DNA of 64,000 bases from Epilithonimonas arachidiradicis (GTDB lineage Bacteria; Bacteroidota; Bacteroidia; Flavobacteriales; Weeksellaceae), in NCBI RefSeq assembly GCF_003610695.1, contig NZ_RAQH01000013.1:1-64000 (forward strand), in the 5' to 3' direction. The notes beneath the pieces are model-generated. The model had not been told where the DNA came from, made no database searches, and was given only the letters and a program-made list of their open reading frames with translations. Shown piece after piece: positions 1 through 64,000 of this stretch. Each line of letters starts with the position of its first letter. Within the stretch, counting starts at the first letter, position 1. The position numbers and the translations under genes were made by a program.

Positions 1-8
1 TTTTTATT

Positions 9-151
9 CCAGCAAATATTTTTCAAGTTTTTTTTAATCGTTTTCTTAAACTCTTAAATTTAAACCCTTTCTCTATTCTACCGACCTTCTGCGCTACCAA
101 TTCTCTCGTTTTGGTTCTGCAAATGTATGGTGAATATGTAACAACTTGCAA
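9..151 (-). promoter_or_regulatory. Leftward promoter and leader running off the window edge
   Basis: On the minus strand TACATTTG (120-127) matches the Bacteroidetes -7 box TAnnTTTG, with a TTG at 149-151, 21 bases upstream. The leader continues leftward through an A-rich stretch to a second promoter-like segment, CTTGAAAAATATTTGCTGG, at 9-27. That segment resembles the -33 region I associate with flavobacterial rRNA or tRNA operons; its -7 box would lie outside the window. No reading frame occupies 1-240. A stable-RNA operon to the left is an inference. Confidence 0.35.
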
Positions 152-292
152 ATCGAATTAACAATAAATTTACAATTGTGTAAAACTTGATTAATTAAAC
201 AGCTGTGATAGAGGGCTCTAAAGATATTTTAAAGTTATCCACATTATGTTAAATAGATTATCGAATGGTAAAATGTTGTTATGAAAACGGAT

Positions 293-486
293 GTGCAGCA
301 GGGATAGCAGCGGTTATCCTTTTGCTTTTTTGGTGAAATGGATACAAAGCTGTACTTGGGACAACATCTATATAATATAGAGTATGTGGAAACCGATGAT
401 CTAAAAAAGCAAAAGATATGAGCGAATAGCCCGGTGACAAAATAGCTTGGGGAATGATTTGGCTTTTGGCAGCCGCCCAAATTTGT
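293..486 (+). repeat. Interspersed hairpin element, type 1 (71-nt loop)
   Basis: The element starts with GCAGCAGGGATAGCAGCGG and ends with AGCCGCCCAAATTTG. A 13-bp perfect inverted repeat (319-331 and 403-415, CTTTTGCTTTTTT) encloses a 71-nt loop. The outer arms match the elements at about 26425-26550 and 55510-55642, but the loop does not. It lies just beyond the 3' end of the vanZ-like gene. A minus-strand ORF of 78 codons across it (244-480) is a by-product of the repeat. Confidence 0.6.
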
Positions 487-539
487 TTTAAGAATATCTA
501 AAGGTCTATTAAATGGATGCTTAAGATTTTTTTGGGAAA

Positions 540-911
540 TTAAATCCTGTTTTGGAATTTGACATATCTACTATATATATAGTATGATAATGACAGGCCT
601 AATGTGTCGGCAACAGCATCAAGAATCTCTAATGATCGTCCCAACTTCATCGTGTCCTGAAGAATCTCTGTAAGTAAGGCGTAGGAAACGAGAATGAGAA
701 AGAAATATAAGAATGTTGTTTTGGGAAATCTGAGTCTGAAGAAAAATCCCAAAAGAAAGAAAATAGTAAAATGGATGAGCTTGTCCAAATGCGGAAACAT
801 AAAGAAATACTCCTTGTTCTCTACACCCGGACGCAACAGCATATAAGTAAGAAATGCCCAATAAATGGGCAATATAATCTTACTGTATTTTGTTATGATA
901 TTATCCAACAA
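540..911 (-). CDS. VanZ-like family membrane protein
   Basis: The 123-aa protein has about four hydrophobic segments (roughly 10-28, 46-62, 66-84 and 100-117) and the VanZ-like signatures DKLIHF near residue 44 and LTEILQ followed by [11 protein letters not shown] near 78-105. VanZ gives low-level teicoplanin resistance in enterococci, but most bacterial homologues have no known role, so resistance should not be assumed. It overlaps the end of gcvH by 11 bp on the same strand and is probably translated from the same message. This gcvH-vanZ order is one I associate with flavobacteria. Confidence 0.8.
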
Positions 912-1278
912 CTTCCTGATATTCTTCTGCGGATAATAAAGTTGATAGATCTGCGGAATCTGAAACTTTCAATTTGATGATCCAACCTTTTCCATAAGGA
1001 TCGGTATTCAGTAATTCCGGTTGGTCTTCCAGATCTGCGTTAACTTCTAAAACTGTACCTGCTACGGGAAGATATAGATCTGAAACAGTTTTAACAGCTT
1101 CTACGCTTCCGAATACATCGCCTTCGTTCAGATCTTCGTCAACGGTATCAACATCTACGAAAACAATATCTCCCAATTCTCCCTGGGCATAATCTGTAAT
1201 TCCGATAGTTGCTGTATCGCCTTCTACTTTAATCCACTCGTGGTCTTTGGTGTACTTTAGTTCTGATGGTGTGTTCAT
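901..1278 (-). CDS. gcvH: Glycine cleavage system H protein
   Basis: GcvH is the lipoylated shuttle of the glycine cleavage complex. It carries the aminomethyl group from the P protein to the T and L proteins in the cytoplasm. The 125-aa length is normal for the family. The lipoyl-attachment motif [10 protein letters not shown] is intact, with the modified lysine at residue 63. The start [10 protein letters not shown] fits the usual N-terminus, and a well-formed promoter lies just upstream. gcvP and gcvT are not in the window. The 3' end overlaps the vanZ-like gene, so the two probably form one transcription unit. Confidence 0.95.
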
Positions 1279-1298
1279 TTTCTTAGATTAGGTTTTGG

Positions 1299-1329
1299 CA
1301 AATTTAATTATATAATTAGGATATAACAA
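1299..1329 (-). promoter_or_regulatory. Promoter of gcvH
   Basis: Minus-strand TAAATTTG (1299-1306) is an exact match to the Bacteroidetes -7 consensus TAnnTTTG. A TTG (1327-1329) lies 20 bases upstream, the favoured -33 spacing. The gcvH start codon follows about 20 bases downstream. Confidence 0.65.
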
Positions 1330-1348
1330 TAGAATAAAAATAAATTAC

Positions 1349-1384
1349 AAAAAAAGAGTAAACAAATCTGCTTACTCTTTTTTA
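1349..1384 (-). terminator. Terminator after sprA
   Basis: AAAAAAGAGTAA and TTACTCTTTTTT form a hairpin with A-runs and T-runs on both sides, immediately after the sprA stop codon and ahead of the gcvH promoter. It can act in both directions but suits the leftward sprA transcript. Confidence 0.7.
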
Positions 1385-1387
1385 TGA

Positions 1388-4300
1388 TTAATTACTAGTC
1401 CCTCCGAATGTCATCGTGGCAGTGATACCAGCTCTGATTGTGGACAGCGGGAAGGCTGTTGAAATCTTATACTTGGTCATCATCTGATCGTAGAAGAATT
1501 TCAGGTTCAGATTCTGTGACATATTATAATCTGCGGATAACTTGAGACTGAAAATCTTCTGTCCTCCCGTCACCTGGGAATCATCTATCAAGATATTGGT
1601 AATAGTTGTTTTACTATCTCTCATTGATAAGTCTGCTCTCATATTAAGATCACTCTTGATGTCTCTTCCCTTCCCTTTATAATTAATTCTAATCTTAAGG
1701 TCTTTCAGGATATATCCGTAACCTACGACGAATTCGTTTCCTAATTCTTCCGTCAATGTTGTATTAACTAATCCTAACAAGTAAGTTCTATCCCTGTTAT
1801 AATTGAAACGGAACTGCATATTGTTTCTCATTGTTACATCAAAACCGATAAGCGGAGAGAATGATTCTACATAACCGACTTGTGTAAATGTGTAAGGATT
1901 GTATCTGTTACCATTGGAATCATAAGCTGTGCTAGGATCTCTAAGGTCTCTGTCAAAATAATCCACACTTGCCTGAACGCCTGCCATTGTAAATGTTGAA
2001 ACATAAGAATGCAGAACATCGAACTTAGAGAATTGACTGTTAACAATTGGCAAGTTTCTAAGTCCTGAATAAACCAATTTCCAGTTTGGTAACGGAATAC
2101 CAGCTTTGGTTGGATTATTCAGTTTTTTCGGCGACTTACCTTCGATTGCCGCTTTGAATGCCGGAATCAAGACGTAAGAATTACTTCTGGAGTAACCTGC
2201 CGTGTAACCTTCTACATCTCTAATCCCTTCATACTGCTGAGAAATTGCCAATGCATTATCCTTAATTGCCTGATAAATTGCCGCTCCATCCTTGAAAGCC
2301 GTATTGAATGACCATGCTGTGTTGGAGTATGTGATCAATTCTGTCCCGAAAGCATCTCTGTAACCAAGGTAGTTTTCCAAATCCTTAACAACATTATAAC
2401 CGCCCTGTACATAATTTCTACTATAATTCTGCAATACATTGAAATCTATTCGAAGATCATTTGCCGGCATCATCTGCAGATCTGCCGTGATGGTTCTGTT
2501 ATTAAGCTCAGAATAAGCGTCACTCATTAATTCAGAATTAGAAACCCAACCGTTTTCAATAACAGTTCTTCTGATATCTGCCTGTGATCCTAATAAGAAT
2601 CCAATGGTTGGACCGCCTAATGTTTGTCCATAACCGTAGAAGTTTGGCGCAGACAATAGACCTGGTAATACGATACCATTATTCTCATTGTAATTAAAAT
2701 TAAATTGCTTCAATGAAGTTAATGCATACGATGCAGCCTGAAGTGGTGTCAGCTTATTCTTGAATTTATAATTCTTGAACTTGAATCTGCTATTCTTCTT
2801 AGTGAATGCCTGGTTGTAAACATTCGCAAGAGAATCTATCTCCTGACGGCGCTTCTGCATCTTCTCATTGATTTTTCTGAAGTAATTGAACTTCGTCAGG
2901 AATTTAGGAATATCAACCGTTGATGTTGCAACAATAGCATTCGTATTCTGAGAGATGTTTCCAAGGTTTTCTATTCTTCCATCAAACTCAATATTTCTTA
3001 CTCCTGTAGATCTGGCATTCCAGTTATATTGGAACTGATAACTTAATTCTGCTGTGATGAAATCCAGATATGGGAAATATTCAAACGGTAATCTATAGTT
3101 CAGCTGAGCTCTGTGGTTATACAATACCGGGCGCCCTGCTCTGAAAGGATTACTGAAAATCGAACGGTTGTTCATAGAACTCACATCCATCTGGTCATTC
3201 AAAGTTTTGGTTTCGGAGTTGATTTCTAATTTCAGAGATTTTGTAAAATTAAATCCTAAGCTGTACTGCCAGCCAAAGAAGAAGTTTCTGTTCTTAATGA
3301 CATCAAAATCTTCACCGGCGTTTCCAGAAAGCAATGCATCCACATTCCTGTATTCTAACTCATTATAATTTCTATCCAAAATAGTTCTGAAAGATAATCT
3401 TGTAGGAACCGGGTTGAAATTAAATTCCTTCACCCATCTCAAATATTTATAAGACTTCGCTGTGTCGCTAACCATTTTGTTGAATGGCTTCAAAACATAC
3501 GGCTTGAAGGTATAGTTGTATTCTAGATAACCATTCAAATATTGTTTATAATTACGTTTTGTATAGACATCACGATAGAAGTCATCGTTGTAAATCGCTG
3601 TTACATTCAAGTTTTCTACATCATAGAACTTTGCCTTTTTATCAGGATTCATTCTTTCCTTTCTCATATTCACGACACCAATACTTCTTTGCTGCGTGTA
3701 TGTGCTAACTACTTTTTTCAGCTCATCCTGATTTGGAGCTTTCGTCAACTCGATGTCATTATCCAAAGGATTATATTTTGGATTAGTCATTGTCTGAGTA
3801 TAAGAGTAGTTCAAAGGAATCTTCATACCAGATTTTTCCGGTAAGAACTTATCTACATTCACAGTCGTGTTGATACTGAAAGCAGAATTCTCGTCCTGAG
3901 ATCTTTCTGAAGGTTTTTGATCGATTGCTCCAAATCCTACAGATGCATAAGAAGCATTAGCATTAACCATTGCAAAGTCTCCAAGGTTGAAGTTCAGACT
4001 CGCGTTTCCGGCATACCCGCCTTTATTTTCAATTTCAGACAAACGGATCTCATTCACCCAAAGCACGAGCGTTTTTCCTGATCCAGAAGCATCATTATTT
4101 CGAACACCAATTGTAATAGTCGTTACATTCCCAATACTCGGACGACCTTTTACATAGATTCTTTTATCACTTTCAGCACCTTCATAATCATATGTGTACC
4201 TTTTTGTAAGTTCTGCCAGAGGATCTCCTGCTCTATTCAATTCATCTCTTTTTAATTTTGCGTTGACAAAATTTTCGATTTCGAGATTAACTGTATTCGC

Positions 4301-7300
4301 ATCCGGCCAAATATCCAATGGTGATGTCGCATTACTTGCTGTATAAGTTAGTGATGATTCATACTCATAATAATTATCCGAAACATCGCTACCAAAACGA
4401 ATAAAGAATTTCGCATCCTTATCCAAATAACTTTGGTTAGCTGTACTTTGGTTAGTTTGATTTTCTGCGTGTACAAACAAAGCTAATTTTTTATAGCGAC
4501 GCATATCCAGACTTGTATTCTTGAAAACCCCTCTTGATTCACCTTTCAACTGAGTGGTTTTCATATATAATGAAGCCTCGTTCTGTCTCTGTGCACCAGC
4601 ATTTCCACTCAACACTTGTCGGTCGATTCCCGGAGGCAGTACGTACGGCGGTGTTCCAAGAGCATTTTCTTCTAAGTTTACACTTCCCACATCGAAATTT
4701 GAATTCTGATCTGTTGGTCCTGCTGTACCTTCTTGTACATTATCAACAGTTGGACTAAATAATTTATTAGTATATTTTCTCCAATCTGATCTTACCAAAT
4801 CAAATGATCCAAATCTAAGTGTTGATGTCTGGTCAAAACCTTTCATCAATAGTCTGGCAAATCTGATGTTATTCAGTACCGAAGCATCAGAACCTTCAAC
4901 GTCTGGATCAAAACTTGCTACCGGGATTCTGTAGAGATACCATTTAACTTTTCCAGCTTGTCCGTTTTCAAACTTAACATCCACTTCTTTTATATCAACC
5001 ACTTTGCTACCAGGTGTTCCCACCGTCATCGCTGCAGGAGAAAGATCAATCGTATACTGATTGTAATTTTCTGTTTGGTCCAGGTTGTAATCTCTGTTGA
5101 TATCTTCTGCATCCGGCGTTTGTGTTGCTACCTCCAGAGTATTGGAAGCTGAGTTTCCTTCCGGACCTCTGAAATATTTGTAACGCTCTGTTAAAGATGA
5201 TGCCAAATCTCCCTGGAATTGATCTGACAAATAGAATACGAAATTATCTGATGCCGGATCCAGTTCATTTGTCACAGGATTTACAAAATCAACTCCGAAT
5301 TTTTGTTGTTCTTGTGTGCCGTTAAGACCATCATATCCTAAGTCCTGTTGCGCTCTTTCTTCACCTTCTGTGGAAAAAGCATATAGAATAGGCACTTGTT
5401 TTGGCTGTATCCCCCATTTGGACTCCGTTGTTGTCGTTGGTGTGCTTGCCGTCGGCATACCATTTTCATATAGCAATCGTCCATCCTTCAATACATCTTC
5501 AGAAACGTTACCTAACTGTAATAATAACTTCGGATCATTTCCCAGATTATTTCCATCAGCACGAGGATCCATTAACCAGAATTCTACATAATCTATGTTT
5601 GATGTTACAAAGTTGGTTACCGAAATTGGCCTCATTAGACCTGCCCATCTTTGTGCTGTTGTTTCTGTACCTGGGTTAACGTTATAAGGTCCTCTCTCCT
5701 GAGGATAATAAGTGATATCAAAGGTGTTCAAAATAGTTTGCTCACCTGCAACATAGTCTCTGTTATTATAGAGTTCCCGCATCTGTACCCTTCTGGATGC
5801 GTGGTTAGAAAGTCTTTGTGCATTGATCCCGTTAGGTGCCGCACCGCCAACACCATAAAATCTTGGGTCAATTGTATACCAAGATAATAGTCCTCTTCCG
5901 TAGCCACTGGTGATATTGTCACTATCTAGAGATCTAGGGAACAAAGGATCACCAATATTTTTCTCAGGGCGTGACGCCAAACTCCACATTGCAGGCTCTT
6001 TCAAAGATATTTTTGATGTTGTTTGTTCAAAATCATCGATGTATGACTGATCATTAATTCCTTTACTTTGACCTGGAATCAGGTACGCTCCTTCAGCCTT
6101 GAAGTTAAGATTTGAAGGTGCTTCTGTATTGATAAACGGAATCTTATCTGTTAATCTGGTTAAGAATGGCAGCTCATTATTATACATCATATTGAAGCCA
6201 ACCATTGTATTGCTCACCGCTTCCTGTCCATAGTTGACTTTTTGCGTTAATGGTCTTTCTGTATAATTAACGGCAGTTGCGCCTACTGTAAGATGCTCAT
6301 TGAATTTTCGTTCTAAATTAAGTCCCCAGAAACTTTTTCTCTGAGTATTAAAGGTCAGTTGATTTTCTAATGAAATATTAATGGCTTGTCCGGATTGTTT
6401 TACAGTTTCATTAATGATATTAACTGTTCCCGACATGTAATCGACTGTATAATCTACACCTTCGACAAGCTGCGTTCCATTAGCCGTTACTTTCACAGAC
6501 CCTTGCGGCACATTGATTGCCCCCAAAGAAATCCCCTGTCCTTGTGCACCTTTGTATCGGCCTTCGATCGTATATCGCAATGGTATCTGGGAAGGTATTG
6601 CTTTTTGCTTGTCATAGATATCATTGAAAACGTAAGGTGTTTTATTAGGAACCGTCAGAATACTTTCCAGGTAACTTCCAAAAGGTTTTACTTTTGTAAA
6701 TATAATTTTACCATTTTCTGCATCTACAGTAACACCGTTCACGAAGTCAAAAACACCATCACCTTTTGTCCCGTCCGAATTGCTTTGCAAATCACCATTA
6801 ATATTCAACCTATCCAAGTTAAACAGGCGGAGTAGATTGGTATCAGCCGGTATACCATTGTTATATTGAGCGCCGGGCAGATAATTAACTTTAGCGGAAC
6901 CCTGATCTCTGTAATAAACATTGAGCAGAAAATCCTGAGGCTGTAACTGACTTGTATTAAGAGAATAAACGTTCTTCATCATCAGTTGCCACATTGGAGA
7001 ATTTACGTTGGTGTTGGAATTAGACTTCAATAGTTTGGTGACTAATACAGCATTTTCCTCTGAGAATTCACCTACTTTATAAACCTGGCTGGATCCATTA
7101 AGCGTGTACGAATAAGAAACTGCCAAAAATTGCTCGTTGTTCAACCTTTGGTTCAATGATATATAACCTAATTGTGTATTGTATTTATATTCAGAGCTGG
7201 TCAGTTTCCGTGCTTTCACATTTGTCATAAAATGTTCACCCGACACAAATGGTTCTGGTGTTCCTTGAGCGTTCGGAAAAGATCTTCCTGTCAATGTATT

Positions 7301-8494
7301 GTTAGCCGCAACTACATCTCTGGAGGTTCCTAATGCAGCGGTTATTTGCCCATATAGATTATTGTTGGGATTATTAGGTGTTACACCTTGACCATCACCC
7401 AAGTCACGGATACCCACTATAGGTTTTTGAGATTCTATATTAGCACCACCTTGATCCAGAACCCAAACTTCTAGTCTAGTAATATTAATTCTGGAATTGA
7501 TTAGCGGATAGTTTTGTAAGGCGCTATCATAGTTGTCACTAAAATAGTGTCCCAAAAAGTAGTGCTGGTTATCTTCATAATCAAAGGCATCAACTTTGAA
7601 GGTACTCATCGTTCCTCCACCTTGTGCAACAATGGTTTTGGCTTCACCCTGCTGTTGTGAAAACACCAAAGTTCCTGTTGTCTTACCCAACTGGAATTCT
7701 GTTTTGAGACCAAACAAAGATTGAGAACCTCTAATTAAACTCGTAGAAAGCGGCATATTGATATTACCCACCTCTACTCTTTTGATAATTTTGTCCTCAG
7801 GATCCTGGCCTTTTTCATTCAAACCTTTGGACTGGAGATCTTTCCAGGAACCTTTTGCCTGCCATACCATATTCATCCGGTTCTCGAAGGCAAATCCACT
7901 TTGGGTATCATAATTAGCTTTCAGCTGAAGATTTTCACCAACTTTACCTGTAATTCCTAATTGGATCCTTTGCTGGATGTTAATAGCAAAACTAGTTCTG
8001 TTCTGAGGAAGAATCAGTGGATTGTCGATCTTCTGGTAAAGGCCACCCAAATCAAATGACGCAAAACCTTGAGGAATTAATTCGATTTTATTACTCCCAA
8101 AAATATTTTCGAACATTTTATTTTTGATTGTAATGGCCGGAATCAAGCCTTTTTTCTTGGCATCGGTCTGATCTTTTCTGCGTCCAAGATCGTTTAAAAG
8201 TGATTTTTCTTCGTAATAGGCACGAAGATTGTTTTGCATCACATAGTTTTTATACTCCTCGAATGTCATCGCAATTGGAGCACCGACCACCGAGTTACCG
8301 ATTTTCGGATAGAGATAATACATTCCCGTTTTGATGTCATAAAATGCATCATAACGTATAGGATCAGCAAGACTAAAATCCTTCCTACCTGTCACCAAAG
8401 TGTCAGCCGGTTTGTCTTGTGCAAAAATGTTTGTAAATCCTACAAAAAATAAAAAAAGGAGGGTTAATTTATAAAGGTAAATATTTTTCTTCAC
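1388..8494 (-). CDS. sprA: Cell surface protein SprA (T9SS translocon)
   Basis: At 2368 aa this has the expected size of SprA (Sov in Porphyromonas), the very large outer-membrane beta-barrel that forms the export channel of the type IX secretion system and is needed for gliding in motile relatives. The N-terminus (MKKNIYLYKLTLLFLFF...FAQ) is a Sec signal peptide. The body is rich in alternating amphipathic beta strands and contains SprA-family segments such as FGLKTEFQLGKTTGTLVFSQ. The reading frame is intact. It lies 43 bp downstream of ruvA on the same strand, the sprA-ruvA pairing seen across flavobacteria. Three predicted T9SS clients with sorting domains are encoded elsewhere in the window. 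Confidence 0.95.
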   Translation of the reverse strand: MKKNIYLYKLTLLFLFFVGFTNIFAQDKPADTLVTGRKDFSLADPIRYDAFYDIKTGMYYLYPKIGNSVVGAPIAMTFEEYKNYVMQNNLRAYYEEKSLLNDLGRRKDQTDAKKKGLIPAITIKNKMFENIFGSNKIELIPQGFASFDLGGLYQKIDNPLILPQNRTSFAINIQQRIQLGITGKVGENLQLKANYDTQSGFAFENRMNMVWQAKGSWKDLQSKGLNEKGQDPEDKIIKRVEVGNINMPLSTSLIRGSQSLFGLKTEFQLGKTTGTLVFSQQQGEAKTIVAQGGGTMSTFKVDAFDYEDNQHYFLGHYFSDNYDSALQNYPLINSRINITRLEVWVLDQGGANIESQKPIVGIRDLGDGQGVTPNNPNNNLYGQITAALGTSRDVVAANNTLTGRSFPNAQGTPEPFVSGEHFMTNVKARKLTSSEYKYNTQLGYISLNQRLNNEQFLAVSYSYTLNGSSQVYKVGEFSEENAVLVTKLLKSNSNTNVNSPMWQLMMKNVYSLNTSQLQPQDFLLNVYYRDQGSAKVNYLPGAQYNNGIPADTNLLRLFNLDRLNINGDLQSNSDGTKGDGVFDFVNGVTVDAENGKIIFTKVKPFGSYLESILTVPNKTPYVFNDIYDKQKAIPSQIPLRYTIEGRYKGAQGQGISLGAINVPQGSVKVTANGTQLVEGVDYTVDYMSGTVNIINETVKQSGQAINISLENQLTFNTQRKSFWGLNLERKFNEHLTVGATAVNYTERPLTQKVNYGQEAVSNTMVGFNMMYNNELPFLTRLTDKIPFINTEAPSNLNFKAEGAYLIPGQSKGINDQSYIDDFEQTTSKISLKEPAMWSLASRPEKNIGDPLFPRSLDSDNITSGYGRGLLSWYTIDPRFYGVGGAAPNGINAQRLSNHASRRVQMRELYNNRDYVAGEQTILNTFDITYYPQERGPYNVNPGTETTAQRWAGLMRPISVTNFVTSNIDYVEFWLMDPRADGNNLGNDPKLLLQLGNVSEDVLKDGRLLYENGMPTASTPTTTTESKWGIQPKQVPILYAFSTEGEERAQQDLGYDGLNGTQEQQKFGVDFVNPVTNELDPASDNFVFYLSDQFQGDLASSLTERYKYFRGPEGNSASNTLEVATQTPDAEDINRDYNLDQTENYNQYTIDLSPAAMTVGTPGSKVVDIKEVDVKFENGQAGKVKWYLYRIPVASFDPDVEGSDASVLNNIRFARLLMKGFDQTSTLRFGSFDLVRSDWRKYTNKLFSPTVDNVQEGTAGPTDQNSNFDVGSVNLEENALGTPPYVLPPGIDRQVLSGNAGAQRQNEASLYMKTTQLKGESRGVFKNTSLDMRRYKKLALFVHAENQTNQSTANQSYLDKDAKFFIRFGSDVSDNYYEYESSLTYTASNATSPLDIWPDANTVNLEIENFVNAKLKRDELNRAGDPLAELTKRYTYDYEGAESDKRIYVKGRPSIGNVTTITIGVRNNDASGSGKTLVLWVNEIRLSEIENKGGYAGNASLNFNLGDFAMVNANASYASVGFGAIDQKPSERSQDENSAFSINTTVNVDKFLPEKSGMKIPLNYSYTQTMTNPKYNPLDNDIELTKAPNQDELKKVVSTYTQQRSIGVVNMRKERMNPDKKAKFYDVENLNVTAIYNDDFYRDVYTKRNYKQYLNGYLEYNYTFKPYVLKPFNKMVSDTAKSYKYLRWVKEFNFNPVPTRLSFRTILDRNYNELEYRNVDALLSGNAGEDFDVIKNRNFFFGWQYSLGFNFTKSLKLEINSETKTLNDQMDVSSMNNRSIFSNPFRAGRPVLYNHRAQLNYRLPFEYFPYLDFITAELSYQFQYNWNARSTGVRNIEFDGRIENLGNISQNTNAIVATSTVDIPKFLTKFNYFRKINEKMQKRRQEIDSLANVYNQAFTKKNSRFKFKNYKFKNKLTPLQAASYALTSLKQFNFNYNENNGIVLPGLLSAPNFYGYGQTLGGPTIGFLLGSQADIRRTVIENGWVSNSELMSDAYSELNNRTITADLQMMPANDLRIDFNVLQNYSRNYVQGGYNVVKDLENYLGYRDAFGTELITYSNTAWSFNTAFKDGAAIYQAIKDNALAISQQYEGIRDVEGYTAGYSRSNSYVLIPAFKAAIEGKSPKKLNNPTKAGIPLPNWKLVYSGLRNLPIVNSQFSKFDVLHSYVSTFTMAGVQASVDYFDRDLRDPSTAYDSNGNRYNPYTFTQVGYVESFSPLIGFDVTMRNNMQFRFNYNRDRTYLLGLVNTTLTEELGNEFVVGYGYILKDLKIRINYKGKGRDIKSDLNMRADLSMRDSKTTITNILIDDSQVTGGQKIFSLKLSADYNMSQNLNLKFFYDQMMTKYKISTAFPLSTIRAGITATMTFGGTSN

Positions 8495-8537
8495 TTATAT
8501 TCTTTTAAGAAATTGATGACAAAATTGTCCTCAATTG

Positions 8538-9122
8538 TTAAATATTTTTTAAAATCTCTTTCACTAGTTCTTCTACGGAAATTTCCGGATTTTGCTTCAG
8601 AATTCTATCCGCAATTTTCTCGCTCATTTTCCTAGAAATCCCTAAAACTTCTAAAGCAGATAACGCTTCATTTTTGTTTTTATTGTCTGCAAAATTAGAA
8701 AGTTTTTCTTCCGAATTGCCGAAGCTACCAACTTTGTCACGCAAATCAACAATGATTCTTTCTGCTGTTTTTGCACCAATACCTTTAACCTTTTGTATCA
8801 ATCCGCTGTTGCCGGAAAGTATCGCGTTAGCAGCCTCTGACAGACTGAGCGAAGATAACAATATTAATGCAGAAACAGGCCCAACACCATTAACACTTAT
8901 TAACAGGTTAAACATCTCTTTTTCTTCCTTGGTAAAGAAACCAAAAAGCAAGTGCGCATCCTCACGAATAATTTGTTGGATGTAAAGTAGAACGTTTGCT
9001 CCTTGTGTCAGTTTTTGGGATGTCTGTAAACTGATACCGACATAATATCCAACTCCGCTAACATCTATCACGGCAAATGTAGGCGTTAACTCCTGAACAA
9101 CTCCTTTGAGTGAATAAATCAT
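8538..9122 (-). CDS. ruvA: Holliday junction branch migration protein RuvA
   Basis: RuvA binds four-way junctions and loads the RuvB motor in recombinational repair. The 194-aa length is standard. An N-terminal OB-fold (about 1-65) is followed by two helix-hairpin-helix motifs, VNGVGPVSAL near residue 75 and VKGIGAKTAERI near 110. The flexible C-terminal domain that contacts RuvB (ALEVLGISRK...) closes the protein. It is followed by sprA after 43 bp. The -7-like TATCTTCG at 9146-9153 could serve both genes. Confidence 0.95.
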   Translation of the reverse strand: MIYSLKGVVQELTPTFAVIDVSGVGYYVGISLQTSQKLTQGANVLLYIQQIIREDAHLLFGFFTKEEKEMFNLLISVNGVGPVSALILLSSLSLSEAANAILSGNSGLIQKVKGIGAKTAERIIVDLRDKVGSFGNSEEKLSNFADNKNKNEALSALEVLGISRKMSEKIADRILKQNPEISVEELVKEILKNI

Positions 9123-9145
9123 CGAATGAAAAAATTAGGGTTTTG

Positions 9146-9172
9146 CGAAGATATAAATTAACTTAAAAACAA
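9146..9172 (-). promoter_or_regulatory. Possible ruvA-sprA promoter
   Basis: Minus-strand TATCTTCG (9146-9153) differs from TAnnTTTG at one base and has a TTG (9170-9172) 16 bases upstream. It lies 24 bases before the ruvA start and directly behind the maeB terminator, where a new transcript would be expected. Confidence 0.4.
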
Positions 9173-9203
9173 AAGCCATCTTAACACGTTAAAATGGCTT
9201 TTA
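9170..9203 (-). terminator. Terminator after maeB
   Basis: AAAAGCCAT...ATGGCTTTT with an inner TTAA/TTAA pairing forms a stem, followed on the minus strand by a T-rich run. It lies about 25 bp beyond the maeB stop and separates it from ruvA. Confidence 0.7.
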
Positions 9204-9226
9204 CTTTATATTATAGATAAATAATT

Positions 9227-11509
9227 CTATTTTTTATCTTTCATCTGTGCATCAAGAACTGCAATTGTTGCAAGATTTACAATTTCATCCACACTTGATC
9301 TCATTTGCAGAACGTGAACCGGCTGGTCAAGCCCCATCAGGATTGGCCCGATGGTTTGTGCGGCTTTCATTCCTCTGATGATCTTATATGATAGGTTTGC
9401 ACTTTCAAGATTTGGGAAAACCAAAACATTGGCCGGATTGGTTCCTAATTTTGAGAAAGGATAATCCGCCAAGTGGTCACTATTTAAGGCAAAGTCTGGT
9501 TGGATTTCACCATCTACAATCATTTTCGGATATTTCTCGTGAAGGATTTTCACCGCAGCCGCCACTTTTTTAGAAGTATCTGCTTTGGCAGAAAAATTTT
9601 CGAATCCCAGCATCGCCAGCCTTGGTTCAATAGCAAAAGATTTTACGGTAAATTCTGCCATTCTTGCAATCTCAACAAGATCTTCTGCAGAAGGATTTTT
9701 ATTTATAGAAGTATCTGCGAAGAATAATGGCTTCTTTTCAGTCAGGATCATCATCATTGCGGCAACCTTATTAACACCCGGTTTTTTATCAATGATTTCT
9801 AAAATAGGTTTCAAAACCGATGCATAGCTTTTGGAGAAACCAACAATCAAAGCATCCGTATCGCCATGCTCCAGCATTAACGGTCCAAAATAATCACGCT
9901 GTCTGACGTATCTTTTCGCTTTATATTCGTTGATGCCTTTTCTGTTGCGTTTGTCCCAAAGGGTTTTGCGGTATTTTTTACGGGTTTCTTTATTTTCGTC
10001 ATCATTCGGATCGATGATTGGAATGTCTAGTGTGATTCCGTATTCTTCCATTTTTTCTTTGATAAGCCTTTTGCTTCCCAATAAACTTGGATAAGCGATG
10101 CCTTCTTCCTGTAGAATCTGCGCTGCTTTCAAAATATTATACTCTTCGCCGTTTCCAAGAGTTACCCTTTTCGGGTTTGCTTTGGCGCGGTTTTGCATCA
10201 TTCTTACGAGCTTTTCATCTCTTCCCATCCTGTCAAGAAGCTGGTTCTCGTATTCTTCAAAATTATCAATTGATTTACCTGCAATTCCACTTTCCATTGC
10301 TGCTTTTGCGACGGCAATAGAAACTTTGGTAATCAACCTGTTATCAAAAGGTTTTGGGATAAAATATTCTTTTCCGAAGCTGATATCTCTCACATTATAA
10401 GCCAGCTTTACCATTTCAGGAACGGGTTCCTTTGCAATTTCTGCTAAGGCGTGAACCGCTGCTAATTTCATCGCTTCATTGATTCCTCTTGCCTGAACAT
10501 CCAAAGCTCCTCTGAATATGTAAGGAAAACCAAGAACATTATTCACCTGATTAGGATAATCACTTCTTCCAGTCGCCATTATCACATCTTCTCTTGTTTC
10601 AATTGCCAAATCATAACTGATTTCCGGATCCGGATTGGCCAAGGCAAAAACGATTGGATTGCTCGCCATAGAAAGCAGCATATCAGGCGACATTACGTTT
10701 CCTTTTGACAATCCTACAAAAACATCGGATCCTATTACCGCATCTTCCAAAGTTGAAATATCAGTCTGAGCAATGAAGTCTAATTTCTCCGGCGTAAGGT
10801 TTTCTCTTTTATGATTGATGACACCTTTGCTGTCACACATCAAAATATTTTTTGGATCAAGACCAAGCGAAATATATAATTTTGCACAAGCGATAGCTGC
10901 TGCTCCAGCTCCATTGATCACCATTTTCACTTCTCCGATCTTTTTTCCTGCAATTTCCAAAGCATTAATCAAAGCAGCTGCAGAAATAATCGCCGTTCCG
11001 TGCTGGTCATCGTGCATCAATGGAATGTCTAATTCTTCTTTCAATCTTTGCTCGATGTAGAAAGCTTCCGGTGCTTTGATATCTTCCAGATTGATTCCTC
11101 CGAAAGTCGGCGCGATGGCTTTTACGGTTTCTATGAATTTGTCAGGATCTTTTTCATTGATTTCAATATCAAAAACATTGATTCCTGCAAAGATTTTAAA
11201 AAGTAAACCTTTTCCTTCCATCACCGGCTTAGATGCTTCCGGACCGATGTCTCCTAAGCCTAAAACAGCTGTCCCGTTGGAAATTACAGCTACCAAATTT
11301 CCTTTGGATGTATATTCGTAAACGCTTTGCGGATCATCGTGGATGGCCATACAAGGTACAGCAACCCCTGGCGAATAAGCCAAAGACAAATCTCTTTGCG
11401 AAGAATGCGGTTTGGAAGGAATTACCTCGATTTTACCCTTCGGTTCCTGACGGTGATAATCTAAAGCTGCTTTATCAAAAGCGTTTTGGTCTCTTGAATT
11501 TTTTGACAT
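9227..11509 (-). CDS. maeB: NADP-dependent malic enzyme, MaeB type
   Basis: Malic enzyme oxidatively decarboxylates malate to pyruvate and makes NADPH. At 760 aa it is the long two-part form. Residues 1 to about 430 hold the malic domain, with the metal-binding stretch HDDQHGTAI near 165 and a Rossmann motif [10 protein letters not shown] near 200. From about 440 the rest is phosphotransacetylase-like, as in E. coli MaeB, where that part is regulatory. The start [11 protein letters not shown] gives a normal N-terminus. It stands alone as a leftward unit with its own terminator. Confidence 0.93.
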
Positions 11510-11577
11510 TGTTGATTTACTTTTGTTGTGCTTCTATATACTATTATAGACTCACGGGTTTTTATTTTTCTTTGCGT

Positions 11578-11736
11578 AAGGGCGGAGGGCATTGTTGGAG
11601 CTCTTTTTTGTTTTTGTTGAAAAGGCACTTCGAGCGCCTCAGGATGATAAAAACAAAAAAAGCGACTGCCCGCAGACCGGCCCGCTTGTTTTGGCGGCTG
11701 ACTCAGCCCGGCAAAACAAAGGGATACGCCCTAATA
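11578..11736 (+). repeat. Interspersed hairpin element, type 2 (long loop)
   Basis: A GGAGCTC arm leads into TTTTTTGTTTTT, pairs with AAAAACAAAAAAAG near 11650, and is followed by AGCG and GC-rich arm sequence. The loop holds another common motif, CACTTCGAGCGCCTCAGGATGA. Arms match 44122-44241 and 54750-54833. It fills the spacer between the maeB start and the end of the BadF-type kinase. ORFs drawn through it have no support. Confidence 0.55.
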
Positions 11737-11747
11737 TTATTGCAAAG

Positions 11748-12608
11748 TTAAAGCTTTGGAATGATATAGTCACGATGATAATTGACCAGACTTTCTATCG
11801 GCTTCTGTACAACTGTCCCGATTCTGAAGTGAAAATCTGACGCCGCTGCCCGCAAGGAATCTTCAAAAAAGTAGGCAATGGATCCAATGAAATTGATCTC
11901 ACAATCCCGGCACTCTTCGTACGGCATCACCTGAAACTCAAGGAAATTCTTGAGTTCTTTGTAAATGAAATTCTGAAAATACGGATGGTTTTTTCTGTCT
12001 ACAATGAACCTTGTAAAATCTGCCATATAAGCATTCGCTCTGGGATTGTGATACATATTTTTCAATAACTCATCAATATTCAGCTGATAAATCTCAGTAA
12101 ATTGCTGATGCAAATCCGGTGGCAGTTTCTTCATAAAATAATGGCGAACGAGCTGCTTTCCTAATGCACTTCCACTGCCTTCGTCCCCGATCAGGAATCC
12201 TAAAGACGGTAATTCGGTTTTGACATTTTCGCCATCGAAATAACAGGCATTGGAACCTGTTCCGAGAATGCAGACAATTGCTGGAACACCTCTATAGGCG
12301 GCATATGCTGCTGCGAGAAGATCTTCTTTGACGTGAACCTGCGCATTGGTAAAAACCTTTTGTATCTCACGTTCCACGATCAGCTTTTTTTCTGCTGTTC
12401 CACAACCGGAGCCATAAAAAAAGATGTTTTCCAGATAATCCTGAAACTTTGTAAGAGCTTGATTTTTTTCTAATTCGGGAGCAATTAATTCTGCTTTTAT
12501 GATATTAGGGTTGAAACCCACCGTTTCTGTTTTCAGTACTTCTGTACCGTCGTTTTCAAGAATGACCCAGTCACATTTTGTGGATCCTCCGTCAACAATA
12601 GCAATCAT
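11748..12608 (-). CDS. BadF/BadG/BcrA/BcrD-family kinase, probable N-acetylglucosamine kinase
   Basis: The 286-aa protein has the ASKHA (actin/hexokinase) fold signatures: phosphate-1 loop VDGGSTKCDW at residues 4-13, phosphate-2 LGTGSNACYF near 113-122, and FLIGDEGSGSALGK near 135-148. These fit the BadF/BcrA ATPase family, whose close bacterial relatives phosphorylate N-acetylglucosamine or glucosamine. Sugar specificity cannot be read from sequence. No Fe-S ligand cysteines typical of true BcrA/D activators stand out. The start codon is followed by the family-typical MIAIVDGG. Confidence 0.8.
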   Translation of the reverse strand: MIAIVDGGSTKCDWVILENDGTEVLKTETVGFNPNIIKAELIAPELEKNQALTKFQDYLENIFFYGSGCGTAEKKLIVEREIQKVFTNAQVHVKEDLLAAAYAAYRGVPAIVCILGTGSNACYFDGENVKTELPSLGFLIGDEGSGSALGKQLVRHYFMKKLPPDLHQQFTEIYQLNIDELLKNMYHNPRANAYMADFTRFIVDRKNHPYFQNFIYKELKNFLEFQVMPYEECRDCEINFIGSIAYFFEDSLRAAASDFHFRIGTVVQKPIESLVNYHRDYIIPKL

Positions 12609-12671
12609 ATAAATATGTATTTAGAATGCTAAAATAATATTTTTTCGGGAAGGTTTTGAATTGATTTTTCA

Positions 12672-12923
12672 CTATTGATCTTTATCTTCTATCAACCAGT
12701 CTTCTATCTCGTCCTCCAGATAAGTTGTTTGTAGTTTGATGGCATTGATGAAATCATCCGGGATACTTTCTGTAGTCTCACTGCTTTCAAGATCCCAGAG
12801 CTCATCAGACATTGTTTCATACTCAGAATAGATTCTTTTGAATCTGGAACTGCTTTTTTCCAACTCTTCGATCTTTTTTTGCTGAGGCAAAAATTTTCTG
12901 TAAGGTCTGTTAGAATTTTTCAT
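12672..12923 (-). CDS. Small acidic hypothetical protein
   Basis: The 83-aa protein has a basic N-terminus (NRPYRKFLPQQKK), a short helical, coiled-coil-prone middle and a strongly acidic tail (YLEDEIEDWLIEDKDQ). There is no signal peptide, membrane segment or motif I recognise. It lies 63 bp upstream of the BadF-type kinase on the same strand and may share its transcript. Coding is supported by good codon use and tight packing, not by homology. Confidence 0.6.
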   Translation of the reverse strand: MKNSNRPYRKFLPQQKKIEELEKSSSRFKRIYSEYETMSDELWDLESSETTESIPDDFINAIKLQTTYLEDEIEDWLIEDKDQ

Positions 12924-13164
12924 TTGATTACTATTTGTGGTTTGGGTGTTTTATGTTTAGCGAAAAAATTTCCCGACCAATTATTATTAGTCAGGTTAAC
13001 TTTATTCTTAACTTTAATTATTTGCATTATTTTCAATAAGAAAACCTTTGTACAAACAATTTTTCAATCAAATATCATTTTCTTTTACAATAAAATAAAT
13101 GTAGGAATATTTCTAATACAAAAAAATTATTTAACGATTATTTTAAAACATTTAACAATTCGTA

Positions 13165-13172
13165 TAAATTTG
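13165..13172 (+). promoter_or_regulatory. Possible -7 box of the GtrA gene
   Basis: TAAATTTG matches the -7 consensus exactly and lies just 8 bases before the GtrA start codon, so the leader would be very short. No TTG is seen at the right distance upstream. The rest of the spacer 12924-13180 is AT-rich with nothing else recognised. Confidence 0.35.
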
Positions 13173-13180
13173 CAAATGAA

Positions 13181-13639
13181 ATGAAACAATTAATTCTACA
13201 TCAGAAGCAAGTTATATTCTTTATCATTGCAGGCGGACTAAGTGCTGTTATAGAAATCGGCAGCTTTAAACTTTTCAGCGTTTATCTTCCAAAAGTCTTT
13301 TTGTGGGAGTATAATCTTTATGGAATTAAATACCCGTTTAGCAATATCCTGTCAACGAGTTGTGGAATTATTACCAATTATTTTTTAAGTATTTGGTTTG
13401 TGTTTGAAAGAGGAAAACATTCCAAGAGAAAAGAGTTTGCTTATTTTATCCTTGTTTCTGTGGTTTCTACTTTTATAAGCTTGTTTTTGTTCCAGATATT
13501 ATATCACTTTGTCTTCAAAGAAGTAATAGATCTGGGAATCTATGTGCTTTCTCCGGAAATGATGAGTAAGATCTCTGCCATACTTCTCGTCTCGATGCTG
13601 AATTATTCTATAAAGAAAAAAGTTATTTTTAACGGATAA
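13181..13639 (+). CDS. GtrA family membrane protein
   Basis: The 152-aa protein has four predicted membrane helices (about 10-28, 48-70, 85-108 and 125-145), an early GGLSAVIEIGSFKL segment and a central N.LS..CGIITNYFLS.WFVF stretch characteristic of the GtrA/DPMS family. Members help move polyprenyl-linked sugars across the inner membrane for cell-wall or surface glycan decoration. The usual glycosyltransferase partner is not adjacent. The gene is followed by an acyltransferase 40 bp downstream. Confidence 0.8.
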   Translation: MKQLILHQKQVIFFIIAGGLSAVIEIGSFKLFSVYLPKVFLWEYNLYGIKYPFSNILSTSCGIITNYFLSIWFVFERGKHSKRKEFAYFILVSVVSTFISLFLFQILYHFVFKEVIDLGIYVLSPEMMSKISAILLVSMLNYSIKKKVIFNG

Positions 13640-13644
13640 AAACT

Positions 13645-13652
13645 TATTTTTG
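13645..13652 (+). promoter_or_regulatory. Possible -7 box before the acyltransferase gene
   Basis: TATTTTTG fits TAnnTTTG and lies 27 bases before the acyltransferase start, just after the GtrA stop. No convincing -33 TTG is present, so this is a weak call. Confidence 0.3.
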
Positions 13653-13679
13653 GTCTGATTAATTTTTTATTAGACATTA

Positions 13680-14408
13680 ATGAAAACATTACTGGTGTAT
13701 GTTTGGCGATTTTGGATGGTGATCCTGGGCACTGTTCTAACATTAATATTTTTTATTCCTGTTTATATTTTATCGATCCGGCAGAAGGATTACAAATTCT
13801 GCTATTTTTTTATCCGTCTCTGGGCTATCGGAATGTTCTACGGAATGGGTTTCCGATACAAAATGATTTCTAAAACTGATCAAAAAATCGACCGGTCACA
13901 GCCGTATGTTATCATCTCCAACCATACTTCTATAATGGATGTTATGCTGCCCTGCATCCTCTTCCCCAATCATCCGCTCTGTTATGTCGGAAAAAAAGAA
14001 CTGGAAAAAATCCCAATCTTTGGAACCGTTTACAAAAGAGTGTGTGTGATGGTAGACAGAAATAGCGCAAGAAGCCGTGCCGATGTTTACCGAAGGTGTG
14101 CGGAAAGAATGCAGAAAGGTCACAGTGTTGTTATTTTCCCTGAAGGTGGTGTCCCGGATGATACGAGCATTGTTCTGGATCAATTCAAAGATGGTGCTTT
14201 TATTTTGGCAACTAAACATCAGTTTCCTATTGCGGTTTTCAGTTTCAAAGGTCTGAAAGAGATGTTCCCTTTTGATAACAAAAAGGGATATCCCGGAGTT
14301 GTGAAGGTTTTTTTCAATGATATTTTGACACCGGACTTATCATTAAAAGAGCTTAGGGAAAAAGCTTTTAACGAAATTCAATTCTCCCTCATAGAGAAAA
14401 TAAAATAA
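13680..14408 (+). CDS. 1-acyl-sn-glycerol-3-phosphate acyltransferase family (PlsC-like)
   Basis: The 242-aa protein begins with a membrane anchor (about 8-30). It then shows the PlsC-family catalytic motif NHTSIMD (HX4D, about residues 80-86), a binding motif around V.VDRNSARSRADVYRR and the FPEG block near 158. These enzymes add the second acyl chain to make phosphatidic acid, or acylate related lipids, at the inner membrane. Assignment to the family is firm; substrate is inferred. It follows the GtrA gene on the same strand. Confidence 0.88.
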   Translation: MKTLLVYVWRFWMVILGTVLTLIFFIPVYILSIRQKDYKFCYFFIRLWAIGMFYGMGFRYKMISKTDQKIDRSQPYVIISNHTSIMDVMLPCILFPNHPLCYVGKKELEKIPIFGTVYKRVCVMVDRNSARSRADVYRRCAERMQKGHSVVIFPEGGVPDDTSIVLDQFKDGAFILATKHQFPIAVFSFKGLKEMFPFDNKKGYPGVVKVFFNDILTPDLSLKELREKAFNEIQFSLIEKIK

Positions 14409-14435
14409 TTTATCCAACGAATACTAGTTTTTACT

Positions 14436-14443
14436 TACATTTG
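14436..14443 (+). promoter_or_regulatory. Possible -7 box of the MFS transporter gene
   Basis: TACATTTG matches TAnnTTTG, 38 bases before the transporter start codon and 28 bases after the acyltransferase stop. No clear TTG partner was found. Confidence 0.35.
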
Positions 14444-14481
14444 TTTCAATCTTAACTTAAAATTAACATTAAAATTAAATA

Positions 14482-15930
14482 ATGGAAACACAAAAAACCA
14501 ATTGGGCACAGTTCATTCCTCTTGTAACCGTCTTCTTCTTCTGGGGATTCGTTGCAGCGAGTAACGATATTTTGATTCCCGTTTTCAAAAAAGCATTTGA
14601 TCTGACACAGGGTCAAAGCCAGCTTGTATCTGTCGCCTTTTATATTGCTTATACAGTAGGTTCTATTATTTATATGTTGATTTCGTTAGCGATCCGTAAG
14701 GATTTGGTCAACAAAATTGGTTATAAAAACGGATTAGCTCTGGGACTTGCGATCTCAGCATTAGGAACATTATTGTTTTATCCGGCAGCTAATCTGCACT
14801 CATTTCCGCTGATGCTTTCCGGATTATTTATTGTGGCTCTAGGGTTTTCTTTACAACAAACAGTCGCCAATCCATTAGCAATTGCCTTAGGTCCGGTAAA
14901 GACCGGTTCTCAACGATTGACATTAGCCGGAGGAATCAACAACCTTGGAACCACAATCGGTCCATTGATTGTAAGTTTTGCTATTTTTGGTTCAGCCGCT
15001 TCTGAGAATACCGAAATGAGCATCGAGAGTGTGAAAATCCCTTATCTGGTTTTAGGCGTAGCATTCTTAGCCGTTGCTATTTTGCTTAAATTATCATCAC
15101 TACCAGAACATCCAGACACCATCGAAGAATCCGTAAAAGATGAAGGCGCCGTAAGAAGTTCAGCTTTGAAATATCCGCAGCTTTTATTGGGAATGCTGGC
15201 AATTTTCATATACGTTGGCGTAGAGGTTTCAACAGCAAGTAATCTACCTGCTTATATGGAATCTATCGTGAATTCGGAGACAGGTGTTCTTTACACTTTG
15301 AAAGAAATATCTCCTTACATTTCTCTTTATTGGGCAAGTTTGATGATTGGTCGTTGGACAGGAGCTGTTGAAGCTTTTACAGACAATATGAGTTTGCAAA
15401 AAGTGTTAAGATTCTTAGCACCCTATTTAGCTTTCGGAGTTTTCCTTTTAGTTAATGCTATTGCGAAACACGATTTGACACCTTTTTATATTTATGGACT
15501 AATTATCCTAGTATTAATTGCAGCTGATATGGCAAGTAAAGGAAATCCGGCAAGGATGTTATTGATCTTCTCAGCGTTAGGAATTGTGGCAACAGCAGTT
15601 GGTATGTTTACAGACGGCATTGTCAGCATCTACGCTTTCACAAGTGTTGGATTGTTCTGCAGTACACTTTGGCCTTGTATTTTCACCTTAGCGGTAAGCG
15701 GGTTAGGAAGACATACCAGCCAGGGAAGCAGCTTCTTGATTATGATGATTATGGGAGGCGGAATTGTCAGCTGGTTGCAAGGTATTGTATCTGAAAGTAT
15801 CGGTATCCAAAACAGTTATATTGTTGGAGTCTTATGTTTTGCTTATCTTGCGTTCTATGCTTGGAGAGTAAGTGGAATATTAAGAAATCAAGGTATTAAT
15901 TTTGATAAAAAAATATCCGGTGGACATTAG
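14482..15930 (+). CDS. MFS sugar transporter, FucP/glucose-galactose type
   Basis: The 482-aa polytopic protein shows about twelve hydrophobic segments. Its N-terminal block WAQFIPLVTVFFFWGFVAAS with NDILIPVFKKAF resembles the fucose:H+ symporter (FucP) and glucose/galactose transporter branch of the major facilitator superfamily. GGINNLGTTIGPL in the middle is also typical. It probably imports a hexose by proton symport; which sugar cannot be told. The DUF3810 gene starts inside its last codons, so the two are likely translationally coupled. Confidence 0.85.
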   Translation: METQKTNWAQFIPLVTVFFFWGFVAASNDILIPVFKKAFDLTQGQSQLVSVAFYIAYTVGSIIYMLISLAIRKDLVNKIGYKNGLALGLAISALGTLLFYPAANLHSFPLMLSGLFIVALGFSLQQTVANPLAIALGPVKTGSQRLTLAGGINNLGTTIGPLIVSFAIFGSAASENTEMSIESVKIPYLVLGVAFLAVAILLKLSSLPEHPDTIEESVKDEGAVRSSALKYPQLLLGMLAIFIYVGVEVSTASNLPAYMESIVNSETGVLYTLKEISPYISLYWASLMIGRWTGAVEAFTDNMSLQKVLRFLAPYLAFGVFLLVNAIAKHDLTPFYIYGLIILVLIAADMASKGNPARMLLIFSALGIVATAVGMFTDGIVSIYAFTSVGLFCSTLWPCIFTLAVSGLGRHTSQGSSFLIMMIMGGGIVSWLQGIVSESIGIQNSYIVGVLCFAYLAFYAWRVSGILRNQGINFDKKISGGH

Positions 15931-16969
15931 AAAAAATATTTTTTTTAAAAATAAACTTTGGGCAATCATTTTGGTTGCCCAATTTTTGTTGTTTTATATA
16001 CTGTCAAAATTCACATTTGCAATCGATTTCTTTTCAGGCGTTTTTGAATGGAAAAAGGATTTGCATATTTTATTATTTTCAGAAATTGATTTTTCTTTTG
16101 GAGATTTAATTTACATTCTAAGCGTTGTATTATTGATCTATTTTCTCGTTAGTTTGATCAGAAATAGAAAATCAAAATACCTTAAATACATCCTGGTTTT
16201 TATTAACATATATTATTTTATTTACCAATTTTTTTGGGGATTGCTGTATTTCCAACCACCAATTATTGAGAAATTACAATCCAAAACACCTACCGATGCC
16301 GAAATCAAAAATCTAACACTGAAATATCTTAATCTCTGTAAAGCAACAAGAGAACAGCTCCCTGAAAATAATAAGGGTATATTGGTAATTAATGATCTTA
16401 ATCAAATAAAATTGGAGATCCTGAGACAACAGATACATTTACCTTCTGAAATTAACACAAAGAAGCCAGTTAAAGTCTTAGCTGTAAAGCCAAGCCTATT
16501 CGATTCTTTTATGAATAAAACAGGAATTCTTGGCTATTACAATCCTTTTACAGCCGAGGCACAATACAATCCCAATATTCCAAGTACACAGCTTCCATTT
16601 ACATTAGCTCACGAGATGGCACATCAACTCGGATACGCAAGAGAACAGGAAGCCAGCTTTATAGCTTACTTATCGGCTAAAAATTCAAACAATAAAGAAT
16701 TACGATACAGCTGTCAGCTTTATGTCTTAAAAAGCCTTTTAAGATCTCTCTCTAAGAGTGATATTGCTTTTGCTAAAAATGTTGTTGATCTATATTCGAA
16801 AAAAATGAAAAGAGACAGAGAAAATGAACTATTGTTCAATAAAAACAACGAAGGATTTATCAGCGATTTTTTTGGAGTTACCAATGATCTATTTCTCAAA
16901 TCCAATCAGCAGGACGGAAGTGTTACGTATTCCTACTTTATCAATCTTCTACTTCTGTATGAAACATAA
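15920..16969 (+). CDS. DUF3810 family membrane protein with HExxH motif
   Basis: About 349 aa, with three N-terminal membrane helices (about 12-32, 52-72 and 88-110) and a soluble C-terminal part carrying AHEMAHQLGYAREQEASF. That is a zinc-peptidase-like HExxH followed by a downstream glutamate. The family is known as DUF3810; proteolysis is suggested only by the motif. No ATG exists near the 5' end. Candidate starts are GTG at 15920 (chosen, 11 bases before the transporter stop) or TTG at 15902. The overlap suggests coupling to the MFS gene. Confidence 0.78.
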   Translation: MDIRKNIFFKNKLWAIILVAQFLLFYILSKFTFAIDFFSGVFEWKKDLHILLFSEIDFSFGDLIYILSVVLLIYFLVSLIRNRKSKYLKYILVFINIYYFIYQFFWGLLYFQPPIIEKLQSKTPTDAEIKNLTLKYLNLCKATREQLPENNKGILVINDLNQIKLEILRQQIHLPSEINTKKPVKVLAVKPSLFDSFMNKTGILGYYNPFTAEAQYNPNIPSTQLPFTLAHEMAHQLGYAREQEASFIAYLSAKNSNNKELRYSCQLYVLKSLLRSLSKSDIAFAKNVVDLYSKKMKRDRENELLFNKNNEGFISDFFGVTNDLFLKSNQQDGSVTYSYFINLLLLYET

Positions 16970-17062
16970 AAAAAGAATCGTACTAGGTACGATTCTAAAA
17001 ACACAAATGATGAAAAAAAATTTATTGCTCCTGAGTGATTGTCTCAAAAGCACCGTAAAAGT
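16970..17062 (-). ncRNA. Candidate minus-strand small RNA
   Basis: On the minus strand a -33-like TTG near 17092, a 20-base spacer and TACTTTTACGG (-7-like, one mismatch) precede a gene-free stretch of about 85 bases. That stretch ends in a perfect hairpin (AGAATCGTAC/GTACGATTCT, 16975-16997) followed by seven Ts on the minus strand only. The T-tract orientation means the terminator does not serve the rightward DUF3810 gene. No meaningful ORF is enclosed. Promoter, length and RNA product are inferred. Confidence 0.4.
16974..16998 (-). terminator. Hairpin terminator of the minus-strand unit
   Basis: A 10-bp perfect stem AGAATCGTAC with a short loop is followed by TTTTTTT when read on the minus strand. 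On the plus strand it is followed by TAAAAACAC and lacks a T-run, so leftward termination is favoured. Confidence 0.6.
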
Positions 17063-17392
17063 ACAACATTTGAATTTACCTTCCAAATATTTTACTAATA
17101 TTTTTTTAAAAAATTAAAATTAGTCAGTAAAACGTTCATTATTAGCAACTTTTCTTTCACAAAATTGTATAGTTTAAGAAATAAGTTTTTATCCTAATCT
17201 TAGTAATTAATCCGTAATTAGACATCATAAATATAAAATTTCTCCACAATAAAATACCTTTGCAAATAATCATAAAATCACAATCATAACTCAATGATTA
17301 TTAGATACAAAAGCAAAATTATTTGTTAGAATTTTATAGTATAATTTCTGGAATTATTCACTACATATTTTTCATTTAATTAATTTTTGATA

Positions 17393-17530
17393 TAGTTTTG
17401 TATCAGAAATTATGACAGTATATATTTATGTTTAAATAATTAATAATTATAACTAATTATCATTAATAAATAAAACACAAAAACACAAGTGATCGAATGA
17501 AAGTAGAAGAATTCTGCTTTCATTTTTTTT
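17393..17530 (+). ncRNA. Candidate plus-strand untranslated transcript
   Basis: TAGTTTTG (17393-17400) fits TAnnTTTG. About 100 bases later a strong hairpin (GAAAGTAGAA / TTCTGCTTTC with a GAA loop) is followed by ATTTTTTTTGC, a one-directional rightward terminator. No plus-strand gene lies between DUF3810 and this terminator, so something short and non-coding, or a tiny peptide, may be transcribed. No TTG is found at the right distance. The stretch 17065-17390 between the two units is AT-rich with nothing recognised. Confidence 0.33.
17498..17530 (+). terminator. Orphan rightward terminator
   Basis: A 10-bp stem with one G-T pair and a 3-base loop precedes a run of eight Ts on the plus strand. 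The nearest upstream plus-strand gene ends more than 500 bp away. Confidence 0.65.
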
Positions 17531-17546
17531 GCTAAAATTTAAAATA

Positions 17547-17582
17547 AAAAACCGCAAACTAAAAAGTTTACGGTTTTTTTTG
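17547..17582 (-). terminator. Terminator of tRNA-Met
   Basis: AAAACCGCAAACT and AGTTTACGGTTTT pair almost perfectly. Read leftward, the stem is followed by T-rich sequence and lies directly after the tRNA 3' end. Confidence 0.6.
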
Positions 17583-17585
17583 TTG

Positions 17586-17659
17586 TAGCGAAGACGGGAA
17601 TTGAACCCGTGACCTCAGGGTTATGAATCCTGCGCTCTAACCATCTGAGCTACCTCGCC
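17586..17659 (-). tRNA. tRNA-Met (CAT anticodon)
   Basis: A 74-nt cloverleaf reads on the minus strand: acceptor GGCGAGG/CTTCGCT, D-arm GCTC/GAGC, anticodon loop TTCATAA (anticodon CAT), five-base variable loop, T-arm ACGGG/CCCGT. CCA is not encoded, as is usual in this phylum. The anticodon stem lacks the three G-C pairs of initiator tRNA, so this is elongator tRNA-Met, or less likely the lysidine-modified Ile2 tRNA. Position 1-72 is a G-T pair and 31-39 is an A-C mismatch. Confidence 0.9.
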
Positions 17660-17705
17660 ATTTTTGTGGTGCAAATATAAGGATATTTTGCATTTCCACA
17701 AATTT

Positions 17706-18986
17706 TTAATTGACTTTTAAGTAATCCAAAACATCAGCAACGTGATTTGGCTTGCTAATTATTTTATTATCAGCATCTAAGACAAAATAAGTCGGCGTCG
17801 CAGAAATATTATAAGTATCACCATACGAGCTATACCAACCTTTTCCTTCTGAATCACTCACCCACGGATAGATATTAGCCTTGCTTTTAAATTCATCCAG
17901 ATTACTATCAAGCGACAGTCCAACAATTTCGATATTTTGAGCTTTTAACTTATCATATTTTTCTAGCAATTTCGGCAACTCAGCTTCACAATGTGAGCAA
18001 GTAGAAGACCAAAAAACCACAATTTTTTTAGAGCTTTTGATATCATATAAAGATTTTGCTTTTGTATGGATCGCATTAACAAAAGTGTTATTTGGCATTT
18101 TAGCGCCGATCTCCGTGTTGTTATTCGACTTCAGCGTAGAAGCTAACCTGTCATTGATTGTACATTTCAAATTATTACCTTCTGACAGGTATTTTTGTTT
18201 CAACTTATCCATATTATATGTGTTGAAAATATCGATCAGTTCAGACAAAATAGTTTGGCCGCGTGGTGTTTCCAAATTGACCGCTTCTAATAATTTATCG
18301 ACTCCGCCTTCGACATTAGATTTAGACACGTTTAGATAGTTAATTAAGGAAGGTTTCAGGATCAGAGAGGTTTCCAGATATTCTCCAGATTTTGAGTAAA
18401 AATCGATGTAATCCTGCGGTTTCAATTCAGTTGCTTTTTCCTGAACAGAAAATTTTTGATTTTTATTATAAAAATCTAAAAAAGGGTGTGCTTCATACAT
18501 CGCCTGATCATCTTTAGAAAGTAAGCTGATCTCACTTTCCAAAGATATATAGAAGTTTTCAGACGGTTTGTAATAATCCTTAATTTGAATCAACGCCGGC
18601 AAAATTAACTCCTTTTTCTTTTGCTGCTCAACATCATTACTAAATAACTGATTGGTCTGATCATTAAAAGTTACATTGGAAAACTTGTTCTTGCTGTCCA
18701 ACTCAACCTTAAAATCTATATTCTTATTTTCAGAAACCATATTCACAGAAGAATTTGTCTTCTGGAAAAATGCCCTCATCATTCCGACATATTTCTTATC
18801 GACCTTGAAAACAGCTTTGTTATTTGAAATTTTAGCCTTAGAATACAAGATTTCTTTAGAACCGTTAAATCCGTATAGATATATGTCTGAATCTGATAAA
18901 TAAGAAGGAATTTGAACATTCACGCTAAACTGTGGGAATGCATATGCAGATAAGAGAATACTGCTTACATATAGTATTTTTTTCAT
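17706..18986 (-). CDS. Secreted thioredoxin-family (TlpA-like) protein
   Basis: The start chosen is the ATG at 18986 (MKKILYVSSILLSAYAFPQF), which gives a clean signal peptide; an upstream ATG at 19082 would add 32 residues across a terminator. The 426-aa protein has a beta-rich N-terminal part resembling DUF4369 and a C-terminal TlpA/thioredoxin domain with active site WSSTCSHC near residue 300, then GLSLD and the cis-proline segment SATPTYF. It is probably a periplasmic or surface disulfide oxidoreductase. It stands as its own unit next to tRNA-Met. Confidence 0.85.
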   Translation of the reverse strand: MKKILYVSSILLSAYAFPQFSVNVQIPSYLSDSDIYLYGFNGSKEILYSKAKISNNKAVFKVDKKYVGMMRAFFQKTNSSVNMVSENKNIDFKVELDSKNKFSNVTFNDQTNQLFSNDVEQQKKKELILPALIQIKDYYKPSENFYISLESEISLLSKDDQAMYEAHPFLDFYNKNQKFSVQEKATELKPQDYIDFYSKSGEYLETSLILKPSLINYLNVSKSNVEGGVDKLLEAVNLETPRGQTILSELIDIFNTYNMDKLKQKYLSEGNNLKCTINDRLASTLKSNNNTEIGAKMPNNTFVNAIHTKAKSLYDIKSSKKIVVFWSSTCSHCEAELPKLLEKYDKLKAQNIEIVGLSLDSNLDEFKSKANIYPWVSDSEGKGWYSSYGDTYNISATPTYFVLDADNKIISKPNHVADVLDYLKVN

Positions 18987-19002
18987 AAAGTAAAAATAAA
19001 AA

Positions 19003-19026
19003 AAACTCACTAAAAGTGAGTTTAAT
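19003..19026 (-). terminator. Terminator after the small Pro-rich protein gene
   Basis: AAACTCAC and GTGAGTTT form a hairpin with a T-rich tail on the minus strand, between the small gene ending at 19045 and the thioredoxin-family gene starting at 18986. It argues against the longer start of the latter. Confidence 0.7.
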
Positions 19027-19044
19027 ATATTAAAATAAATATTT

Positions 19045-19272
19045 TTATTGTAATAATTTTCTTTTAGACTTTGCTGCAACAATCACAATCATAGATACAG
19101 CGATCAGCAAAAGAAATATTACATAATCGTCAATTGGAGATGCGGGATATGCACCAATATCACCGGACTCTGGATTCTCTGGCGGTGGAGGTACAGATTG
19201 TCCAAACGCAAATATACTCATTAATAGGAATAAAAACCCGTACGCCCTTTTAAATAAAAGATTTGTCATCAT
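19045..19272 (-). CDS. Small signal-peptide, Pro-rich, single-TM protein
   Basis: 75 aa: a signal peptide (to about FGQ, residue 25), a short Pro-rich acidic linker (VPPPPENPESGDIG), the motif YPASPIDDY, one hydrophobic helix (VIFLLLIAVSMIVIVAA) and a basic tail KSKRKLLQ. The motif-helix-basic order resembles C-terminal sorting tails, but here it is almost the whole protein. It lies 15 bp after a T9SS surface protein gene and before a strong terminator, so the two form one operon. Function unknown; I have the impression that similar companions occur in related genomes. Confidence 0.75.
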   Translation of the reverse strand: MMTNLLFKRAYGFLFLLMSIFAFGQSVPPPPENPESGDIGAYPASPIDDYVIFLLLIAVSMIVIVAAKSKRKLLQ

Positions 19273-19287
19273 TAAATATTTGTGTTT

Positions 19288-21258
19288 TTAGTTAACAATT
19301 TTTTTAATTACAACTTCTCCTTTATCAGAAATTGCCTTTACTACGAAAATACTTTTTGCTTGATAATTCAATGGAATAGTATAATCTGTACTCGTAGATA
19401 TTTGTGATTTTGAATTTAAAAGCTGTCCTGCAGCAGAATAAACTTCAACAGTTGCTTTATTCCAATTTTTAGCAAATCTTACTGTCCACTGAGCATCTTT
19501 TTTCGCAATTACAGTTTGTGAATTATTAAAGTTACCCGTTCCTAATGTGGCACCCTCTGGCAATTCGTAATATAATCCCAATTGCTGATTACCATTCATA
19601 GATAAGCTTTCCCCATCAACAATTTTCACGAATTGACCATTATTATTCTTCAGATAGAAAGATCCATCAGACAATCCTTCCTCGACTCTCTCACCAGCTT
19701 CATACAATTCAAATTTGAGCTGATAAGGCTGTTCCGTATATTGAATAAAAAGAGGAATCTCCTTAGATTTAAAATCTATCTGATTGGCTTCATTGATATA
19801 TAATTGATCATAATAATTATAATCCTCACCACCATTAGGCTGTTCTTCTTTTGTATATATCTTTTTCCCTTCAACAAAAGACTGCGTTCCACCATCATTT
19901 GTATGTCCTGTAACAGAAGTTGGAGAAACTGCATAATAAGTTCTATCCAACTCTGCTCCATCAAGATCGTACATAACTACAGCAACTTGTTTTACAATTT
20001 TATCAGCAGGTATACCTTCTTTTGCTGTATAATTTGATTTTGCTGCCGTAACTGAATAATCAAGACCATCTGCACGCGATGCGAATTTAAATCTTCTGGT
20101 TCTAGAAAGATTTAAAGTTTGAGATGTATTGTTATTCAACTTTACCATAAATGCTCCCATAGGCTTAATGATAAGTCTATTTGCTGTTATATCTCCTGAT
20201 TGAAAAACACCAGAAGTAGCTAATGCGACAATTGCAGTTCCATACGTAGAGCCTTGTCTAATATCCCAGTTAATTTGATTATTTCCATAGTAGGCAACAC
20301 CAACAATATTTGAAATATTATTACCATCTGTAGCATTTCCTGTTTCGTTAGCCCCTATAAATTTAAGGTCTATATTAGTAAGAAAAGGATTAGCCATTTG
20401 GTATAGATTAAGTCCATAATCAGAGGACCAATTTGGAGTTTTTGACCTAAATGGATCATCTATATAGCTGTAATATTTTTCTCCAAAATAATTAGTTCCG
20501 TTACCATTAATACCAAAACCTCCGGTATAAGCACCAGCCAAAGTCATTTGGATATTGTTTATCCCACCTCCAATTACATCTGATGCAGGCGTACCAGTAA
20601 AAGTTTTTTTATCTGTAGTTGGAACCCACATATAAGTACCATCGTCTCTCCTTCTTGGCATAATATAATATGTCATCGGATTAATAAACGTTGCAGATGG
20701 GTTACCTGCAGCGTCGTAAGCTGTCCCACTATAAGCAATCTGATCAAAACGAGCTCTTGCATTGTTCCACCAGAACGCTGAAGACAAATTAAATCGCCCA
20801 GAAGAATTGTTCGTAGTATTAGTAACATTAAGATTCCCTGCTCCAAATGCAGTTACAAGTTCCGGAATTGTAAAATTATAAAAAGGTAACGCGATCTGTT
20901 GTCTACCGGTCGTTCCGTTTAAAAAGTCAGATGTATATTCCTTATTAACCTTACCTGTAATATTAGCTTGGGGAACACCAGTAATATACAGTTGTCCATA
21001 ATCTGTAGTCGAAGCTAATCTTAGATTAACACTTGAAGTTGAAGCAACATTTAAAACATCCGTTGCTACTCCATTGATCATAATGTTTCCAGAATTGTTA
21101 ACCACAGCGGAACCAGCCGTTTGCAAACCTCCACCGTTGTAAACCAAAGTCTGGCTTTGGATAGTAACTAACGCTGAGTTTCCTACATAAGTCAGAACTT
21201 GAGAAAAAGCAATACTATTGAATAGTATTAGTTTGATAATAAATAATTTTCGTATCAT
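19288..21258 (-). CDS. T9SS type A sorting domain surface protein
   Basis: The 656-aa protein has a signal peptide (MIRKLFIIKLILFNSIAFSQ), a Gly/Asn/Thr-rich beta-structured body and a C-terminal domain of about 75 residues (WNKATVEVYSAAGQLL ... KSIFVVKAISDKGEVVIKKIVN) of the T9SS type A sorting family. That tail directs export through SprA and attachment to the surface. No catalytic domain is recognisable; adhesin or matrix roles are guesses. A strong promoter lies just upstream, and a small membrane protein gene follows in the same operon. Confidence 0.85.
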   Translation of the reverse strand: MIRKLFIIKLILFNSIAFSQVLTYVGNSALVTIQSQTLVYNGGGLQTAGSAVVNNSGNIMINGVATDVLNVASTSSVNLRLASTTDYGQLYITGVPQANITGKVNKEYTSDFLNGTTGRQQIALPFYNFTIPELVTAFGAGNLNVTNTTNNSSGRFNLSSAFWWNNARARFDQIAYSGTAYDAAGNPSATFINPMTYYIMPRRRDDGTYMWVPTTDKKTFTGTPASDVIGGGINNIQMTLAGAYTGGFGINGNGTNYFGEKYYSYIDDPFRSKTPNWSSDYGLNLYQMANPFLTNIDLKFIGANETGNATDGNNISNIVGVAYYGNNQINWDIRQGSTYGTAIVALATSGVFQSGDITANRLIIKPMGAFMVKLNNNTSQTLNLSRTRRFKFASRADGLDYSVTAAKSNYTAKEGIPADKIVKQVAVVMYDLDGAELDRTYYAVSPTSVTGHTNDGGTQSFVEGKKIYTKEEQPNGGEDYNYYDQLYINEANQIDFKSKEIPLFIQYTEQPYQLKFELYEAGERVEEGLSDGSFYLKNNNGQFVKIVDGESLSMNGNQQLGLYYELPEGATLGTGNFNNSQTVIAKKDAQWTVRFAKNWNKATVEVYSAAGQLLNSKSQISTSTDYTIPLNYQAKSIFVVKAISDKGEVVIKKIVN

Positions 21259-21286
21259 ATGTGTATGTGTTTTCGTGTTCTTCCTG

Positions 21287-21294
21287 CAAAGATA
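21287..21294 (-). promoter_or_regulatory. -7 box of the T9SS surface protein gene
   Basis: TATCTTTG on the minus strand exactly matches the consensus and is the form most often seen in flavobacterial promoters. It lies 29 bases upstream of the start codon. No clear TTG is seen about 20 bases further upstream. Confidence 0.6.
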
Positions 21295-21340
21295 TTAATT
21301 TTTTGAATATTTAAAAAAAATATCTTATTAATTAAAGATT

Positions 21341-22519
21341 TTATAATATTGACTCAATTCTTATCTTGGAATTATTCTCTATATCAAACATATAATCTTC
21401 CAAAACTTTCTCTGTTGTTCCTCTAAGCCCTCTTGCGCCAAGGCCTTTATTCATAGTATCTTCTACAATTTCTTCAATAGCATTATCGGTAAACTCAAGA
21501 ACCACATTATCCATTTTGAATAATTCTGTAAACTGATTTATGATTGAATTTTTTGGTTCCTTCATAATTCTTACAAGCGTTTCTTTCGTCAATTTATCCA
21601 GATATGTGATGATCGGAAACCTTCCTAAAAGTTCAGGAATCAATCCAAAACTCTTCAAATCGATAGCATTGATCTGACTTAAAATATAATCTTCTTCATC
21701 GGTTTTATTGATTTTATCTGAAGAAAAACCAATGGCCTGCTTGTTGAGTCTTCTCTCAATAATTTCTTTCATCCCGTCAAAAGCGCCACCCGCAATGAAC
21801 AAAATATTCTGGGTATTAACCTGAATATATTTCTGATCAGGATGTTTGCGTCCACCTTGAGGCGGAACATTCACGATACTGCCTTCCAGCAATTTCAACA
21901 AACCTTGCTGAACACCTTCTCCCGAAACATCTCTCGTGATACTCGGATTATCAGATTTTCTGGCAATCTTATCAATCTCATCAATAAAAACAATTCCTCT
22001 CTCGGCTTTTTCTACATCATAATCAGCAACCATCAACAATCTCGAAAGGATACTTTCCACATCTTCACCCACATAACCTGCTTCTGTAAGGATAGTCGCA
22101 TCTACAATACAGAATGGAACATTCAGTTGTTTTGCAATCGTTTTTGCCAGCAATGTTTTTCCTGTTCCGGTCTCACCGATCATTATGATGTTGGATTTTT
22201 CAATCTCAACTTCACGGTTTTCGTCTTGTGCATGTAATAATCTTTTGTAGTGATTATAAACCGCTATCGACAATTGTTTTTTTGCCTGGTCCTGACCAAT
22301 CACATATTCATCAAGAAAAGCTTTTATTTCTCTCGGCTTTTTAAGTTCTTCCAGAGATTCCGCCATAGATGCAGAATCCGAAGTTTTATTAACACTATCT
22401 TTTACAATAGCATGTGCCTGTTCTATACAGTTTTCACATATAAATCCATTTTGCCCGGAAATCAGTATTTGTACTTCACTCTTTTTCCTTCCGCAAAATG
22501 AACATTGATTTGGATTCAT
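21341..22519 (-). CDS. clpX: ATP-dependent Clp protease ATP-binding subunit ClpX
   Basis: ClpX is the AAA+ unfoldase that feeds substrates to ClpP. The 392-aa protein has the N-terminal zinc-binding domain (CSFCGRKK ... CENC), Walker A GETGTGKT near residue 113, Walker B VFIDEID near 180, the pore loop GYVGED and the sensor/arginine-finger block RFPIITYLDKL. The start MNPNQCSFCG is family-typical. clpP is not adjacent. The HIT-family gene lies just upstream on the same strand but is separated by a hairpin. Confidence 0.96.
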   Translation of the reverse strand: MNPNQCSFCGRKKSEVQILISGQNGFICENCIEQAHAIVKDSVNKTSDSASMAESLEELKKPREIKAFLDEYVIGQDQAKKQLSIAVYNHYKRLLHAQDENREVEIEKSNIIMIGETGTGKTLLAKTIAKQLNVPFCIVDATILTEAGYVGEDVESILSRLLMVADYDVEKAERGIVFIDEIDKIARKSDNPSITRDVSGEGVQQGLLKLLEGSIVNVPPQGGRKHPDQKYIQVNTQNILFIAGGAFDGMKEIIERRLNKQAIGFSSDKINKTDEEDYILSQINAIDLKSFGLIPELLGRFPIITYLDKLTKETLVRIMKEPKNSIINQFTELFKMDNVVLEFTDNAIEEIVEDTMNKGLGARGLRGTTEKVLEDYMFDIENNSKIRIESIL

Positions 22520-22542
22520 AATTTTTCTCTAAGTTCTAAATT

Positions 22543-22568
22543 AAAAAAAGAAGCTCAAGACTTCTTTT
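22543..22568 (-). terminator. Terminator between the HIT gene and clpX
   Basis: AGAAG and CTTCT form a short stem with a 7-base loop and a run of seven Ts on the minus strand, directly after the HIT-family gene stop. It is short and could be leaky. Confidence 0.5.
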
Positions 22569-22956
22569 ATGCTTTTGTTATGGATTCCTGAATCTCCTTA
22601 TACTCTTCGGGTGTAAAAATCAGCCTGGCATTTTTAAAATTAAGGTCGTCCATACTGTTAAGTGGTATCAAATGTATATGAGCATGCGGCACTTCCAAAC
22701 CAACAACAGCCACTCCTACTCTTTTGCAAGGGATAGCTTTCTTAATCTGCTTAGCAATATCCTGTGTAAAAGCCCAAAGCTCTTTATAATCTTCAGAATC
22801 TAAATCGAAGATAAGGTCTGTTTCCTTTTTCGGAACAACCAGCGTGTGACCTTTTACCAAAGGCATCGCATCCAGAAAAGCGATGTGTTTTTCGTCCTCG
22901 GCAATTTTATAACTAGGAATTTCTCCGTTGATGATTTTAGAAAAAATAGTGCTCAT
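22567..22956 (-). CDS. HIT family nucleotide hydrolase (HinT-like)
   Basis: The 129-aa protein carries the histidine triad HAHIHLIPL near residue 90 and the N-terminal IFSKIINGEIPSYKIAED stretch of the HinT branch. These small dimeric proteins hydrolyse purine nucleoside phosphoramidates such as AMP-lysine. It lies between greA (upstream) and clpX (downstream), all leftward, probably partly co-transcribed with greA, since the gap of 57 bp shows no terminator. Confidence 0.9.
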   Translation of the reverse strand: MSTIFSKIINGEIPSYKIAEDEKHIAFLDAMPLVKGHTLVVPKKETDLIFDLDSEDYKELWAFTQDIAKQIKKAIPCKRVGVAVVGLEVPHAHIHLIPLNSMDDLNFKNARLIFTPEEYKEIQESITKA

Positions 22957-23013
22957 AATTTTTAATATTGATTTTAAATCTCAGCAATTTTTAAACCAAC
23001 ATCTCTGTTTATT

Positions 23014-23481
23014 TTATAACGAAATTTCTAAAACTTCAAAAGAAAGCTTGTTACCATTAGGCAATACGATATCGGCTGTTTCACCAACAGATTTACCCAA
23101 AAGCCCTTTCGCAATAGGTGTATTCACAGAAATTTTTCCAGCCTTCAAATCACTCTCATTATCAGGAACCAAAGTGAATTTTTGTTCACCTTTTGTTGCA
23201 TTATTTTTCAGTCTAACCGTCGTAAGTATAGATACTTTGCTCAGATCCAGCTGGCTTCCGTCGATAATTTTGGATGTAGAAATAATATCCTTCAATTTAG
23301 AGATTCTCATTTCCAACATCCCCTGCGCTTCTTTAGCTGCATCGTACTCTGCATTTTCAGACAGATCCCCTTTATCTCTTGCTTCAGCAATCTGCTGCGT
23401 TATTTTTGGTCTTTCGATCGTTTCTAGTTGTTCCAGTTCGGCTTTCATTTTGTCCAAACCTTCTTTGGTCACGTAGTTCAT
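23014..23481 (-). CDS. greA: Transcription elongation factor GreA
   Basis: GreA rescues backtracked RNA polymerase by stimulating cleavage of the nascent RNA. The 155-aa protein has the N-terminal coiled coil (to about residue 75), with acidic residues near the tip in DLSENAEYDAAKE, and a C-terminal FKBP-like globular domain (NTPIAKGLLGKSVGETADI). The start MNYVTKEGLDKM is typical. It heads a leftward run greA-HIT. Confidence 0.95.
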   Translation of the reverse strand: MNYVTKEGLDKMKAELEQLETIERPKITQQIAEARDKGDLSENAEYDAAKEAQGMLEMRISKLKDIISTSKIIDGSQLDLSKVSILTTVRLKNNATKGEQKFTLVPDNESDLKAGKISVNTPIAKGLLGKSVGETADIVLPNGNKLSFEVLEISL

Positions 23482-23580
23482 AACAATAAAATTTATCGTT
23501 TGTATAAAAAAATAATCCGACCTTTGCCGGATACTAATTTGTCTCGAATTGAGTTTACAAATATATAATTTATTTTTGAA

Positions 23581-24039
23581 ATGAAAACCAAAAAAATCGC
23601 ATCGCTATTCGCATTATTTTTGATTATCAGCGTTTTAAGTATTAATAATTCTTGTAGCGAAAGAAATGAAACCGTAAGCTGTTTTCCCAATTCCACGATT
23701 GCTGTACAACTTAACCTGACTTTACCACTTTATTATAAGTTACAGACCGTTGGATCCTGGGTTTACGTGAATGAAGTTGGAGCGGGAACCAGAGGGCTGA
23801 TCGCGGTAAGAACAACAAGTGGATTCAAAGTTTATGATAGAAATGCACCACATATCTGTCCGGATACAGATACAACTCTTGAGGTCAAAAATGACACTTC
23901 CATTTATTGTCCGAAAGATGGCTCACAATGGATACTAATCACGGGACAACCTACAGATAACAGCGTTGCCAAAATAGCACCTAAAACCTACGGCTATAGT
24001 TTCGATGCTAATACTAATATTTTATCAATTTATAATTAA
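23581..24039 (+). CDS. Rieske-like lipoprotein lacking cluster ligands
   Basis: The 152-aa protein has a lipoprotein-type signal peptide ending at SINNSCS (cysteine near residue 23). The following domain is arranged like a Rieske ferredoxin fold: short beta strands, then HICPDTD and IYCPKDGSQW in the positions of the two Rieske boxes. However, the C-x-H...C-x-x-H pattern is not complete, since the second histidine is absent, so a normal 2Fe-2S cluster is doubtful. It ends one base before the dtd start codon, suggesting co-transcription. Function unknown. Confidence 0.6.
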   Translation: MKTKKIASLFALFLIISVLSINNSCSERNETVSCFPNSTIAVQLNLTLPLYYKLQTVGSWVYVNEVGAGTRGLIAVRTTSGFKVYDRNAPHICPDTDTTLEVKNDTSIYCPKDGSQWILITGQPTDNSVAKIAPKTYGYSFDANTNILSIYN

Positions 24040-24489
24040 ATGAGAGTCGTAATCCAGCGCGTTTCCGAAGCAAGCGTAAAAGTAGATAAGCAAATTGTCG
24101 GAGAAATCGGAAAAGGATTGATGCTTTTGATTGGCGTTGATGAAAGTGATGAAAACGCAGATGCAGAATGGCTTGTGAAAAAAATTCTTGATGTAAGAGT
24201 TTTTTCCGATGAAGATGGAAAAATGAATCATTCCGTGAAAGACATTAATGGCGAAATCCTTTGCATCAGTCAATTCACTCTGATTTCTGATTATAAAAAA
24301 GGCAATCGCCCTTCCTATATCAAAGCTGCCAAACCAGATAAAGCCATTCCGTTATTTGAATACTTTAAAGATGAAATAAAAAAATCCGGACTGAAAACCG
24401 AAAGCGGCATTTTCGGTGCAGATATGAAAGTTTCATTGATTAATGATGGTCCGGTCACATTAGTTTTTGACAGCAAGACAAAATTATAA
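24040..24489 (+). CDS. dtd: D-aminoacyl-tRNA deacylase
   Basis: Dtd removes D-amino acids wrongly loaded on tRNAs. The 149-aa protein has both catalytic signatures: SQFTL near residue 78 and NDGPVTLVFDSK (GPVT motif) near the C-terminus. The N-terminus MRVVIQRVSEASV is family-typical. It abuts the Rieske-like gene with no gap, so it probably lacks its own promoter. Confidence 0.96.
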   Translation: MRVVIQRVSEASVKVDKQIVGEIGKGLMLLIGVDESDENADAEWLVKKILDVRVFSDEDGKMNHSVKDINGEILCISQFTLISDYKKGNRPSYIKAAKPDKAIPLFEYFKDEIKKSGLKTESGIFGADMKVSLINDGPVTLVFDSKTKL

Positions 24490-24511
24490 AGGAGCAAATA
24501 TTTGCTCCTTT
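24488..24511. terminator. Bidirectional terminator between dtd and the SIMPL gene
   Basis: AAAGGAGCAAATATTTGCTCCTTT is a perfect palindrome lying between convergent genes, with T-rich sequence on the plus-strand side. Confidence 0.7.
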
Positions 24512-24515
24512 ACTT

Positions 24516-25247
24516 TTAATCGACCTCGTATTCAAGTTTTATGGTAATGCTTGCTTCTTTTTCCTTGGAAGTGGTATTGTAAGTTCCGCCATAGGAATAA
24601 TCTTCGTTGGAATTTGGTGCCGTAATCTGAATTACACCCATTGTTGCTTTTTTCAGATTTCCGAGACTGCTTCCCGCATTTTCAGCAATTTTCTCCGCTC
24701 TTTCTTTCGCATCTTTTGTAGCGTTAGCAATCATTTCTTGCTTAACATCAGACAACTTGGTGTAGAAATATTGCGGTGAAGAAGATGTGAACTCTATTCC
24801 ACGATTGATGATTTCGGTAATGTTTCTGGAAATATTTTCAATTTTTGAAACTTCTTTGGATTGGATAGAAACACTTTGGGTCAAATTATATCCTGAAAAT
24901 TCTCCCTGTTGATAATTCCCGTTGGAATCCGTATAGCTACGGAATTGTTTCTGAATATCAACCGCAGAAAAAACCATTTCATTTTGCTTCACACCTTTGG
25001 AAAGAAGATAATCGGAGATCACTTTTCTGTCAATTGCCAAAGCATCATAAGCCGATTTCAGCTCAAAATTATTCTTGGAAAAGCTTCCTGACCAGGTAAT
25101 AAGGTCTGATGTAAATTTTTTGGAACCAAGTCCGGTCACAGAAACGGTATTTTCAGATTTGTTTCTATTTTTGATGGCGCTGCCAAGCAATCCAGCAGCA
25201 ATAATAAAACCTAATGCAGCAATTCCAACTGCAATATAATTCTTCAT
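24516..25247 (-). CDS. SIMPL domain-containing protein
   Basis: About 243 aa from the ATG at 25247 (MKNYIAVGIAALGFIIAAGLLG), which starts directly with an N-terminal membrane anchor; an upstream ATG at 25289 would add 14 hydrophilic residues. The soluble part matches the SIMPL/YggE (DUF541) type: VSVTGLGSKKFTSDL early, repeated Ser-rich segments and DAKERAEKIAENAG near the end. YggE-like proteins are periplasmic or envelope proteins linked to oxidative stress; the role here is not known. Confidence 0.82.
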   Translation of the reverse strand: MKNYIAVGIAALGFIIAAGLLGSAIKNRNKSENTVSVTGLGSKKFTSDLITWSGSFSKNNFELKSAYDALAIDRKVISDYLLSKGVKQNEMVFSAVDIQKQFRSYTDSNGNYQQGEFSGYNLTQSVSIQSKEVSKIENISRNITEIINRGIEFTSSSPQYFYTKLSDVKQEMIANATKDAKERAEKIAENAGSSLGNLKKATMGVIQITAPNSNEDYSYGGTYNTTSKEKEASITIKLEYEVD

Positions 25248-25309
25248 AAAATTTTGTATTTGAGTTTTTTGCATCAAACTTGATACCAAATTTTATGATT
25301 TTATTAACA

Positions 25310-25819
25310 TTATGCTTCCGCTAATTTCCCAATATCTTCAATAGAATTCTCTCTTTCCAATGCTTCCAGATAGGATTTACGTTTTACAACCCTGGTATCG
25401 CTCCAGCTGTCGTGCCATCCTAAGCTTCCCAAAAATGAGAGTGCATCAAACGGAACAATCCTACTGAAGTTTCTTTTCAGGAAATCATTTCCTGTTGGCA
25501 AGCCACCGTTTTCCTTCACTACCATTGTTCCCGTAATCAGTTTGCCGAGACTTCGTCCTTTTGAAATCATCTCTGTGAGATACATAAAAAGCGCATAGAA
25601 AAAAGCAGTAACCAGTCTATCTAAAAAAGAATTAATATTGGAAACCTTGTCTGCAACTATCAAATAATCTATTCCTGAAACAAAGGAATAAATAACCATC
25701 ATTACAGCATAAAGCAGAATGACAAGCAAATAAGTGAAAAAATAGTCGATGAGAAAATTGATAAAGCGTAATAATTTTTCCGCCTGATTTCTGTCTACGA
25801 TTTTGGAGTGGTTTTTCAT
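25310..25819 (-). CDS. RDD family membrane protein
   Basis: The 169-aa protein has the RDD arrangement: R-x-x-x-FLIDYFF in the first helix (about 18-45), a second helix near 80-95, and GRSLGKLITGTMVV immediately after it. RDD proteins are small inner-membrane proteins, some implicated in ion transport or stress; the function here is unassigned. It lies 62 bp upstream of the SIMPL gene and 24 bp downstream of folB, all leftward, a likely operon. Confidence 0.82.
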   Translation of the reverse strand: MKNHSKIVDRNQAEKLLRFINFLIDYFFTYLLVILLYAVMMVIYSFVSGIDYLIVADKVSNINSFLDRLVTAFFYALFMYLTEMISKGRSLGKLITGTMVVKENGGLPTGNDFLKRNFSRIVPFDALSFLGSLGWHDSWSDTRVVKRKSYLEALERENSIEDIGKLAEA

Positions 25820-25843
25820 TGGTTTAGTTTTTTATTAATGATT

Positions 25844-26206
25844 TTAATTAATTTCCTTCTCGAATTCCAGACTAACACCTTTCATCTCGCCCGGCATTGG
25901 CGGAACGGATTTGGTTAATTTGATTTTGATAAAAGTGATTTGTGGAAACTGGTTTTCGATTTTGTTAATGATTCTTCCAATCACGTGTTCCAAAAGTTCG
26001 GAACGGATTGCCATTTCCCGATGAATAATTTCGCTGACCTCAGCATAATTGATAGTATCGCCTAGATTATCGGATTGCAATGCTTTTTCTAGATCAGCGT
26101 GTAACTCTGCATTGATGATATAATTATTTCCAATCAAAGCTTCTTCCGGCAAAACACCGTGATAGGCGTAGATTTTTATGTCTTCTAATAGGATTTTTGA
26201 TTTCAT
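25844..26206 (-). CDS. folB: Dihydroneopterin aldolase
   Basis: FolB converts 7,8-dihydroneopterin to 6-hydroxymethyl-dihydropterin in folate synthesis. The 120-aa length is normal. The N-terminal YAYHGVLPEEALIGN has the family Gly-Val-x-x-x-E pattern with the substrate-binding glutamate, and the C-terminal IKLTKSVPPMPG holds the conserved lysine. The start MKSKILLEDIKIYAYHG is right for the family. It leads the folB-RDD-SIMPL run. Confidence 0.93.
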   Translation of the reverse strand: MKSKILLEDIKIYAYHGVLPEEALIGNNYIINAELHADLEKALQSDNLGDTINYAEVSEIIHREMAIRSELLEHVIGRIINKIENQFPQITFIKIKLTKSVPPMPGEMKGVSLEFEKEIN

Positions 26207-26335
26207 TCTTTAAAAATAGAAAAATATTTTGAACGCAAAGTACACAAAGATTTTTTAGCATTAATTGAAAATATTTTAAGGTTCGCAAAGGCGCTTCGCT
26301 CAGCAAAAGAAAGTTATATTTTAAATATAACGTTT

Positions 26336-26380
26336 GTCATTCCGGAGGAATCTCTTCAATTTAGATTCTTACAGAATGAC
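26336..26380. repeat. GTCATTCCGGAGGAATCT inverted repeat
   Basis: GTCATTCCGGAGGAATCT (26336-26353) and AGATTCTTACAGAATGAC (26363-26380) form an imperfect inverted repeat. The left arm recurs at 56462. The stretch sits in the folB-nadA spacer beside a type 1 hairpin element. Confidence 0.55.
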
Positions 26381-26424
26381 AAAGATTCTGGTAAGCTCTT
26401 ATTTACTCTGAAGGTTTCTTTCGT

Positions 26425-26550
26425 GCACAGATGCAATAGGGATAGTAGTGGAAATCCTTTTTTGCAAAAAAAGATTGCAACGGATAGCCCGGCTCTGCAA
26501 ATTTTTGCTTCGGGAAAGCTTGGAAAAATCTTGCGGAGATTGCCCAAATA
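26425..26550 (+). repeat. Interspersed hairpin element, type 1 (no loop insert)
   Basis: GATGCAATAGGGATAGTAGTGGAAATCC is followed by CTTTTTTGC/GCAAAAAAAG with essentially no loop, then ACGGATAGCCCGG and an arm ending TTGCCCAAAT. It is the compact form of the elements at 293-486 and 55510-55642. Together with the 26336 repeat it fills the 387-bp gap between folB and nadA. The leftward 91-codon ORF across it (26356-26631) is not considered a gene. Confidence 0.6.
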
Positions 26551-26557
26551 ATTCCAC

Positions 26558-26589
26558 AAAAAAAACCTCATCTGTAAAGACAAGGTTTT
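26558..26589 (-). terminator. Terminator after nadA
   Basis: AAAACCT and AGGTTTT pair around a 13-base loop, with a run of Ts on the minus strand, immediately after the nadA stop codon. Confidence 0.55.
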
Positions 26590-26593
26590 GATT

Positions 26594-27610
26594 TTATTTG
26601 ATGCTTTTGGAAAGTTCCAGCATGGCTTCAATCGGTTTCAATGCTTTGAGACGAATATCCTCGTCCATTGTAATTTCCGGAAGTTCATATTTCATACACA
26701 GATAAAGTTTTTCCAGCGTGTTTCTCTTCATAAAGAAACATTCTGAGCAATTGCAGCTCTCGTCGAAAACTAAAGCGGGAATCAAAGATTTGTGTGGCGC
26801 ACGTTTTCTCATCTCGTGAAGGATGCCTTCTTCAGTCGCAATGATAAACTCTTGGCAATCATCTTGTTCTACATAATTCAAAAGCGCGGACGTTGAACCG
26901 ATGAAATGCGCCAGTTCCAAAACCGGTGTTTCACTTTCCGGGTGAGCGATCAGTTTTGCATTCGGGTGGTCTGCCAGCTGTTTTGCGATACGCTCCATAG
27001 AAAACGCCTCGTGAACGATACAGCTCCCGTCCCAAAGAATCATATCACGACCTGTTTTCTTGCTGAGATATCTTCCTAAGTTTTTATCCGGAGCGAATAT
27101 AATAGGTCGGTCTTTTGGTAAAGCATTAATGATCTGTTCTGCGTTGGAGCTCGTTACAATAATGTCCGAAGCAGCTTTGGTTTCCGCATTACAGTTGATG
27201 TAAGTTGCTACTAGCGCATCTGGATATTGCTCGCGCATCTTGTTGAGACCTTCCGCCGAACAACCGTCTGCTAAGGAACAGCCTGCTAAAGTATCGGGCA
27301 GAACAACTTTTTTGGTCGGGTTAAGGATTTTTGCCGCTTCTGCCATAAAGTGAACGCCACAAAAAGCGATCATATCTGCATCGGTTTCCTTTGCCTGTCT
27401 TGCCAACTGTAAAGAGTCTCCCAGGAAATCAGCAATATCCTGAATAGGACCTGGCTGATAATAATGCGCCAGAATAACGGCATTTTTTTCTTTTTTGAGG
27501 TCAAGAATAGCTTTCACAAGGTCATCGCCTGTTGGAATCGCAAATTCTTTGAGGTCAAGAAAACCTTTTACAGGCATATTGTTGATTGCAATGTCTAATG
27601 TATTTTCCAT
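26594..27610 (-). CDS. nadA: Quinolinate synthase
   Basis: NadA condenses iminoaspartate and dihydroxyacetone phosphate to quinolinate in NAD synthesis using a 4Fe-4S cluster. The 338-aa protein shows the family blocks [34 protein letters not shown], the [11 protein letters not shown] segment and a cysteine-rich C-terminal region [20 protein letters not shown]. The N-terminus is plausible at [11 protein letters not shown]. nadB and nadC are not in the window. It is 17 bp downstream of gmk, so the two may be co-transcribed. Confidence 0.95.
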
Positions 27611-27627
27611 TACGTGTTTTTCAGATT

Positions 27628-28194
27628 TTATTCGTTGATAAAGTTATTAATAATTTTCTCGACTTCCGCTTTTGCCTCATCCAAATCTGTATTAACAATA
27701 ATTTTATCAAAATGCTTTTGGTAAGTCATTTCCTCGCCTGCTTTTTCCACTCGGGTTTTTATGGTTTCTGCGCAGTCGGTGTTTCTTTTTATCAATCTCT
27801 GTTCCAACTCGGCGATGCTTGGTGGCATTACGAAAATCGACAATGCTTTGTCACCGAAAATCTCTTTCAGTCGGATTCCGCCTTTAACATCAACATCAAA
27901 AATCACGACTTTTCCTTCTTTCCAGATTCTTTCTACTTCGGATTTCAGCGTGCCGTAATATTTGTCGGTATAAACTTCTTCGAATTCTACAAATTCATCT
28001 TTCGATATTTTGGTTCTGAATTCTTCCGGTGTCAAGAAGTAATAATCTACTGCATGTTTTTCTTCGCCGCGCGGTTGTCTTGTGGTGGCAGAAATCGAAA
28101 AGCTTAATTGAGGAACTACTGAAAGTCCGTGTTTGACCAACGTTGTTTTTCCACTTCCGGACGGTGCTGAGAAAATGATGACTTTTTCTTTCAT
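27628..28194 (-). CDS. gmk: Guanylate kinase
   Basis: Gmk phosphorylates GMP to GDP. The 188-aa protein has the P-loop [15 protein letters not shown] at residues 8-22, the GMP-binding [13 protein letters not shown] stretch and the lid region [13 protein letters not shown]. The start codon overlaps the last base of the yicC gene (28194), indicating tight coupling. The yicC-gmk-nadA order is a plausible single leftward operon. Confidence 0.96.
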
Positions 28195-29051
28195 TACAGG
28201 ACATTCAAAGTTTGCTCTTTGATTTTCTCCAAATCATCTTTCATCTCGACCACCAATTTCTGAATCTCAGAATGATTGGCTTTTGAACCCAAAGTATTGA
28301 TTTCTCTTCCCATTTCCTGCGCAATGAAACCCAATTTTTTTCCATTAAAATCTTCGTTTTTCATCACTTCGAGATAATATTTGATGTGTTGGGACAATCT
28401 TACTTTTTCTTCAGAAATATCCAATTTTTCAACAAAATAAACCATCTCCTGATAATACCTTGTCTCATCAATATTTTCAAAATTCTTAAGCGCAGCCTGA
28501 TATCTGTCTTTGATGGGCTGGATTCTTTCTTCTTCGTATTGAGCAACCTGATTGAGGTTATATTCTATGTTCTGAACGATTTTTTCTATTTCGACAGCCA
28601 GATTATTTCCTTCCGTTTGTCTGAACTCGATAAATTTAGAAATAGAATTCTCTACAGTTTCCAAAAGAGTTTTCCACTCGTTCTCTTCCAAATCGGAGTT
28701 TTTTGTAGACAAAGCGTCCGGCATTCTGACCGCCATTTTCAGCAATTCGAATTCAGGTGCATCGGAACCGACCTCTCTCAACTGATTCATATAATTCTTG
28801 ACAACATCCTGATTGATTTTGACATCATTATTATCCTCCAGACTTTCGCAGTTGATGTAACAATCTACTTTCCCTCTGAGGATTTTATCATTCAGTAATT
28901 TTCTGATATCAAATTCTTTTTCTTTGTATCTCAACGGAATTTTAACATTCAAGTCAAAGTTCTTGCTATTCAAAGATTTGATATCGATTGTAATTTTTTT
29001 TCCTTCATAAACAGTCTCAGCGCGGCCGAAACCTGTCATAGATAATATCAT
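28194..29051 (-). CDS. YicC/YloC family endoribonuclease
   Basis: The 285-aa protein has the family N-terminus MILSMTGFGRAE and C-terminus GREINTLGSKANHSEIQKLVVEMKDDLEKIKEQ, which are the two conserved YicC ends. E. coli YicC is an RNase adaptor or endoribonuclease. The middle is helical with coiled-coil potential. Its stop overlaps the gmk start, a gene pair often seen in bacteria. Confidence 0.93.
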   Translation of the reverse strand: MILSMTGFGRAETVYEGKKITIDIKSLNSKNFDLNVKIPLRYKEKEFDIRKLLNDKILRGKVDCYINCESLEDNNDVKINQDVVKNYMNQLREVGSDAPEFELLKMAVRMPDALSTKNSDLEENEWKTLLETVENSISKFIEFRQTEGNNLAVEIEKIVQNIEYNLNQVAQYEEERIQPIKDRYQAALKNFENIDETRYYQEMVYFVEKLDISEEKVRLSQHIKYYLEVMKNEDFNGKKLGFIAQEMGREINTLGSKANHSEIQKLVVEMKDDLEKIKEQTLNVL

Positions 29052-29149
29052 ACGATTCTATATAAGAATGCAAAGATAATTAATTTTGATTCTCCGGATT
29101 CAATTTCCTTTTTGAATTAAAAACACGATCAGAATTCGAAGTATTTCCT

Positions 29150-29157
29150 TATTTTTG
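29150..29157 (+). promoter_or_regulatory. -7 box of lpxK, nearly leaderless
   Basis: TATTTTTG matches TAnnTTTG and ends only 6 bases before the ATG at 29164. If used, transcription would start at or next to the start codon. No TTG at the normal distance is evident. Confidence 0.4.
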
Positions 29158-29163
29158 CCTCCT

Positions 29164-30189
29164 ATGAAAAGATGGTATCTCTACCCTTTTTCCTTGGGTT
29201 ATCATCTCGGCACTTCTGTTAGAAACCGGATGTATGATTGGGGAATTTTTTCTTCTTCGAAATTCAGAACACCAATAATTGGTGTCGGAAACCTGTCGGT
29301 TGGAGGCAGTGGAAAATCGCCGATGGTAATGTATCTGGCAGATTATCTTTCACGCTCGTTCCGAACCGGAGTCCTGTCAAGAGGTTATGGCAGAATTACA
29401 AAAGGTTATAAAATCGTGAATTACGAAAGTAATTACAAATTGGTTGGTGATGAGCCAATGCAATTGTTCGAGCGATTCCGAAACCGTTTTGTGATCGGTG
29501 TATGCGAGGACCGTGTTTTTGGTGCAAAAAAAATCATTTCCGATATGGATCTGGACGTGTTGATTTTGGATGACAGCTACCAGCATCGCGCTATAAAACC
29601 AGGAATGAATCTTCTCCTGACAGATTATAATGATCCTTTTTTCAAAGATTTTGTATTGCCGGCTGGTGATCTTCGCGAAAGCAGAAGAGGAAAAAGCCGT
29701 GCCGACATCATTATGGTAACGAAATGTCCCGATGATCTGACGGAAGAAAAGAAGCAATACTATATCTCCAGAATACGACCTCAACATTATCAGAAAGTAT
29801 TTTTTTCATCAATTTCTTATGATGAAAACATTCTCGGAATAGATAAGATGATGCCTGTAAAGAATCTGGATTATTATGATGTTTTACTGATCACGGGAAT
29901 TGCAAATCCTTCTCAGCTGCTGAAAGAAATCTCCAAATACAACAAAAAGATTAAACATCTTCAATTCAAAGATCATCATAATTTTACTGATGATGACATC
30001 AAAAAAATCACTGCAGAATATAAAAAACTAGGCGAATACAAGGTGATTCTGACCACTGAAAAGGATTACGTGCGCCTAAAAACTTTTGACTATCTTAGAG
30101 ATAAGATCTATTATTGGCCAATCAATGTAGAGATTGATAAGCGAGAAGACTTCAACAAGATTATTCAGAATTATGTTAGAAAAGTTTAA
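29164..30189 (+). CDS. lpxK: Tetraacyldisaccharide 4'-kinase
   Basis: LpxK adds the 4'-phosphate to the lipid A precursor at the inner membrane. The ATG at 29164 (MKRWYLYPFSLGYHLG) was chosen over a TTG at 29155 because that codon lies inside the -7-like box. The protein is about 341 aa. It has the P-loop GVGNLSVGGSGKSPMV near residue 40, the DDSYQHRAIKPGMNLLLTD block near 137 and the ITGIANPSQ segment typical of LpxK. Its end overlaps the purine phosphorylase gene by 17 bp. Confidence 0.95.
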   Translation: MKRWYLYPFSLGYHLGTSVRNRMYDWGIFSSSKFRTPIIGVGNLSVGGSGKSPMVMYLADYLSRSFRTGVLSRGYGRITKGYKIVNYESNYKLVGDEPMQLFERFRNRFVIGVCEDRVFGAKKIISDMDLDVLILDDSYQHRAIKPGMNLLLTDYNDPFFKDFVLPAGDLRESRRGKSRADIIMVTKCPDDLTEEKKQYYISRIRPQHYQKVFFSSISYDENILGIDKMMPVKNLDYYDVLLITGIANPSQLLKEISKYNKKIKHLQFKDHHNFTDDDIKKITAEYKKLGEYKVILTTEKDYVRLKTFDYLRDKIYYWPINVEIDKREDFNKIIQNYVRKV

Positions 30190-30988
30190 AGAAACAGCAG
30201 AATTCATCAGAGATATTATTGGTGAAACGCCTGATTTTGCTATTGTTCTCGGTTCCGGACTTAGTAAACTTCAGTATGAGGTAGAAGCGATTCATACTTT
30301 AGACTACAAAGACATTCCGAACTTTCCCCAAACCACTGTTGCGGGTCACGGCGGAAAATTAATTTACGGAATTCTCGAAGGTAAAAAAGTTTTGATGATG
30401 AGCGGTCGTTTCCATTATTATGAAGGCCATTCTATGGAAACGGTAACTTTTCCTTTCCGAGTTTTTCACTTATTAGGAATTAAGAATTTGATTCTTTCCA
30501 ATGCTGCCGGTGGTGTGAATCCCAATTTCAAAGTAGCTGACGTAATGATTCTGACAGACCATATCAATATGATGCCGGAACATCCGTTGAGAGGAAGAAA
30601 TATTGAGGAATTAGGGCCTCGTTTCGTGGATATGAGCGAACCTTACAATCGTAAAATGATTGAATTAGCTAAACATATTGCTGTTCAAGAAAATATCAAT
30701 TTAAAAGAAGGTGTCTATGTCGCTTTAACAGGACCAACTTTTGAAACACCAGCAGAATACGGAATGGTAAAGGCTATTGGCGGAGATGCTGTTGGAATGA
30801 GCACTGTTCCGGAAGTCATTGTTGCAAAACATCAAGGGATGGATTGTTTCTGTCTTTCTATCATCACAGATTTGGGAGGTCCGGATATTTCCTTCGCTGT
30901 TTCTCACGAAGAAGTTTTGGAAGCAGCTAACAAAGCAATGCCCAATGTTATTAAAATCGTAAAAGGACTTGTAAAAAACTACATTTAG
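30173..30988 (+). CDS. Purine nucleoside phosphorylase
   Basis: This enzyme splits purine nucleosides with phosphate for salvage. The ATG at 30173 (MLEKFKETAEFIRD) is chosen; 30134 would add 13 residues from inside lpxK. The 271-aa protein has LGSGLSKL, GHGGKLIYG, the SGRFHYYEGHS motif, TGPTFETPAEYGM and GMSTVPEVIVAKH, which mark the trimeric class I (inosine/guanosine) PNP family. It overlaps lpxK, so translation is probably coupled. Confidence 0.94.
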   Translation: MLEKFKETAEFIRDIIGETPDFAIVLGSGLSKLQYEVEAIHTLDYKDIPNFPQTTVAGHGGKLIYGILEGKKVLMMSGRFHYYEGHSMETVTFPFRVFHLLGIKNLILSNAAGGVNPNFKVADVMILTDHINMMPEHPLRGRNIEELGPRFVDMSEPYNRKMIELAKHIAVQENINLKEGVYVALTGPTFETPAEYGMVKAIGGDAVGMSTVPEVIVAKHQGMDCFCLSIITDLGGPDISFAVSHEEVLEAANKAMPNVIKIVKGLVKNYI

Positions 30989-30998
30989 ATAAAATTAA

Positions 30999-31026
30999 AA
31001 TCCTCAGAAATTTCTGAGGATTTTTC
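30999..31026. terminator. Terminator between PNP and the T9SS/DOMON-like gene
   Basis: AATCCTCAGAAATTTCTGAGGATT is a perfect palindrome between convergent genes, followed by T-rich sequence on the plus strand and usable on both. Confidence 0.75.
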
Positions 31027-31027
31027 G

Positions 31028-31774
31028 TTAATTCTTAATTATTTTCTCATAACTCTTCGAACCATCTATATTTTCAAATTCGATGAAATAAATGCCTTTC
31101 ATCAATTGAGAAACATCGATTGTTGCAGCAGATTTCTGAGACAGAACTTGCTTCCCTGTAGAATCGTAAATTTTCAGAGAATTCGCTTTGTCAGAGTTGC
31201 TGAGGTTCAAAACATCTTTTACAGGATTTGGGTAAACACCAATTTTCTTCGTAAATGCATTAGTATCGTCAACAGCCAAAGAAGGTAACAAAGTCAAAGT
31301 CGCAAAATCTCTGTTTCCGCTACCGTGATTTGCCAAAGCCAAAGCGGCTCCTTTTGCATAAAATATTGGAAGAGTGCCTGCAGAATTGGTAAAAGCAAAA
31401 TCACCAGCACCACCCGCAAGCGTTCTTCTTACAACCAGAGTTCTTGTGCCGGAAGCTACTGTATTAGATACTTCTGTCCAATTTTGTACAGCATCTGCAC
31501 TAGGGGTTATACCGACGCCATTGAACGTATAATCTCTATTTGCGGTACTGTTATAAATGAAACCATCCGCTCCAGCAGCCATCCCTTCCGAACCGAATCC
31601 TACGCCTAGCCACGCCGTGCTGCTTCCCGTGAGCGTCATTGTAACATTGGTCGCATCAGTATCAATTTTTATTGTCATTGCTGTGGTTGGCAGACTGACA
31701 ACTCCAGTAGAAAATTGAGAAAACATTGTTCCGCCAATCAACAGCGGAAGCATCTTTAGTAAGTTTTTTGCCAT
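31028..31774 (-). CDS. T9SS type A sorting protein with DOMON-like domain
   Basis: The 248-aa protein has a signal peptide (MAKNLLKMLPLLIGGTMFSQF), a central domain (about 30-165) with AWLGVGFGSEGMA and GADGFIYN that resembles DOMON heme/sugar-binding domains, and a C-terminal sorting tail (GVYPNPVKDVLNLSNSD ... GIYFIEFENIDGSKSYEKIIKN). It is probably secreted by the T9SS. It is the last gene of the five-gene cluster that includes a cytochrome and YceI, which supports a heme or redox role as inference only. Confidence 0.8.
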   Translation of the reverse strand: MAKNLLKMLPLLIGGTMFSQFSTGVVSLPTTAMTIKIDTDATNVTMTLTGSSTAWLGVGFGSEGMAAGADGFIYNSTANRDYTFNGVGITPSADAVQNWTEVSNTVASGTRTLVVRRTLAGGAGDFAFTNSAGTLPIFYAKGAALALANHGSGNRDFATLTLLPSLAVDDTNAFTKKIGVYPNPVKDVLNLSNSDKANSLKIYDSTGKQVLSQKSAATIDVSQLMKGIYFIEFENIDGSKSYEKIIKN

Positions 31775-31779
31775 ATTTT

Positions 31780-32298
31780 TTAATGTTTCAGAAGATTAAT
31801 TAATTCGTTATTATTAGATTTCAAAGCATATTCAAAAGCTGAAACTCCCATAGAGTCTTTTATATTCACGTCTGCTTTATTCTTTAGCAAAATGCTTACA
31901 AGTTCCAGGTTATTCCTTTTCACCGCCCATAAAAGAGGTGTATTCCCAAAAGAATCCTGAATATTAGGATTTGCATTTTTTGCTAATATTTTTTCCACAA
32001 GCTCTTTATTATAATTGATGCAAAGCGAAGAAAGCGCTGCGCCTTCCGGACTTGCATAATTCAAATCTTTGACGTTATCAATCAGGTATTTGGCAACTTC
32101 TGTATTGCCCCTGTAGCAAGCGAGAATCAAAGGTGTAAAACCTCTTTCATTTTTAGAATTAATGATATCCGGATTTTGACTAGCTAAAGCTTTCATTTCA
32201 TCAACAGTTCCGCTCCGGGCAATATCGAAAACGTTTTTGGTTTGAGAAAAACCTAATCCAAAAATCATTAGTGCAATTATTGTAAAATATTGTTTCAT
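31780..32298 (-). CDS. Ankyrin repeat protein with signal peptide
   Basis: The 172-aa protein has a signal peptide (MKQYFTIIALMIFGLGFSQ) and then about four ankyrin repeats. Recognisable ones are GFTPLILACYRGNTEVAKYLID, FGNTPLLWAVKRNNLELVSILL and GVSAFEYALKSNNNELINLL. Exported ankyrin proteins serve as binding partners; no partner is known here. The start overlaps the YceI stop by one base (TAATG), so coupling is likely, and the DOMON-like gene follows 5 bp later. Confidence 0.88.
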   Translation of the reverse strand: MKQYFTIIALMIFGLGFSQTKNVFDIARSGTVDEMKALASQNPDIINSKNERGFTPLILACYRGNTEVAKYLIDNVKDLNYASPEGAALSSLCINYNKELVEKILAKNANPNIQDSFGNTPLLWAVKRNNLELVSILLKNKADVNIKDSMGVSAFEYALKSNNNELINLLKH

Positions 32299-32849
32299 TA
32301 TTTCTGAAGTAAAAAGTTATAATTGACATTCACATTTTCCGCCACTTTCGCAGCCACCATTTTTGGAATTTTAACTTTATAATCTGCTGTTTTAGCAACA
32401 AATTTTCCCTGAACAACAATCTTGTCATCTTTCAGATAGATGTTAGCCATTGATTGAACTGCGTTATCAACACCGTGGAAATTCAGAGTTCCGGAAATGG
32501 TGTAAGTTTTCGGTTTGGCTGACAGATCACTTTTATTGAAATTCTGGATTTTACCTTTGAAACTCGTCTTGGGATATTTGGCAGATTCTGCATAGTTTTC
32601 ATTGAAATGTTCCTGCATCAGGCTAACTTTAAAAGTAAATCCATTAACCATTGCAAGTGAGGCAATATCGCCCGTATCAGCATTCATGATTGCTGTCGAA
32701 TTGTTATTCTCGGCATACACATCTTCAAATAGCGGAACCGAAGCTTCAAAAGTAATTTTCCCGGTTTTGGTAGAATATTTTTGAGCAAAGGCGAAATTCG
32801 AGGTTAGAATAATGCCCATAAAAAAAACTAAAGCTTTCATTTTTTTCAT
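32298..32849 (-). CDS. YceI family protein
   Basis: About 183 aa from the ATG at 32849 (MKKMKALVFFMGIILTSNFAFAQ), which gives a signal peptide; 32891 would add unrelated residues. YceI-type signatures are TGKITFEASVP near the start, then MANPKT-like KYPKTSFKGKI and the TISGTLNFHGVDNAV strand. YceI proteins are periplasmic lipocalin-like binders of isoprenoids. It differs from the second YceI gene at 54907. It follows the cytochrome gene and precedes the ankyrin gene in the cluster. Confidence 0.87.
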   Translation of the reverse strand: MKKMKALVFFMGIILTSNFAFAQKYSTKTGKITFEASVPLFEDVYAENNNSTAIMNADTGDIASLAMVNGFTFKVSLMQEHFNENYAESAKYPKTSFKGKIQNFNKSDLSAKPKTYTISGTLNFHGVDNAVQSMANIYLKDDKIVVQGKFVAKTADYKVKIPKMVAAKVAENVNVNYNFLLQK

Positions 32850-32860
32850 TTGTTTATAGA

Positions 32861-33220
32861 TTAATTTTCCAGTAAACCATCTGCTTTCCATTTGATGATC
32901 AGGTTGATATTATCCTGAGACAATGTTCCACCCTGAGGCATTTTCAAAGGGTCGCCGTTAGCTCTCTGGATTCTGTCCAGAATGTTGTCAATAGAATTTT
33001 TCACAGCCGTGTAATCCGTGAGAGGAAAATAAGGATTAGAACCCGTCGGCGAGTGGCAAACGACACAATTATTATCAATGATTGTTTTCACATTTTTGTT
33101 GTAGCTCACTGTTTCTGTAATCGGCTTCACATCAGAAATTTCTTCAAAAGTTTTGGTATCGCAACTCATCAACATCAAAAATCCTGAAACCGGAACGAAT
33201 AGTTTTATTGTTTTTTTCAT
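32861..33220 (-). CDS. Single-heme c-type cytochrome lipoprotein
   Basis: From the ATG at 33220 the 119-aa protein has a lipoprotein signal MKKTIKLFVPVSGFLMLMSC with the lipid cysteine at 20, one heme-binding CVVCH at residues 52-56, and a later LKMPQGG that can supply the methionine ligand. ATGs at 33229 and 33295 give less typical N-termini. Such proteins carry electrons at the outer side of the envelope. It starts 11 bp after the DUF5777 gene and ends 12 bp before the YceI start, within the same cluster. Confidence 0.85.
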   Translation of the reverse strand: MKKTIKLFVPVSGFLMLMSCDTKTFEEISDVKPITETVSYNKNVKTIIDNNCVVCHSPTGSNPYFPLTDYTAVKNSIDNILDRIQRANGDPLKMPQGGTLSQDNINLIIKWKADGLLEN

Positions 33221-33230
33221 AATCAGCATT

Positions 33231-34070
33231 CTAAAAAACTCTGTAAAGATTAAACCCAAAAAAGAAATGTCCTTTTCCCCAATCACCAGTCGCATTGGAA
33301 ATGTAACCGGTTTCCGTATTGGCCTGCGAATTACTGAAAACCAACTGGAACACGTGTCCGCCAGTATCGATGTCCAACCCTACAGATAAAGGATTTTTGT
33401 AAAAGTTCTTATCCTCGAAATTGTAGAAATATTCTGCGTTGATAGAAACCCGTTTCGAGATTTTATATCGTCCGCCTAAACCTGTTGAGAAGAGATTTTT
33501 GCTGTCAATGGTTGGTTCGATGAGATTTTTATGAACAAAACTTGGCATCAATTGTATGGTCAGATTTTCTGTGAATCTTCTTGAAATCAACAATTGAGAT
33601 AGATAGGCAAATCTGTCGGAAAATTCCAACTTTGGGAAATCATCTTTTCTGAGTTCCGAATTGATGTCCAAAACATTGTAACCAACAATATCAAATGGCG
33701 ATTCTTTTTCCTGTTTGAAGAGTCTATATTTTGCACCAAACTCATAAGTTTTTTGGTAAGTATGCCGGGAAGCACTCAAGGCAAGCCAATCTTCCAAGCC
33801 ATAGATTACGCCTAATTTTGTGGTCGCATTATCTAATCCGAAGAAATTTTTGAACCCATCACTTACATCCCCGAATCTATGAGAAATGTCAAGATAGAAT
33901 TCTTTTCTTGCAGGTAATTTTGTGGATTGCGCAGTAACAACCTGCAGTGCTTTGAAACTAGGAGAATATGATTCTTCAGTTTTTACAGTATCAATTTCTT
34001 TTAACAAATCATCCTGTGCATAAGAGAAAATTAAAATAAATAGAGAAATAAATGATAAAAATTTCAACAT
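33231..34070 (-). CDS. DUF5777 family beta-barrel protein
   Basis: The 279-aa protein has a signal peptide (MLKFLSFISLFILIFSYAQ) and a body of amphipathic beta strands ending in phenylalanine (NLYRVF), typical of outer-membrane barrels. Segments such as KEFYLDISHRFGDVSDGFKNFFGLD match what I recall of the DUF5777 family. Function unknown. It leads the cluster with the cytochrome, YceI, ankyrin and DOMON-like genes. A -7-like TAATTTTG precedes it at 34087-34094. Confidence 0.8.
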   Translation of the reverse strand: MLKFLSFISLFILIFSYAQDDLLKEIDTVKTEESYSPSFKALQVVTAQSTKLPARKEFYLDISHRFGDVSDGFKNFFGLDNATTKLGVIYGLEDWLALSASRHTYQKTYEFGAKYRLFKQEKESPFDIVGYNVLDINSELRKDDFPKLEFSDRFAYLSQLLISRRFTENLTIQLMPSFVHKNLIEPTIDSKNLFSTGLGGRYKISKRVSINAEYFYNFEDKNFYKNPLSVGLDIDTGGHVFQLVFSNSQANTETGYISNATGDWGKGHFFFGFNLYRVF

Positions 34071-34086
34071 ATTAACATTTTAATGT

Positions 34087-34094
34087 CAAAATTA
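34087..34094 (-). promoter_or_regulatory. -7 box of the DUF5777-cytochrome cluster
   Basis: Minus-strand TAATTTTG fits TAnnTTTG, 17 bases before the DUF5777 start codon and downstream of the Crp/Fnr terminator. The nearest TTG lies too close (13 bases). Confidence 0.35.
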
Positions 34095-34108
34095 TAACGT
34101 ATCTCTAC

Positions 34109-34138
34109 AAAAAAACGGTGACTAAAGTCACCGTTTTT
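34109..34138 (-). terminator. Terminator of the Crp/Fnr regulator
   Basis: AAAAACGGTGAC TAAA GTCACCGTTTTT is a 12-bp stem that includes the regulator's stop codon and has a T-run on both strands. It separates the regulator from the downstream cluster. Confidence 0.75.
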
Positions 34139-34763
34139 CAAATATTTCTATCCCTAATGGGGTTTGTGAAATCAATCCTTCTTTTTCAAATTTTTTCAGA
34201 ATACGGCTTACGACTTCCCTCGCTGTTCCCAATTCATCAGCAATCTTCTTGTGGGAGACCTTTACAGCATCAGCCCCATTTCTTCTGATTCGTTCGTGGA
34301 GATATTCCAACACCCTATGGTCAAGCTTTTGGAAAACAATTTTATTGATTGTCTCCATCATAAACTTATATCGGGAATCATATTCCAGGAAAAACATTTG
34401 GTTCAGCATAGGATATTTCTGAAGCCAAATTAAAAATTGAGAAACGGGCAAAAGAAGAACATCGGATTTTTCCTCAGAGACGGCGTAGATTCGGCTCACT
34501 TTATCGGTGAATATCGTAGAAAAAGTCATAATGCAACTCTCACCTGGTGATATATAATAGTAAACAAGCTCTTTCCCGTCATTCAAATTATAAACCTTTA
34601 CCGAACCCTTTATCAGTATAGGGATAAATTTTACCTTATCACCTTCAGCAATCAATTCTTGTTTAGCATTGACCGAGGTGAAAATCCCGTGTTCTTTGAG
34701 TTCCTGATAAAAGCCTTCATCAAATTTTTCAAATTTTCTTTTGATGAAATCCAAGTTTCCCAT
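34128..34763 (-). CDS. Crp/Fnr family transcriptional regulator
   Basis: The 211-aa protein has an N-terminal cNMP-binding-like beta roll (about 25-120, e.g. LIKGSVKVYNLNDGKELVYYYISPGES) and a C-terminal winged helix-turn-helix (KIADELGTAREVVSRILKKFEKEGL). The Fnr-type cysteine cluster is absent, so it is not an Fe-S oxygen sensor of the classical type. The nearest downstream genes are the envelope redox cluster, its possible target, and a thioredoxin gene is divergently transcribed. Regulation of either is inference. Confidence 0.9.
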   Translation of the reverse strand: MGNLDFIKRKFEKFDEGFYQELKEHGIFTSVNAKQELIAEGDKVKFIPILIKGSVKVYNLNDGKELVYYYISPGESCIMTFSTIFTDKVSRIYAVSEEKSDVLLLPVSQFLIWLQKYPMLNQMFFLEYDSRYKFMMETINKIVFQKLDHRVLEYLHERIRRNGADAVKVSHKKIADELGTAREVVSRILKKFEKEGLISQTPLGIEIFEKR

Positions 34764-34777
34764 TAATAATTTTTAAT

Positions 34778-34807
34778 CAAAATTAAATATATTTTGATAA
34801 TTTCAAT
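34778..34807 (-). promoter_or_regulatory. Promoter of the Crp/Fnr gene
   Basis: Minus-strand TAATTTTG (34778-34785) matches TAnnTTTG. Two TTG triplets stand 18 and 22 bases upstream. The start codon is 15 bases downstream. Confidence 0.5.
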
Positions 34808-34925
34808 CAAATTCAAAACAAATTTCAAAATACCTTACAGATTAATCATTCTTCAACACAAACATTTCTTAAGACTTACAGATTCGATATTAATCACTAA
34901 CTTCGTTCATCAAAATTTAAAAAAA

Positions 34926-35441
34926 ATGAAGAGGATATTAGTTTACACCTTATTATTTGTGTTTCAATTGGGATTTTCTCAGGAAGTTCCAAAAGTTCTG
35001 AAAACCAAATTTTCCAAAGAAGCACTCGCTCAAAAATTACAGGATGAAAGTGGAAAAGAAACTTCCATAAAAGATATTTTGCATCAGCACAAAGGAAAAG
35101 TTTTGGTACTAGATTTCTGGGCAGGTTGGTGTAGAGACTGTCTAAAAGCATTTCCAAAAGCTAAAGAACTGGAAGCAAACAATCCCAATATCGATTTTGT
35201 TTTCCTTTCACTGGAACGCTCAAAAGAAGGTTTTGATAAAAGCCTCGAAAAGCACGAAATGACTGACAAAGAAAACTATTGGTTTGCTTCCGGTTGGAAA
35301 AATAACTTCAACAATTATGTGGATCTCAACTGGATTCCTAGATATATTGTGGTTGACCAAAAATCGGATATTGCAAAATATTATGCGATTTCTCCCGAAG
35401 ACCCAGAAATCCAATCGACAATAGATAAGCTGACAAAATAA
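34926..35441 (+). CDS. Secreted thioredoxin-like (TlpA family) protein
   Basis: The ATG at 34926 (MKRILVYTLLFVFQLGFSQEV) gives a proper signal peptide; the longer ORF from 34794 covers the promoter region. The 171-aa protein holds one thioredoxin fold with FWAGWCRDCLKAFP near residue 65 (active site WCRDC) and the cis-Pro region WIPRYIVVD. It is likely a periplasmic disulfide or cytochrome-maturation-type oxidoreductase. It is divergent from the Crp/Fnr gene. Confidence 0.88.
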   Translation: MKRILVYTLLFVFQLGFSQEVPKVLKTKFSKEALAQKLQDESGKETSIKDILHQHKGKVLVLDFWAGWCRDCLKAFPKAKELEANNPNIDFVFLSLERSKEGFDKSLEKHEMTDKENYWFASGWKNNFNNYVDLNWIPRYIVVDQKSDIAKYYAISPEDPEIQSTIDKLTK

Positions 35442-35449
35442 CAATTGAC

Positions 35450-35477
35450 AATCCCGAAATTTTCGGGATTCTTTTTT
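35450..35477 (+). terminator. Terminator after the thioredoxin-like gene
   Basis: AATCCCGAAA TTTTCGGGATT forms an 8-9 bp stem followed by CTTTTTTG on the plus strand, just past the stop codon. Confidence 0.8.
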
Positions 35478-35522
35478 GTCTAAATTTGTAATAACCATAA
35501 AAGATAAAAAAAGACTTTTATT

Positions 35523-35545
35523 CTTTTGTGACTTTTGTGGTAAAA
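35523..35545 (+). repeat. TTTTGTGACTTTTGTGG repeat arm
   Basis: CTTTTGTGACTTTTGTGGTAAAA just before dinB is a single arm of the motif found as an inverted repeat at 46853-46905 and in 47184-47270 and 54669-54690. It overlaps the region where a dinB promoter would lie. Confidence 0.45.
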
Positions 35546-35560
35546 ATAATCGAACATCAG

Positions 35561-36649
35561 ATGCAACCGCAACGCAAAATCATCCATGTAGATATGGACG
35601 CTTTTTATGCTTCCGTGGAGCAACTCGACAATCCGGGTTTGCGAGGGAAAGCGATTGCTGTTGGCGGCGGACATCGTGGCGTGGTTGCAGCGGCAAGCTA
35701 TGAAGCGAGAAAATTCGGGGTGCGTTCTGCGATGCCCAGTAAAACGGCCAAAGAAAAATGTCCACATCTCATTTTTGTAAAGCCGAGATTCCAACGGTAT
35801 AAAGAAATCTCCAACAAAATCCGAAACATCTTCCACGAATACACGGATTTGGTTGAACCGCTTTCCTTGGACGAAGCCTATCTGGATGTTACCGAAAATA
35901 AAAAGGATATAGAATCCGCCAACGATATTGCCAGAGAAATCCGAAAACGCATTTTTGAAGAAACTGGATTAACCGCTTCTGCAGGGATTTCTGTCAACAA
36001 ATTTTTGGCAAAAGTCGCATCTGATATCAATAAACCGAACGGACAGAAAACCATTCACCCCACAAAAATTAATGAATTTTTGGAAAATCTCCCCATTGAG
36101 AAATTTTACGGTGTCGGAAAAGTGACTGCTAACAAAATGCATACACTCCACATTTTCAAAGGATCTGATTTGAAGGCTAAAACCCTAGAACAGCTTGAAG
36201 GTCTTTTCGGGAAATCCGGAAGGTATTATTACAATGTAGTTCGTGGCATCCACAACGGTGAAGTCAAACCTAACAGAATCCAAAAAAGTGTGGCCGTTGA
36301 AAGAACATTTTGGGATGACATCAATGAAGATGAAGAGATTGATGAAAAACTAAAATCCCTGAGCCAGGAACTGGAAGAACGTCTCGGAAGAAAAGAAATC
36401 CAAGGAAAAACCTTAATGCTTAAAATCAAATACAAAGATTTCTCACTCTATACGAGAAGCAAAACGCAGGAATTATATTTTGAAAATGCCGAAAAATTCT
36501 ATAAAACTGCAAAACAACTTTGGGAATTGAGGCCTTTTAACAAAGCCATTCGCTTGCTTGGATTATCACTTTCCAATCTTAATACAGAAGAAAAAAAACA
36601 GGTTTCTGTTCAGTTGAAAATTCCGTTTGAGGAGTTTGATAATGATTAA
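35561..36649 (+). CDS. dinB: DNA polymerase IV
   Basis: This Y-family polymerase copies past damaged bases. The ATG at 35561 (MQPQRKIIHVDMDAFY) is the right start; a GTG at 35528 is part of a repeat. The 362-aa protein has the catalytic DMDAFYASVEQ near residue 11, SLDEAYLDVT near 103, the helix-hairpin-helix thumb YGVGKVTANKM near 185 and a little-finger domain up to about 350. A canonical beta-clamp motif was not located with certainty. A 21-bp tandem array begins 3 bp after its stop. Confidence 0.95.
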   Translation: MQPQRKIIHVDMDAFYASVEQLDNPGLRGKAIAVGGGHRGVVAAASYEARKFGVRSAMPSKTAKEKCPHLIFVKPRFQRYKEISNKIRNIFHEYTDLVEPLSLDEAYLDVTENKKDIESANDIAREIRKRIFEETGLTASAGISVNKFLAKVASDINKPNGQKTIHPTKINEFLENLPIEKFYGVGKVTANKMHTLHIFKGSDLKAKTLEQLEGLFGKSGRYYYNVVRGIHNGEVKPNRIQKSVAVERTFWDDINEDEEIDEKLKSLSQELEERLGRKEIQGKTLMLKIKYKDFSLYTRSKTQELYFENAEKFYKTAKQLWELRPFNKAIRLLGLSLSNLNTEEKKQVSVQLKIPFEEFDND

Positions 36650-36652
36650 TTC

Positions 36653-36904
36653 GAGCGATTTATACTCACAATTGAGCCTTTTTGATTCTTCATCGAGTCT
36701 TTTATACTCATTTTTGAATCTTTTACACTCATCATCGAATCTTTTTGACTTGAAAACGAGCCTTTTTGATTCATCATTTAGTCTATTTGCCTAGAATTTA
36801 AGTTTTTTAGGTTGAAAAACCATCCTTTTTGCCCCGTTCTTGCACCTCTTAGCTTGGAAAACGAACCTTTTTGCATGGTTTTGATTCTTTTTAATTTCTC
36901 TTAA
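36653..36904. repeat. 12-unit 21-bp degenerate tandem array
   Basis: Twelve units of exactly 21 bp run without any indel, starting at 36653, 36674, 36695, 36716, 36737, 36758, 36779, 36800, 36821, 36842, 36863 and 36884. The shared core is GARYCTTTTTGAY, strongest in units 2, 5, 6, 9 and 11. Several units carry a GAAAAC tract half a unit away. The minus strand reads as 84 codons of heptads like DEESKRL, with one stop in unit 7. The plus strand reads as SLFDSSS-like heptads in the first half. It fills the 333-bp gap between dinB and the amylase gene. Confidence 0.85.
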
Positions 36905-36982
36905 GTGCTTCCAAAATTCCTTGGCTTGATATTTTCATAGAACGAAACATCAAATCAAACAATCTGAAAAATCTACAATCTT

Positions 36983-38452
36983 ATGAACGGGACTATGATT
37001 CAGTTTTTCCATTGGTACACCGATGGTGATTCTTTCCTTTGGAAACATACCAAAGATTCGGCGCAATATCTTTCAGACTTAGGAATCACGGCGGCTTGGC
37101 TACCTCCGGCTTACAAAAGCACGAACGGCGGCTACTCCGTTGGTTATGATGCTTACGATCTTTTTGACTTGGGAGAATTTGACCAAAAAGGAACGACTGT
37201 TACAAAATACGGTTCGAAGGAAGAATATCTGGATGCCATCAAATCTCTGAAAGAAAAAAACATCCAAGTCATCGTAGATGTCGTTTTGAATCACAAAGCT
37301 GGTGGCGATGAACTGGAGAAATTCAAAGTTATACAGGTGGATGAGGAAGACCGAAACAAAGACATCTCTGATGTGATGGAAATAGAATCTTACACCAAGT
37401 TCACGTTTCCTGGAAGAGGTGATACTTATTCTGACTTCAAATGGGATTTTAACTGTTTTACAGGTGTAGATTATGCGGAAGGTAAAGAAAAAGGCATTTT
37501 CCGTCTTATCCACGAACACGCCGATGGCTGGGATGATATTATTTCTGATGAGAAAGGAAATTATGATTTTCTGATGTACAATGATATCGAGCACCGTAAT
37601 CCTTTCGTCCGCGAAGAGCTGAATCATTGGGGAAAATGGTATTTTGACCAGACGGATTTCGATGGCGTGAGGCTGGATGCCGTGAAACATATTTCGCCAG
37701 ATTTTTATAAAGAATGGTTAACGCTTCTGCGTTCCAACTCCGGAAAAAATATTTTTGCCGTTGGAGAATATTGGGCGCCCGGAGAACTGCCTCTTTTGCA
37801 AGCTTATATAGATTCTACCGAGGGTTGTATGAGTTTATTTGATTCCTCCTTACAGCATAATTTGCATCAGGCTTCCAAAAATCCGGATTATGATTTGAGA
37901 GAAATTTTTAATGAAACGCTTGTCAGCTCTCATCCGGACAAAGCAGTAACCGTGGTTGACAATCACGACACACAGCCGCTTCAGGCTTTGGAAGCTCCGG
38001 TTGAGACTTGGTTCAAACCGATTGCTTATGCTTTGATTTTGTTAAGAAAAGATGGTTATCCTTGTGTTTTCTACCCCGATTTGTACGGCGCGAGCTACAA
38101 AGACCAAGGAAAAGATGGCAACGAATATGAAATCTTCCTCGACAAAGTGGATGCGATTGAAGAACTCATCCGAGCCAGAAAGGATTTTGCTTATGGTGAG
38201 CAAAGAGATTATTTTGATGATGCGCATTGCATTGGCTGGACTCGTGAAGGTGATGATGAACATCAAGGTTGTGCCGTTGTTTTGAGCAACAAGGATGTGA
38301 ATCAAAAATCTATGGAAATAGGAAAACGATACGCGGGAAAAACATTTTATGATTTCACCGGACATCTTGAGGATAAAATTACAATTGATGAAAATGGCTG
38401 GGCAGATTTTCCTTGTCCTGCGGGAAATGTGAGTGTTTGGGTAGCGGAGTGA
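36983..38452 (+). CDS. Cytoplasmic alpha-amylase (GH13)
   Basis: The 489-aa enzyme has no signal peptide and shows the GH13 conserved regions in order: DVVLNHKAGGDE near residue 98, GVRLDAVKHI near 231 (nucleophile Asp), VGEYWAPGE near 262 (acid/base Glu) and VVDNHDTQP near 327. A B-domain insertion lies between regions I and II, as in the Bacillus liquefying/E. coli AmyA type. It would hydrolyse internal alpha-1,4 links in the cytosol. It may pair with the exported GH13 enzyme at 40632. No -7 box is obvious in the repeat-filled upstream region. Confidence 0.92.
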   Translation: MNGTMIQFFHWYTDGDSFLWKHTKDSAQYLSDLGITAAWLPPAYKSTNGGYSVGYDAYDLFDLGEFDQKGTTVTKYGSKEEYLDAIKSLKEKNIQVIVDVVLNHKAGGDELEKFKVIQVDEEDRNKDISDVMEIESYTKFTFPGRGDTYSDFKWDFNCFTGVDYAEGKEKGIFRLIHEHADGWDDIISDEKGNYDFLMYNDIEHRNPFVREELNHWGKWYFDQTDFDGVRLDAVKHISPDFYKEWLTLLRSNSGKNIFAVGEYWAPGELPLLQAYIDSTEGCMSLFDSSLQHNLHQASKNPDYDLREIFNETLVSSHPDKAVTVVDNHDTQPLQALEAPVETWFKPIAYALILLRKDGYPCVFYPDLYGASYKDQGKDGNEYEIFLDKVDAIEELIRARKDFAYGEQRDYFDDAHCIGWTREGDDEHQGCAVVLSNKDVNQKSMEIGKRYAGKTFYDFTGHLEDKITIDENGWADFPCPAGNVSVWVAE

Positions 38453-38490
38453 TGACCTTCGGAAATTATTTAAATTAAATCCAATCAATT

Positions 38491-38889
38491 ATGGAAAATG
38501 CAGAAAAACCACCAAAAGTAATAGGCATCGGCGGCATCTTTTTTTTCTCCGATGACCCGAAAGAAACCAGAGATTGGTATACCAAAAATCTTGGGATGGA
38601 TATCACAGAATGGGGAGCAACATTTGAGTCCAGAAACAGTTCCGACCCAGACATCGTAGAGTCGATACAATGGAGTCCCTTCAAAACAGGCAGTTCTTAT
38701 TTTTCGCCTTCGAAAAAGGAATTTATGATTAATTATCGTGTTCAGAATATCGAAGAGCTTGTGAAAAACTTACGAGGAAATGAGGTTACAATTTTGGATG
38801 ATATTGTAGATTCTGAGTATGGAAAATTTGTTCATATAATCGATTCTGATGATAATAAGATTGAACTCTGGGAACCTCCTATTAAATAA
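38491..38889 (+). CDS. VOC family (glyoxalase-like) protein
   Basis: The 132-aa protein has two beta-alpha-beta-beta-beta modules typical of the vicinal oxygen chelate fold: FFFSDDPKETRDWYTKNLG near residue 16 and the closing VHIIDSDDNKIELWEPP. Substrate is unknown; relatives include glyoxalase I and antibiotic-binding proteins. It follows the alpha-amylase gene by 38 bp and ends at a strong bidirectional terminator. Confidence 0.85.
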   Translation: MENAEKPPKVIGIGGIFFFSDDPKETRDWYTKNLGMDITEWGATFESRNSSDPDIVESIQWSPFKTGSSYFSPSKKEFMINYRVQNIEELVKNLRGNEVTILDDIVDSEYGKFVHIIDSDDNKIELWEPPIK

Positions 38890-38892
38890 ACA

Positions 38893-38922
38893 AAAAACCT
38901 CTTAAAATTTTAAGAGGTTTTT
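38893..38922. terminator. Terminator between the VOC gene and deoC
   Basis: AAAAACCTCTTAAAATTTTAAGAGGTTTTT is a perfect palindrome between convergent genes. Confidence 0.8.
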
Positions 38923-38939
38923 AGTCTTATCATAAATCC

Positions 38940-39683
38940 TTAATAGCCAGCTCCAGCTTCGCCTTCTCCAAGAAGTGCTTTGGCTGAGGAAGTTCCGATT
39001 CTCTGGATTCCCATTGTAATCATTTTTTCTGCATCAGCAGGTGTTTTCACACCGCCAGCTGCTTTCACTGGAAGTTTTCCGGCATTATCAAGCATTATTT
39101 TCACACCCTCGAATGTTGCGCCATTTGGTTTTCCTCCTTCGGTTACATAAAATCCTGTTGATGACTTAACAAAGATTCTTGAAAAATCTTTTTCTTCAAA
39201 ATTTTCCTGTGCCCAAGTCCAGATATTAGCCGTTAAATTAGCAATTTGAGCATCTGAAAGTGCAGCAATTTCGATAATCCATTTCACCGTTTTATCGAAA
39301 TCCAAGCCTAATTTGGTTCCTTCAACAAATTCTTTTTTTACCAATTCTAATTCTCCGGCTTTGAAGGCTTCGTAATTGATAACATAATCCAACTCATCTA
39401 CGCCATCTAGAATGGCCTGGTTAGCTTCTTTCAATTTATCTTCTACAGAATAAGTTCCCTCGTGAAAACCGATAACTGTTCCCACCAAAACATCAGAATT
39501 TTTTGAAATTAAATAATCTTTGATAAGCTTAACATAGTTTGGACGAATCATAACCTCTTTGAAATTGTAAGCAATGGCCTCGTCCGTTAACTCTCTAACT
39601 TTGTCAAATGTCTGTTCTTCTGTCAAACCGGACTGTTCCGGTGTTTTCAGATATGTTGAATCTAAATATTGATTGATTTCCAT
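38940..39683 (-). CDS. deoC: Deoxyribose-phosphate aldolase
   Basis: DeoC cleaves deoxyribose 5-phosphate to glyceraldehyde 3-phosphate and acetaldehyde in nucleoside catabolism. The start MEINQYLDSTYLK at 39683 is chosen; the ATG at 39710 lies within the upstream terminator. The 247-aa protein contains VGTVIGFHEG near residue 70, the Schiff-base lysine segment FVKSSTGF and KAAGGVKT, both intact. It follows the Lrp-type gene but is separated by a hairpin. Confidence 0.93.
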   Translation of the reverse strand: MEINQYLDSTYLKTPEQSGLTEEQTFDKVRELTDEAIAYNFKEVMIRPNYVKLIKDYLISKNSDVLVGTVIGFHEGTYSVEDKLKEANQAILDGVDELDYVINYEAFKAGELELVKKEFVEGTKLGLDFDKTVKWIIEIAALSDAQIANLTANIWTWAQENFEEKDFSRIFVKSSTGFYVTEGGKPNGATFEGVKIMLDNAGKLPVKAAGGVKTPADAEKMITMGIQRIGTSSAKALLGEGEAGAGY

Positions 39684-39696
39684 AATTACAAAAATA

Positions 39697-39726
39697 AAAA
39701 AAGGATACAAACTTATTTGTATCCTT
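39697..39726 (-). terminator. Terminator after the Lrp gene
   Basis: GGATACAAA and TTTGTATCC form a 9-bp stem with a TTTTTTT tail on the minus strand, in the gap between the Lrp and deoC genes. Confidence 0.75.
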
Positions 39727-39746
39727 CCAAAAATATATTTAATTTT

Positions 39747-40217
39747 TTAAACTTTCAACTGTCTGTTGATGCTTTGTTCCAGTGAAATAAAAGTTTCGGT
39801 TCTCGTAACGCCTTTCAATTTCTGGATCTTGTTAAGAATCTGCATCAGGTGATCATTATCCTTACAAAGGACTTTTAGAAATATCGTATAATTTCCTGTC
39901 GTGTAATGCGCCTCTACCACTTCATTCACCAGGTTAAGATTTTTGATGGCATCTTGATAATGGCTTGGTTGTTCCAGAAAAACACCAATATAAGAAACAA
40001 CTTTGTAACCTATTTTTCTTGGATTAAGGAAAGAAATAGAATTTTCTATAACGCCGGCCTGCTCTAGCTTTTTGATTCTCTGGTGAACTGCCGTTGTAGA
40101 AATCCCAACGTGCTTGGAAATATGTGCAAGGGAAGTTTTCGCATTGTCCATTAACATATAAATGATCTCTTTGTCAACTCCGTCTAGATGGTAACCTGTT
40201 TCAGATGCACTCTTCAT
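39747..40217 (-). CDS. Lrp/AsnC family transcriptional regulator
   Basis: From the ATG at 40217 (MKSASETGYHLDGVD) the protein is 156 aa. An N-terminal helix-turn-helix (AHISKHVGISTTAVHQRIKKLEQAGVI) is followed by a RAM ligand-binding domain (about 75-150; VVEAHYTTGNYTIFLKV). Such regulators respond to amino acids and usually control themselves. A long upstream spacer contains nested inverted repeats that could be its own operator. deoC follows but behind a terminator. Confidence 0.9.
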   Translation of the reverse strand: MKSASETGYHLDGVDKEIIYMLMDNAKTSLAHISKHVGISTTAVHQRIKKLEQAGVIENSISFLNPRKIGYKVVSYIGVFLEQPSHYQDAIKNLNLVNEVVEAHYTTGNYTIFLKVLCKDNDHLMQILNKIQKLKGVTRTETFISLEQSINRQLKV

Positions 40218-40251
40218 AATGTAGTTATTGATTTTTAATTGCAATTTAAAA

Positions 40252-40340
40252 CAAACATTTAATTAAACAAAAAAAACACAATGATTTATATTTTTTTGAT
40301 ATTGAATTATAAATCATTGGATTAATTAAAAATAAATGTT
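40252..40340. promoter_or_regulatory. Nested inverted repeats upstream of the Lrp gene
   Basis: CAATGATTTATA (40279-40290) and TATAAATCATTG (40308-40319) are perfect 12-bp inverted arms 17 bp apart. They are flanked by AAACATTTAATTAA near 40253 and TTAATTAA...AAATGTTT near 40321-40340. The set lies 35-120 bp upstream of the Lrp start, where an autoregulatory operator or DNA wrapping site could sit. The rest of this 414-bp divergent spacer is AT-rich with no gene. Confidence 0.4.
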
Positions 40341-40583
40341 TATTATTTTTTACTTGCTCGTAAAATTATCGAATTTTATATGAATTATAAAAATATATTG
40401 TTGATTATTTTACAAAATAATACAAATATCATTTAAATCAAAATCTGTTTTGATCTGCTCTTCCCCTTAACTTTCCGTTAAATTAAGATTAATAAAATTA
40501 TCAATCCACAGTTTACAATATAAACATAAAAATATGATTATCAATACTTTAAAATTATAAATTCTCACAAATTAAAAATCAGA

Positions 40584-40611
40584 TTGGGTATTATGAAAAA
40601 GTATATATTTA
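40584..40611 (+). promoter_or_regulatory. Possible promoter of the secreted GH13 gene
   Basis: TTG (40584-40586), 17 bases, then TATATTTA (one mismatch to TAnnTTTG) lies 20 bases before the start codon. Confidence 0.4.
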
Positions 40612-40631
40612 TGACTTAATATATAGACCTT

Positions 40632-43454
40632 ATGAAATTTTTTTACAACCTGATCGCATTTTTTATTGCGATCACAACTTTTGCGCAGACACAGACTGTG
40701 ACTTCGTCTATCAGTCCTCCGACTTTTAACGAAGATGAATCGATTACCATTACGTTTAATGGAAGCAGCATTAACGAATCTACTTGGGGCGTTACAAACA
40801 ATGCTTTATATCTTTGGGCTTGGTCTTACGACAGCAATGATGCTAACAGCCAAGACTGTCCAACCAACGGAACCTGGGCTTCATCGAATGAATCCAATAA
40901 GCTGACTTACAATTCCGGAACAGACACATATACAATTACATTTGTTCCCAGAACGTTCTACAACAGAACAGGAATTGGCAGAATTGGTTTTCTTTTAAAA
41001 ACTAAAACAGGAAACGGACAATCTCAGGATATCTACTCGGAAGTTGGAAGATTTCAATTTACAAGTACTTCTCCGCAAAACGGAACTGTTAATTTTGTAA
41101 CTTCAGGAAGTAACTTCCCTATTACTTACAGCACTTCTTTGCCGGCTAATTATGTCGTAAAATCTAATGGTAATACAATTTATACAGCCAGCAATGTCTC
41201 CACAATTAATACTTCATTAAACGTTACTTCGGATAATAACATTGAAGTTTCCGCGACAGCATCCGGAACGACTTTGACTTCTAATTTTGTAGTTTCTCCT
41301 ACTCCAGTTTCTCAGTCGGCTGCAATGCCTTCTTACATGAGACAGGGTATCACTTACGATCCTAATGATCCGACGAAAGTTGGAGTAGCATTGTATGCGC
41401 CTTTTAAGAATTATGTGCATGTGCTTGGAAGTTTCAACAACTGGCAGATTTCTTCCAATTATATCATGAAAAGAGATACTAATAACACCGATCTATTTTG
41501 GTTAGAAATCACAGGATTGACACCTCAGCAGGTTTATACTTTCCAATACAGAACCAATGACGGCGTAAAGGTTGCCGATCCTTATTCGACATTAGTATTA
41601 TCTCCGGATGATGATCCTTGGATTTCATCATCTACATATCCTAATTTGCCGGCTTATCCAGCTGGACAGCAATATGACGTTTCAGTAATTCAGACAGCAA
41701 AACCCGCTTACAACTGGACTGTAACTAATTTCCAAAAACCTGCAAAACAAAATCTAATTGTTTATGAAGCTTTGGTAAGAGATTTTACAGAGCAGAAAAA
41801 CTGGCAATCGATGATTGACAAAATCCCTTATATCAAAGGATTAAATGTTAACGCCATCGAATTAATGCCGGTAATGGAATTTGACGGGAATAATTCTTGG
41901 GGATACAATCCAGGGTTTCATTTAGCATTAGATAAAGCATACGGAACACCAGAAAAATTTAAAGAATTTATCGACTTATGCCACCAGAACGGGATTGCTG
42001 TCATTCTTGATGTTGCGCTTAACCATGCATCAGGAAGGTCTCCACTGGAAAGGCTTTGGTCTACAAGTACAAACGGTGGTTATGGTGATGTTGCAGCTAA
42101 TAATCCATATTTCAATCAGGTTGCAAAACATGCTTATAGTGTATTCTATGATTTCAACCATTCAAAACCTGAAACAAGATATTATGTAAACAGAGTTTTG
42201 GAACAATGGATCAATGAATATAAAATTGATGGATTCCGTTGGGATTTGACGAAAGGATTTACACAAAACTGTACAGCTTCAGATGAAAACTGTACAGGCT
42301 CTTATCAGCAAGACAGAGTGGATGTTCTGAAATTATATTCAGATTATCAATGGTCCTATGATCCAACTTCTTATATTATTTTCGAACATTTGGGAGGAAA
42401 TGCTGAAGAAAAACAATGGGCTGACTACAGATTGAACGAAGGGAAAGGTGTAATGATGTGGGATAATTTGGTTGGACCTTATAATCAAAACACGATGGGT
42501 TACGCTTCTGACAGCAACTTCAACAGAGTTGATTTTGAAAACCATACTTTTTCTGAAAGAAGAAATATGAGCTATGGCGAGAGTCACGACGAGGAAAGAC
42601 TGATGTTCAAAAACTTAGCTTATGGTAATGCCAACGGTTCTTACAGTGTTAAGGATTTGAATACTGCACTTGAAAGACAAAAAGCTTTTGGTGCTGTTTT
42701 CTTCACAGTTCCAGGTCCAAAAATGATTTGGCAGTTCGGAGAATTGGGTTACGAATTCAGTATCAACAGATGTGAGAACGGAACAATCAGTAATGATTGT
42801 AGAACATCTCCAAAACCCGTAGCTTTCACTTTAGGTTATGATACCAATGCGAATAGAAAAGCAGTTTACGACACTTGGTCAAAAATCTTAGCAATCCGAT
42901 TATCAAGCCAGGTTTTTGACACAACAACCTTCACAGTAGAATCAGGAAATCTTTTACCTAGAATCTATGTTTGGAATGATGCCTTGCCTGCAAGTTCTTT
43001 GAAAAACGTAGTGGTAGTTGCTAACTTTACAACAACAGCTCAAACTGTGACGCCTAATTTCCCTTATGCCGGAAACTGGTACAATCTAATGGACAATTCT
43101 TCTATGAACGCCAATGGCTCTACAACAGTAGTTCTTCAACCGGGAGAATTTAGAATCTATGGAAATCAAACCGCTTTGGCAACGGACGAAACGAAGATTG
43201 ATGCGAATAAAACATCATTGCAAATCGTTCAGAATCCTGCAACAGACGGATTATTGAAAATCAGATATAACAAAGCTAAAAACGGACAAATCAACATCTA
43301 TGATCTTAATGGTAAACTGGTAAAATCTTTCGGACTAAAATCCGCTAAAGGAGACGAAACATTCTCTGTAAATGGCATCATCGGAACAGGAAATTACTTA
43401 GTACAACTAAAGTCTGATGAAGGTTTGGCAGTTTCTAAGTTAATCATCAAATAA
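40632..43454 (+). CDS. Secreted T9SS alpha-amylase-family enzyme (GH13)
   Basis: The 940-aa protein has a signal peptide (MKFFYNLIAFFIAITTFAQ) and N-terminal beta domains (about 20-230). A CBM48-like E-set segment follows (HVLGSFNNWQ near 265, with Y.FQYRTNDG.KVADPYS). The GH13 barrel has VILDVALNHASG near 455, GFRWDLTKGF near 535 (Asp), IIFEHLGG near 580 (Glu) and GESHDEER near 645. The C-terminal 75 residues are a T9SS sorting tail (IVQNPATDGLLKI...). It is probably a surface or secreted amylase, pullulanase or branching-type enzyme; the exact activity is open. Confidence 0.9.
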   Translation: MKFFYNLIAFFIAITTFAQTQTVTSSISPPTFNEDESITITFNGSSINESTWGVTNNALYLWAWSYDSNDANSQDCPTNGTWASSNESNKLTYNSGTDTYTITFVPRTFYNRTGIGRIGFLLKTKTGNGQSQDIYSEVGRFQFTSTSPQNGTVNFVTSGSNFPITYSTSLPANYVVKSNGNTIYTASNVSTINTSLNVTSDNNIEVSATASGTTLTSNFVVSPTPVSQSAAMPSYMRQGITYDPNDPTKVGVALYAPFKNYVHVLGSFNNWQISSNYIMKRDTNNTDLFWLEITGLTPQQVYTFQYRTNDGVKVADPYSTLVLSPDDDPWISSSTYPNLPAYPAGQQYDVSVIQTAKPAYNWTVTNFQKPAKQNLIVYEALVRDFTEQKNWQSMIDKIPYIKGLNVNAIELMPVMEFDGNNSWGYNPGFHLALDKAYGTPEKFKEFIDLCHQNGIAVILDVALNHASGRSPLERLWSTSTNGGYGDVAANNPYFNQVAKHAYSVFYDFNHSKPETRYYVNRVLEQWINEYKIDGFRWDLTKGFTQNCTASDENCTGSYQQDRVDVLKLYSDYQWSYDPTSYIIFEHLGGNAEEKQWADYRLNEGKGVMMWDNLVGPYNQNTMGYASDSNFNRVDFENHTFSERRNMSYGESHDEERLMFKNLAYGNANGSYSVKDLNTALERQKAFGAVFFTVPGPKMIWQFGELGYEFSINRCENGTISNDCRTSPKPVAFTLGYDTNANRKAVYDTWSKILAIRLSSQVFDTTTFTVESGNLLPRIYVWNDALPASSLKNVVVVANFTTTAQTVTPNFPYAGNWYNLMDNSSMNANGSTTVVLQPGEFRIYGNQTALATDETKIDANKTSLQIVQNPATDGLLKIRYNKAKNGQINIYDLNGKLVKSFGLKSAKGDETFSVNGIIGTGNYLVQLKSDEGLAVSKLIIK

Positions 43455-43480
43455 GACAAAATAAATTTTCAAATCAAATG

Positions 43481-43511
43481 AAAACGCCTCAGCTAGCTGA
43501 GGCGTTTTTTG
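43481..43511. terminator. Terminator after the secreted GH13 gene
   Basis: AAAACGCCTCAGCTAGCTGAGGCGTTTT is a perfect palindrome with a TTTTTTG tail on the plus strand, shared with the convergent SRPBCC gene. Confidence 0.85.
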
Positions 43512-43515
43512 TTTA

Positions 43516-44046
43516 CTATTTTTCAGAAAGTTGTTTCAGTTTTCCAAGACCTTCCGAGAAAGATTTGTTCATTTGCCAGGTCATCAGCGGCTTCATAGGT
43601 TTGAAAAGCGTTTCAATTTCATAATCAATTGTCCAGGTTACTTTGGTTCCGGAACCTTCAGAAGCCAAAAGCAAATCTGAAGTCGCATTATCATCCATTG
43701 GTTTGATAAAATGCATTTTTGTGGCGACTTTTTCATTTGGGACAATTGCTGTGATCTCCTGTTCGCCTTCACCAACATCATCATTTCCTTTCCAATGGTA
43801 GCCATCACCCACTTCACCAGGCGTTCCTTTGTAAGTTACTGTCAGATTCGGGTCCATTTTCATCCAGGGATTCCAGGTATTGAAAGCTTTCATAGAATTC
43901 ACATTTTGCCACACTTTCTCTTTCGGAGAATTGATAACGAGAGATTGTTCGTTATGGCATTTACTGTCAAAAAACAACATAGCAATCACGCAATAAACGA
44001 TGATTATTGCCACGATGACGCTAATGATTTTTAGAAATTTCTTCAT
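43516..44046 (-). CDS. SRPBCC family (polyketide cyclase/START-like) protein
   Basis: The 176-aa protein has an N-terminal membrane helix (MKKFLKIISVIVAIIIVYCVIAMLF) and an SRPBCC helix-grip domain: INSPKEKVWQNVNSMKAFNTWNPWMKMDP, then strands ending in GTKVTWTIDYEI. Members bind hydrophobic ligands; none is indicated here. It is a single leftward gene ending at a bidirectional terminator, next to an interspersed hairpin repeat. Confidence 0.82.
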   Translation of the reverse strand: MKKFLKIISVIVAIIIVYCVIAMLFFDSKCHNEQSLVINSPKEKVWQNVNSMKAFNTWNPWMKMDPNLTVTYKGTPGEVGDGYHWKGNDDVGEGEQEITAIVPNEKVATKMHFIKPMDDNATSDLLLASEGSGTKVTWTIDYEIETLFKPMKPLMTWQMNKSFSEGLGKLKQLSEK

Positions 44047-44121
44047 AATAAATTAGTTTTAAGTTTAAAACAAATCTAAAAAGAATTTGAACACAAAAAC
44101 TTTTTCTAGGATAATATTTAC

Positions 44122-44241
44122 TGGGGCGCCTTTATCCGCCTTCCACTCCCGCTATTTTTTTATTGCAAAGAAAGTTAGTCCGACAATAGAAATTTCGGAC
44201 ATTGCAATAAAAAAATGAGCTCCGTTCAAGTCGGGGCGCAA
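44122..44241 (-). repeat. Interspersed hairpin element, type 2 (43-nt loop)
   Basis: Read on the minus strand it runs GCGCCCCGACTTGAACGGAGCTC, TTTTTTTATTGCA, a loop with CCGAAATTTC, TGCAATAAAAAAA, then AGCGGGAGTGGAAGGCGGAT. Arms match 54750-54833, with a different loop. It lies in the divergent 284-bp spacer between the SRPBCC and M3 peptidase genes. Confidence 0.55.
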
Positions 44242-44243
44242 TT

Positions 44244-44276
44244 TTGTCATACTTTCAACTTTAGGTACTAAATTTG
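44244..44276 (+). promoter_or_regulatory. Promoter of the M3 peptidase gene
   Basis: TAAATTTG (44269-44276) matches the -7 consensus and TTG (44244-44246) stands 22 bases upstream. The two boxes lie in direct repeats ATTTTGTCAT and AATTTGTCAA, which may be a regulatory signature. Confidence 0.5.
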
Positions 44277-44330
44277 TCAATTAAGACACACAGAAAATCA
44301 TTTATAATTTATCATTAATAATTCATCTTT

Positions 44331-46349
44331 ATGAATCCACTTTTAGAAAAATTCAACACCAAATATACCTCATCGCCTTTCGAGGAAATCAAAGAAGAAC
44401 ATTATCTGCCAGCTTTCCAGGAATTAGTCAAAACTTCTGAAAAAGAAATTGATGAAATAACAAATAATTCAGAAGAGCCGACTTTCGAAAATACAATTGA
44501 AGCAATGGCTTTTTCAGGAGAACAACTGGACAGAGTTTCCAATATTTTCTTCAATATCAATTCTGCTGAAACCAATGATGAGATTCAGAAAATCGCTCAG
44601 GAAGTTTCGCCACTTTTGACAGAATTCTCTTCCAAAATCTCTCAAAACGAAAAACTGTTTGAAAGAATCAAAAACGTTTACGACCAGAAAAACGCTTTAA
44701 CTTTAAACGAAGAACAGGAAATGTTACTCAACGAAACTTACAAAGGTTTTGTAAGAAGCGGCGCATTGCTCAATGAAGAAGACAAAAAGAAACTGGAGAA
44801 AATCAATATGGATTTGTCTATCAAATCACTTCAGTTTGGGCAAAATGCTTTGGCTTCCACCAATGCTTATTTCAAACATATCACAAATAAAGATGAATTG
44901 AAAGGAATTCCGGAAGCCATTCTTCAGCAATACGAGGAAGATGCAAAGGAAAAAGATTTGGAAGGTTATGTGATTACTTTGCAATACCCAAGCTATCTTC
45001 CGGCAATGACTTACGCTGAAAATCGTGAATTGAGAAAAGAATTAGCTTTAGCAAACGGAAAAAAATCCTTTGACGGTGGCGAATTTGACAATCAGAATTT
45101 GATTAAAGAAATTGTAAAACTTCGTCAGGAAAAAGCAGAATTATTGGGTTATAAAAATTATGCTGATTTTGTTCTTGAGGAAAGAATGGCACAATCGCCG
45201 GCAAAAGTTTTTGAATTTTTGAATGAACTTCTTGAAAAAGCAACACCTTATGCCCAAAAAGAAATCGAAGAATTAAAATCTTTAGCAAAAGCTGACGGAA
45301 TCGAAGATATCCAAAGCTACGACCACACTTTCTACGCAGAAAAATTAAGAAAACAAAAATTCGATATTGATGATGAAGAACTGAAACCATATTTCCAATT
45401 GGAAAAAGTTCAGGAAGCCGTTTTTGGATTAGCCGGAAAATTATTCGGATTAGAGTTTAAAGAAATTACTGATGTTCAGAAATATCATCAGGATGTGAAA
45501 ACTTACGAAATCACAGAAAACGGAAATTATAAAGCTCTACTCTACGCCGATTATCACCCGAGAAAAGGGAAACGTGCCGGCGCCTGGATGACGAGTTATA
45601 AAAATCAATATAAACAAGACGGAGAAAATTCTCGTCCGCATATTTCGGTCGTTTGCAACTTTACAAAACCGACCAAAGACACACCAAGTTTACTGACTTT
45701 CCAGGAAGTAACCACCTTGTTCCACGAGTTCGGACACGCACTTCATGGTGTTTTAGCAGACACGCAATACCCGAATCTTTCCGGAACTTCGGTTAAATGG
45801 GATTTTGTAGAATTACCTTCTCAATTTCTGGAAAACTATTGCTATGAACCAGAATTCTTAAAAACATTTGCAAAACATTATCAAACCGGAGAAATTCTTC
45901 CAACCGAAAAAATCGAGAAATTATCGCAGAGCAAATCCTTTATGGAAGGTTATCAGACTTTGAGACAGCTTGGATTTGGATTGTTGGATATGGCTTATCA
46001 TACAGAAGTTGGAGCGTTGGAGAATAAGACTGTGAAAGCGTTTGAAGTGGAGAAAACTGCGGCAACTAATCTTTACCCGAGCAATCCGGAAACTGCAGCA
46101 AGTCCAAGTTTTTCGCATATTTTCCAAGGCGGTTATTCGGCGGGTTATTATTCTTACAAATGGGCTGAGGTTTTGGATGCGGATGCTTTCCAGTATTTCA
46201 AAGAAAATGGAATTTTTAATCCTGATATTGCGGCGAAATATAAAGTTCTTCTTTCTTCTGGTGGGACCAAAAATCCAATGGAATTGTACAAAAATTTCCG
46301 TGGAAGAGAACCTAAAGTCGAGAGCTTACTGAAAAGAGCTTTTGGATAA
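44331..46349 (+). CDS. M3 family oligopeptidase (Dcp/PrlC-like)
   Basis: The 672-aa zinc metallopeptidase has the active-site motif TLFHEFGHALHG near residue 465 (HExxH), with the downstream glutamate in DFVELPSQFLENY. The helical N-terminal half covers about residues 1-250, and GAWMTSYKNQY precedes the active site. There is no signal peptide, so it probably degrades peptides in the cytoplasm. Length and motif order fit peptidyl-dipeptidase Dcp or oligopeptidase A; which one cannot be settled. Confidence 0.93.
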   Translation: MNPLLEKFNTKYTSSPFEEIKEEHYLPAFQELVKTSEKEIDEITNNSEEPTFENTIEAMAFSGEQLDRVSNIFFNINSAETNDEIQKIAQEVSPLLTEFSSKISQNEKLFERIKNVYDQKNALTLNEEQEMLLNETYKGFVRSGALLNEEDKKKLEKINMDLSIKSLQFGQNALASTNAYFKHITNKDELKGIPEAILQQYEEDAKEKDLEGYVITLQYPSYLPAMTYAENRELRKELALANGKKSFDGGEFDNQNLIKEIVKLRQEKAELLGYKNYADFVLEERMAQSPAKVFEFLNELLEKATPYAQKEIEELKSLAKADGIEDIQSYDHTFYAEKLRKQKFDIDDEELKPYFQLEKVQEAVFGLAGKLFGLEFKEITDVQKYHQDVKTYEITENGNYKALLYADYHPRKGKRAGAWMTSYKNQYKQDGENSRPHISVVCNFTKPTKDTPSLLTFQEVTTLFHEFGHALHGVLADTQYPNLSGTSVKWDFVELPSQFLENYCYEPEFLKTFAKHYQTGEILPTEKIEKLSQSKSFMEGYQTLRQLGFGLLDMAYHTEVGALENKTVKAFEVEKTAATNLYPSNPETAASPSFSHIFQGGYSAGYYSYKWAEVLDADAFQYFKENGIFNPDIAAKYKVLLSSGGTKNPMELYKNFRGREPKVESLLKRAFG

Positions 46350-46384
46350 GTTTTAGTGTTCGAGAGTTTTAGAATATTAGCATT

Positions 46385-46442
46385 TAACCCTTTCAGAGTT
46401 TTAAATTGACTTGTGTAATCTTCGATTTCTGAAAGGGTTTTT
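46385..46442 (+). terminator. Terminator after the M3 peptidase gene
   Basis: AACCCTTTCAGA and TCTGAAAGGGTTT form a long stem around a 33-base loop with a T-rich tail. It lies between the M3 peptidase gene and the ychJ-like gene. Confidence 0.5.
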
Positions 46443-46466
46443 AAATCAATCAATTAAATTTAGAAA

Positions 46467-46844
46467 ATGAATTGTCCTTGCTGTTCCGGAAAGCCCTACG
46501 AAGATTGTTGTCAGCCTTATCATCTGAAAGAGAAATTTGCTCCAACAGCAGAAGCTTTGATGCGTTCAAGGTTTTCTGCATTTGCTATCCCAAACGGCGA
46601 CTATCTTTGGGAAACGACTTCTCCCAACAAAAGACAATTCCATAACAAAAAGGATTTGCAGGAATGGGGTGAAATCAATGAATGGACGAAGCTGGAAATT
46701 ATCGATAAACCTTCAACTAATAAAGTAGAGTTCAAAGCTTTTTATAATGATGAAGAAGGAAACCCTCAAGTTCATCACGAGTTGTCACAATTCAAAATGA
46801 TTCAGAATCGCTGGTTTTATGTGACTGGGGAATTTTTGGATTAA
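46467..46844 (+). CDS. YchJ family protein with SEC-C zinc motif
   Basis: The 125-aa protein opens with a CPCCSGKPYEDCCQPY zinc-finger (SEC-C type) followed by the APTAEALMRSRFSAFA block that defines the YchJ family, and a cystatin-like (NTF2) C-terminal part. Role unknown; SEC-C motifs often bind ribosome- or Sec-related partners. It is rightward and convergent with the VF530 gene, separated by a repeat hairpin. Confidence 0.9.
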   Translation: MNCPCCSGKPYEDCCQPYHLKEKFAPTAEALMRSRFSAFAIPNGDYLWETTSPNKRQFHNKKDLQEWGEINEWTKLEIIDKPSTNKVEFKAFYNDEEGNPQVHHELSQFKMIQNRWFYVTGEFLD

Positions 46845-46852
46845 TTATTTTC

Positions 46853-46905
46853 AACCACAAAGTCACAAAGTTTTTTATTGAAAATTCTTTGTGACTTTTG
46901 TGGTT
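46853..46905. repeat. AACCACAAAGTCACAAAG inverted repeat
   Basis: AACCACAAAGTCACAAAG (46853-46870) pairs with CTTTGTGACTTTTGTGGTT (46887-46905), a near-perfect 18-bp stem between convergent genes. It may terminate transcription both ways. The same motif recurs at 47184-47270, 54669-54690 and 35523-35545. Confidence 0.65.
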
Positions 46906-46908
46906 ATT

Positions 46909-47154
46909 TTATTCTTTTGATTGCTTTTTCTTTTGTCTCAAAACGTAGAGATACAAACTTTCTACTTTTGCCCTTGCCCAAGGTGTTTTACGAAGAAATT
47001 TGAGAGAGGAACTAACACTTGGATTTTCGCCGGTGAAACATTTGATGTTGATTTGTTTTCCCAATTCGCCGTAACCTTTGTAATATTCTAGTAATTCTTC
47101 CAGAATCGCATCCAATCTTTTTCCGTGCAAAGGGTCTTTCGAAGTGTTTTCCAT
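46909..47154 (-). CDS. VF530 family DNA-binding protein
   Basis: The 81-aa protein matches the VF530/DUF2132 family: DPLHGKRLDAILEELLEYYKGYGELG, then CFTGENPSVSSSLKFLRKTPWARAKVESLYL. Homologues are small winged-helix-like proteins thought to bind DNA, with no known target. It is a single leftward gene between two copies of the ACCACAAAAG repeat. Confidence 0.9.
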   Translation of the reverse strand: MENTSKDPLHGKRLDAILEELLEYYKGYGELGKQINIKCFTGENPSVSSSLKFLRKTPWARAKVESLYLYVLRQKKKQSKE

Positions 47155-47183
47155 TTTGTAAAATTATTGATTTTATTATTTCA

Positions 47184-47270
47184 AAACCACAAAAGACATA
47201 TAAGTTTTAGTTTATAAAAAATACTGTTGACTTTCATTTGCTTATTTCTTTTGTGACTTTTGTGGTTAAA
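47184..47270. repeat. ACCACAAAAG ... CTTTTGTGGT diverged repeat pair
   Basis: AAAACCACAAAAG (from 47184) and CTTTTGTGACTTTTGTGGTTAAA (to 47270) are inverted copies of the motif at 46853, with about 50 bases between. They lie in the spacer between the divergent VF530 and SGNH genes. Confidence 0.5.
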
Positions 47271-47322
47271 AAAGAAATTTCTCTTTTGTCATTTCATATA
47301 TTTGATAATCAAATTTAGAAAT

Positions 47323-47976
47323 ATGAAATCTATAGCATTTGTCTTATTATTACTTTCAACAATGTCATACGCTCAAGACTTTGCCAATTTTGGCAGATAT
47401 CAAAAACAAAACCAAGAAGTTCTTTCTCAAAATATTGCTCCAAATTCTGTCTTGATGGGCGATTCTATCACAGAAGGTTGGTTTGCTACAGACCCAGGAT
47501 TTTTCACAAAAAATAACTTTGTAGGACGAGGAATTGGTGGCCAAGTAACTTCGCAGATGCTTTTGAGATTCAGAGAAGATGTGATTAAATTGAAACCCAA
47601 ACGTGTGATTATTCTTGCCGGAACTAATGATATTGCGGAAAATCAAGGTCCGATTTCTCTGGATAAAGTGTTCGGAAATATTGTTTCTATGGTAGAATTG
47701 GCAAAAGCTAATAACATCAAAGTGGTTTTATGTTCTGCACTTCCGGCTTACGATTTCCCTTGGAGAAATGATATGCAACCTGCTGACAAAGTAATCGCGC
47801 TGAATAAAATGATAAAAGATTACGCTCAGAAAAATCATATCACTTACGTGGACTACCATTCAGTTTTAAAGGATGAAAAAAATGGTTTGCCTAAAGAAAT
47901 TGCTGAGGACGGAATCCATCCGAACAAATTAGGTTATGAGAAAATGGAAGCAATCCTGATGAAGAATTTAAAATAA
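47323..47976 (+). CDS. Secreted SGNH/GDSL hydrolase
   Basis: The ATG at 47323 (MKSIAFVLLLLSTMSYAQD) gives a signal peptide; 47260 lies within a repeat. The 217-aa protein has all four SGNH blocks: GDSITEGWF with the catalytic Ser, GIGGQVTSQM, LAGTNDIAEN and DGIHPNKLGYEKM with the catalytic Asp/His. It is likely an esterase acting on acetylated carbohydrates or lipids. The stop overlaps the next start by one base (TAATG), suggesting coupling to the YfiT-like gene. Confidence 0.92.
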   Translation: MKSIAFVLLLLSTMSYAQDFANFGRYQKQNQEVLSQNIAPNSVLMGDSITEGWFATDPGFFTKNNFVGRGIGGQVTSQMLLRFREDVIKLKPKRVIILAGTNDIAENQGPISLDKVFGNIVSMVELAKANNIKVVLCSALPAYDFPWRNDMQPADKVIALNKMIKDYAQKNHITYVDYHSVLKDEKNGLPKEIAEDGIHPNKLGYEKMEAILMKNLK

Positions 47977-48506
47977 TGAACTTAGACGAACTAAAATATC
48001 CTGTCGGAAAATTCATCAAACCGGAGTCAATTACTAAAGAAATCATCGATTCTGCGATTTCTGAAATCGAAAACTTTCCGAGTCTTGTTAAAACAGAAAT
48101 TCAAAATCTTTCCGAACAAGATTTACATCTAAGATACAGACCAGAAGGTTGGACAATTACTCAAGTGGTTCATCATTGCGCCGACAGTCATATCAACAGC
48201 TATATGAGATTTAAATTGGCATTGACGGAAAATGTTCCAACAATTAAACCTTACGAGGAAAGTCTTTGGGCAGAGTTGCCGGATAATCAATTGTCGTCAT
48301 TGATTTCGTTGCAACTTTTGGAAGCTTTGCACGCAAGATGGGTTTATCTTTTGAAAACTTTGAGTGAAGAAGATTTGAATAAAGAATTCATTCATCCAGA
48401 ACAATCAAAAAGAATTTCGCTCAAAGAAAATATCTTGATTTACAGCTGGCATTGTCAGCATCATTTGGCTCATATTCGCCAGGCGAAAAAATTAAGATTT
48501 GAGTGA
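47976..48506 (+). CDS. YfiT/DinB-fold metal-dependent hydrolase
   Basis: The 176-aa protein resembles the YfiT bacillithiol-transferase group: VGKF near the start, then RYRPEGWTITQVVHHCADSHINSYMRFKLALTE and a closing HCQHHLAHIRQA. Its histidines can bind nickel or zinc in the four-helix DinB fold. A role in thiol conjugation or detoxification is inferred from family. It is coupled to the SGNH gene upstream and is followed by the LprI-like gene after 16 bp. Confidence 0.87.
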   Translation: MNLDELKYPVGKFIKPESITKEIIDSAISEIENFPSLVKTEIQNLSEQDLHLRYRPEGWTITQVVHHCADSHINSYMRFKLALTENVPTIKPYEESLWAELPDNQLSSLISLQLLEALHARWVYLLKTLSEEDLNKEFIHPEQSKRISLKENILIYSWHCQHHLAHIRQAKKLRFE

Positions 48507-48522
48507 ATCTAAAAAATAAATT

Positions 48523-48924
48523 ATGAGAAAGTCAATCGTTATTTCTTTTCTACTTGCAATCCCTATTTTTCCATTAGCTCAAAATAAAATAGACCAAACA
48601 CTGGAAAAATGCCTAAACCAAGATAACTCGACGGCTGGTCAAAGAAACTGTATTATTTCGGCTCAACAATCTTGGGACAAAGAGCTGAACAAGTATTACA
48701 CTTCACTAAATCAAAAATTAAACAAGACAGCAAAAAAAGAATTGCTGGAAGCACAGCGAAACTGGATTTTATTCCGAGATTCCGAATTCAAACTAATCAA
48801 CAAGTATTATTTTGACGTCAAAAAAGGAACAATTTTTCAAGTGATTTCTGAAAACAAAAAATTACAAATCATCAAAGAAAGAGCGTTGCAACTAAAAGAA
48901 TATGATGAACAATTTGATTATTAG
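48523..48924 (+). CDS. LprI-like (DUF1311) secreted protein
   Basis: The 133-aa protein has a signal peptide (MRKSIVISFLLAIPIFPLAQ) followed by a DUF1311/LprI-type domain: CLNQDNSTAGQRNC, AQQSWDKELNKYY, LLEAQRNWILFRDSE. The two cysteines fit a disulfide. Some relatives inhibit lysozyme; that is not shown here. It is the third gene of a possible rightward run from the SGNH hydrolase. Confidence 0.85.
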   Translation: MRKSIVISFLLAIPIFPLAQNKIDQTLEKCLNQDNSTAGQRNCIISAQQSWDKELNKYYTSLNQKLNKTAKKELLEAQRNWILFRDSEFKLINKYYFDVKKGTIFQVISENKKLQIIKERALQLKEYDEQFDY

Positions 48925-48940
48925 ATAAGCTATACTGTAA

Positions 48941-50245
48941 TTAATCTACTTTCTTATAAACGTAAGTATTTCTTTTGGTTGTCATAGTCATTTTCTTTTT
49001 CTCGGGTGAAAATAACAATTCTACTTTGTTTGTATCGTAAACAAATTTGTTCTTTTCCTTGGCTTCAATCAGAATTTCAGGAGAATCTCCTTGTTGAAGA
49101 TATAATTTGTCATTAATAATATAAACATTCAAATCTTTTGAATCACTATTATATTGATACTTCCCAACAAATTGTTGTAATTCGTGATTACTAAGTTTGA
49201 TCCTTTTAAAATCCGGCACTTCATATTTATCATTATACAAATCATTAAGAACATACTCCAAGATATCGCCAATGTCATATCTCACACCATTTTCTGTGAT
49301 ACAAATAGCAATTTTATCTTCAGGAATGTAAAGTGCATATGTTAGATAGCCAAAAATAGAACCTGTGTGTCCGTACATATTTTTGCTTTCATAAGGATAA
49401 CGAAACAATCCTTTCTGTAGATTTTTCATTTGAGTGAGAGATTTTTCAGAAACCAATTTTCCATCAAACAAAGCTTTATAAAAAGTATTGATTTCCGAAG
49501 GCGTTGATATAATATTTCCGACAGAGGCAAAATTATGAATGCCCAAATGCCCATCTTTTTGCCAACCATTATAATATTTATAGGATTTAGCCTCATTATT
49601 TTTATCATCAATCAAATTTCCTACGTCTGTATTTTTTAAATTTAGAGGTTCTGTAATATTTTCATTCAAAAGCTCAGCATAAGTTTTACCATAAACCTTT
49701 TCCAAAATAAATCCTAAAAGAGCATAACCAGTATTAGAATAAGAAAACTTATAATCTGGCGGAAAGTCCGAAGGCAATTTATAAATCATTTCTAATAGAG
49801 TATCCTTAGGATATTTTTTGTACATAATTTCATCAAAAATCTTAGATTGGTAGTAATTTCTAATTCCACTTGTATGGTTTAGTAAATTAGAAATTTGTAT
49901 AATATCTGCATTTTTGACTCTCGGAAAAAACTTAGAAAGCTTGTCAGTTTGTTTTAATTTCCCTTCCTCAATCGCTTTGAAAATCAAAACTGCAGTGAAG
50001 GTTTTGGTTACAGAACCAATTCTATATTTGGTATTATCATCCGGAACGGTTTCGTTTTCCAAATCAGCAAATCCAACATTTTTTTCATAGATATCTTTTC
50101 CGTCTTTTTGGACCTTAATTCGGAACATCGCTTTATCATAAGTTCCAAATGCGTCATAGACACTATCAAGTTTACTTTTGTTATGGATTGTCTGAGCAAA
50201 AATCTGCTGACAAAATAAGAGAAATAGTAGGTAATAGTTTTTCAT
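48941..50245 (-). CDS. Class C beta-lactamase-type serine hydrolase
   Basis: The 434-aa protein has a signal peptide (MKNYYLLFLLFCQQIFAQ) and the motifs of the beta-lactamase class C/penicillin-binding family: SVTK near residue 78 (SxxK), YSNTGYALLG (YxN) and GHTGSIFGY in place of KTG. The extra C-terminal beta domain (about 340-434) is common in peptidase-like relatives. It probably acts as a periplasmic peptidase or esterase; antibiotic resistance is not implied. Confidence 0.88.
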   Translation of the reverse strand: MKNYYLLFLLFCQQIFAQTIHNKSKLDSVYDAFGTYDKAMFRIKVQKDGKDIYEKNVGFADLENETVPDDNTKYRIGSVTKTFTAVLIFKAIEEGKLKQTDKLSKFFPRVKNADIIQISNLLNHTSGIRNYYQSKIFDEIMYKKYPKDTLLEMIYKLPSDFPPDYKFSYSNTGYALLGFILEKVYGKTYAELLNENITEPLNLKNTDVGNLIDDKNNEAKSYKYYNGWQKDGHLGIHNFASVGNIISTPSEINTFYKALFDGKLVSEKSLTQMKNLQKGLFRYPYESKNMYGHTGSIFGYLTYALYIPEDKIAICITENGVRYDIGDILEYVLNDLYNDKYEVPDFKRIKLSNHELQQFVGKYQYNSDSKDLNVYIINDKLYLQQGDSPEILIEAKEKNKFVYDTNKVELLFSPEKKKMTMTTKRNTYVYKKVD

Positions 50246-50251
50246 CTTTTA

Positions 50252-50259
50252 CAAATATA
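50252..50259 (-). promoter_or_regulatory. -7 box of the serine hydrolase gene
   Basis: Minus-strand TATATTTG matches TAnnTTTG, 6 bases upstream of the start codon. The nearest TTG is 15 bases away, slightly short. Confidence 0.4.
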
Positions 50260-50333
50260 AATAAATCTGAGAATCAAGGTAAAATCCTTTTTTAATTCCT
50301 CCCGAAAAGTGTATTTTTAGGCAAAATTTTTCA

Positions 50334-51824
50334 GTGATGATTTACGGAATCGACCAATTTAAATATCAGGATGTTTTAGAGATTTTAAAAAATCCTTCCA
50401 AAGCCAAGCTCAATAAAAAGTCAAAAGATCAGATCATAAAATCGCAACAGAATGTTCAGAAAATTGTAGCGTCTGACAGAACGGTTTATGGCATCAATAC
50501 AGGATTTGGACCGCTTTGCGATGTTAAAATTTCAGAAGAAGAAACGGCTCAGCTTCAACATAATTTGATTATTTCACACGCTGTTGGCGTCGGAAAACCG
50601 ATTGACAAGAATATCTCCAAAATAATGATGATTTCCAAAATCCACGCTTTGTCGAAAGGATTTTCGGGTGTTTCGTTAGATGTTATCGAGCGATTGATTC
50701 TGATGTTGGAATTGGATATTATTCCGGTTGTTCCGGAGCAAGGTTCTGTTGGAGCTTCAGGAGATTTGGCACCGTTGGCACATTTGGTTTTGCCGCTTTT
50801 AGGATTAGGTCAGGTTTGGGAAAATAATAAAACTGTTGAGACGGCTAAAGTTTTGAAGAAACATAAACTTCAACCTCTAAAACTTGGTCCGAAAGAAGGT
50901 TTGGGATTGATTAATGGAACGCAATTTATATTAGCGCACGCAATTACAGGTCTAGCAAAATTTGAATATCTTTTGGATTTAGCAGATTTAACAGCAGCTA
51001 TGAGTCTTGAAGCTTATCGTGGCTCATCAAGTCCGTTCAAGAAAGAATTGCATGAGATTCGTCCATTTGACGGAAGTCAAAAAGTAGCGGAAAGAATGCG
51101 AAATTTCCTTAAAGATTCAGACAATCTCAAGTCTCACGAATTCTGTGACAGAGTCCAGGATCCTTATTCTATGCGTTGTGTTCCACAGGTTCACGGTGCG
51201 AGTAGAAATGCTTTCGAACATCTGAAGCAAATGGCCGAAACGGAACTGAATTCCGTGACCGACAATCCTATTGTTTTAAGCGCAGAGGAATCTATTTCCG
51301 GCGGTAATTTCCACGGACAATTGATGGCTTTGCCTTTGGACTACGCTTCGTTAGCAGCCGCAGAATTAGGAAACATTTCCGACAGAAGAAGCTATCTTTT
51401 GCTCGAAGGAAAATATGGCTTACCGAAATTGTTAGTAGAAAGCTCTGGTCTTAATTCTGGCTTTATGATTCCACAATATACGAGTGCTGCTTTGGTTACA
51501 GAGAACAAAACGCTTTGCTTCCCAGCTTCTGCAGATTCTATACCGACAAGTTTAGGTCAGGAAGACCACGTTTCTATGGGAAGTATTTCCGGTCGCAAAT
51601 TCAATCAGGTTTTAGGAAATTTGGAAAATATTCTAGCGATTGAGTTAATGTTCGCAGCCCAAGGTTTGGAATTCCGAAGACCAGCAAAATGTTCCAAAAT
51701 TGTTGAGAAAAATTATGACATCATTCGCTCTGTTGTTCCAAAATTAGAAGACGACCGATTGATTGGTGAAGATATTTTGAAGATTGCGGAGCTGATTAGA
51801 GAAAAGAAATTTGTGGTGAATTAA
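50334..51824 (+). CDS. hutH: Histidine ammonia-lyase
   Basis: HutH removes ammonia from histidine to give urocanate. The 496-aa protein has the intact Ala-Ser-Gly that cyclises into the MIO cofactor, in GSVGASGDLAPLAHL near residue 140, with the YGINTGFGPL and SVTDNPI segments. MMIYGIDQFK allows a start at either of two adjacent ATGs. No other hut genes are nearby, so the pathway is scattered, or the gene serves another role. It is followed by a repeat and a GNAT gene. Confidence 0.92.
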   Translation: MMIYGIDQFKYQDVLEILKNPSKAKLNKKSKDQIIKSQQNVQKIVASDRTVYGINTGFGPLCDVKISEEETAQLQHNLIISHAVGVGKPIDKNISKIMMISKIHALSKGFSGVSLDVIERLILMLELDIIPVVPEQGSVGASGDLAPLAHLVLPLLGLGQVWENNKTVETAKVLKKHKLQPLKLGPKEGLGLINGTQFILAHAITGLAKFEYLLDLADLTAAMSLEAYRGSSSPFKKELHEIRPFDGSQKVAERMRNFLKDSDNLKSHEFCDRVQDPYSMRCVPQVHGASRNAFEHLKQMAETELNSVTDNPIVLSAEESISGGNFHGQLMALPLDYASLAAAELGNISDRRSYLLLEGKYGLPKLLVESSGLNSGFMIPQYTSAALVTENKTLCFPASADSIPTSLGQEDHVSMGSISGRKFNQVLGNLENILAIELMFAAQGLEFRRPAKCSKIVEKNYDIIRSVVPKLEDDRLIGEDILKIAELIREKKFVVN

Positions 51825-51841
51825 ACCTCAGCAGACAAAGT

Positions 51842-51916
51842 CTTCGACTCCGTTCAGACTGACAATTTTAAAAATAAATGTTAATAATAAAGATGTCGTG
51901 CTGAGCAAAGTCGAAG
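51842..51916. repeat. CTTCGACTCCGTTCAG inverted repeat
   Basis: CTTCGACTCCGTTCAGACTGACA (51842-51864) and TGTCGTGCTGAGCAAAGTCGAAG (51894-51916) are imperfect inverted arms 29 bases apart. Similar sequences are scattered through flavobacterial spacers. It lies between hutH and the GNAT gene and argues against the upstream start of the latter. Confidence 0.6.
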
Positions 51917-51945
51917 CATTTTTACTTAATATAATAACATTGCTA

Positions 51946-52392
51946 ATGCAAACCCTCAGAACAACTTCCGAAAACCCAGACTTTCAAAAATTAGTAAAAC
52001 AATTGGATTCTTATCTTTCCGTTATGGACGGCGATGAACACGACTTCTATCATCAATACAACAAAATCGATATGTTGAAAAATTGTGTTGTTATTTATGA
52101 TAATGATGAAGCCGTCGCTTGTGGCGCTATCAAAGAATTGGATTCAAAATCTATGGAAGTCAAAAGAATGTTCACGCTACCTGAAAAGCGCGGAAAAGGT
52201 TTAGCTTCAGCTATTTTAAAGGAATTGGAAATTTGGTCTAAAGAATTAGGTTACAAAAAAACAGTTCTTGAAACAGGAAAAAGACAAATCGAAGCCGTTG
52301 CACTTTACAACAAATGTGGTTACAAAATCATTCCGAATTACGGTCAGTATATTGGTGTTGACAATAGTGTTTGTTTTGAGAAAGAACTATAA
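51946..52392 (+). CDS. GNAT family acetyltransferase
   Basis: From the ATG at 51946 (MQTLRTTSENPDFQKL) the protein is 148 aa; the GTG at 51898 lies in a repeat arm. It has the GNAT acetyl-CoA motif: MFTLPEKRGKGLASAILKELEIWSKELGY with the RGKGLA pyrophosphate loop, and ETGKRQIEAVALYNKCGY. The substrate is unknown. Position next to hutH may be incidental. Confidence 0.9.
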   Translation: MQTLRTTSENPDFQKLVKQLDSYLSVMDGDEHDFYHQYNKIDMLKNCVVIYDNDEAVACGAIKELDSKSMEVKRMFTLPEKRGKGLASAILKELEIWSKELGYKKTVLETGKRQIEAVALYNKCGYKIIPNYGQYIGVDNSVCFEKEL

Positions 52393-52398
52393 ATTTTA

Positions 52399-52505
52399 TC
52401 GCAAAGGCGCAAAATGAATCTTTTCTCATTCTGCTTTAAGTCGCCAAGAATTAATTTTCGTATTATGTTTTGCGACTTAAAAACATTACAACTGATTCAG
52501 TTTTT
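52399..52505. repeat. Degenerate CGCAAAGGCGCAAAAT spacer repeat
   Basis: TCGCAAAGGCGCAAAATGAAT and ATTATGTTTTGCGACTTA are weakly inverted copies in the spacer between convergent genes. A related CGCAAAG motif occurs near 26232 and 26284. The limits are uncertain. Confidence 0.35.
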
Positions 52506-52523
52506 GTGCATTTGCGTTATCAA

Positions 52524-53699
52524 TCAATTTCCAAAAGTATAATCCAAAGGCAACATTTTTGAAATGTTTTGTTGAGAAAATGTCTCTTCCAAAATCAACA
52601 AATCCGGTTCCGAACAAATACCTTCCGGAAAAATCTCAAATTCTGCGGCTTCGGGATGAATTAATGACGATTGCGAAACAGCATTGGCCGATTTGATAAA
52701 GTCACCTTTCTTGATTTCGTAATAATATTTCTGATAATTGACCATCAGTAAATCGTCAAAATCAAGGAAAAGTCTGCCATCTTTACGTTTCGTGAAATCA
52801 GATTCTTTGATTCTCGTCTTTAGAATTGCTAAGACAAATGGAGAATTTTTATGTTTTCGCTGTGAGATTTCTTCCAATTCCGGCGATAGATTTACATTCA
52901 TCACTTTCTGAGTTCTCACAAAACTGAAATAATCTTCCAGTTTTTGTAATTCGGCTTCAGTTGGATATTTTGGATTTGGGATTCGTTTGGCGTGGTTGAC
53001 GATAAAACCTTCCTTTTCTAATTCATTATTATAAAGACTTCTGAAAAAATGCATCAAACTACCTTGGTAAGCATTCATCCGGTTGAGAATCACATTTTTC
53101 TTATTGCTGGTTTCTTTGAAAAAAGAAGTTCCTAAATAACTATTGGTTTTGTTTTTAAAATCTGATTCAAAATTGATGAGATTATATTGAATGTTATAAC
53201 CCAGATTTTTATTTTCAATAATCAAGGTCTGTGGCGCTTTGACTTTCAGAAATTGATTTTTCTTATCATAAGAAAACTTAAGTGTTCGTTGATTTTTAAT
53301 GACGACACCTTCCCTGTCAAAACCAATAAATCTATCCAGAAAGTAATTGATAAAGTCTTTATAAGCCTGCTCTGTATAAGGAATAATAACAACTTCCTCA
53401 ATCTCTTTAACAGGATTGATAATCACTTTTACAGACTTTCCGATAGCTTGATTAAGAGGAAAAATACTTGTCTCATAATTATCTTTCTGGAAAATCAGAT
53501 TGCCGCTTTTCTGTCCCTGGACATCCAGCTGAAAGCTTCCGTCGTTGGCAGAAACTGTTGAGATTTTGGTTCCGTCGAGATAGACATTCACGTTAGTAAT
53601 CAGATTTCCGTTTTCAGTTTGGATTTTCCCAGAGATAATCTGAGAAAAACAATAACAAACAAAACTAAAATAAAAGCAAAAAAGTAATATTCTTTTCAT
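52524..53699 (-). CDS. Carboxypeptidase-regulatory-like domain protein
   Basis: The 391-aa protein has a signal peptide (MKRILLFCFYFSFVCYCFSQ) followed by a CarboxypepD_reg-like Ig fold (about 20-95: ISGKIQTENGNLITNVNVYLDGTKISTVSANDGSFQLDV). The remainder (100-391) matches nothing I can name. Such proteins are often periplasmic or outer-membrane associated, near TonB-dependent systems, but none is nearby. It is a single leftward gene. Confidence 0.78.
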   Translation of the reverse strand: MKRILLFCFYFSFVCYCFSQIISGKIQTENGNLITNVNVYLDGTKISTVSANDGSFQLDVQGQKSGNLIFQKDNYETSIFPLNQAIGKSVKVIINPVKEIEEVVIIPYTEQAYKDFINYFLDRFIGFDREGVVIKNQRTLKFSYDKKNQFLKVKAPQTLIIENKNLGYNIQYNLINFESDFKNKTNSYLGTSFFKETSNKKNVILNRMNAYQGSLMHFFRSLYNNELEKEGFIVNHAKRIPNPKYPTEAELQKLEDYFSFVRTQKVMNVNLSPELEEISQRKHKNSPFVLAILKTRIKESDFTKRKDGRLFLDFDDLLMVNYQKYYYEIKKGDFIKSANAVSQSSLIHPEAAEFEIFPEGICSEPDLLILEETFSQQNISKMLPLDYTFGN

Positions 53700-53738
53700 C
53701 CAAACAATATTACTAATTTTTTAGTTATAAAAAGGGGC

Positions 53739-54566
53739 TTATCCGATTTTAATTGATGTCATACTCAAAGAGCCGCCAATCAGCGAGTCATTGAATAATG
53801 ATAATTCTTCTGATTTTTCTTTCAGTCCGAGATTATAAATCATTGGCAGAAAATGATCCGGTGTCGGAACAGCATATTGCAAAAACGAACCTTGTTTTTG
53901 ATAATCAATCAATTTTTGAAAATCACCGTCCAAGAGCCAATTGTTGGTTTTTTCTCTGGCTTCTATCGCCCAATCCCAGCCTGCACCAACGGTATCAATG
54001 TTTTTCCAGTCAATCAATCGGAGATTATGAACAATGTTTCCGCTTCCAATAATCAGGATTCCTTTTTCGCGGAGTTTGGATAGTTTTTTTGCCAAATCAA
54101 AATGATATTGAGGTGGTTTTGTATAATCGATACTCAACTGGATAACCGGAATATCCGCATCAGGATAAAGATGTCTGAGAACCGACCATGCACCGTGGTC
54201 CAATCCCCAATTATGGTCTTCTTCCACCAAAACCGGAGCGAGTAGTTCCGAAGTTTCTTTAGCCAATTCGGGACTTCCCTTTGCCGGGTATTGTACGTCG
54301 AACAGTTCTTTTGGGAAACCGTAAAAATCGTGAATCGTTTTCGGCATATCCATCGCCGTGACAAAAGTTCCGTTCGTAAACCAATGCGCAGAAATACAAA
54401 TGATTGCATTGGGTTTCGGGATTTCTTTGCTGATATTCCTGAATCCCTGAACAAAAACATTCTCTTCGATAGCGTTCATCGGAGAACCGTGTCCTAAAAA
54501 CAGAACCGGCATTTTTTCTGTGGTTCGGAAGTTATCAGATATTTTTGAAAGGTGGTTGAGGTTCAT
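53739..54566 (-). CDS. ygiD: 4,5-DOPA dioxygenase extradiol family protein (YgiD-like)
   Basis: The 275-aa protein shows the LigB-type extradiol family: PVLFLGHGSPMNAIE near residue 20, ISAHWFTNGTFVT, DHGAWSVLRHLYPDADIPVIQLSID and GSGNIVHNL. The histidines at these positions form the metal site. E. coli YgiD is a zinc or iron DOPA-cleaving enzyme, and the plant relatives make betalamic acid. The true substrate in bacteria is unclear. It is a single leftward gene. Confidence 0.88.
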   Translation of the reverse strand: MNLNHLSKISDNFRTTEKMPVLFLGHGSPMNAIEENVFVQGFRNISKEIPKPNAIICISAHWFTNGTFVTAMDMPKTIHDFYGFPKELFDVQYPAKGSPELAKETSELLAPVLVEEDHNWGLDHGAWSVLRHLYPDADIPVIQLSIDYTKPPQYHFDLAKKLSKLREKGILIIGSGNIVHNLRLIDWKNIDTVGAGWDWAIEAREKTNNWLLDGDFQKLIDYQKQGSFLQYAVPTPDHFLPMIYNLGLKEKSEELSLFNDSLIGGSLSMTSIKIG

Positions 54567-54668
54567 ATTTTTTTGTAAAATGTAAAATGTATTATTATAG
54601 AAAGTATTTTATTTTCTCGCGGATTTGGCTGATTGAGCTTTTCTTTTCACACTTAAGTTGATTGTTTT

Positions 54669-54690
54669 AAACCACAAAAGTCACATAAGG
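54669..54690 (+). repeat. Single arm of the ACCACAAAAGTCACA repeat
   Basis: AAACCACAAAAGTCACATAAGG matches the arm at 46853. It is one of two repeats in the 340-bp gap between the ygiD-like and YceI genes. Confidence 0.45.
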
Positions 54691-54749
54691 ACAATTAAGT
54701 TTTTAAATCTCCGATTTTTTTTGGCAAATGTTGTTTTTATACTGAATCT

Positions 54750-54833
54750 GCAGCCCGGCCTGAGTGGAGCTCTTTTTCTTTTTTATCAAAAAAGAAAAAA
54801 GCGGGAACGGAGGACGGATTAAGCTGCCCAAAT
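54750..54833 (+). repeat. Interspersed hairpin element, type 2 (compact form)
   Basis: GCAGCCCGGCCTGAGTGGAGCTC, TTTTTCTTTTTT, ATC, AAAAAAGAAAAA, then AGCGGGAACGGAGGACGGATT and AAGCTGCCC. The stem is perfect with only a 3-base loop. It is the compact version of the elements at 11578 and 44122. Confidence 0.65.
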
Positions 54834-54838
54834 AAAAA

Positions 54839-54871
54839 AAGTATAAACAAAGCGAACTCTGTTTATACTTT
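54839..54871 (-). terminator. Terminator after the YceI gene
   Basis: AAGTATAAACA and TGTTTATACTT form an 11-bp stem with T-rich sequence on the minus strand. It follows the leftward YceI gene stop by 35 bp. Confidence 0.7.
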
Positions 54872-54906
54872 AAAAAAACTCAAACTATAAATACTATTGT
54901 ATTCTT

Positions 54907-55416
54907 TTATTGTTTTACAAACTGCAATTCGCCTGCAAGTTTTACTTCTTCGCTCACCATTACACCACCTGTTTCCAAAGCTGCGTTCCAGGTCAAACCG
55001 AAGTCGCTTCTTTTGATTTTTCCTTCGAAAGAGAAACCTGCTTTGGTGTTTCCCCAAGGATCAGAATTGATTCCGCCAAAATCCACGTCCAGGGTCACTG
55101 GTTTTGTAACGCCGTTAATAGTGAGGTTTCCTGTAACATCACCGTTAAGAGTTGAAGCTTCGAAAGTGATTTTCGGGTTAGCTTCTGCGTTGAAGAAATC
55201 TGCAGATTTCAGGTGATTGTCACGGTCTGTGTTGTTGGTGAAAATAGAGTCTGTATCAATAAAAGCTGAAACTTTTGCGTTCGCGAATGTATCGTCTTCT
55301 GCATCGATTTCTGCGTTGAAAGTCGTGAATTCTCCTTTTACGTTGGAAATCATCAAGTGTTTTACTTTGAAAGTGATCTCGCTATGTGTTGGGTCCAATA
55401 ACCATTTAGTTGCCAT
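54907..55416 (-). CDS. YceI family protein, cytoplasmic form
   Basis: The 169-aa protein shows clear YceI signatures: WLLDPTHSEITFKVKHLMISNVKGEF at the start, NPKITFEASTLNG and NLTINGVTKPVTLDVDFGG. It has no signal peptide, unlike the YceI gene at 32298. YceI proteins bind polyprenoid-type lipids; the in vivo role is uncertain. It is a single leftward gene with its own terminator. Confidence 0.93.
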   Translation of the reverse strand: MATKWLLDPTHSEITFKVKHLMISNVKGEFTTFNAEIDAEDDTFANAKVSAFIDTDSIFTNNTDRDNHLKSADFFNAEANPKITFEASTLNGDVTGNLTINGVTKPVTLDVDFGGINSDPWGNTKAGFSFEGKIKRSDFGLTWNAALETGGVMVSEEVKLAGELQFVKQ

Positions 55417-55509
55417 AATTTTAATATTTTGTTGTTAATTATGATGCAAATTTAGGTCGGTAAGATTTCCCACACATTGATGTAAGTTAAGAATTGAATA
55501 ATGGGGCAG

Positions 55510-55642
55510 AATTTGGGCAGCCCGTCAGATTTTCCAGAGCTTTCCCGATGCAAATCTGCCGGCCGGGCTATCCGCTGCTATCTTTTTGCCAAAGCTTTTG
55601 CCAGCGCAAAAAAGGATATCCGCTACTATCCCTGCTGCGGGC
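55510..55642 (-). repeat. Interspersed hairpin element, type 1 (short loop)
   Basis: Read leftward it runs GCAGCAGGGATAGTAGCGGATATCC, CTTTTTTGC, a short loop, GCAAAAAG, then ATAGCAGCGGATAGCCCGGCCGGCAG and a GGGCTGCCCAAAT end. It is closely similar to 26425-26550. It ends about 13 bp from the stop of the TIGR03915-type gene. Overlapping short ORFs in three frames (55494-55816) are artefacts. Confidence 0.65.
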
Positions 55643-55654
55643 GACGGCTCCGAA

Positions 55655-56413
55655 TCACCATTTCTCCGTCAAATATTTCCAGTATCGCTTCGGGACGTGC
55701 TGAATGTGAAGTTTTGTATTTTTTCTTTCTTTAATATTGGTTTTAGTGAAATAGCTTTGCCAGAGCGTTTGGTATTTTTTCTCTTCGTCGTGGAATTTCT
55801 CCTGGTATTGGTTTAAATCTAATTTTTCATCGGGATAAAAGAATTCGCAGTTTTCCAAATCGTAGAATAAACCATAATGTCTTCGTAGGTCATATATCAT
55901 CCATTTTTGATCGGCATATCGGTCTTTAAAATGTTTCCGAATCAGAGGCAACACATTGAAATCAGGATCAATTTTTGCAAAGAAAACATCATCCTGCATT
56001 TTTTCAAACCTTACGAAAGCGGTCATTCTGTGCCTTTCTCTGCTTACGGATTTGCAGATTTTGGAGATTTTCAAAATATCATCGTTGGCGAAGTTTTTCA
56101 GGACATTATCATTGGGAAATTTCACAGATTGTCTCACCACTGATAAAACCAGCTGTTCCAATTCATTATCTTCCGAAAGATATACGCGCAGCAAATCATT
56201 GATTCCTGATTTACCGATACTCTTTTCCAGCTTATTCAGAACTCTTTCAGATTTTTCCTGTTGGGTAACAACCTCGTGGACTTCTGCAAACATATTTTTC
56301 TGTTGGAAATTTTCTCTGTTCACGATTTCCACATCCTGATAACGATACTCGAAAACTTCAAATATCGCTGTGAAAAGCCCGTCGAAACTTCCGTCGTAGA
56401 GGAGGGTTGTCAT
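55655..56413 (-). CDS. TIGR03915-type putative DNA metabolism protein
   Basis: The 252-aa protein begins TLLYDGSFDGLFTAIFEVFEYRYQ and has the FVRFEKMQDDVFFAKIDPDFNVLPLIRKHFKDRYADQKWMIYD core of the family that accompanies a radical SAM/HhH protein. Some relatives are fused to a uracil-DNA-glycosylase-like domain; here no such extension is seen. Its usual partner lies at 57640, but a toxin-antitoxin pair and an unknown gene stand between. A nucleic-acid modification or repair role is inferred from family. Confidence 0.85.
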   Translation of the reverse strand: MTTLLYDGSFDGLFTAIFEVFEYRYQDVEIVNRENFQQKNMFAEVHEVVTQQEKSERVLNKLEKSIGKSGINDLLRVYLSEDNELEQLVLSVVRQSVKFPNDNVLKNFANDDILKISKICKSVSRERHRMTAFVRFEKMQDDVFFAKIDPDFNVLPLIRKHFKDRYADQKWMIYDLRRHYGLFYDLENCEFFYPDEKLDLNQYQEKFHDEEKKYQTLWQSYFTKTNIKERKNTKLHIQHVPKRYWKYLTEKW

Positions 56414-56460
56414 TTTTGAGTAGGAGAGTTTTAGAATCTGTGAATTCTAAGCGTAATATT

Positions 56461-56481
56461 TGTCATTCCGGAGGAATCTAG
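56461..56481 (+). repeat. Single arm of GTCATTCCGGAGGAATCT
   Basis: TGTCATTCCGGAGGAATCTAG matches the left arm of the inverted repeat at 26336. It lies in the 75-bp gap after the 142-aa hypothetical gene. Confidence 0.5.
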
Positions 56482-56488
56482 ATTTATT

Positions 56489-56917
56489 TTAAATTTTATA
56501 ACAAACAAGTTTCAATTCATTTTCATCAAGTTCTAAATAAAACTCGCCGACTTCTTTTATTAATGTAAAAATTCTGTCTAAATCTTGATTTGTCTTCGAA
56601 TCAATAACTTTAGGAAAAATGAGATATTCTATTTCTCGATATTCGAGCCAATCATTAAATGAATTATTTCCTTCAAAGCCTGTTTGCCAATAATCAAATT
56701 CAAAAATACTTTCACTATCTAGATACAATTCTCCATTCTTATTATTTTGAACTTTTTTGAAGAGAATCTTTTTAATTTCATCAGCATTATCAACAATCTG
56801 TTTAATCAACTTAACCCATTTTGAATTAGACATCAATGGTTGTGAGAATTTCGAAATTGCGCTATCAATTTCTTTTATCTTTTGTTCGTCGTAACGTAAA
56901 GCTTTTTTTGTTCTCAT
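56489..56917 (-). CDS. Hypothetical protein, 142 aa
   Basis: A basic N-terminus (MRTKKALRYDEQKIKEIDSAISKF) and helical first half are followed by a more acidic, aromatic-rich second half (FEFDYWQTGFEGNNSFNDWLEYREIEY) and a closing FYLELDENELKLVCYKI. There is no signal peptide, membrane segment or recognised motif. It starts 40 bp after the ParE gene end, so it may belong to the same inserted block. It could be an accessory or immunity-type gene; there is no direct evidence. Confidence 0.65.
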   Translation of the reverse strand: MRTKKALRYDEQKIKEIDSAISKFSQPLMSNSKWVKLIKQIVDNADEIKKILFKKVQNNKNGELYLDSESIFEFDYWQTGFEGNNSFNDWLEYREIEYLIFPKVIDSKTNQDLDRIFTLIKEVGEFYLELDENELKLVCYKI

Positions 56918-56956
56918 ATTTAATATTGAGAGAAATTATTTTTGAAAAATTTGACT

Positions 56957-57253
56957 CTAAAAATACTTCGGAATATCTCGACTCCCGTGAAGAACTCTAA
57001 CAATACGAATGTGATTATCCAGCATCCTATAGAAAATAATATGGTTGTCTTTTGGGAAACTATATAAACCTTGTTTTATTTCGTTTCGTTTTTTTCCTAA
57101 TTGTGGATTTACAATCAAATTTTGAAAAATCTCCTCAATCTCTAAAAGATATTTTTCCGCTTGGTCAAAACCAAATTCATCCAAAGTATAATCAAAAATA
57201 TCTTCCAAATCTTTATCAGCAATTTCTGATAAAATGTAGAACTCTTTAGACAT
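56957..57253 (-). CDS. parE: ParE/RelE family toxin
   Basis: The 98-aa protein has the ParE/RelE superfamily layout: YILSEIADKDLEDIFDYTLDEFG, FDQAEKYLLEIEEIFQNLIVNPQLGKKRNEIKQGLYSFPKDNHIIFYRMLDNHIRIVRVLHGSRDIPKYF. The R.V..GSRD end is characteristic. ParE toxins poison DNA gyrase; target choice here is inferred. The start overlaps the end of the ParD gene by 8 bp. Confidence 0.9.
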   Translation of the reverse strand: MSKEFYILSEIADKDLEDIFDYTLDEFGFDQAEKYLLEIEEIFQNLIVNPQLGKKRNEIKQGLYSFPKDNHIIFYRMLDNHIRIVRVLHGSRDIPKYF

Positions 57254-57485
57254 TACTGTCGTTTGTTTGTTTTTTAGCTTTGATAATATCTTTTACAGAG
57301 CGAGAACTCGATTTATTATCCCAACCTTTTTCTATCTCAGTTTTCAAATCTTGAATCACACGATGACGATAAACTTCGTGAAGACGTAATGCATCACGTA
57401 CCACCTCACTAGCGTTTTGAAAATCTCCAGATTCTATTTGATTTGAAATATATTCTTCCTGTTTTTTTGTGAAACTAACATTCAT
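57246..57485 (-). CDS. parD: ParD-like ribbon-helix-helix antitoxin
   Basis: The 79-aa protein has the CC2985/ParD pattern: NVSFTKKQEEYISNQIESGDFQNASEVVRDALRLHE, a ribbon-helix-helix DNA-binding N-terminus, then a charged C-terminal tail that would wrap the toxin. It overlaps the toxin start by 8 bp in the usual antitoxin-first order. A good promoter lies 16 bp upstream. ParD normally represses its own operon. Confidence 0.9.
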   Translation of the reverse strand: MNVSFTKKQEEYISNQIESGDFQNASEVVRDALRLHEVYRHRVIQDLKTEIEKGWDNKSSSRSVKDIIKAKKQTNDSNV

Positions 57486-57500
57486 TGTGAATTCTTTTTT

Positions 57501-57531
57501 CGAAGTTACAAATTATGTCTAAATTTAGCAA
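57501..57531 (-). promoter_or_regulatory. Promoter of parDE
   Basis: Minus-strand TAACTTCG (57501-57508; one mismatch to TAnnTTTG) with TTG at 57529-57531, 20 bases upstream, is a good Bacteroidetes promoter. The start codon is 16 bases downstream. Confidence 0.55.
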
Positions 57532-57639
57532 ATATAGATAAAATTAAATCGCTCTGGCTTAATTCAATGTCACAATTCTAATAATCAAAAGTAATATTAA
57601 AATACATTTGTCAAGTTAAAGCTCTCGAAGCCTTGCCAT

Positions 57640-58896
57640 TTAAAACAATGTCAATTGCTGAGAAAACTGATTCTGAAATTTCGACTGACTTCCACTGAGA
57701 ATTAATTTTCTCAAATTCAAATCGGTTAAATGTTTCAGAAACGGATTTCCGTAAGTAAAATCAATAAAATATTTAGCACGGTTGACTGCTGCGCCGAGTT
57801 TTTTAAGATGGTCTATGCTCAGAACCTGGAATTTTCTTGCACTTACAATTTTCTGTGCCGTTTTCACACCAATCCCAGGAATTCTGAGAATCATTTTATA
57901 ATCTGCTGTTTGAAGATTAACAGGAAACTGGTCGAGATGCCGCAACGCCCAGCTTAATTTTGGATCAACTTCCAAGTCTAAAAAAGGCATATTAAAATCC
58001 AAAATTTCATCCGCTTTGAAACCATAAAAACGCATTAACCAATCTGACTGATACAAACGGTTTTCTCGTAAAACAGGAACTTCTGCCGTAATTGCCGGTA
58101 AGCGATTGTCAACAGTTACAGGAATATAACCTGAGTAATAAACCCGTTTCATTCCATAGTTTTTGTAAAAATGGTCGGCCACTTTGATGATTTGCAAGTC
58201 ATTTTCATTGGTTGCGCCTACAATCATTTGGGTTGATTGTCCGGCTGGAGCAAATTTCGGCGTGCTTCTGATGATCTTCTTTTCATCTTTATATTGCTGA
58301 ATTCCTTTCTGAACAATCCGCATAGGCTGAAGCATATCCTCGCGGTTTTTATCAGGAGCCAATAATTTTAATCCAGATTCAGTTGGAATTTCTAAGTTTA
58401 CGGAAAGTCTATCAGCGTAAAGTGCGGCTTCATTCATCAAATCGTCACTCGCTCCTGGAATTGATTTTAAATGAATGTAGCCATTGAAATTATGTTCAGT
58501 TCTCAGCTTTTTTGCCACCCGAACCAGGCGTTCCATTGTCGTATCTGCGTCTTTGAAAATTCCGGAACTTAAAAATAAACCTTCGATATAATTTCTACGA
58601 TAAAAACTGATGGTCAAATCGACTACTTCCTCAACTGTAAAAGCAGCACGTTTGATATCATTTGATTTCCTGGAAACACAATAGATGCAATCGTAAATAC
58701 AATGATTAGTCAAAAGAATTTTGAGAAGCGAGACACAACGTCCGTCTTCCGTATAAGTGTGACAAATTCCGCTGGCTGAGCTGTCGCCCAAACCACCGTT
58801 ATTCTTTCTTTTACCGCCGCTGGAAGAACACGAAACGTCATACTTGGCAGCATCTGCAAGTATTTCGAGTTTTTCTTTGATGCGGTCGAAATTCAT
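57640..58896 (-). CDS. Putative DNA modification/repair radical SAM protein with HhH
   Basis: From the ATG at 58896 (MNFDRIKEKLEILADAAKYD) the protein is 418 aa; 58971 would add 25 residues of doubtful sequence. The radical SAM motif is CIYDCIYC (CxxxCxxC) near residue 70, preceded by the conserved CSSSGGKRKNN stretch. The C-terminal part has a helix-hairpin-helix, RIPGIGVKTAQKIVSAR near 350, suggesting DNA binding. This fits the TIGR03916 type, partner of the protein at 55655. Reaction unknown. Confidence 0.9.
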   Translation of the reverse strand: MNFDRIKEKLEILADAAKYDVSCSSSGGKRKNNGGLGDSSASGICHTYTEDGRCVSLLKILLTNHCIYDCIYCVSRKSNDIKRAAFTVEEVVDLTISFYRRNYIEGLFLSSGIFKDADTTMERLVRVAKKLRTEHNFNGYIHLKSIPGASDDLMNEAALYADRLSVNLEIPTESGLKLLAPDKNREDMLQPMRIVQKGIQQYKDEKKIIRSTPKFAPAGQSTQMIVGATNENDLQIIKVADHFYKNYGMKRVYYSGYIPVTVDNRLPAITAEVPVLRENRLYQSDWLMRFYGFKADEILDFNMPFLDLEVDPKLSWALRHLDQFPVNLQTADYKMILRIPGIGVKTAQKIVSARKFQVLSIDHLKKLGAAVNRAKYFIDFTYGNPFLKHLTDLNLRKLILSGSQSKFQNQFSQQLTLF

Positions 58897-59039
58897 TTTT
58901 GAAGATTTATTTTTGAATGAAATTAATTCAGAAATTAATGTCAAAAATAAGTCCATAATGATAAAAGTCAATCGATATATACGTTAAGTTATTAACAAAA
59001 TGTGTTAAAATTTATATCTTTACCAATATAATTTTTGAT

Positions 59040-60368
59040 ATGCAACATCAACCTGTTGAAGGGTTTTCAAAACTTTCCAAACAAAGAAAAATCGACTGGC
59101 TTATTTCAGAATATCTAAGTAATGACAGAAGTTACGAGCAGATTTTACAACAATATTGGAATAATGACGACAACTTGCAAAAACTTCACGAAGAGTTCTC
59201 GGAAAATACAATTTCCAATTTTTATATGCCTTATGGAATTGCTCCTAATTTCCTGATTGACGGAAAACTTCTGGCGCTTCCAATGGCTGTGGAAGAAAGC
59301 TCGGTTGTTGCCGCTGCTTCCAAAGCTGCAAAGTTCTGGCTGGATAAAGGCGGTTTCAAAACGACGATTATCAACACAGAAAAATTGGGTCACACCCATT
59401 TTGTTCTGAATGTTGAGCCTCATAAACTGCTGCATTTTTTCAATTTTAAATTAAAGAAAAAATTGCTTGAAGCGACCGAAGATATCACTGCCAATATGAG
59501 AAAAAGAGGCGGTGGAATCTTGGATATCAAACTGATTGATAAAACTTCTGAACTGGAAAATTATTTCCAGCTGAAAGCGAGTTTTGATACGGTAGATTCG
59601 ATGGGCGCTAATTTTATTAATTCTTGCCTAGAACAGTTCGGGAAAACTTTGAAAGAAGAAGTTGCGAACGAAGCAGAATTCTCTCAGGAAGAGAAAGACT
59701 CGCTTCAAATTGTGATGAATATTCTTTCGAATTACACACCGGATTGTGTTGTGAGAGCCGAAGTTTCCTGTAAAATTGAAGATTTGAAAGATGACAGCGG
59801 CATATCGAATGAAGAATTTGCTTGGAAATTCAAACGTGCTGTGACGATTGCAGAAATCGAGCCTTACAGAGCAACAACTCACAACAAAGGAATTATGAAC
59901 GGTGTAGATGCAGTTGTCATCGCAACCGGAAATGATTTTCGTGCAACAGAAGCTTGCGCTCACGCTTATGCAGCGAGAAACGGAAAATATTCTTCACTCA
60001 CTCATTGTACAACAGATAATGGGATTTTCAGATTTTGGATTGACTTGCCAATTTCTGTTGGTGTAGTTGGTGGTTTAACCAATCTTCATCCTTTGGTTAA
60101 ATTTTCTTTGGCTTTGTTAGGAAAACCAACTGCGCAGGAATTGATGAGTATTTTGGCGGTTTCGGGATTGGCTCAGAATTTTGGAGCCCTTCGTTCTTTG
60201 GTAACAACAGGCATCCAGAAAGGTCATATGAAAATGCACCTTTTCAATATCTTGAATCAATTTGGAGCAACGGAAGAAGAGAAACAACATTTTGTGACTT
60301 ATTTCAAAGATAAAACAGTGAGTCATCACGAGGTGATTTCGGAATTGGAGAAATTGAGAAACAAATAG
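59040..60368 (+). CDS. mvaA: Hydroxymethylglutaryl-CoA reductase, class II (NADH/NADPH)
   Basis: The 442-aa enzyme interconverts HMG-CoA and mevalonate. Catalytic segments of class II HMGR are present: AVEESSVVAAASKAAKFW with the Glu, SMGANFIN, THNKGIMNGVDAV with the Lys, GNDFRATEACAHAYA with the Asp and QKGHMKMHLFN with the His. Flavobacteria make isoprenoids by the mevalonate route, so a synthetic role is likely even though this class was first described as degradative. It is divergent from the radical SAM gene, and a 56-aa gene follows 4 bp later. Confidence 0.94.
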   Translation: MQHQPVEGFSKLSKQRKIDWLISEYLSNDRSYEQILQQYWNNDDNLQKLHEEFSENTISNFYMPYGIAPNFLIDGKLLALPMAVEESSVVAAASKAAKFWLDKGGFKTTIINTEKLGHTHFVLNVEPHKLLHFFNFKLKKKLLEATEDITANMRKRGGGILDIKLIDKTSELENYFQLKASFDTVDSMGANFINSCLEQFGKTLKEEVANEAEFSQEEKDSLQIVMNILSNYTPDCVVRAEVSCKIEDLKDDSGISNEEFAWKFKRAVTIAEIEPYRATTHNKGIMNGVDAVVIATGNDFRATEACAHAYAARNGKYSSLTHCTTDNGIFRFWIDLPISVGVVGGLTNLHPLVKFSLALLGKPTAQELMSILAVSGLAQNFGALRSLVTTGIQKGHMKMHLFNILNQFGATEEEKQHFVTYFKDKTVSHHEVISELEKLRNK

Positions 60369-60372
60369 AATT

Positions 60373-60543
60373 ATGTTTGGAATCGCACTTTCAGCTTTTA
60401 TGCTTGTTTTTGGAATATTTCTTAAACTGACAAAAAATCCGGGCTTTGCTAGTTCCAAAAGATTTGCTTGGCTTTTTATTATCTTAGGAATCATTACGCT
60501 GTTTGGAAGAATTATTATTTTAAATCAAAAAGGGGAATTATAA
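60373..60543 (+). CDS. Small two-helix membrane protein, 56 aa
   Basis: An ATG four bases after the HMGR stop opens a 56-codon frame: MFGIALSAFMLVFGIFLKLT, a polar hinge with KNPGFASSKRFA, a second hydrophobic helix WLFIILGIITLFGRIII and a short polar tail LNQKGEL. It ends 2 bp before the DUF423 start, so spacing on both sides supports a true gene in a mvaA-orf-DUF423 operon. I do not recognise a family. It is short enough to be skipped by length-filtered gene finders. Confidence 0.65.
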   Translation: MFGIALSAFMLVFGIFLKLTKNPGFASSKRFAWLFIILGIITLFGRIIILNQKGEL

Positions 60544-60545
60544 AA

Positions 60546-60932
60546 ATGAAAAACTTTACTTTAATCATAGGCGGAATCTACGGTTTATTGTCCGTAATTC
60601 TTGGTGCATTTGGCGCACACGCCTTCAAAAAAATATTATCCGTAGAAAGATTGGAAAGCTTTGAAACCGGGGTGAGATATCAAATCTATGCGGCTTTCTT
60701 TTTGTTGATTGTAGGTTATATTCTGAAATTTGAAACCTCATCTGAAAAGTGGATTTCGATTTTGATGATTGCTGGCACCTTCTTGTTTTCGGTAAGTATT
60801 TATTTCTTGAGTTTTCAGGATTATTGGGGCGTTAATCTGAAATTCCTTGGTCCAATTACGCCACTTGGAGGCTTGTTGATGATTATCTCTTGGGGAATGC
60901 TGATTTGGTATTTTGCTAAGACGAAATTCTAA
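60546..60932 (+). CDS. DUF423 family membrane protein
   Basis: The ATG at 60546 (MKNFTLIIGGIYGLLSVILGAFGAHAFKKIL) gives the family's characteristic N-terminus with GAFGAHAFK; the longer ORF from 60468 lies in the preceding small gene. 128 aa, four membrane helices, and a closing GPITPLGGLLMIISWGML. Role unknown. It is the last gene of the HMGR run. Confidence 0.88.
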   Translation: MKNFTLIIGGIYGLLSVILGAFGAHAFKKILSVERLESFETGVRYQIYAAFFLLIVGYILKFETSSEKWISILMIAGTFLFSVSIYFLSFQDYWGVNLKFLGPITPLGGLLMIISWGMLIWYFAKTKF

Positions 60933-60939
60933 TGTATGA

Positions 60940-61058
60940 GCGATGATAGCGAAAATCCCGGAATAAGCTTTGGACAAAGCCTCGGAATGAGGAATTGCAG
61001 CGGCCGTAGCGACCCGAGCAGCTGGAAAAAGTGCTGGAGAGGGATACACCCGAATTAT
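60940..61058 (+). repeat. Possible diverged type 1 repeat remnant
   Basis: GCGATGATAGCGAAAATCCCGG, then AATTGCAGCGGCCGTAGCGACCCGAGCAGC, shares several short blocks in order with the type 1 elements, but the stem is lost. It occupies the GC-rich part of the spacer before sucC. Weak. Confidence 0.3.
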
Positions 61059-61112
61059 TTTGAAAACTGATTTCAATCAGACATTTATATCAAGTAATTC
61101 GTCACTTTTTCT

Positions 61113-61120
61113 TAAATTTG
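61113..61120 (+). promoter_or_regulatory. -7 box of sucC
   Basis: TAAATTTG matches TAnnTTTG, 39 bases before the sucC start. No TTG stands at the usual distance. Confidence 0.45.
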
Positions 61121-61159
61121 TGCGTCTTATAAAATTTAAAAATTAATCAATAATATATT

Positions 61160-62350
61160 ATGAATCTTCACGAGTATCAATCAAAAGAGATTTTAGCAAA
61201 ATACGGGGTTAACATCCAACGTGGTTTTGTTGCAAACAACGTAGATGAGGCAGTTGCTGCTGCTGAAAAATTAACGGCTGAAACCGGTGCACAAGGTTGG
61301 GTTGTAAAAGCTCAGATCCATGCAGGTGGTCGTGGTAAAGGTGGTGGCGTTAAGTTCTCTCCGAATATGGACAAACTTAAAGAAAATGCCGGCAACATTA
61401 TCGGGATGCAGCTTATTACGCCTCAAACTTCTGCTGAAGGCAAAAAGGTAAACTCTGTTTTGGTAGCTGAAGATGTATATTACCCAGGTGAATCTGAAAC
61501 AAAAGAATTTTATGTTTCTATCCTGCTAGACAGAGCGCTTGGAAAAAATACGGTGGTCTACTCCACTGAAGGAGGAATGGACATTGAGCACGTTGCTGAA
61601 GTTACACCTCACCTAATCCACAAAGAAGTGATTGATGCTGCTTACGGGCTTCAAGGTTTTCAGGCTAGAAAAATTGCTTTCAACCTAGGTCTTTCCGGTA
61701 ATGCTTTCAAAGAATTTACGAAATTCATCACATCATTATACAACGCTTATATCGGTATTGATGCTTCTCTTTTCGAGATCAACCCGGTTTTGAAAACTTC
61801 TGATGACAAAATCATCGCTGTAGATGCAAAAGTAACTTTGGATGATAACTCATTGTTCCGTCACAAAGATCTTGCTGAGCTGAGAGACACAAGAGAAGAA
61901 GATCCATTGGATGTTGAAGCTGGTGAAGCTGGTCTTAACTTTGTGAAATTGGACGGAAACGTTGCTTGTATGGTAAACGGTGCCGGTCTTGCAATGGCGA
62001 CTATGGATATCATCAAATTGTCTGGTGGTAACCCTGCAAACTTCCTGGACGTTGGTGGAACGGCTGATGCACAAAGAGTACAGACTGCTTTCGGAATTAT
62101 CCTGAGAGATCCTAATGTAAAAGCTATTTTGATCAACATCTTCGGAGGTATCGTAAGATGTGACAGAGTTGCTCAAGGTGTTGTGGATGCTTACAAAGCG
62201 ATGGGAAGCCTGCCTGTTCCGTTGATCGTAAGATTACAAGGAACTAACGCTGTAGAAGCAAAACAATTAATTGACGAATCCGGACTTCCGGTTCATTCTG
62301 CAATCACTTTGGAAGAAGCGGCAAACAAAGTAAAAGAAGTTTTAGCTTAA
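61160..62350 (+). CDS. sucC: Succinyl-CoA ligase (ADP-forming) beta subunit
   Basis: The TCA-cycle enzyme subunit that holds the ATP-grasp nucleotide domain. 396 aa, with the family start [17 protein letters not shown], the nucleotide-binding [16 protein letters not shown] near residue 50 and the succinate-side block [16 protein letters not shown] followed by [11 protein letters not shown]. The alpha subunit gene sucD is not next to it, since the next gene is convergent mscS. A separate sucD locus is expected. Confidence 0.96.
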
Positions 62351-62375
62351 GTCTATAAAAACTTTTAATATAAAC

Positions 62376-62405
62376 AATAAGCCGATTCGTTTGAATCGGC
62401 TTATT
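62376..62405. terminator. Terminator between sucC and the MscS gene
   Basis: AATAAGCCGATTC GTTT GAATCGGCTTATT is a perfect 13-bp stem between convergent genes. Confidence 0.85.
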
Positions 62406-62411
62406 ATTTCT

Positions 62412-63275
62412 CTATAATTCTTTATTTTCTGGTGACTGTTCTACATTTGTGATATTAATGCTTGTAGGTGTTACCATTTTTATATCTTCTTTGTTGAGCC
62501 TGTCATTGATCCTCATAATCGCAGCACTTTTAACGGATGCCATATCAGCGCCAACCTCTAGCCAGAAATTAACCTGAATTTTAAACACCCCTTGCGTGGC
62601 TGATGTAAACACAACCGTCACGGCATCTTTTCTGTCAACGTGCTCCAGATTTTTTATTTCCTCCAAAATGGCTATCCTGGCTTTATTGATATCTTCGCCA
62701 ATAGGAATTTCGAAGTCTAAATATATTTTGCGCTGTGGAGATGCTGTGATATTAAAAAATGGCGAATTAAAAATCACCTGATTGGGAATGTAGACCTTTT
62801 TACCGTCATCCGTAATCAATTTAGTCGTTAGCAAACCAATATCCTGAACTGTTCCGGAATTACCTCCAATTGTTACGTAATCTCCAATTTTGAATGCTTT
62901 ATCGATTCCTACCAACATCCCGGAAAATATACTCGAAACCAAATCCTTCAGCGCTACCCCGGCAATAACCCCGGCTACACCCAAACTTCCCAGAAACTTC
63001 ATAAAAAATCCGCTGAATCCCATTATTTCCAACGAAATAAAAGTTCCCATCAAAATAATCAGAAACCGAAATACAGCAATCAATGTAATAACAGAATCAT
63101 TTTTGGTTTTAGGAAAAAGCTTGTGAAACAGCTTAACTGACCATCTACTGAGATATTTGCTGGTCATCAAGAAAAACAGGAATACTAAAATTCCTACAAT
63201 TAATCGGGGCGTCAATTCTGCAAAACTGATATACCACCTTTGCAATACTGCATAAACCGTCTGTAAATATTCCAT
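62412..63275 (-). CDS. Small-conductance mechanosensitive channel (MscS family)
   Basis: The ATG at 63275 (MEYLQTVYAVLQRWYISF) is preferred; 63305 adds a short stretch ahead of it. The 287-aa protein has three membrane helices (about 20-45, 60-85 and 95-120), the third with the glycine/alanine pore pattern GSLGVAGVIAGVALKDLVSS. The MscS beta domain (GDYVTIGGNSGTVQDIGLLTTKL) and a C-terminal alpha/beta domain follow. It protects against hypo-osmotic shock. Confidence 0.92.
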   Translation of the reverse strand: MEYLQTVYAVLQRWYISFAELTPRLIVGILVFLFFLMTSKYLSRWSVKLFHKLFPKTKNDSVITLIAVFRFLIILMGTFISLEIMGFSGFFMKFLGSLGVAGVIAGVALKDLVSSIFSGMLVGIDKAFKIGDYVTIGGNSGTVQDIGLLTTKLITDDGKKVYIPNQVIFNSPFFNITASPQRKIYLDFEIPIGEDINKARIAILEEIKNLEHVDRKDAVTVVFTSATQGVFKIQVNFWLEVGADMASVKSAAIMRINDRLNKEDIKMVTPTSINITNVEQSPENKEL

Positions 63276-63338
63276 AGCAATTATTTTAATAAAAAAACCG
63301 ACCAAGGCCGGTTATATTTTGTCTATCAAATATAGAAA

Positions 63339-63929
63339 TTATTTAGCTTCGTCAGCAATTCTCTTTGCTTGTCTTGTTGGTAAATAGATACTAAAGCCTA
63401 CATTGAAAGTTAACTGCGAATTATAAGGTGTACTTCCAAAACCAGCTTGCGCATTATACTTTACTAAACCTTCAATACCAATATTAGGTGTGATAAAATA
63501 AGAATAACCAGGTCCAACACCAAAATCTAAACCAGTTGTAGAATTCCCTCCTTCAGTTGAGGTACCTCCAATACCAACATTACCTTCAAAAAACCAACGA
63601 CCGTGATTCAAAAGATTATCAACTCCCGCTTCTCCCGGAGAAATATAATAACGTCCTAAAGCACCCACACCATACTTAAACTGAGTAGCTTCGCCTTTGC
63701 CAGTTTTCAAAAAATTCAAATTTACCATTCCCCCCAATGCTACATTATCTTTAATAAAATATGCTGCTTTTGGCTCTAGACCAATTTGATAACCTCCCCC
63801 AGTATTTAATCCAAAATTACTAGTTAAAATACTACTACCAACCAACCAATTACCTTCCTGTATCTGAGCATTAGCTGTTGAAAATAATCCTGCTGCTAAA
63901 ATGACTGCTCCAAAAAATAATTTTTTCAT
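63339..63929 (-). CDS. Outer-membrane beta-barrel protein
   Basis: From the ATG at 63929 (MKKLFFGAVILAAGLFSTANAQ) the protein has a signal peptide and 196 aa in all; 63947 would add six residues. The body has alternating strands and turns rich in Gly and Asn, such as GGYQIGLEPKAAYFIKDNVALGGMVNLNF, with FNVGFSIYLPTRQAKR near the end, fitting an eight-stranded OmpX/OmpW-like barrel. Function unknown. No clear promoter box was found in the AT-rich upstream 70 bp. Confidence 0.85.
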   Translation of the reverse strand: MKKLFFGAVILAAGLFSTANAQIQEGNWLVGSSILTSNFGLNTGGGYQIGLEPKAAYFIKDNVALGGMVNLNFLKTGKGEATQFKYGVGALGRYYISPGEAGVDNLLNHGRWFFEGNVGIGGTSTEGGNSTTGLDFGVGPGYSYFITPNIGIEGLVKYNAQAGFGSTPYNSQLTFNVGFSIYLPTRQAKRIADEAK

Positions 63930-64000
63930 ATGTTTAAATTTTTTCATTAATAATTATCTTTTTTACATTTTACAAACGTTATGCCATTAAAGCAAATAAG

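Follow-up and report, generated by a model that had tools for sequence, protein, structure and literature searches.

A drifting 21-bp tandem array after dinB in Epilithonimonas arachidiradicis and arrays of like geometry behind genes of one protein family

An array of twelve 21-bp units follows the gene that we take to be dinB in Epilithonimonas arachidiradicis, and our analysis confirmed that this array is real. Arrays of the same geometry show a strong positional link to the genes of one protein family, here called X, and we give about an even chance to the reading that the array after dinB is a remote member of this gene-linked class of phased dyad arrays. Such arrays are probably platforms for cooperative protein binding, and together with the X family they point to an undescribed protein–DNA partnership; no earlier description of 21- or 22-bp arrays tied to the X family was found in the open-access PMC literature. 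What is unusual is that the geometry of the repeat is kept behind a gene family while its letters turn over, which suggests selection on the path of the DNA or on the spacing of bound proteins and not on any one sequence.

The array after dinB and its orthologous gaps

The window (the whole stretch of DNA analysed, 64,000 nucleotides long) is contig 13 of a 3.65-Mb genome. The array starts 3 bp after the dinB stop codon and ends 78 bp before a gene that is presumably alpha-amylase-like (Table 1), each unit consisting of a 15-bp A/T-centred dyad and a 6-bp spacer. Consistent with an earlier note on this DNA, twelve units tile the interval with no indel in the window copy, A4 tracts occur at half period, and the minus strand holds a KRL/KRF frame with a single stop. 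Freedom from indels is a property of this copy but not of the class, in which steps of 20 bp are found and the spacing breaks frame in 17 of 40 arrays of the type. Identity at lag 21 is 0.528, compared with a Markov-null mean of 0.305 (sd 0.035), and was reached by 0 of 2000 null sequences at any lag from 5 to 69; identity at lag 42 is higher still (0.605), a feature absent from the earlier note. Because the units have drifted, Tandem Repeats Finder, the check proposed there, recovers the array only in parts (36659-36784 as 42 x 3, 36690-36745 as 21 x 2.7 and 36700-36732 as 11 x 3.1). A CRISPR array was rejected, as the cores of window-type arrays drift and their spacers measure only 6 bp, unlike near-identical repeats with unique spacers.

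Table 1. Features of the window around the array (gene names are presumptive)
Feature	Position	Strand	Remark
dinB (presumed DNA polymerase IV) gene	35528..36649	+	start as in the ORF list
21-bp array, 12 units	36653..36904	.	T-rich strand is +
GATTCnTTTTAnTTT block, promoter-proximal end of array	36883..36897	+	in 9/22 orthologous gaps including the window
GGCTTGATATTTTCATAG block upstream of amylase	36923..36940	+	GGCTTGATATTTTC or a one-base variant in 22/22 orthologous gaps
presumed alpha-amylase-like gene downstream of array	36983..38452	+	

No X gene was found within the 64-kb window or in 80 related loci around the amylase. A gene for an Lrp/AsnC-type regulator lies about 3 kb from the array (39747-40211, minus strand); it was considered as the partner of the array and set aside, no tie between the two having been found. 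A putative resemblance of the array core to Fis-like and Lrp-like sites was likewise set aside.

Twenty-three Epilithonimonas genomes, assigned through amylase orthologues in named genomes, were examined for the same gap, which is bounded by both genes in 17 and by the amylase alone in five; the amylase side was not found in G016. E. caeni has an orthologous array of about 11 units, in E. mollis about two units remain, as judged by eye, and neither inspection nor best lag gave an array in the remaining orthologous gaps. In many gaps of the genus (for example L018, L020, L016 and L009) the place of the array is taken by a dispersed GC-rich element (GCGCGCCCCGGCTTGAGCGG...GGGAGCGGAAGACGGATAAAGGCGCCC, with variants). 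The block upstream of the amylase, as GGCTTGATATTTTC or one of three one-base variants, occurs in 22 of 22 orthologous gaps, array or no array, whereas GATTCnTTTTAnTTT occurs in nine, and the array is therefore dispensable for the amylase's own upstream region. The GGCTTGATATTTTCATAG block is perhaps an alternative-sigma-factor promoter. When 1.64 Mb (the window and the 80 amylase loci) was screened at lags 12 to 60, 16 stretches exceeded the threshold, of which inspection by eye left just two of this kind, the window array and the orthologue in E. caeni.

The comparison with E. caeni bears on the suggestion of the earlier note that phase may be under selection. The two arrays differ by a 22-bp gap, that is, one unit plus 1 bp, and over the whole dinB–amylase gap we counted 79 substitutions and four gap openings (1, 2, 22 and 3 bp), compared with 458 substitutions and 24 gap openings in ten other intergenic regions of the same two genomes (one region skipped). 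Indels are therefore not rarer in the dinB–amylase gap, and this single pair neither proves nor excludes selection on phase. Support for a constraint on phase comes instead from the class, in which core spacing is maintained across arrays and a period of 21 or 22 bp across the phylum, even between arrays with unrelated units.

Arrays elsewhere and their link to X genes

A search for further arrays, which the earlier note had proposed, was productive: the window's genome holds at least three of the window type, the one after dinB among them, and two of a 22-bp type. Model R1 (sequence only, three units, built on alignment A2) matched in at least 10 of the 23 genus genomes at E 0.01 and, at E 1e-4 with stricter filters, in at least 22 of 197 family genomes representing at least five of 33 genera; in an order-wide draw of 296 genomes at least 10 had matches, and all matches listed fall in the same family. 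Scoring was limited to the best 150, 28 and 19 candidates of each genome in the genus, family and order-wide searches, respectively, so that an R1 non-match is not proof that an array is absent.

Forty window-type arrays were fetched from 22 genomes, and their 296 units give an A-rich-strand consensus of SAGYCWAAAAGRCTS followed by about RWYNNY. The skeleton is A1 (0.96), C4 (0.62), an A-rich stretch at positions 6-9, A9 (0.97), G10 (0.89) and T13 (0.98), with most information in A1, A9, G10 and T13. Measured without restriction over the 40 regions, 222 core-to-core distances fell at 21 (160), 42 (23), 41 (21), 63 (5), 62 (4), 20 (2) and 43 bp (1), with six others; steps of 21, 42 or 41 bp thus make up 204 of the 222, and apart from a few cases the cores are spaced by 21 bp or by 1 bp less. 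Dyad symmetry belongs to the consensus and not to paired positions within single units. Measured against within-array shuffles, no positive covariation was seen at pairs 0-14, 2-12, 3-11 and 4-10 (z -1.4, -1.9, 1.6 and -0.8), pair 1-13 covaries weakly (z 2.3), and the central pairs 5-9 and 6-8 go in the opposite direction (z -3.5 and -7.3).

In the genus, arrays occupy five orthologous sites, A to E, where A is the dinB–amylase gap, B lies behind an X gene and C lies between genes that are presumably gldF-like and gldG-like (Pfam ABC-2 and ABC_transp_aux). Outside the genus they are found at site B again, beside polA (Pfam DNA_pol_A) and at further sites. In the genus set a given site always turns the same strand towards the genes, but which strand this is varies from site to site. 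An X gene adjoins 13 of the 40 arrays, with the array always on its 3' side; for the other 27, the stretch that was fetched contains no X. Sharing a genome makes arrays just slightly more similar (p 0.053 and 0.027), and concerted evolution within genomes was set aside on this weak signal; in genus g20, arrays at the same site are alike to a similar degree (p 0.013). A second palindrome, GTCTGAATTCAGAC, adjoins site-B array ends in three genomes (L179, L182 and L180), and near another site-B array (L226) a Y1_Tnp (IS200-like) protein is encoded at 1122-1766 on the minus strand.

In the window's own genome, an array at C1:691574-691721 lies about 30 bp behind the gene for a 158-aa protein X. 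No Pfam family matches this protein above cut-off (the DFF-C match, at E 1.4e-4, falls below it), NCBIfam gave no match (two proteins tried, one of them partial), and no PDB match is convincing (best E 0.019). X matches no DNA-binding, Rep or Par family and no Pfam toxin family above cut-off, and neither a transposase domain nor a Y1_Tnp Pfam match was present in 18 X proteins scanned. Across 72 proteins the family is mostly acidic (median pI 5.2, net charge -3), with only the tail mildly basic. Profile A3, at a cut-off of E 1e-8, found X in 30 of 395 Bacteroidota genomes, covering 21 of 170 genera and 12 families, some of them outside the window's class, and its subfamilies are homologous and form one family (hhalign 99.2 and 99.6%). 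Within the genus, close X is patchy (10 of 23 genomes and one fragment). No relative of X was confirmed in IMG/VR scans or a phage search. Plasmid searches returned one record, Candidatus Thiodictyon syntrophicum plasmid pTs417 (L336), which lies outside Bacteroidota and encodes an X relative of 33-38% identity with no 21-bp array behind its gene; with no viral relative confirmed in these searches and this single plasmid record, the array was rejected as a virus or plasmid element.

The positional link is clearest in the flanks of the X genes themselves, which we tested over 450 bp at lags 12-35 against 100 Markov shuffles each (p<0.01). The downstream flank was significant in 47 of 74 distinct X members, with the period at 21 bp in 37, at 22 bp in nine and at 15 bp in one, so that 46 of 74 carry a significant 21- or 22-bp array. 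Upstream flanks were significant in seven of 76 members, three of them at 21 or 22 bp. Among 600 control ORFs, which were drawn from 1252 in the 80 amylase loci and are neither genome-matched nor free of spurious ORFs, three were significant at 21 or 22 bp, an odds ratio of about 327 for X versus controls. With no significance filter, the best lag was 21 or 22 in 55 of 74 downstream flanks, 14 of 76 upstream flanks and 78 of 600 controls. Twenty-eight of the 74 members, distant ones among them, have no significant 21- or 22-bp array downstream. One genome (G743) has five X copies (L295, L318, L319, L320 and L321), of which L319 alone is followed within 450 bp by a significant 21-bp array.

Between X subfamilies the unit sequences look unrelated while the period stays at 21 or 22 bp. 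Of 47 X-adjacent arrays, a set that includes that of L283, an X member with an internal stop, 28 have a dyad-symmetric consensus unit at p<0.05 and 15 at p<0.01; in the X-adjacent array of the window's genome (L253) the symmetry is not significant (p 0.31). The 22-bp period is confined to two X subfamilies, and a tree of 72 X proteins, in which 11 rows bear the 22-bp label, requires three changes of this label, compared with 10.0 when shuffled, a count as low being reached in 0 of 500 shuffles, although near-copies in the tree favour a low count. In four genomes (L267-L270) the first eight steps of the X-adjacent 22-bp arrays run 22, 21, 22, 22, 21, 22, 22, 21 in identical order.

Genomes with close X also tend to be those with arrays. 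Among the 197 family genomes, detected window-type arrays and close X occur together in 14, arrays alone in eight (G006, G041, G107, G127, G141, G143, G154 and G173), X alone in six and neither in 169 (Fisher p 1e-11; here, as in the other co-occurrence tests, phylogeny is ignored). The six of 20 genomes with close X and no detected window-type array are G003 (a fragment), G007, G024, G033, G168 and G182, and downstream of X in G003, G024 and G033 there are 21-bp arrays of other sequence. In G003, a fragment of about 70 aa (L263) is followed by a 21-bp array of very different and far more uniform units (lag identity 0.87). Remote arrays follow the same pattern: X is present in 11 of 19 genomes with remote detected arrays versus nine of 178 others (p 3e-8), counting as remote the array of G025, where X genes stand at contig ends and the array could adjoin one. 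In the genus alone, X is present in seven of eight genomes with remote arrays versus four of 15 without, the fragment being counted (p 0.009).

The 22-bp type provides a replicate. Model R2, built for this type and run on the 23 genus genomes, matched in 10, with remote arrays in nine; such arrays occur in five of six genus genomes with the cognate X subfamily versus four of 17 without (p 0.018). Each of the 13 remote 22-bp loci fetched is significant at a lag of 21 or 22 bp where the model matched (two lags tried, 500 shuffles, p at most 0.008), the strongest lag is 21 or 22 in nine of the 13 when lags 12-35 are left free, and none of the 13 contains an X gene. Two of the 22-bp arrays (L345 and L346, on contigs C3 and C10) belong to the window's own genome, where the cognate X subfamily was not found, and they are possibly left over after loss of the X gene.

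Competing explanations

Among the alternatives considered, the decay of a heptad-repeat protein, suggested in the earlier note, is not supported by the larger set. In the heptad Lys slot AAA occurs 239 times, AAG three times and AAT plus AAC 10 times, spacing breaks the frame in the 17 arrays mentioned above, and a start codon lies upstream in the heptad frame in only three of 23 frame-intact arrays. Coding is favoured by the absence of a stop from the heptad frame in 13 of those 23 and by an Arg slot filled mostly by AGA or AGG (132 and 105); heptad coding on either strand was nonetheless rejected on the codon pattern, frame breaks and missing starts, and the window array is a non-coding DNA element. 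The same note had expected that phased tracts bend the DNA. In an intrinsic curvature element, A/T tracts would do so with no cognate protein, for example upstream of the amylase promoter. This explanation is favoured by the A/T power of the window array at 10.5 bp (16.2, compared with a shuffle mean of 1.1 and reached by 0 of 300 shuffles) and by a strongest rhythm of 10.3-10.6 bp in 12 of the 17 arrays tested, which are those of the genus set less two short ones. The 10.5-bp peak is missing in the other five, all of which have 20-bp steps and peak at 20.1-20.6 bp. With provisional wedge parameters, the predicted bend is above at least 97% of shuffles in nine of the 17 arrays, leaving eight not clearly bent, and the window array is at 94%. 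As the upstream block of the amylase is kept in gaps most of which have no array, and curvature leaves the X link unexplained, we consider this explanation quite improbable.

A purely neutral minisatellite, in which slippage or unequal exchange multiplies a 21-bp unit in the absence of selection, would account for the orthologous gaps, where an array is mostly not seen, by eye only about two units are found in E. mollis, and the E. caeni copy shows a one-unit change of length and an ordinary indel ratio. We regard it as unlikely overall, since the same consensus occurs at many unrelated sites in five genera, the period of 21 or 22 bp is kept though unit sequences are unrelated, and 46 of 74 X members, versus three of 600 controls, are followed by an array. 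An RNA element, with the units serving as hairpins or terminators within 3' untranslated RNA, likewise has little chance. Array RNA as a whole is more stable than shuffled RNA (mean z -4.0 and -3.5 on the two strands of 40 arrays, with z below -2 in 28 and 31 of the 40), and the two leading units of the site-B array in G133 make up a long perfect hairpin with T's after it. The window array, however, folds about like its shuffles (z -1.7 and -0.1) and contains no terminator-like site, eight loci gave no Rfam match at gathering score, the strand turned towards the genes varies with the site, and a hairpin per unit was rejected, as dyad covariation is confined to the weak signal at pair 1-13. A mobile or selfish element of REPIN type, spread with help of X or of a Y1 transposase, would fit the presence of an array beside the X gene and same-type arrays elsewhere in the genome, the patchiness of close X in the genus and the Y1_Tnp gene near one site-B array (L226). 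That gene was noticed at one locus only and the scanned X proteins have no transposase domain, making this the least probable of these explanations, and by our estimate a very improbable one.

The reading that we prefer, in which the window array is a remote member of the X-linked class, can be put in terms of protein binding. Each dyad would bind one dimer, and spacing of two helical turns would place all dimers on one face of the DNA, permitting cooperative binding, bending or bridging. X itself may be the binding protein, marking its own gene with an array, or a partner may bind, a possibility that arises from the average acidity of X. The array after dinB and other remote ones would then act as secondary sites, disseminated by local copying and retained for as long as a cognate protein is there. 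More broadly, and tentatively, at a little under even chances, we propose a phylum-wide protein–DNA system in which a family of ~160-aa proteins has its own two-turn dyad array behind the gene, with specificity that changes between lineages, a fixed 21- or 22-bp geometry and further arrays elsewhere, acting as a self-marking organiser of the nucleoid or of boundaries, or as a selfish element. If X binds its own array, each lineage is a natural specificity variant, and one family with its arrays would allow direct tests of selection on phase, of shifts in recognition and of how intergenic repeats spread; a protein family with no assigned function would also gain a possible one, and drifting intergenic repeats in Bacteroidota a new explanation.

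Comparison with known repeat systems

Among known systems, the window array works most like a cooperative multi-site protein target; it fails the defining tests of REPIN–RAYT and the other testable gene-linked families. With 12 units of 21 bp it agrees in unit number and length with the definition of a bacterial minisatellite (at least four tandem units of 10-200 nt), which further demands internal regularity. Minisatellites of Leptospira interrogans are described as tandem repeats of 10-200 nt in four or more units, some families being dispersed intergenically (Subirana and Messeguer 2019, PMC6749651), and the likeness to bacterial minisatellites so described is in unit length and dispersed intergenic sites. 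Unlike minisatellites, the arrays described here are fixed at two helical turns across the phylum, have unrelated sequences and are tied to one gene family.

Gene-linked systems offer other parallels. Repeated sites lie beside the gene of the protein that binds them in both iteron–Rep and ParB–parS systems, and iterons are of similar length; the repeats beside the X gene resemble this arrangement, in which binding by X would be the counterpart, but an iteron–Rep origin is plasmid-borne with an adjacent replication initiator, whereas X has no Rep or Par match and plasmid searches gave one record. Type III toxin–antitoxin systems (ToxIN) also pair a repeat array with a protein of about 160 aa encoded beside it, the RNA antitoxin repeats standing upstream of the toxin gene; here the array is instead 3' of the X gene, has about 21 nt per unit, and X has no Pfam toxin match above cut-off. 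In REPIN–RAYT systems a chromosomal gene for a Y1 transposase, the RAYT, is flanked by palindromic repeats, and repeats of the same type are dispersed between genes. The distribution of arrays resembles this, with an X gene flanked by dyad repeats and same-type arrays dispersed, but unlike RAYTs, X proteins (18 scanned with Pfam) have no Y1 (HUH) transposase domain, and unlike REPINs, which are singlets or inverted doublets, the units run head to tail, and inverted pairs are confined to one end of some arrays. Such a pair is formed at site B by the first two units in L210, where a long perfect hairpin followed by T's resembles a bidirectional terminator, and by eye also in L218 and L224.
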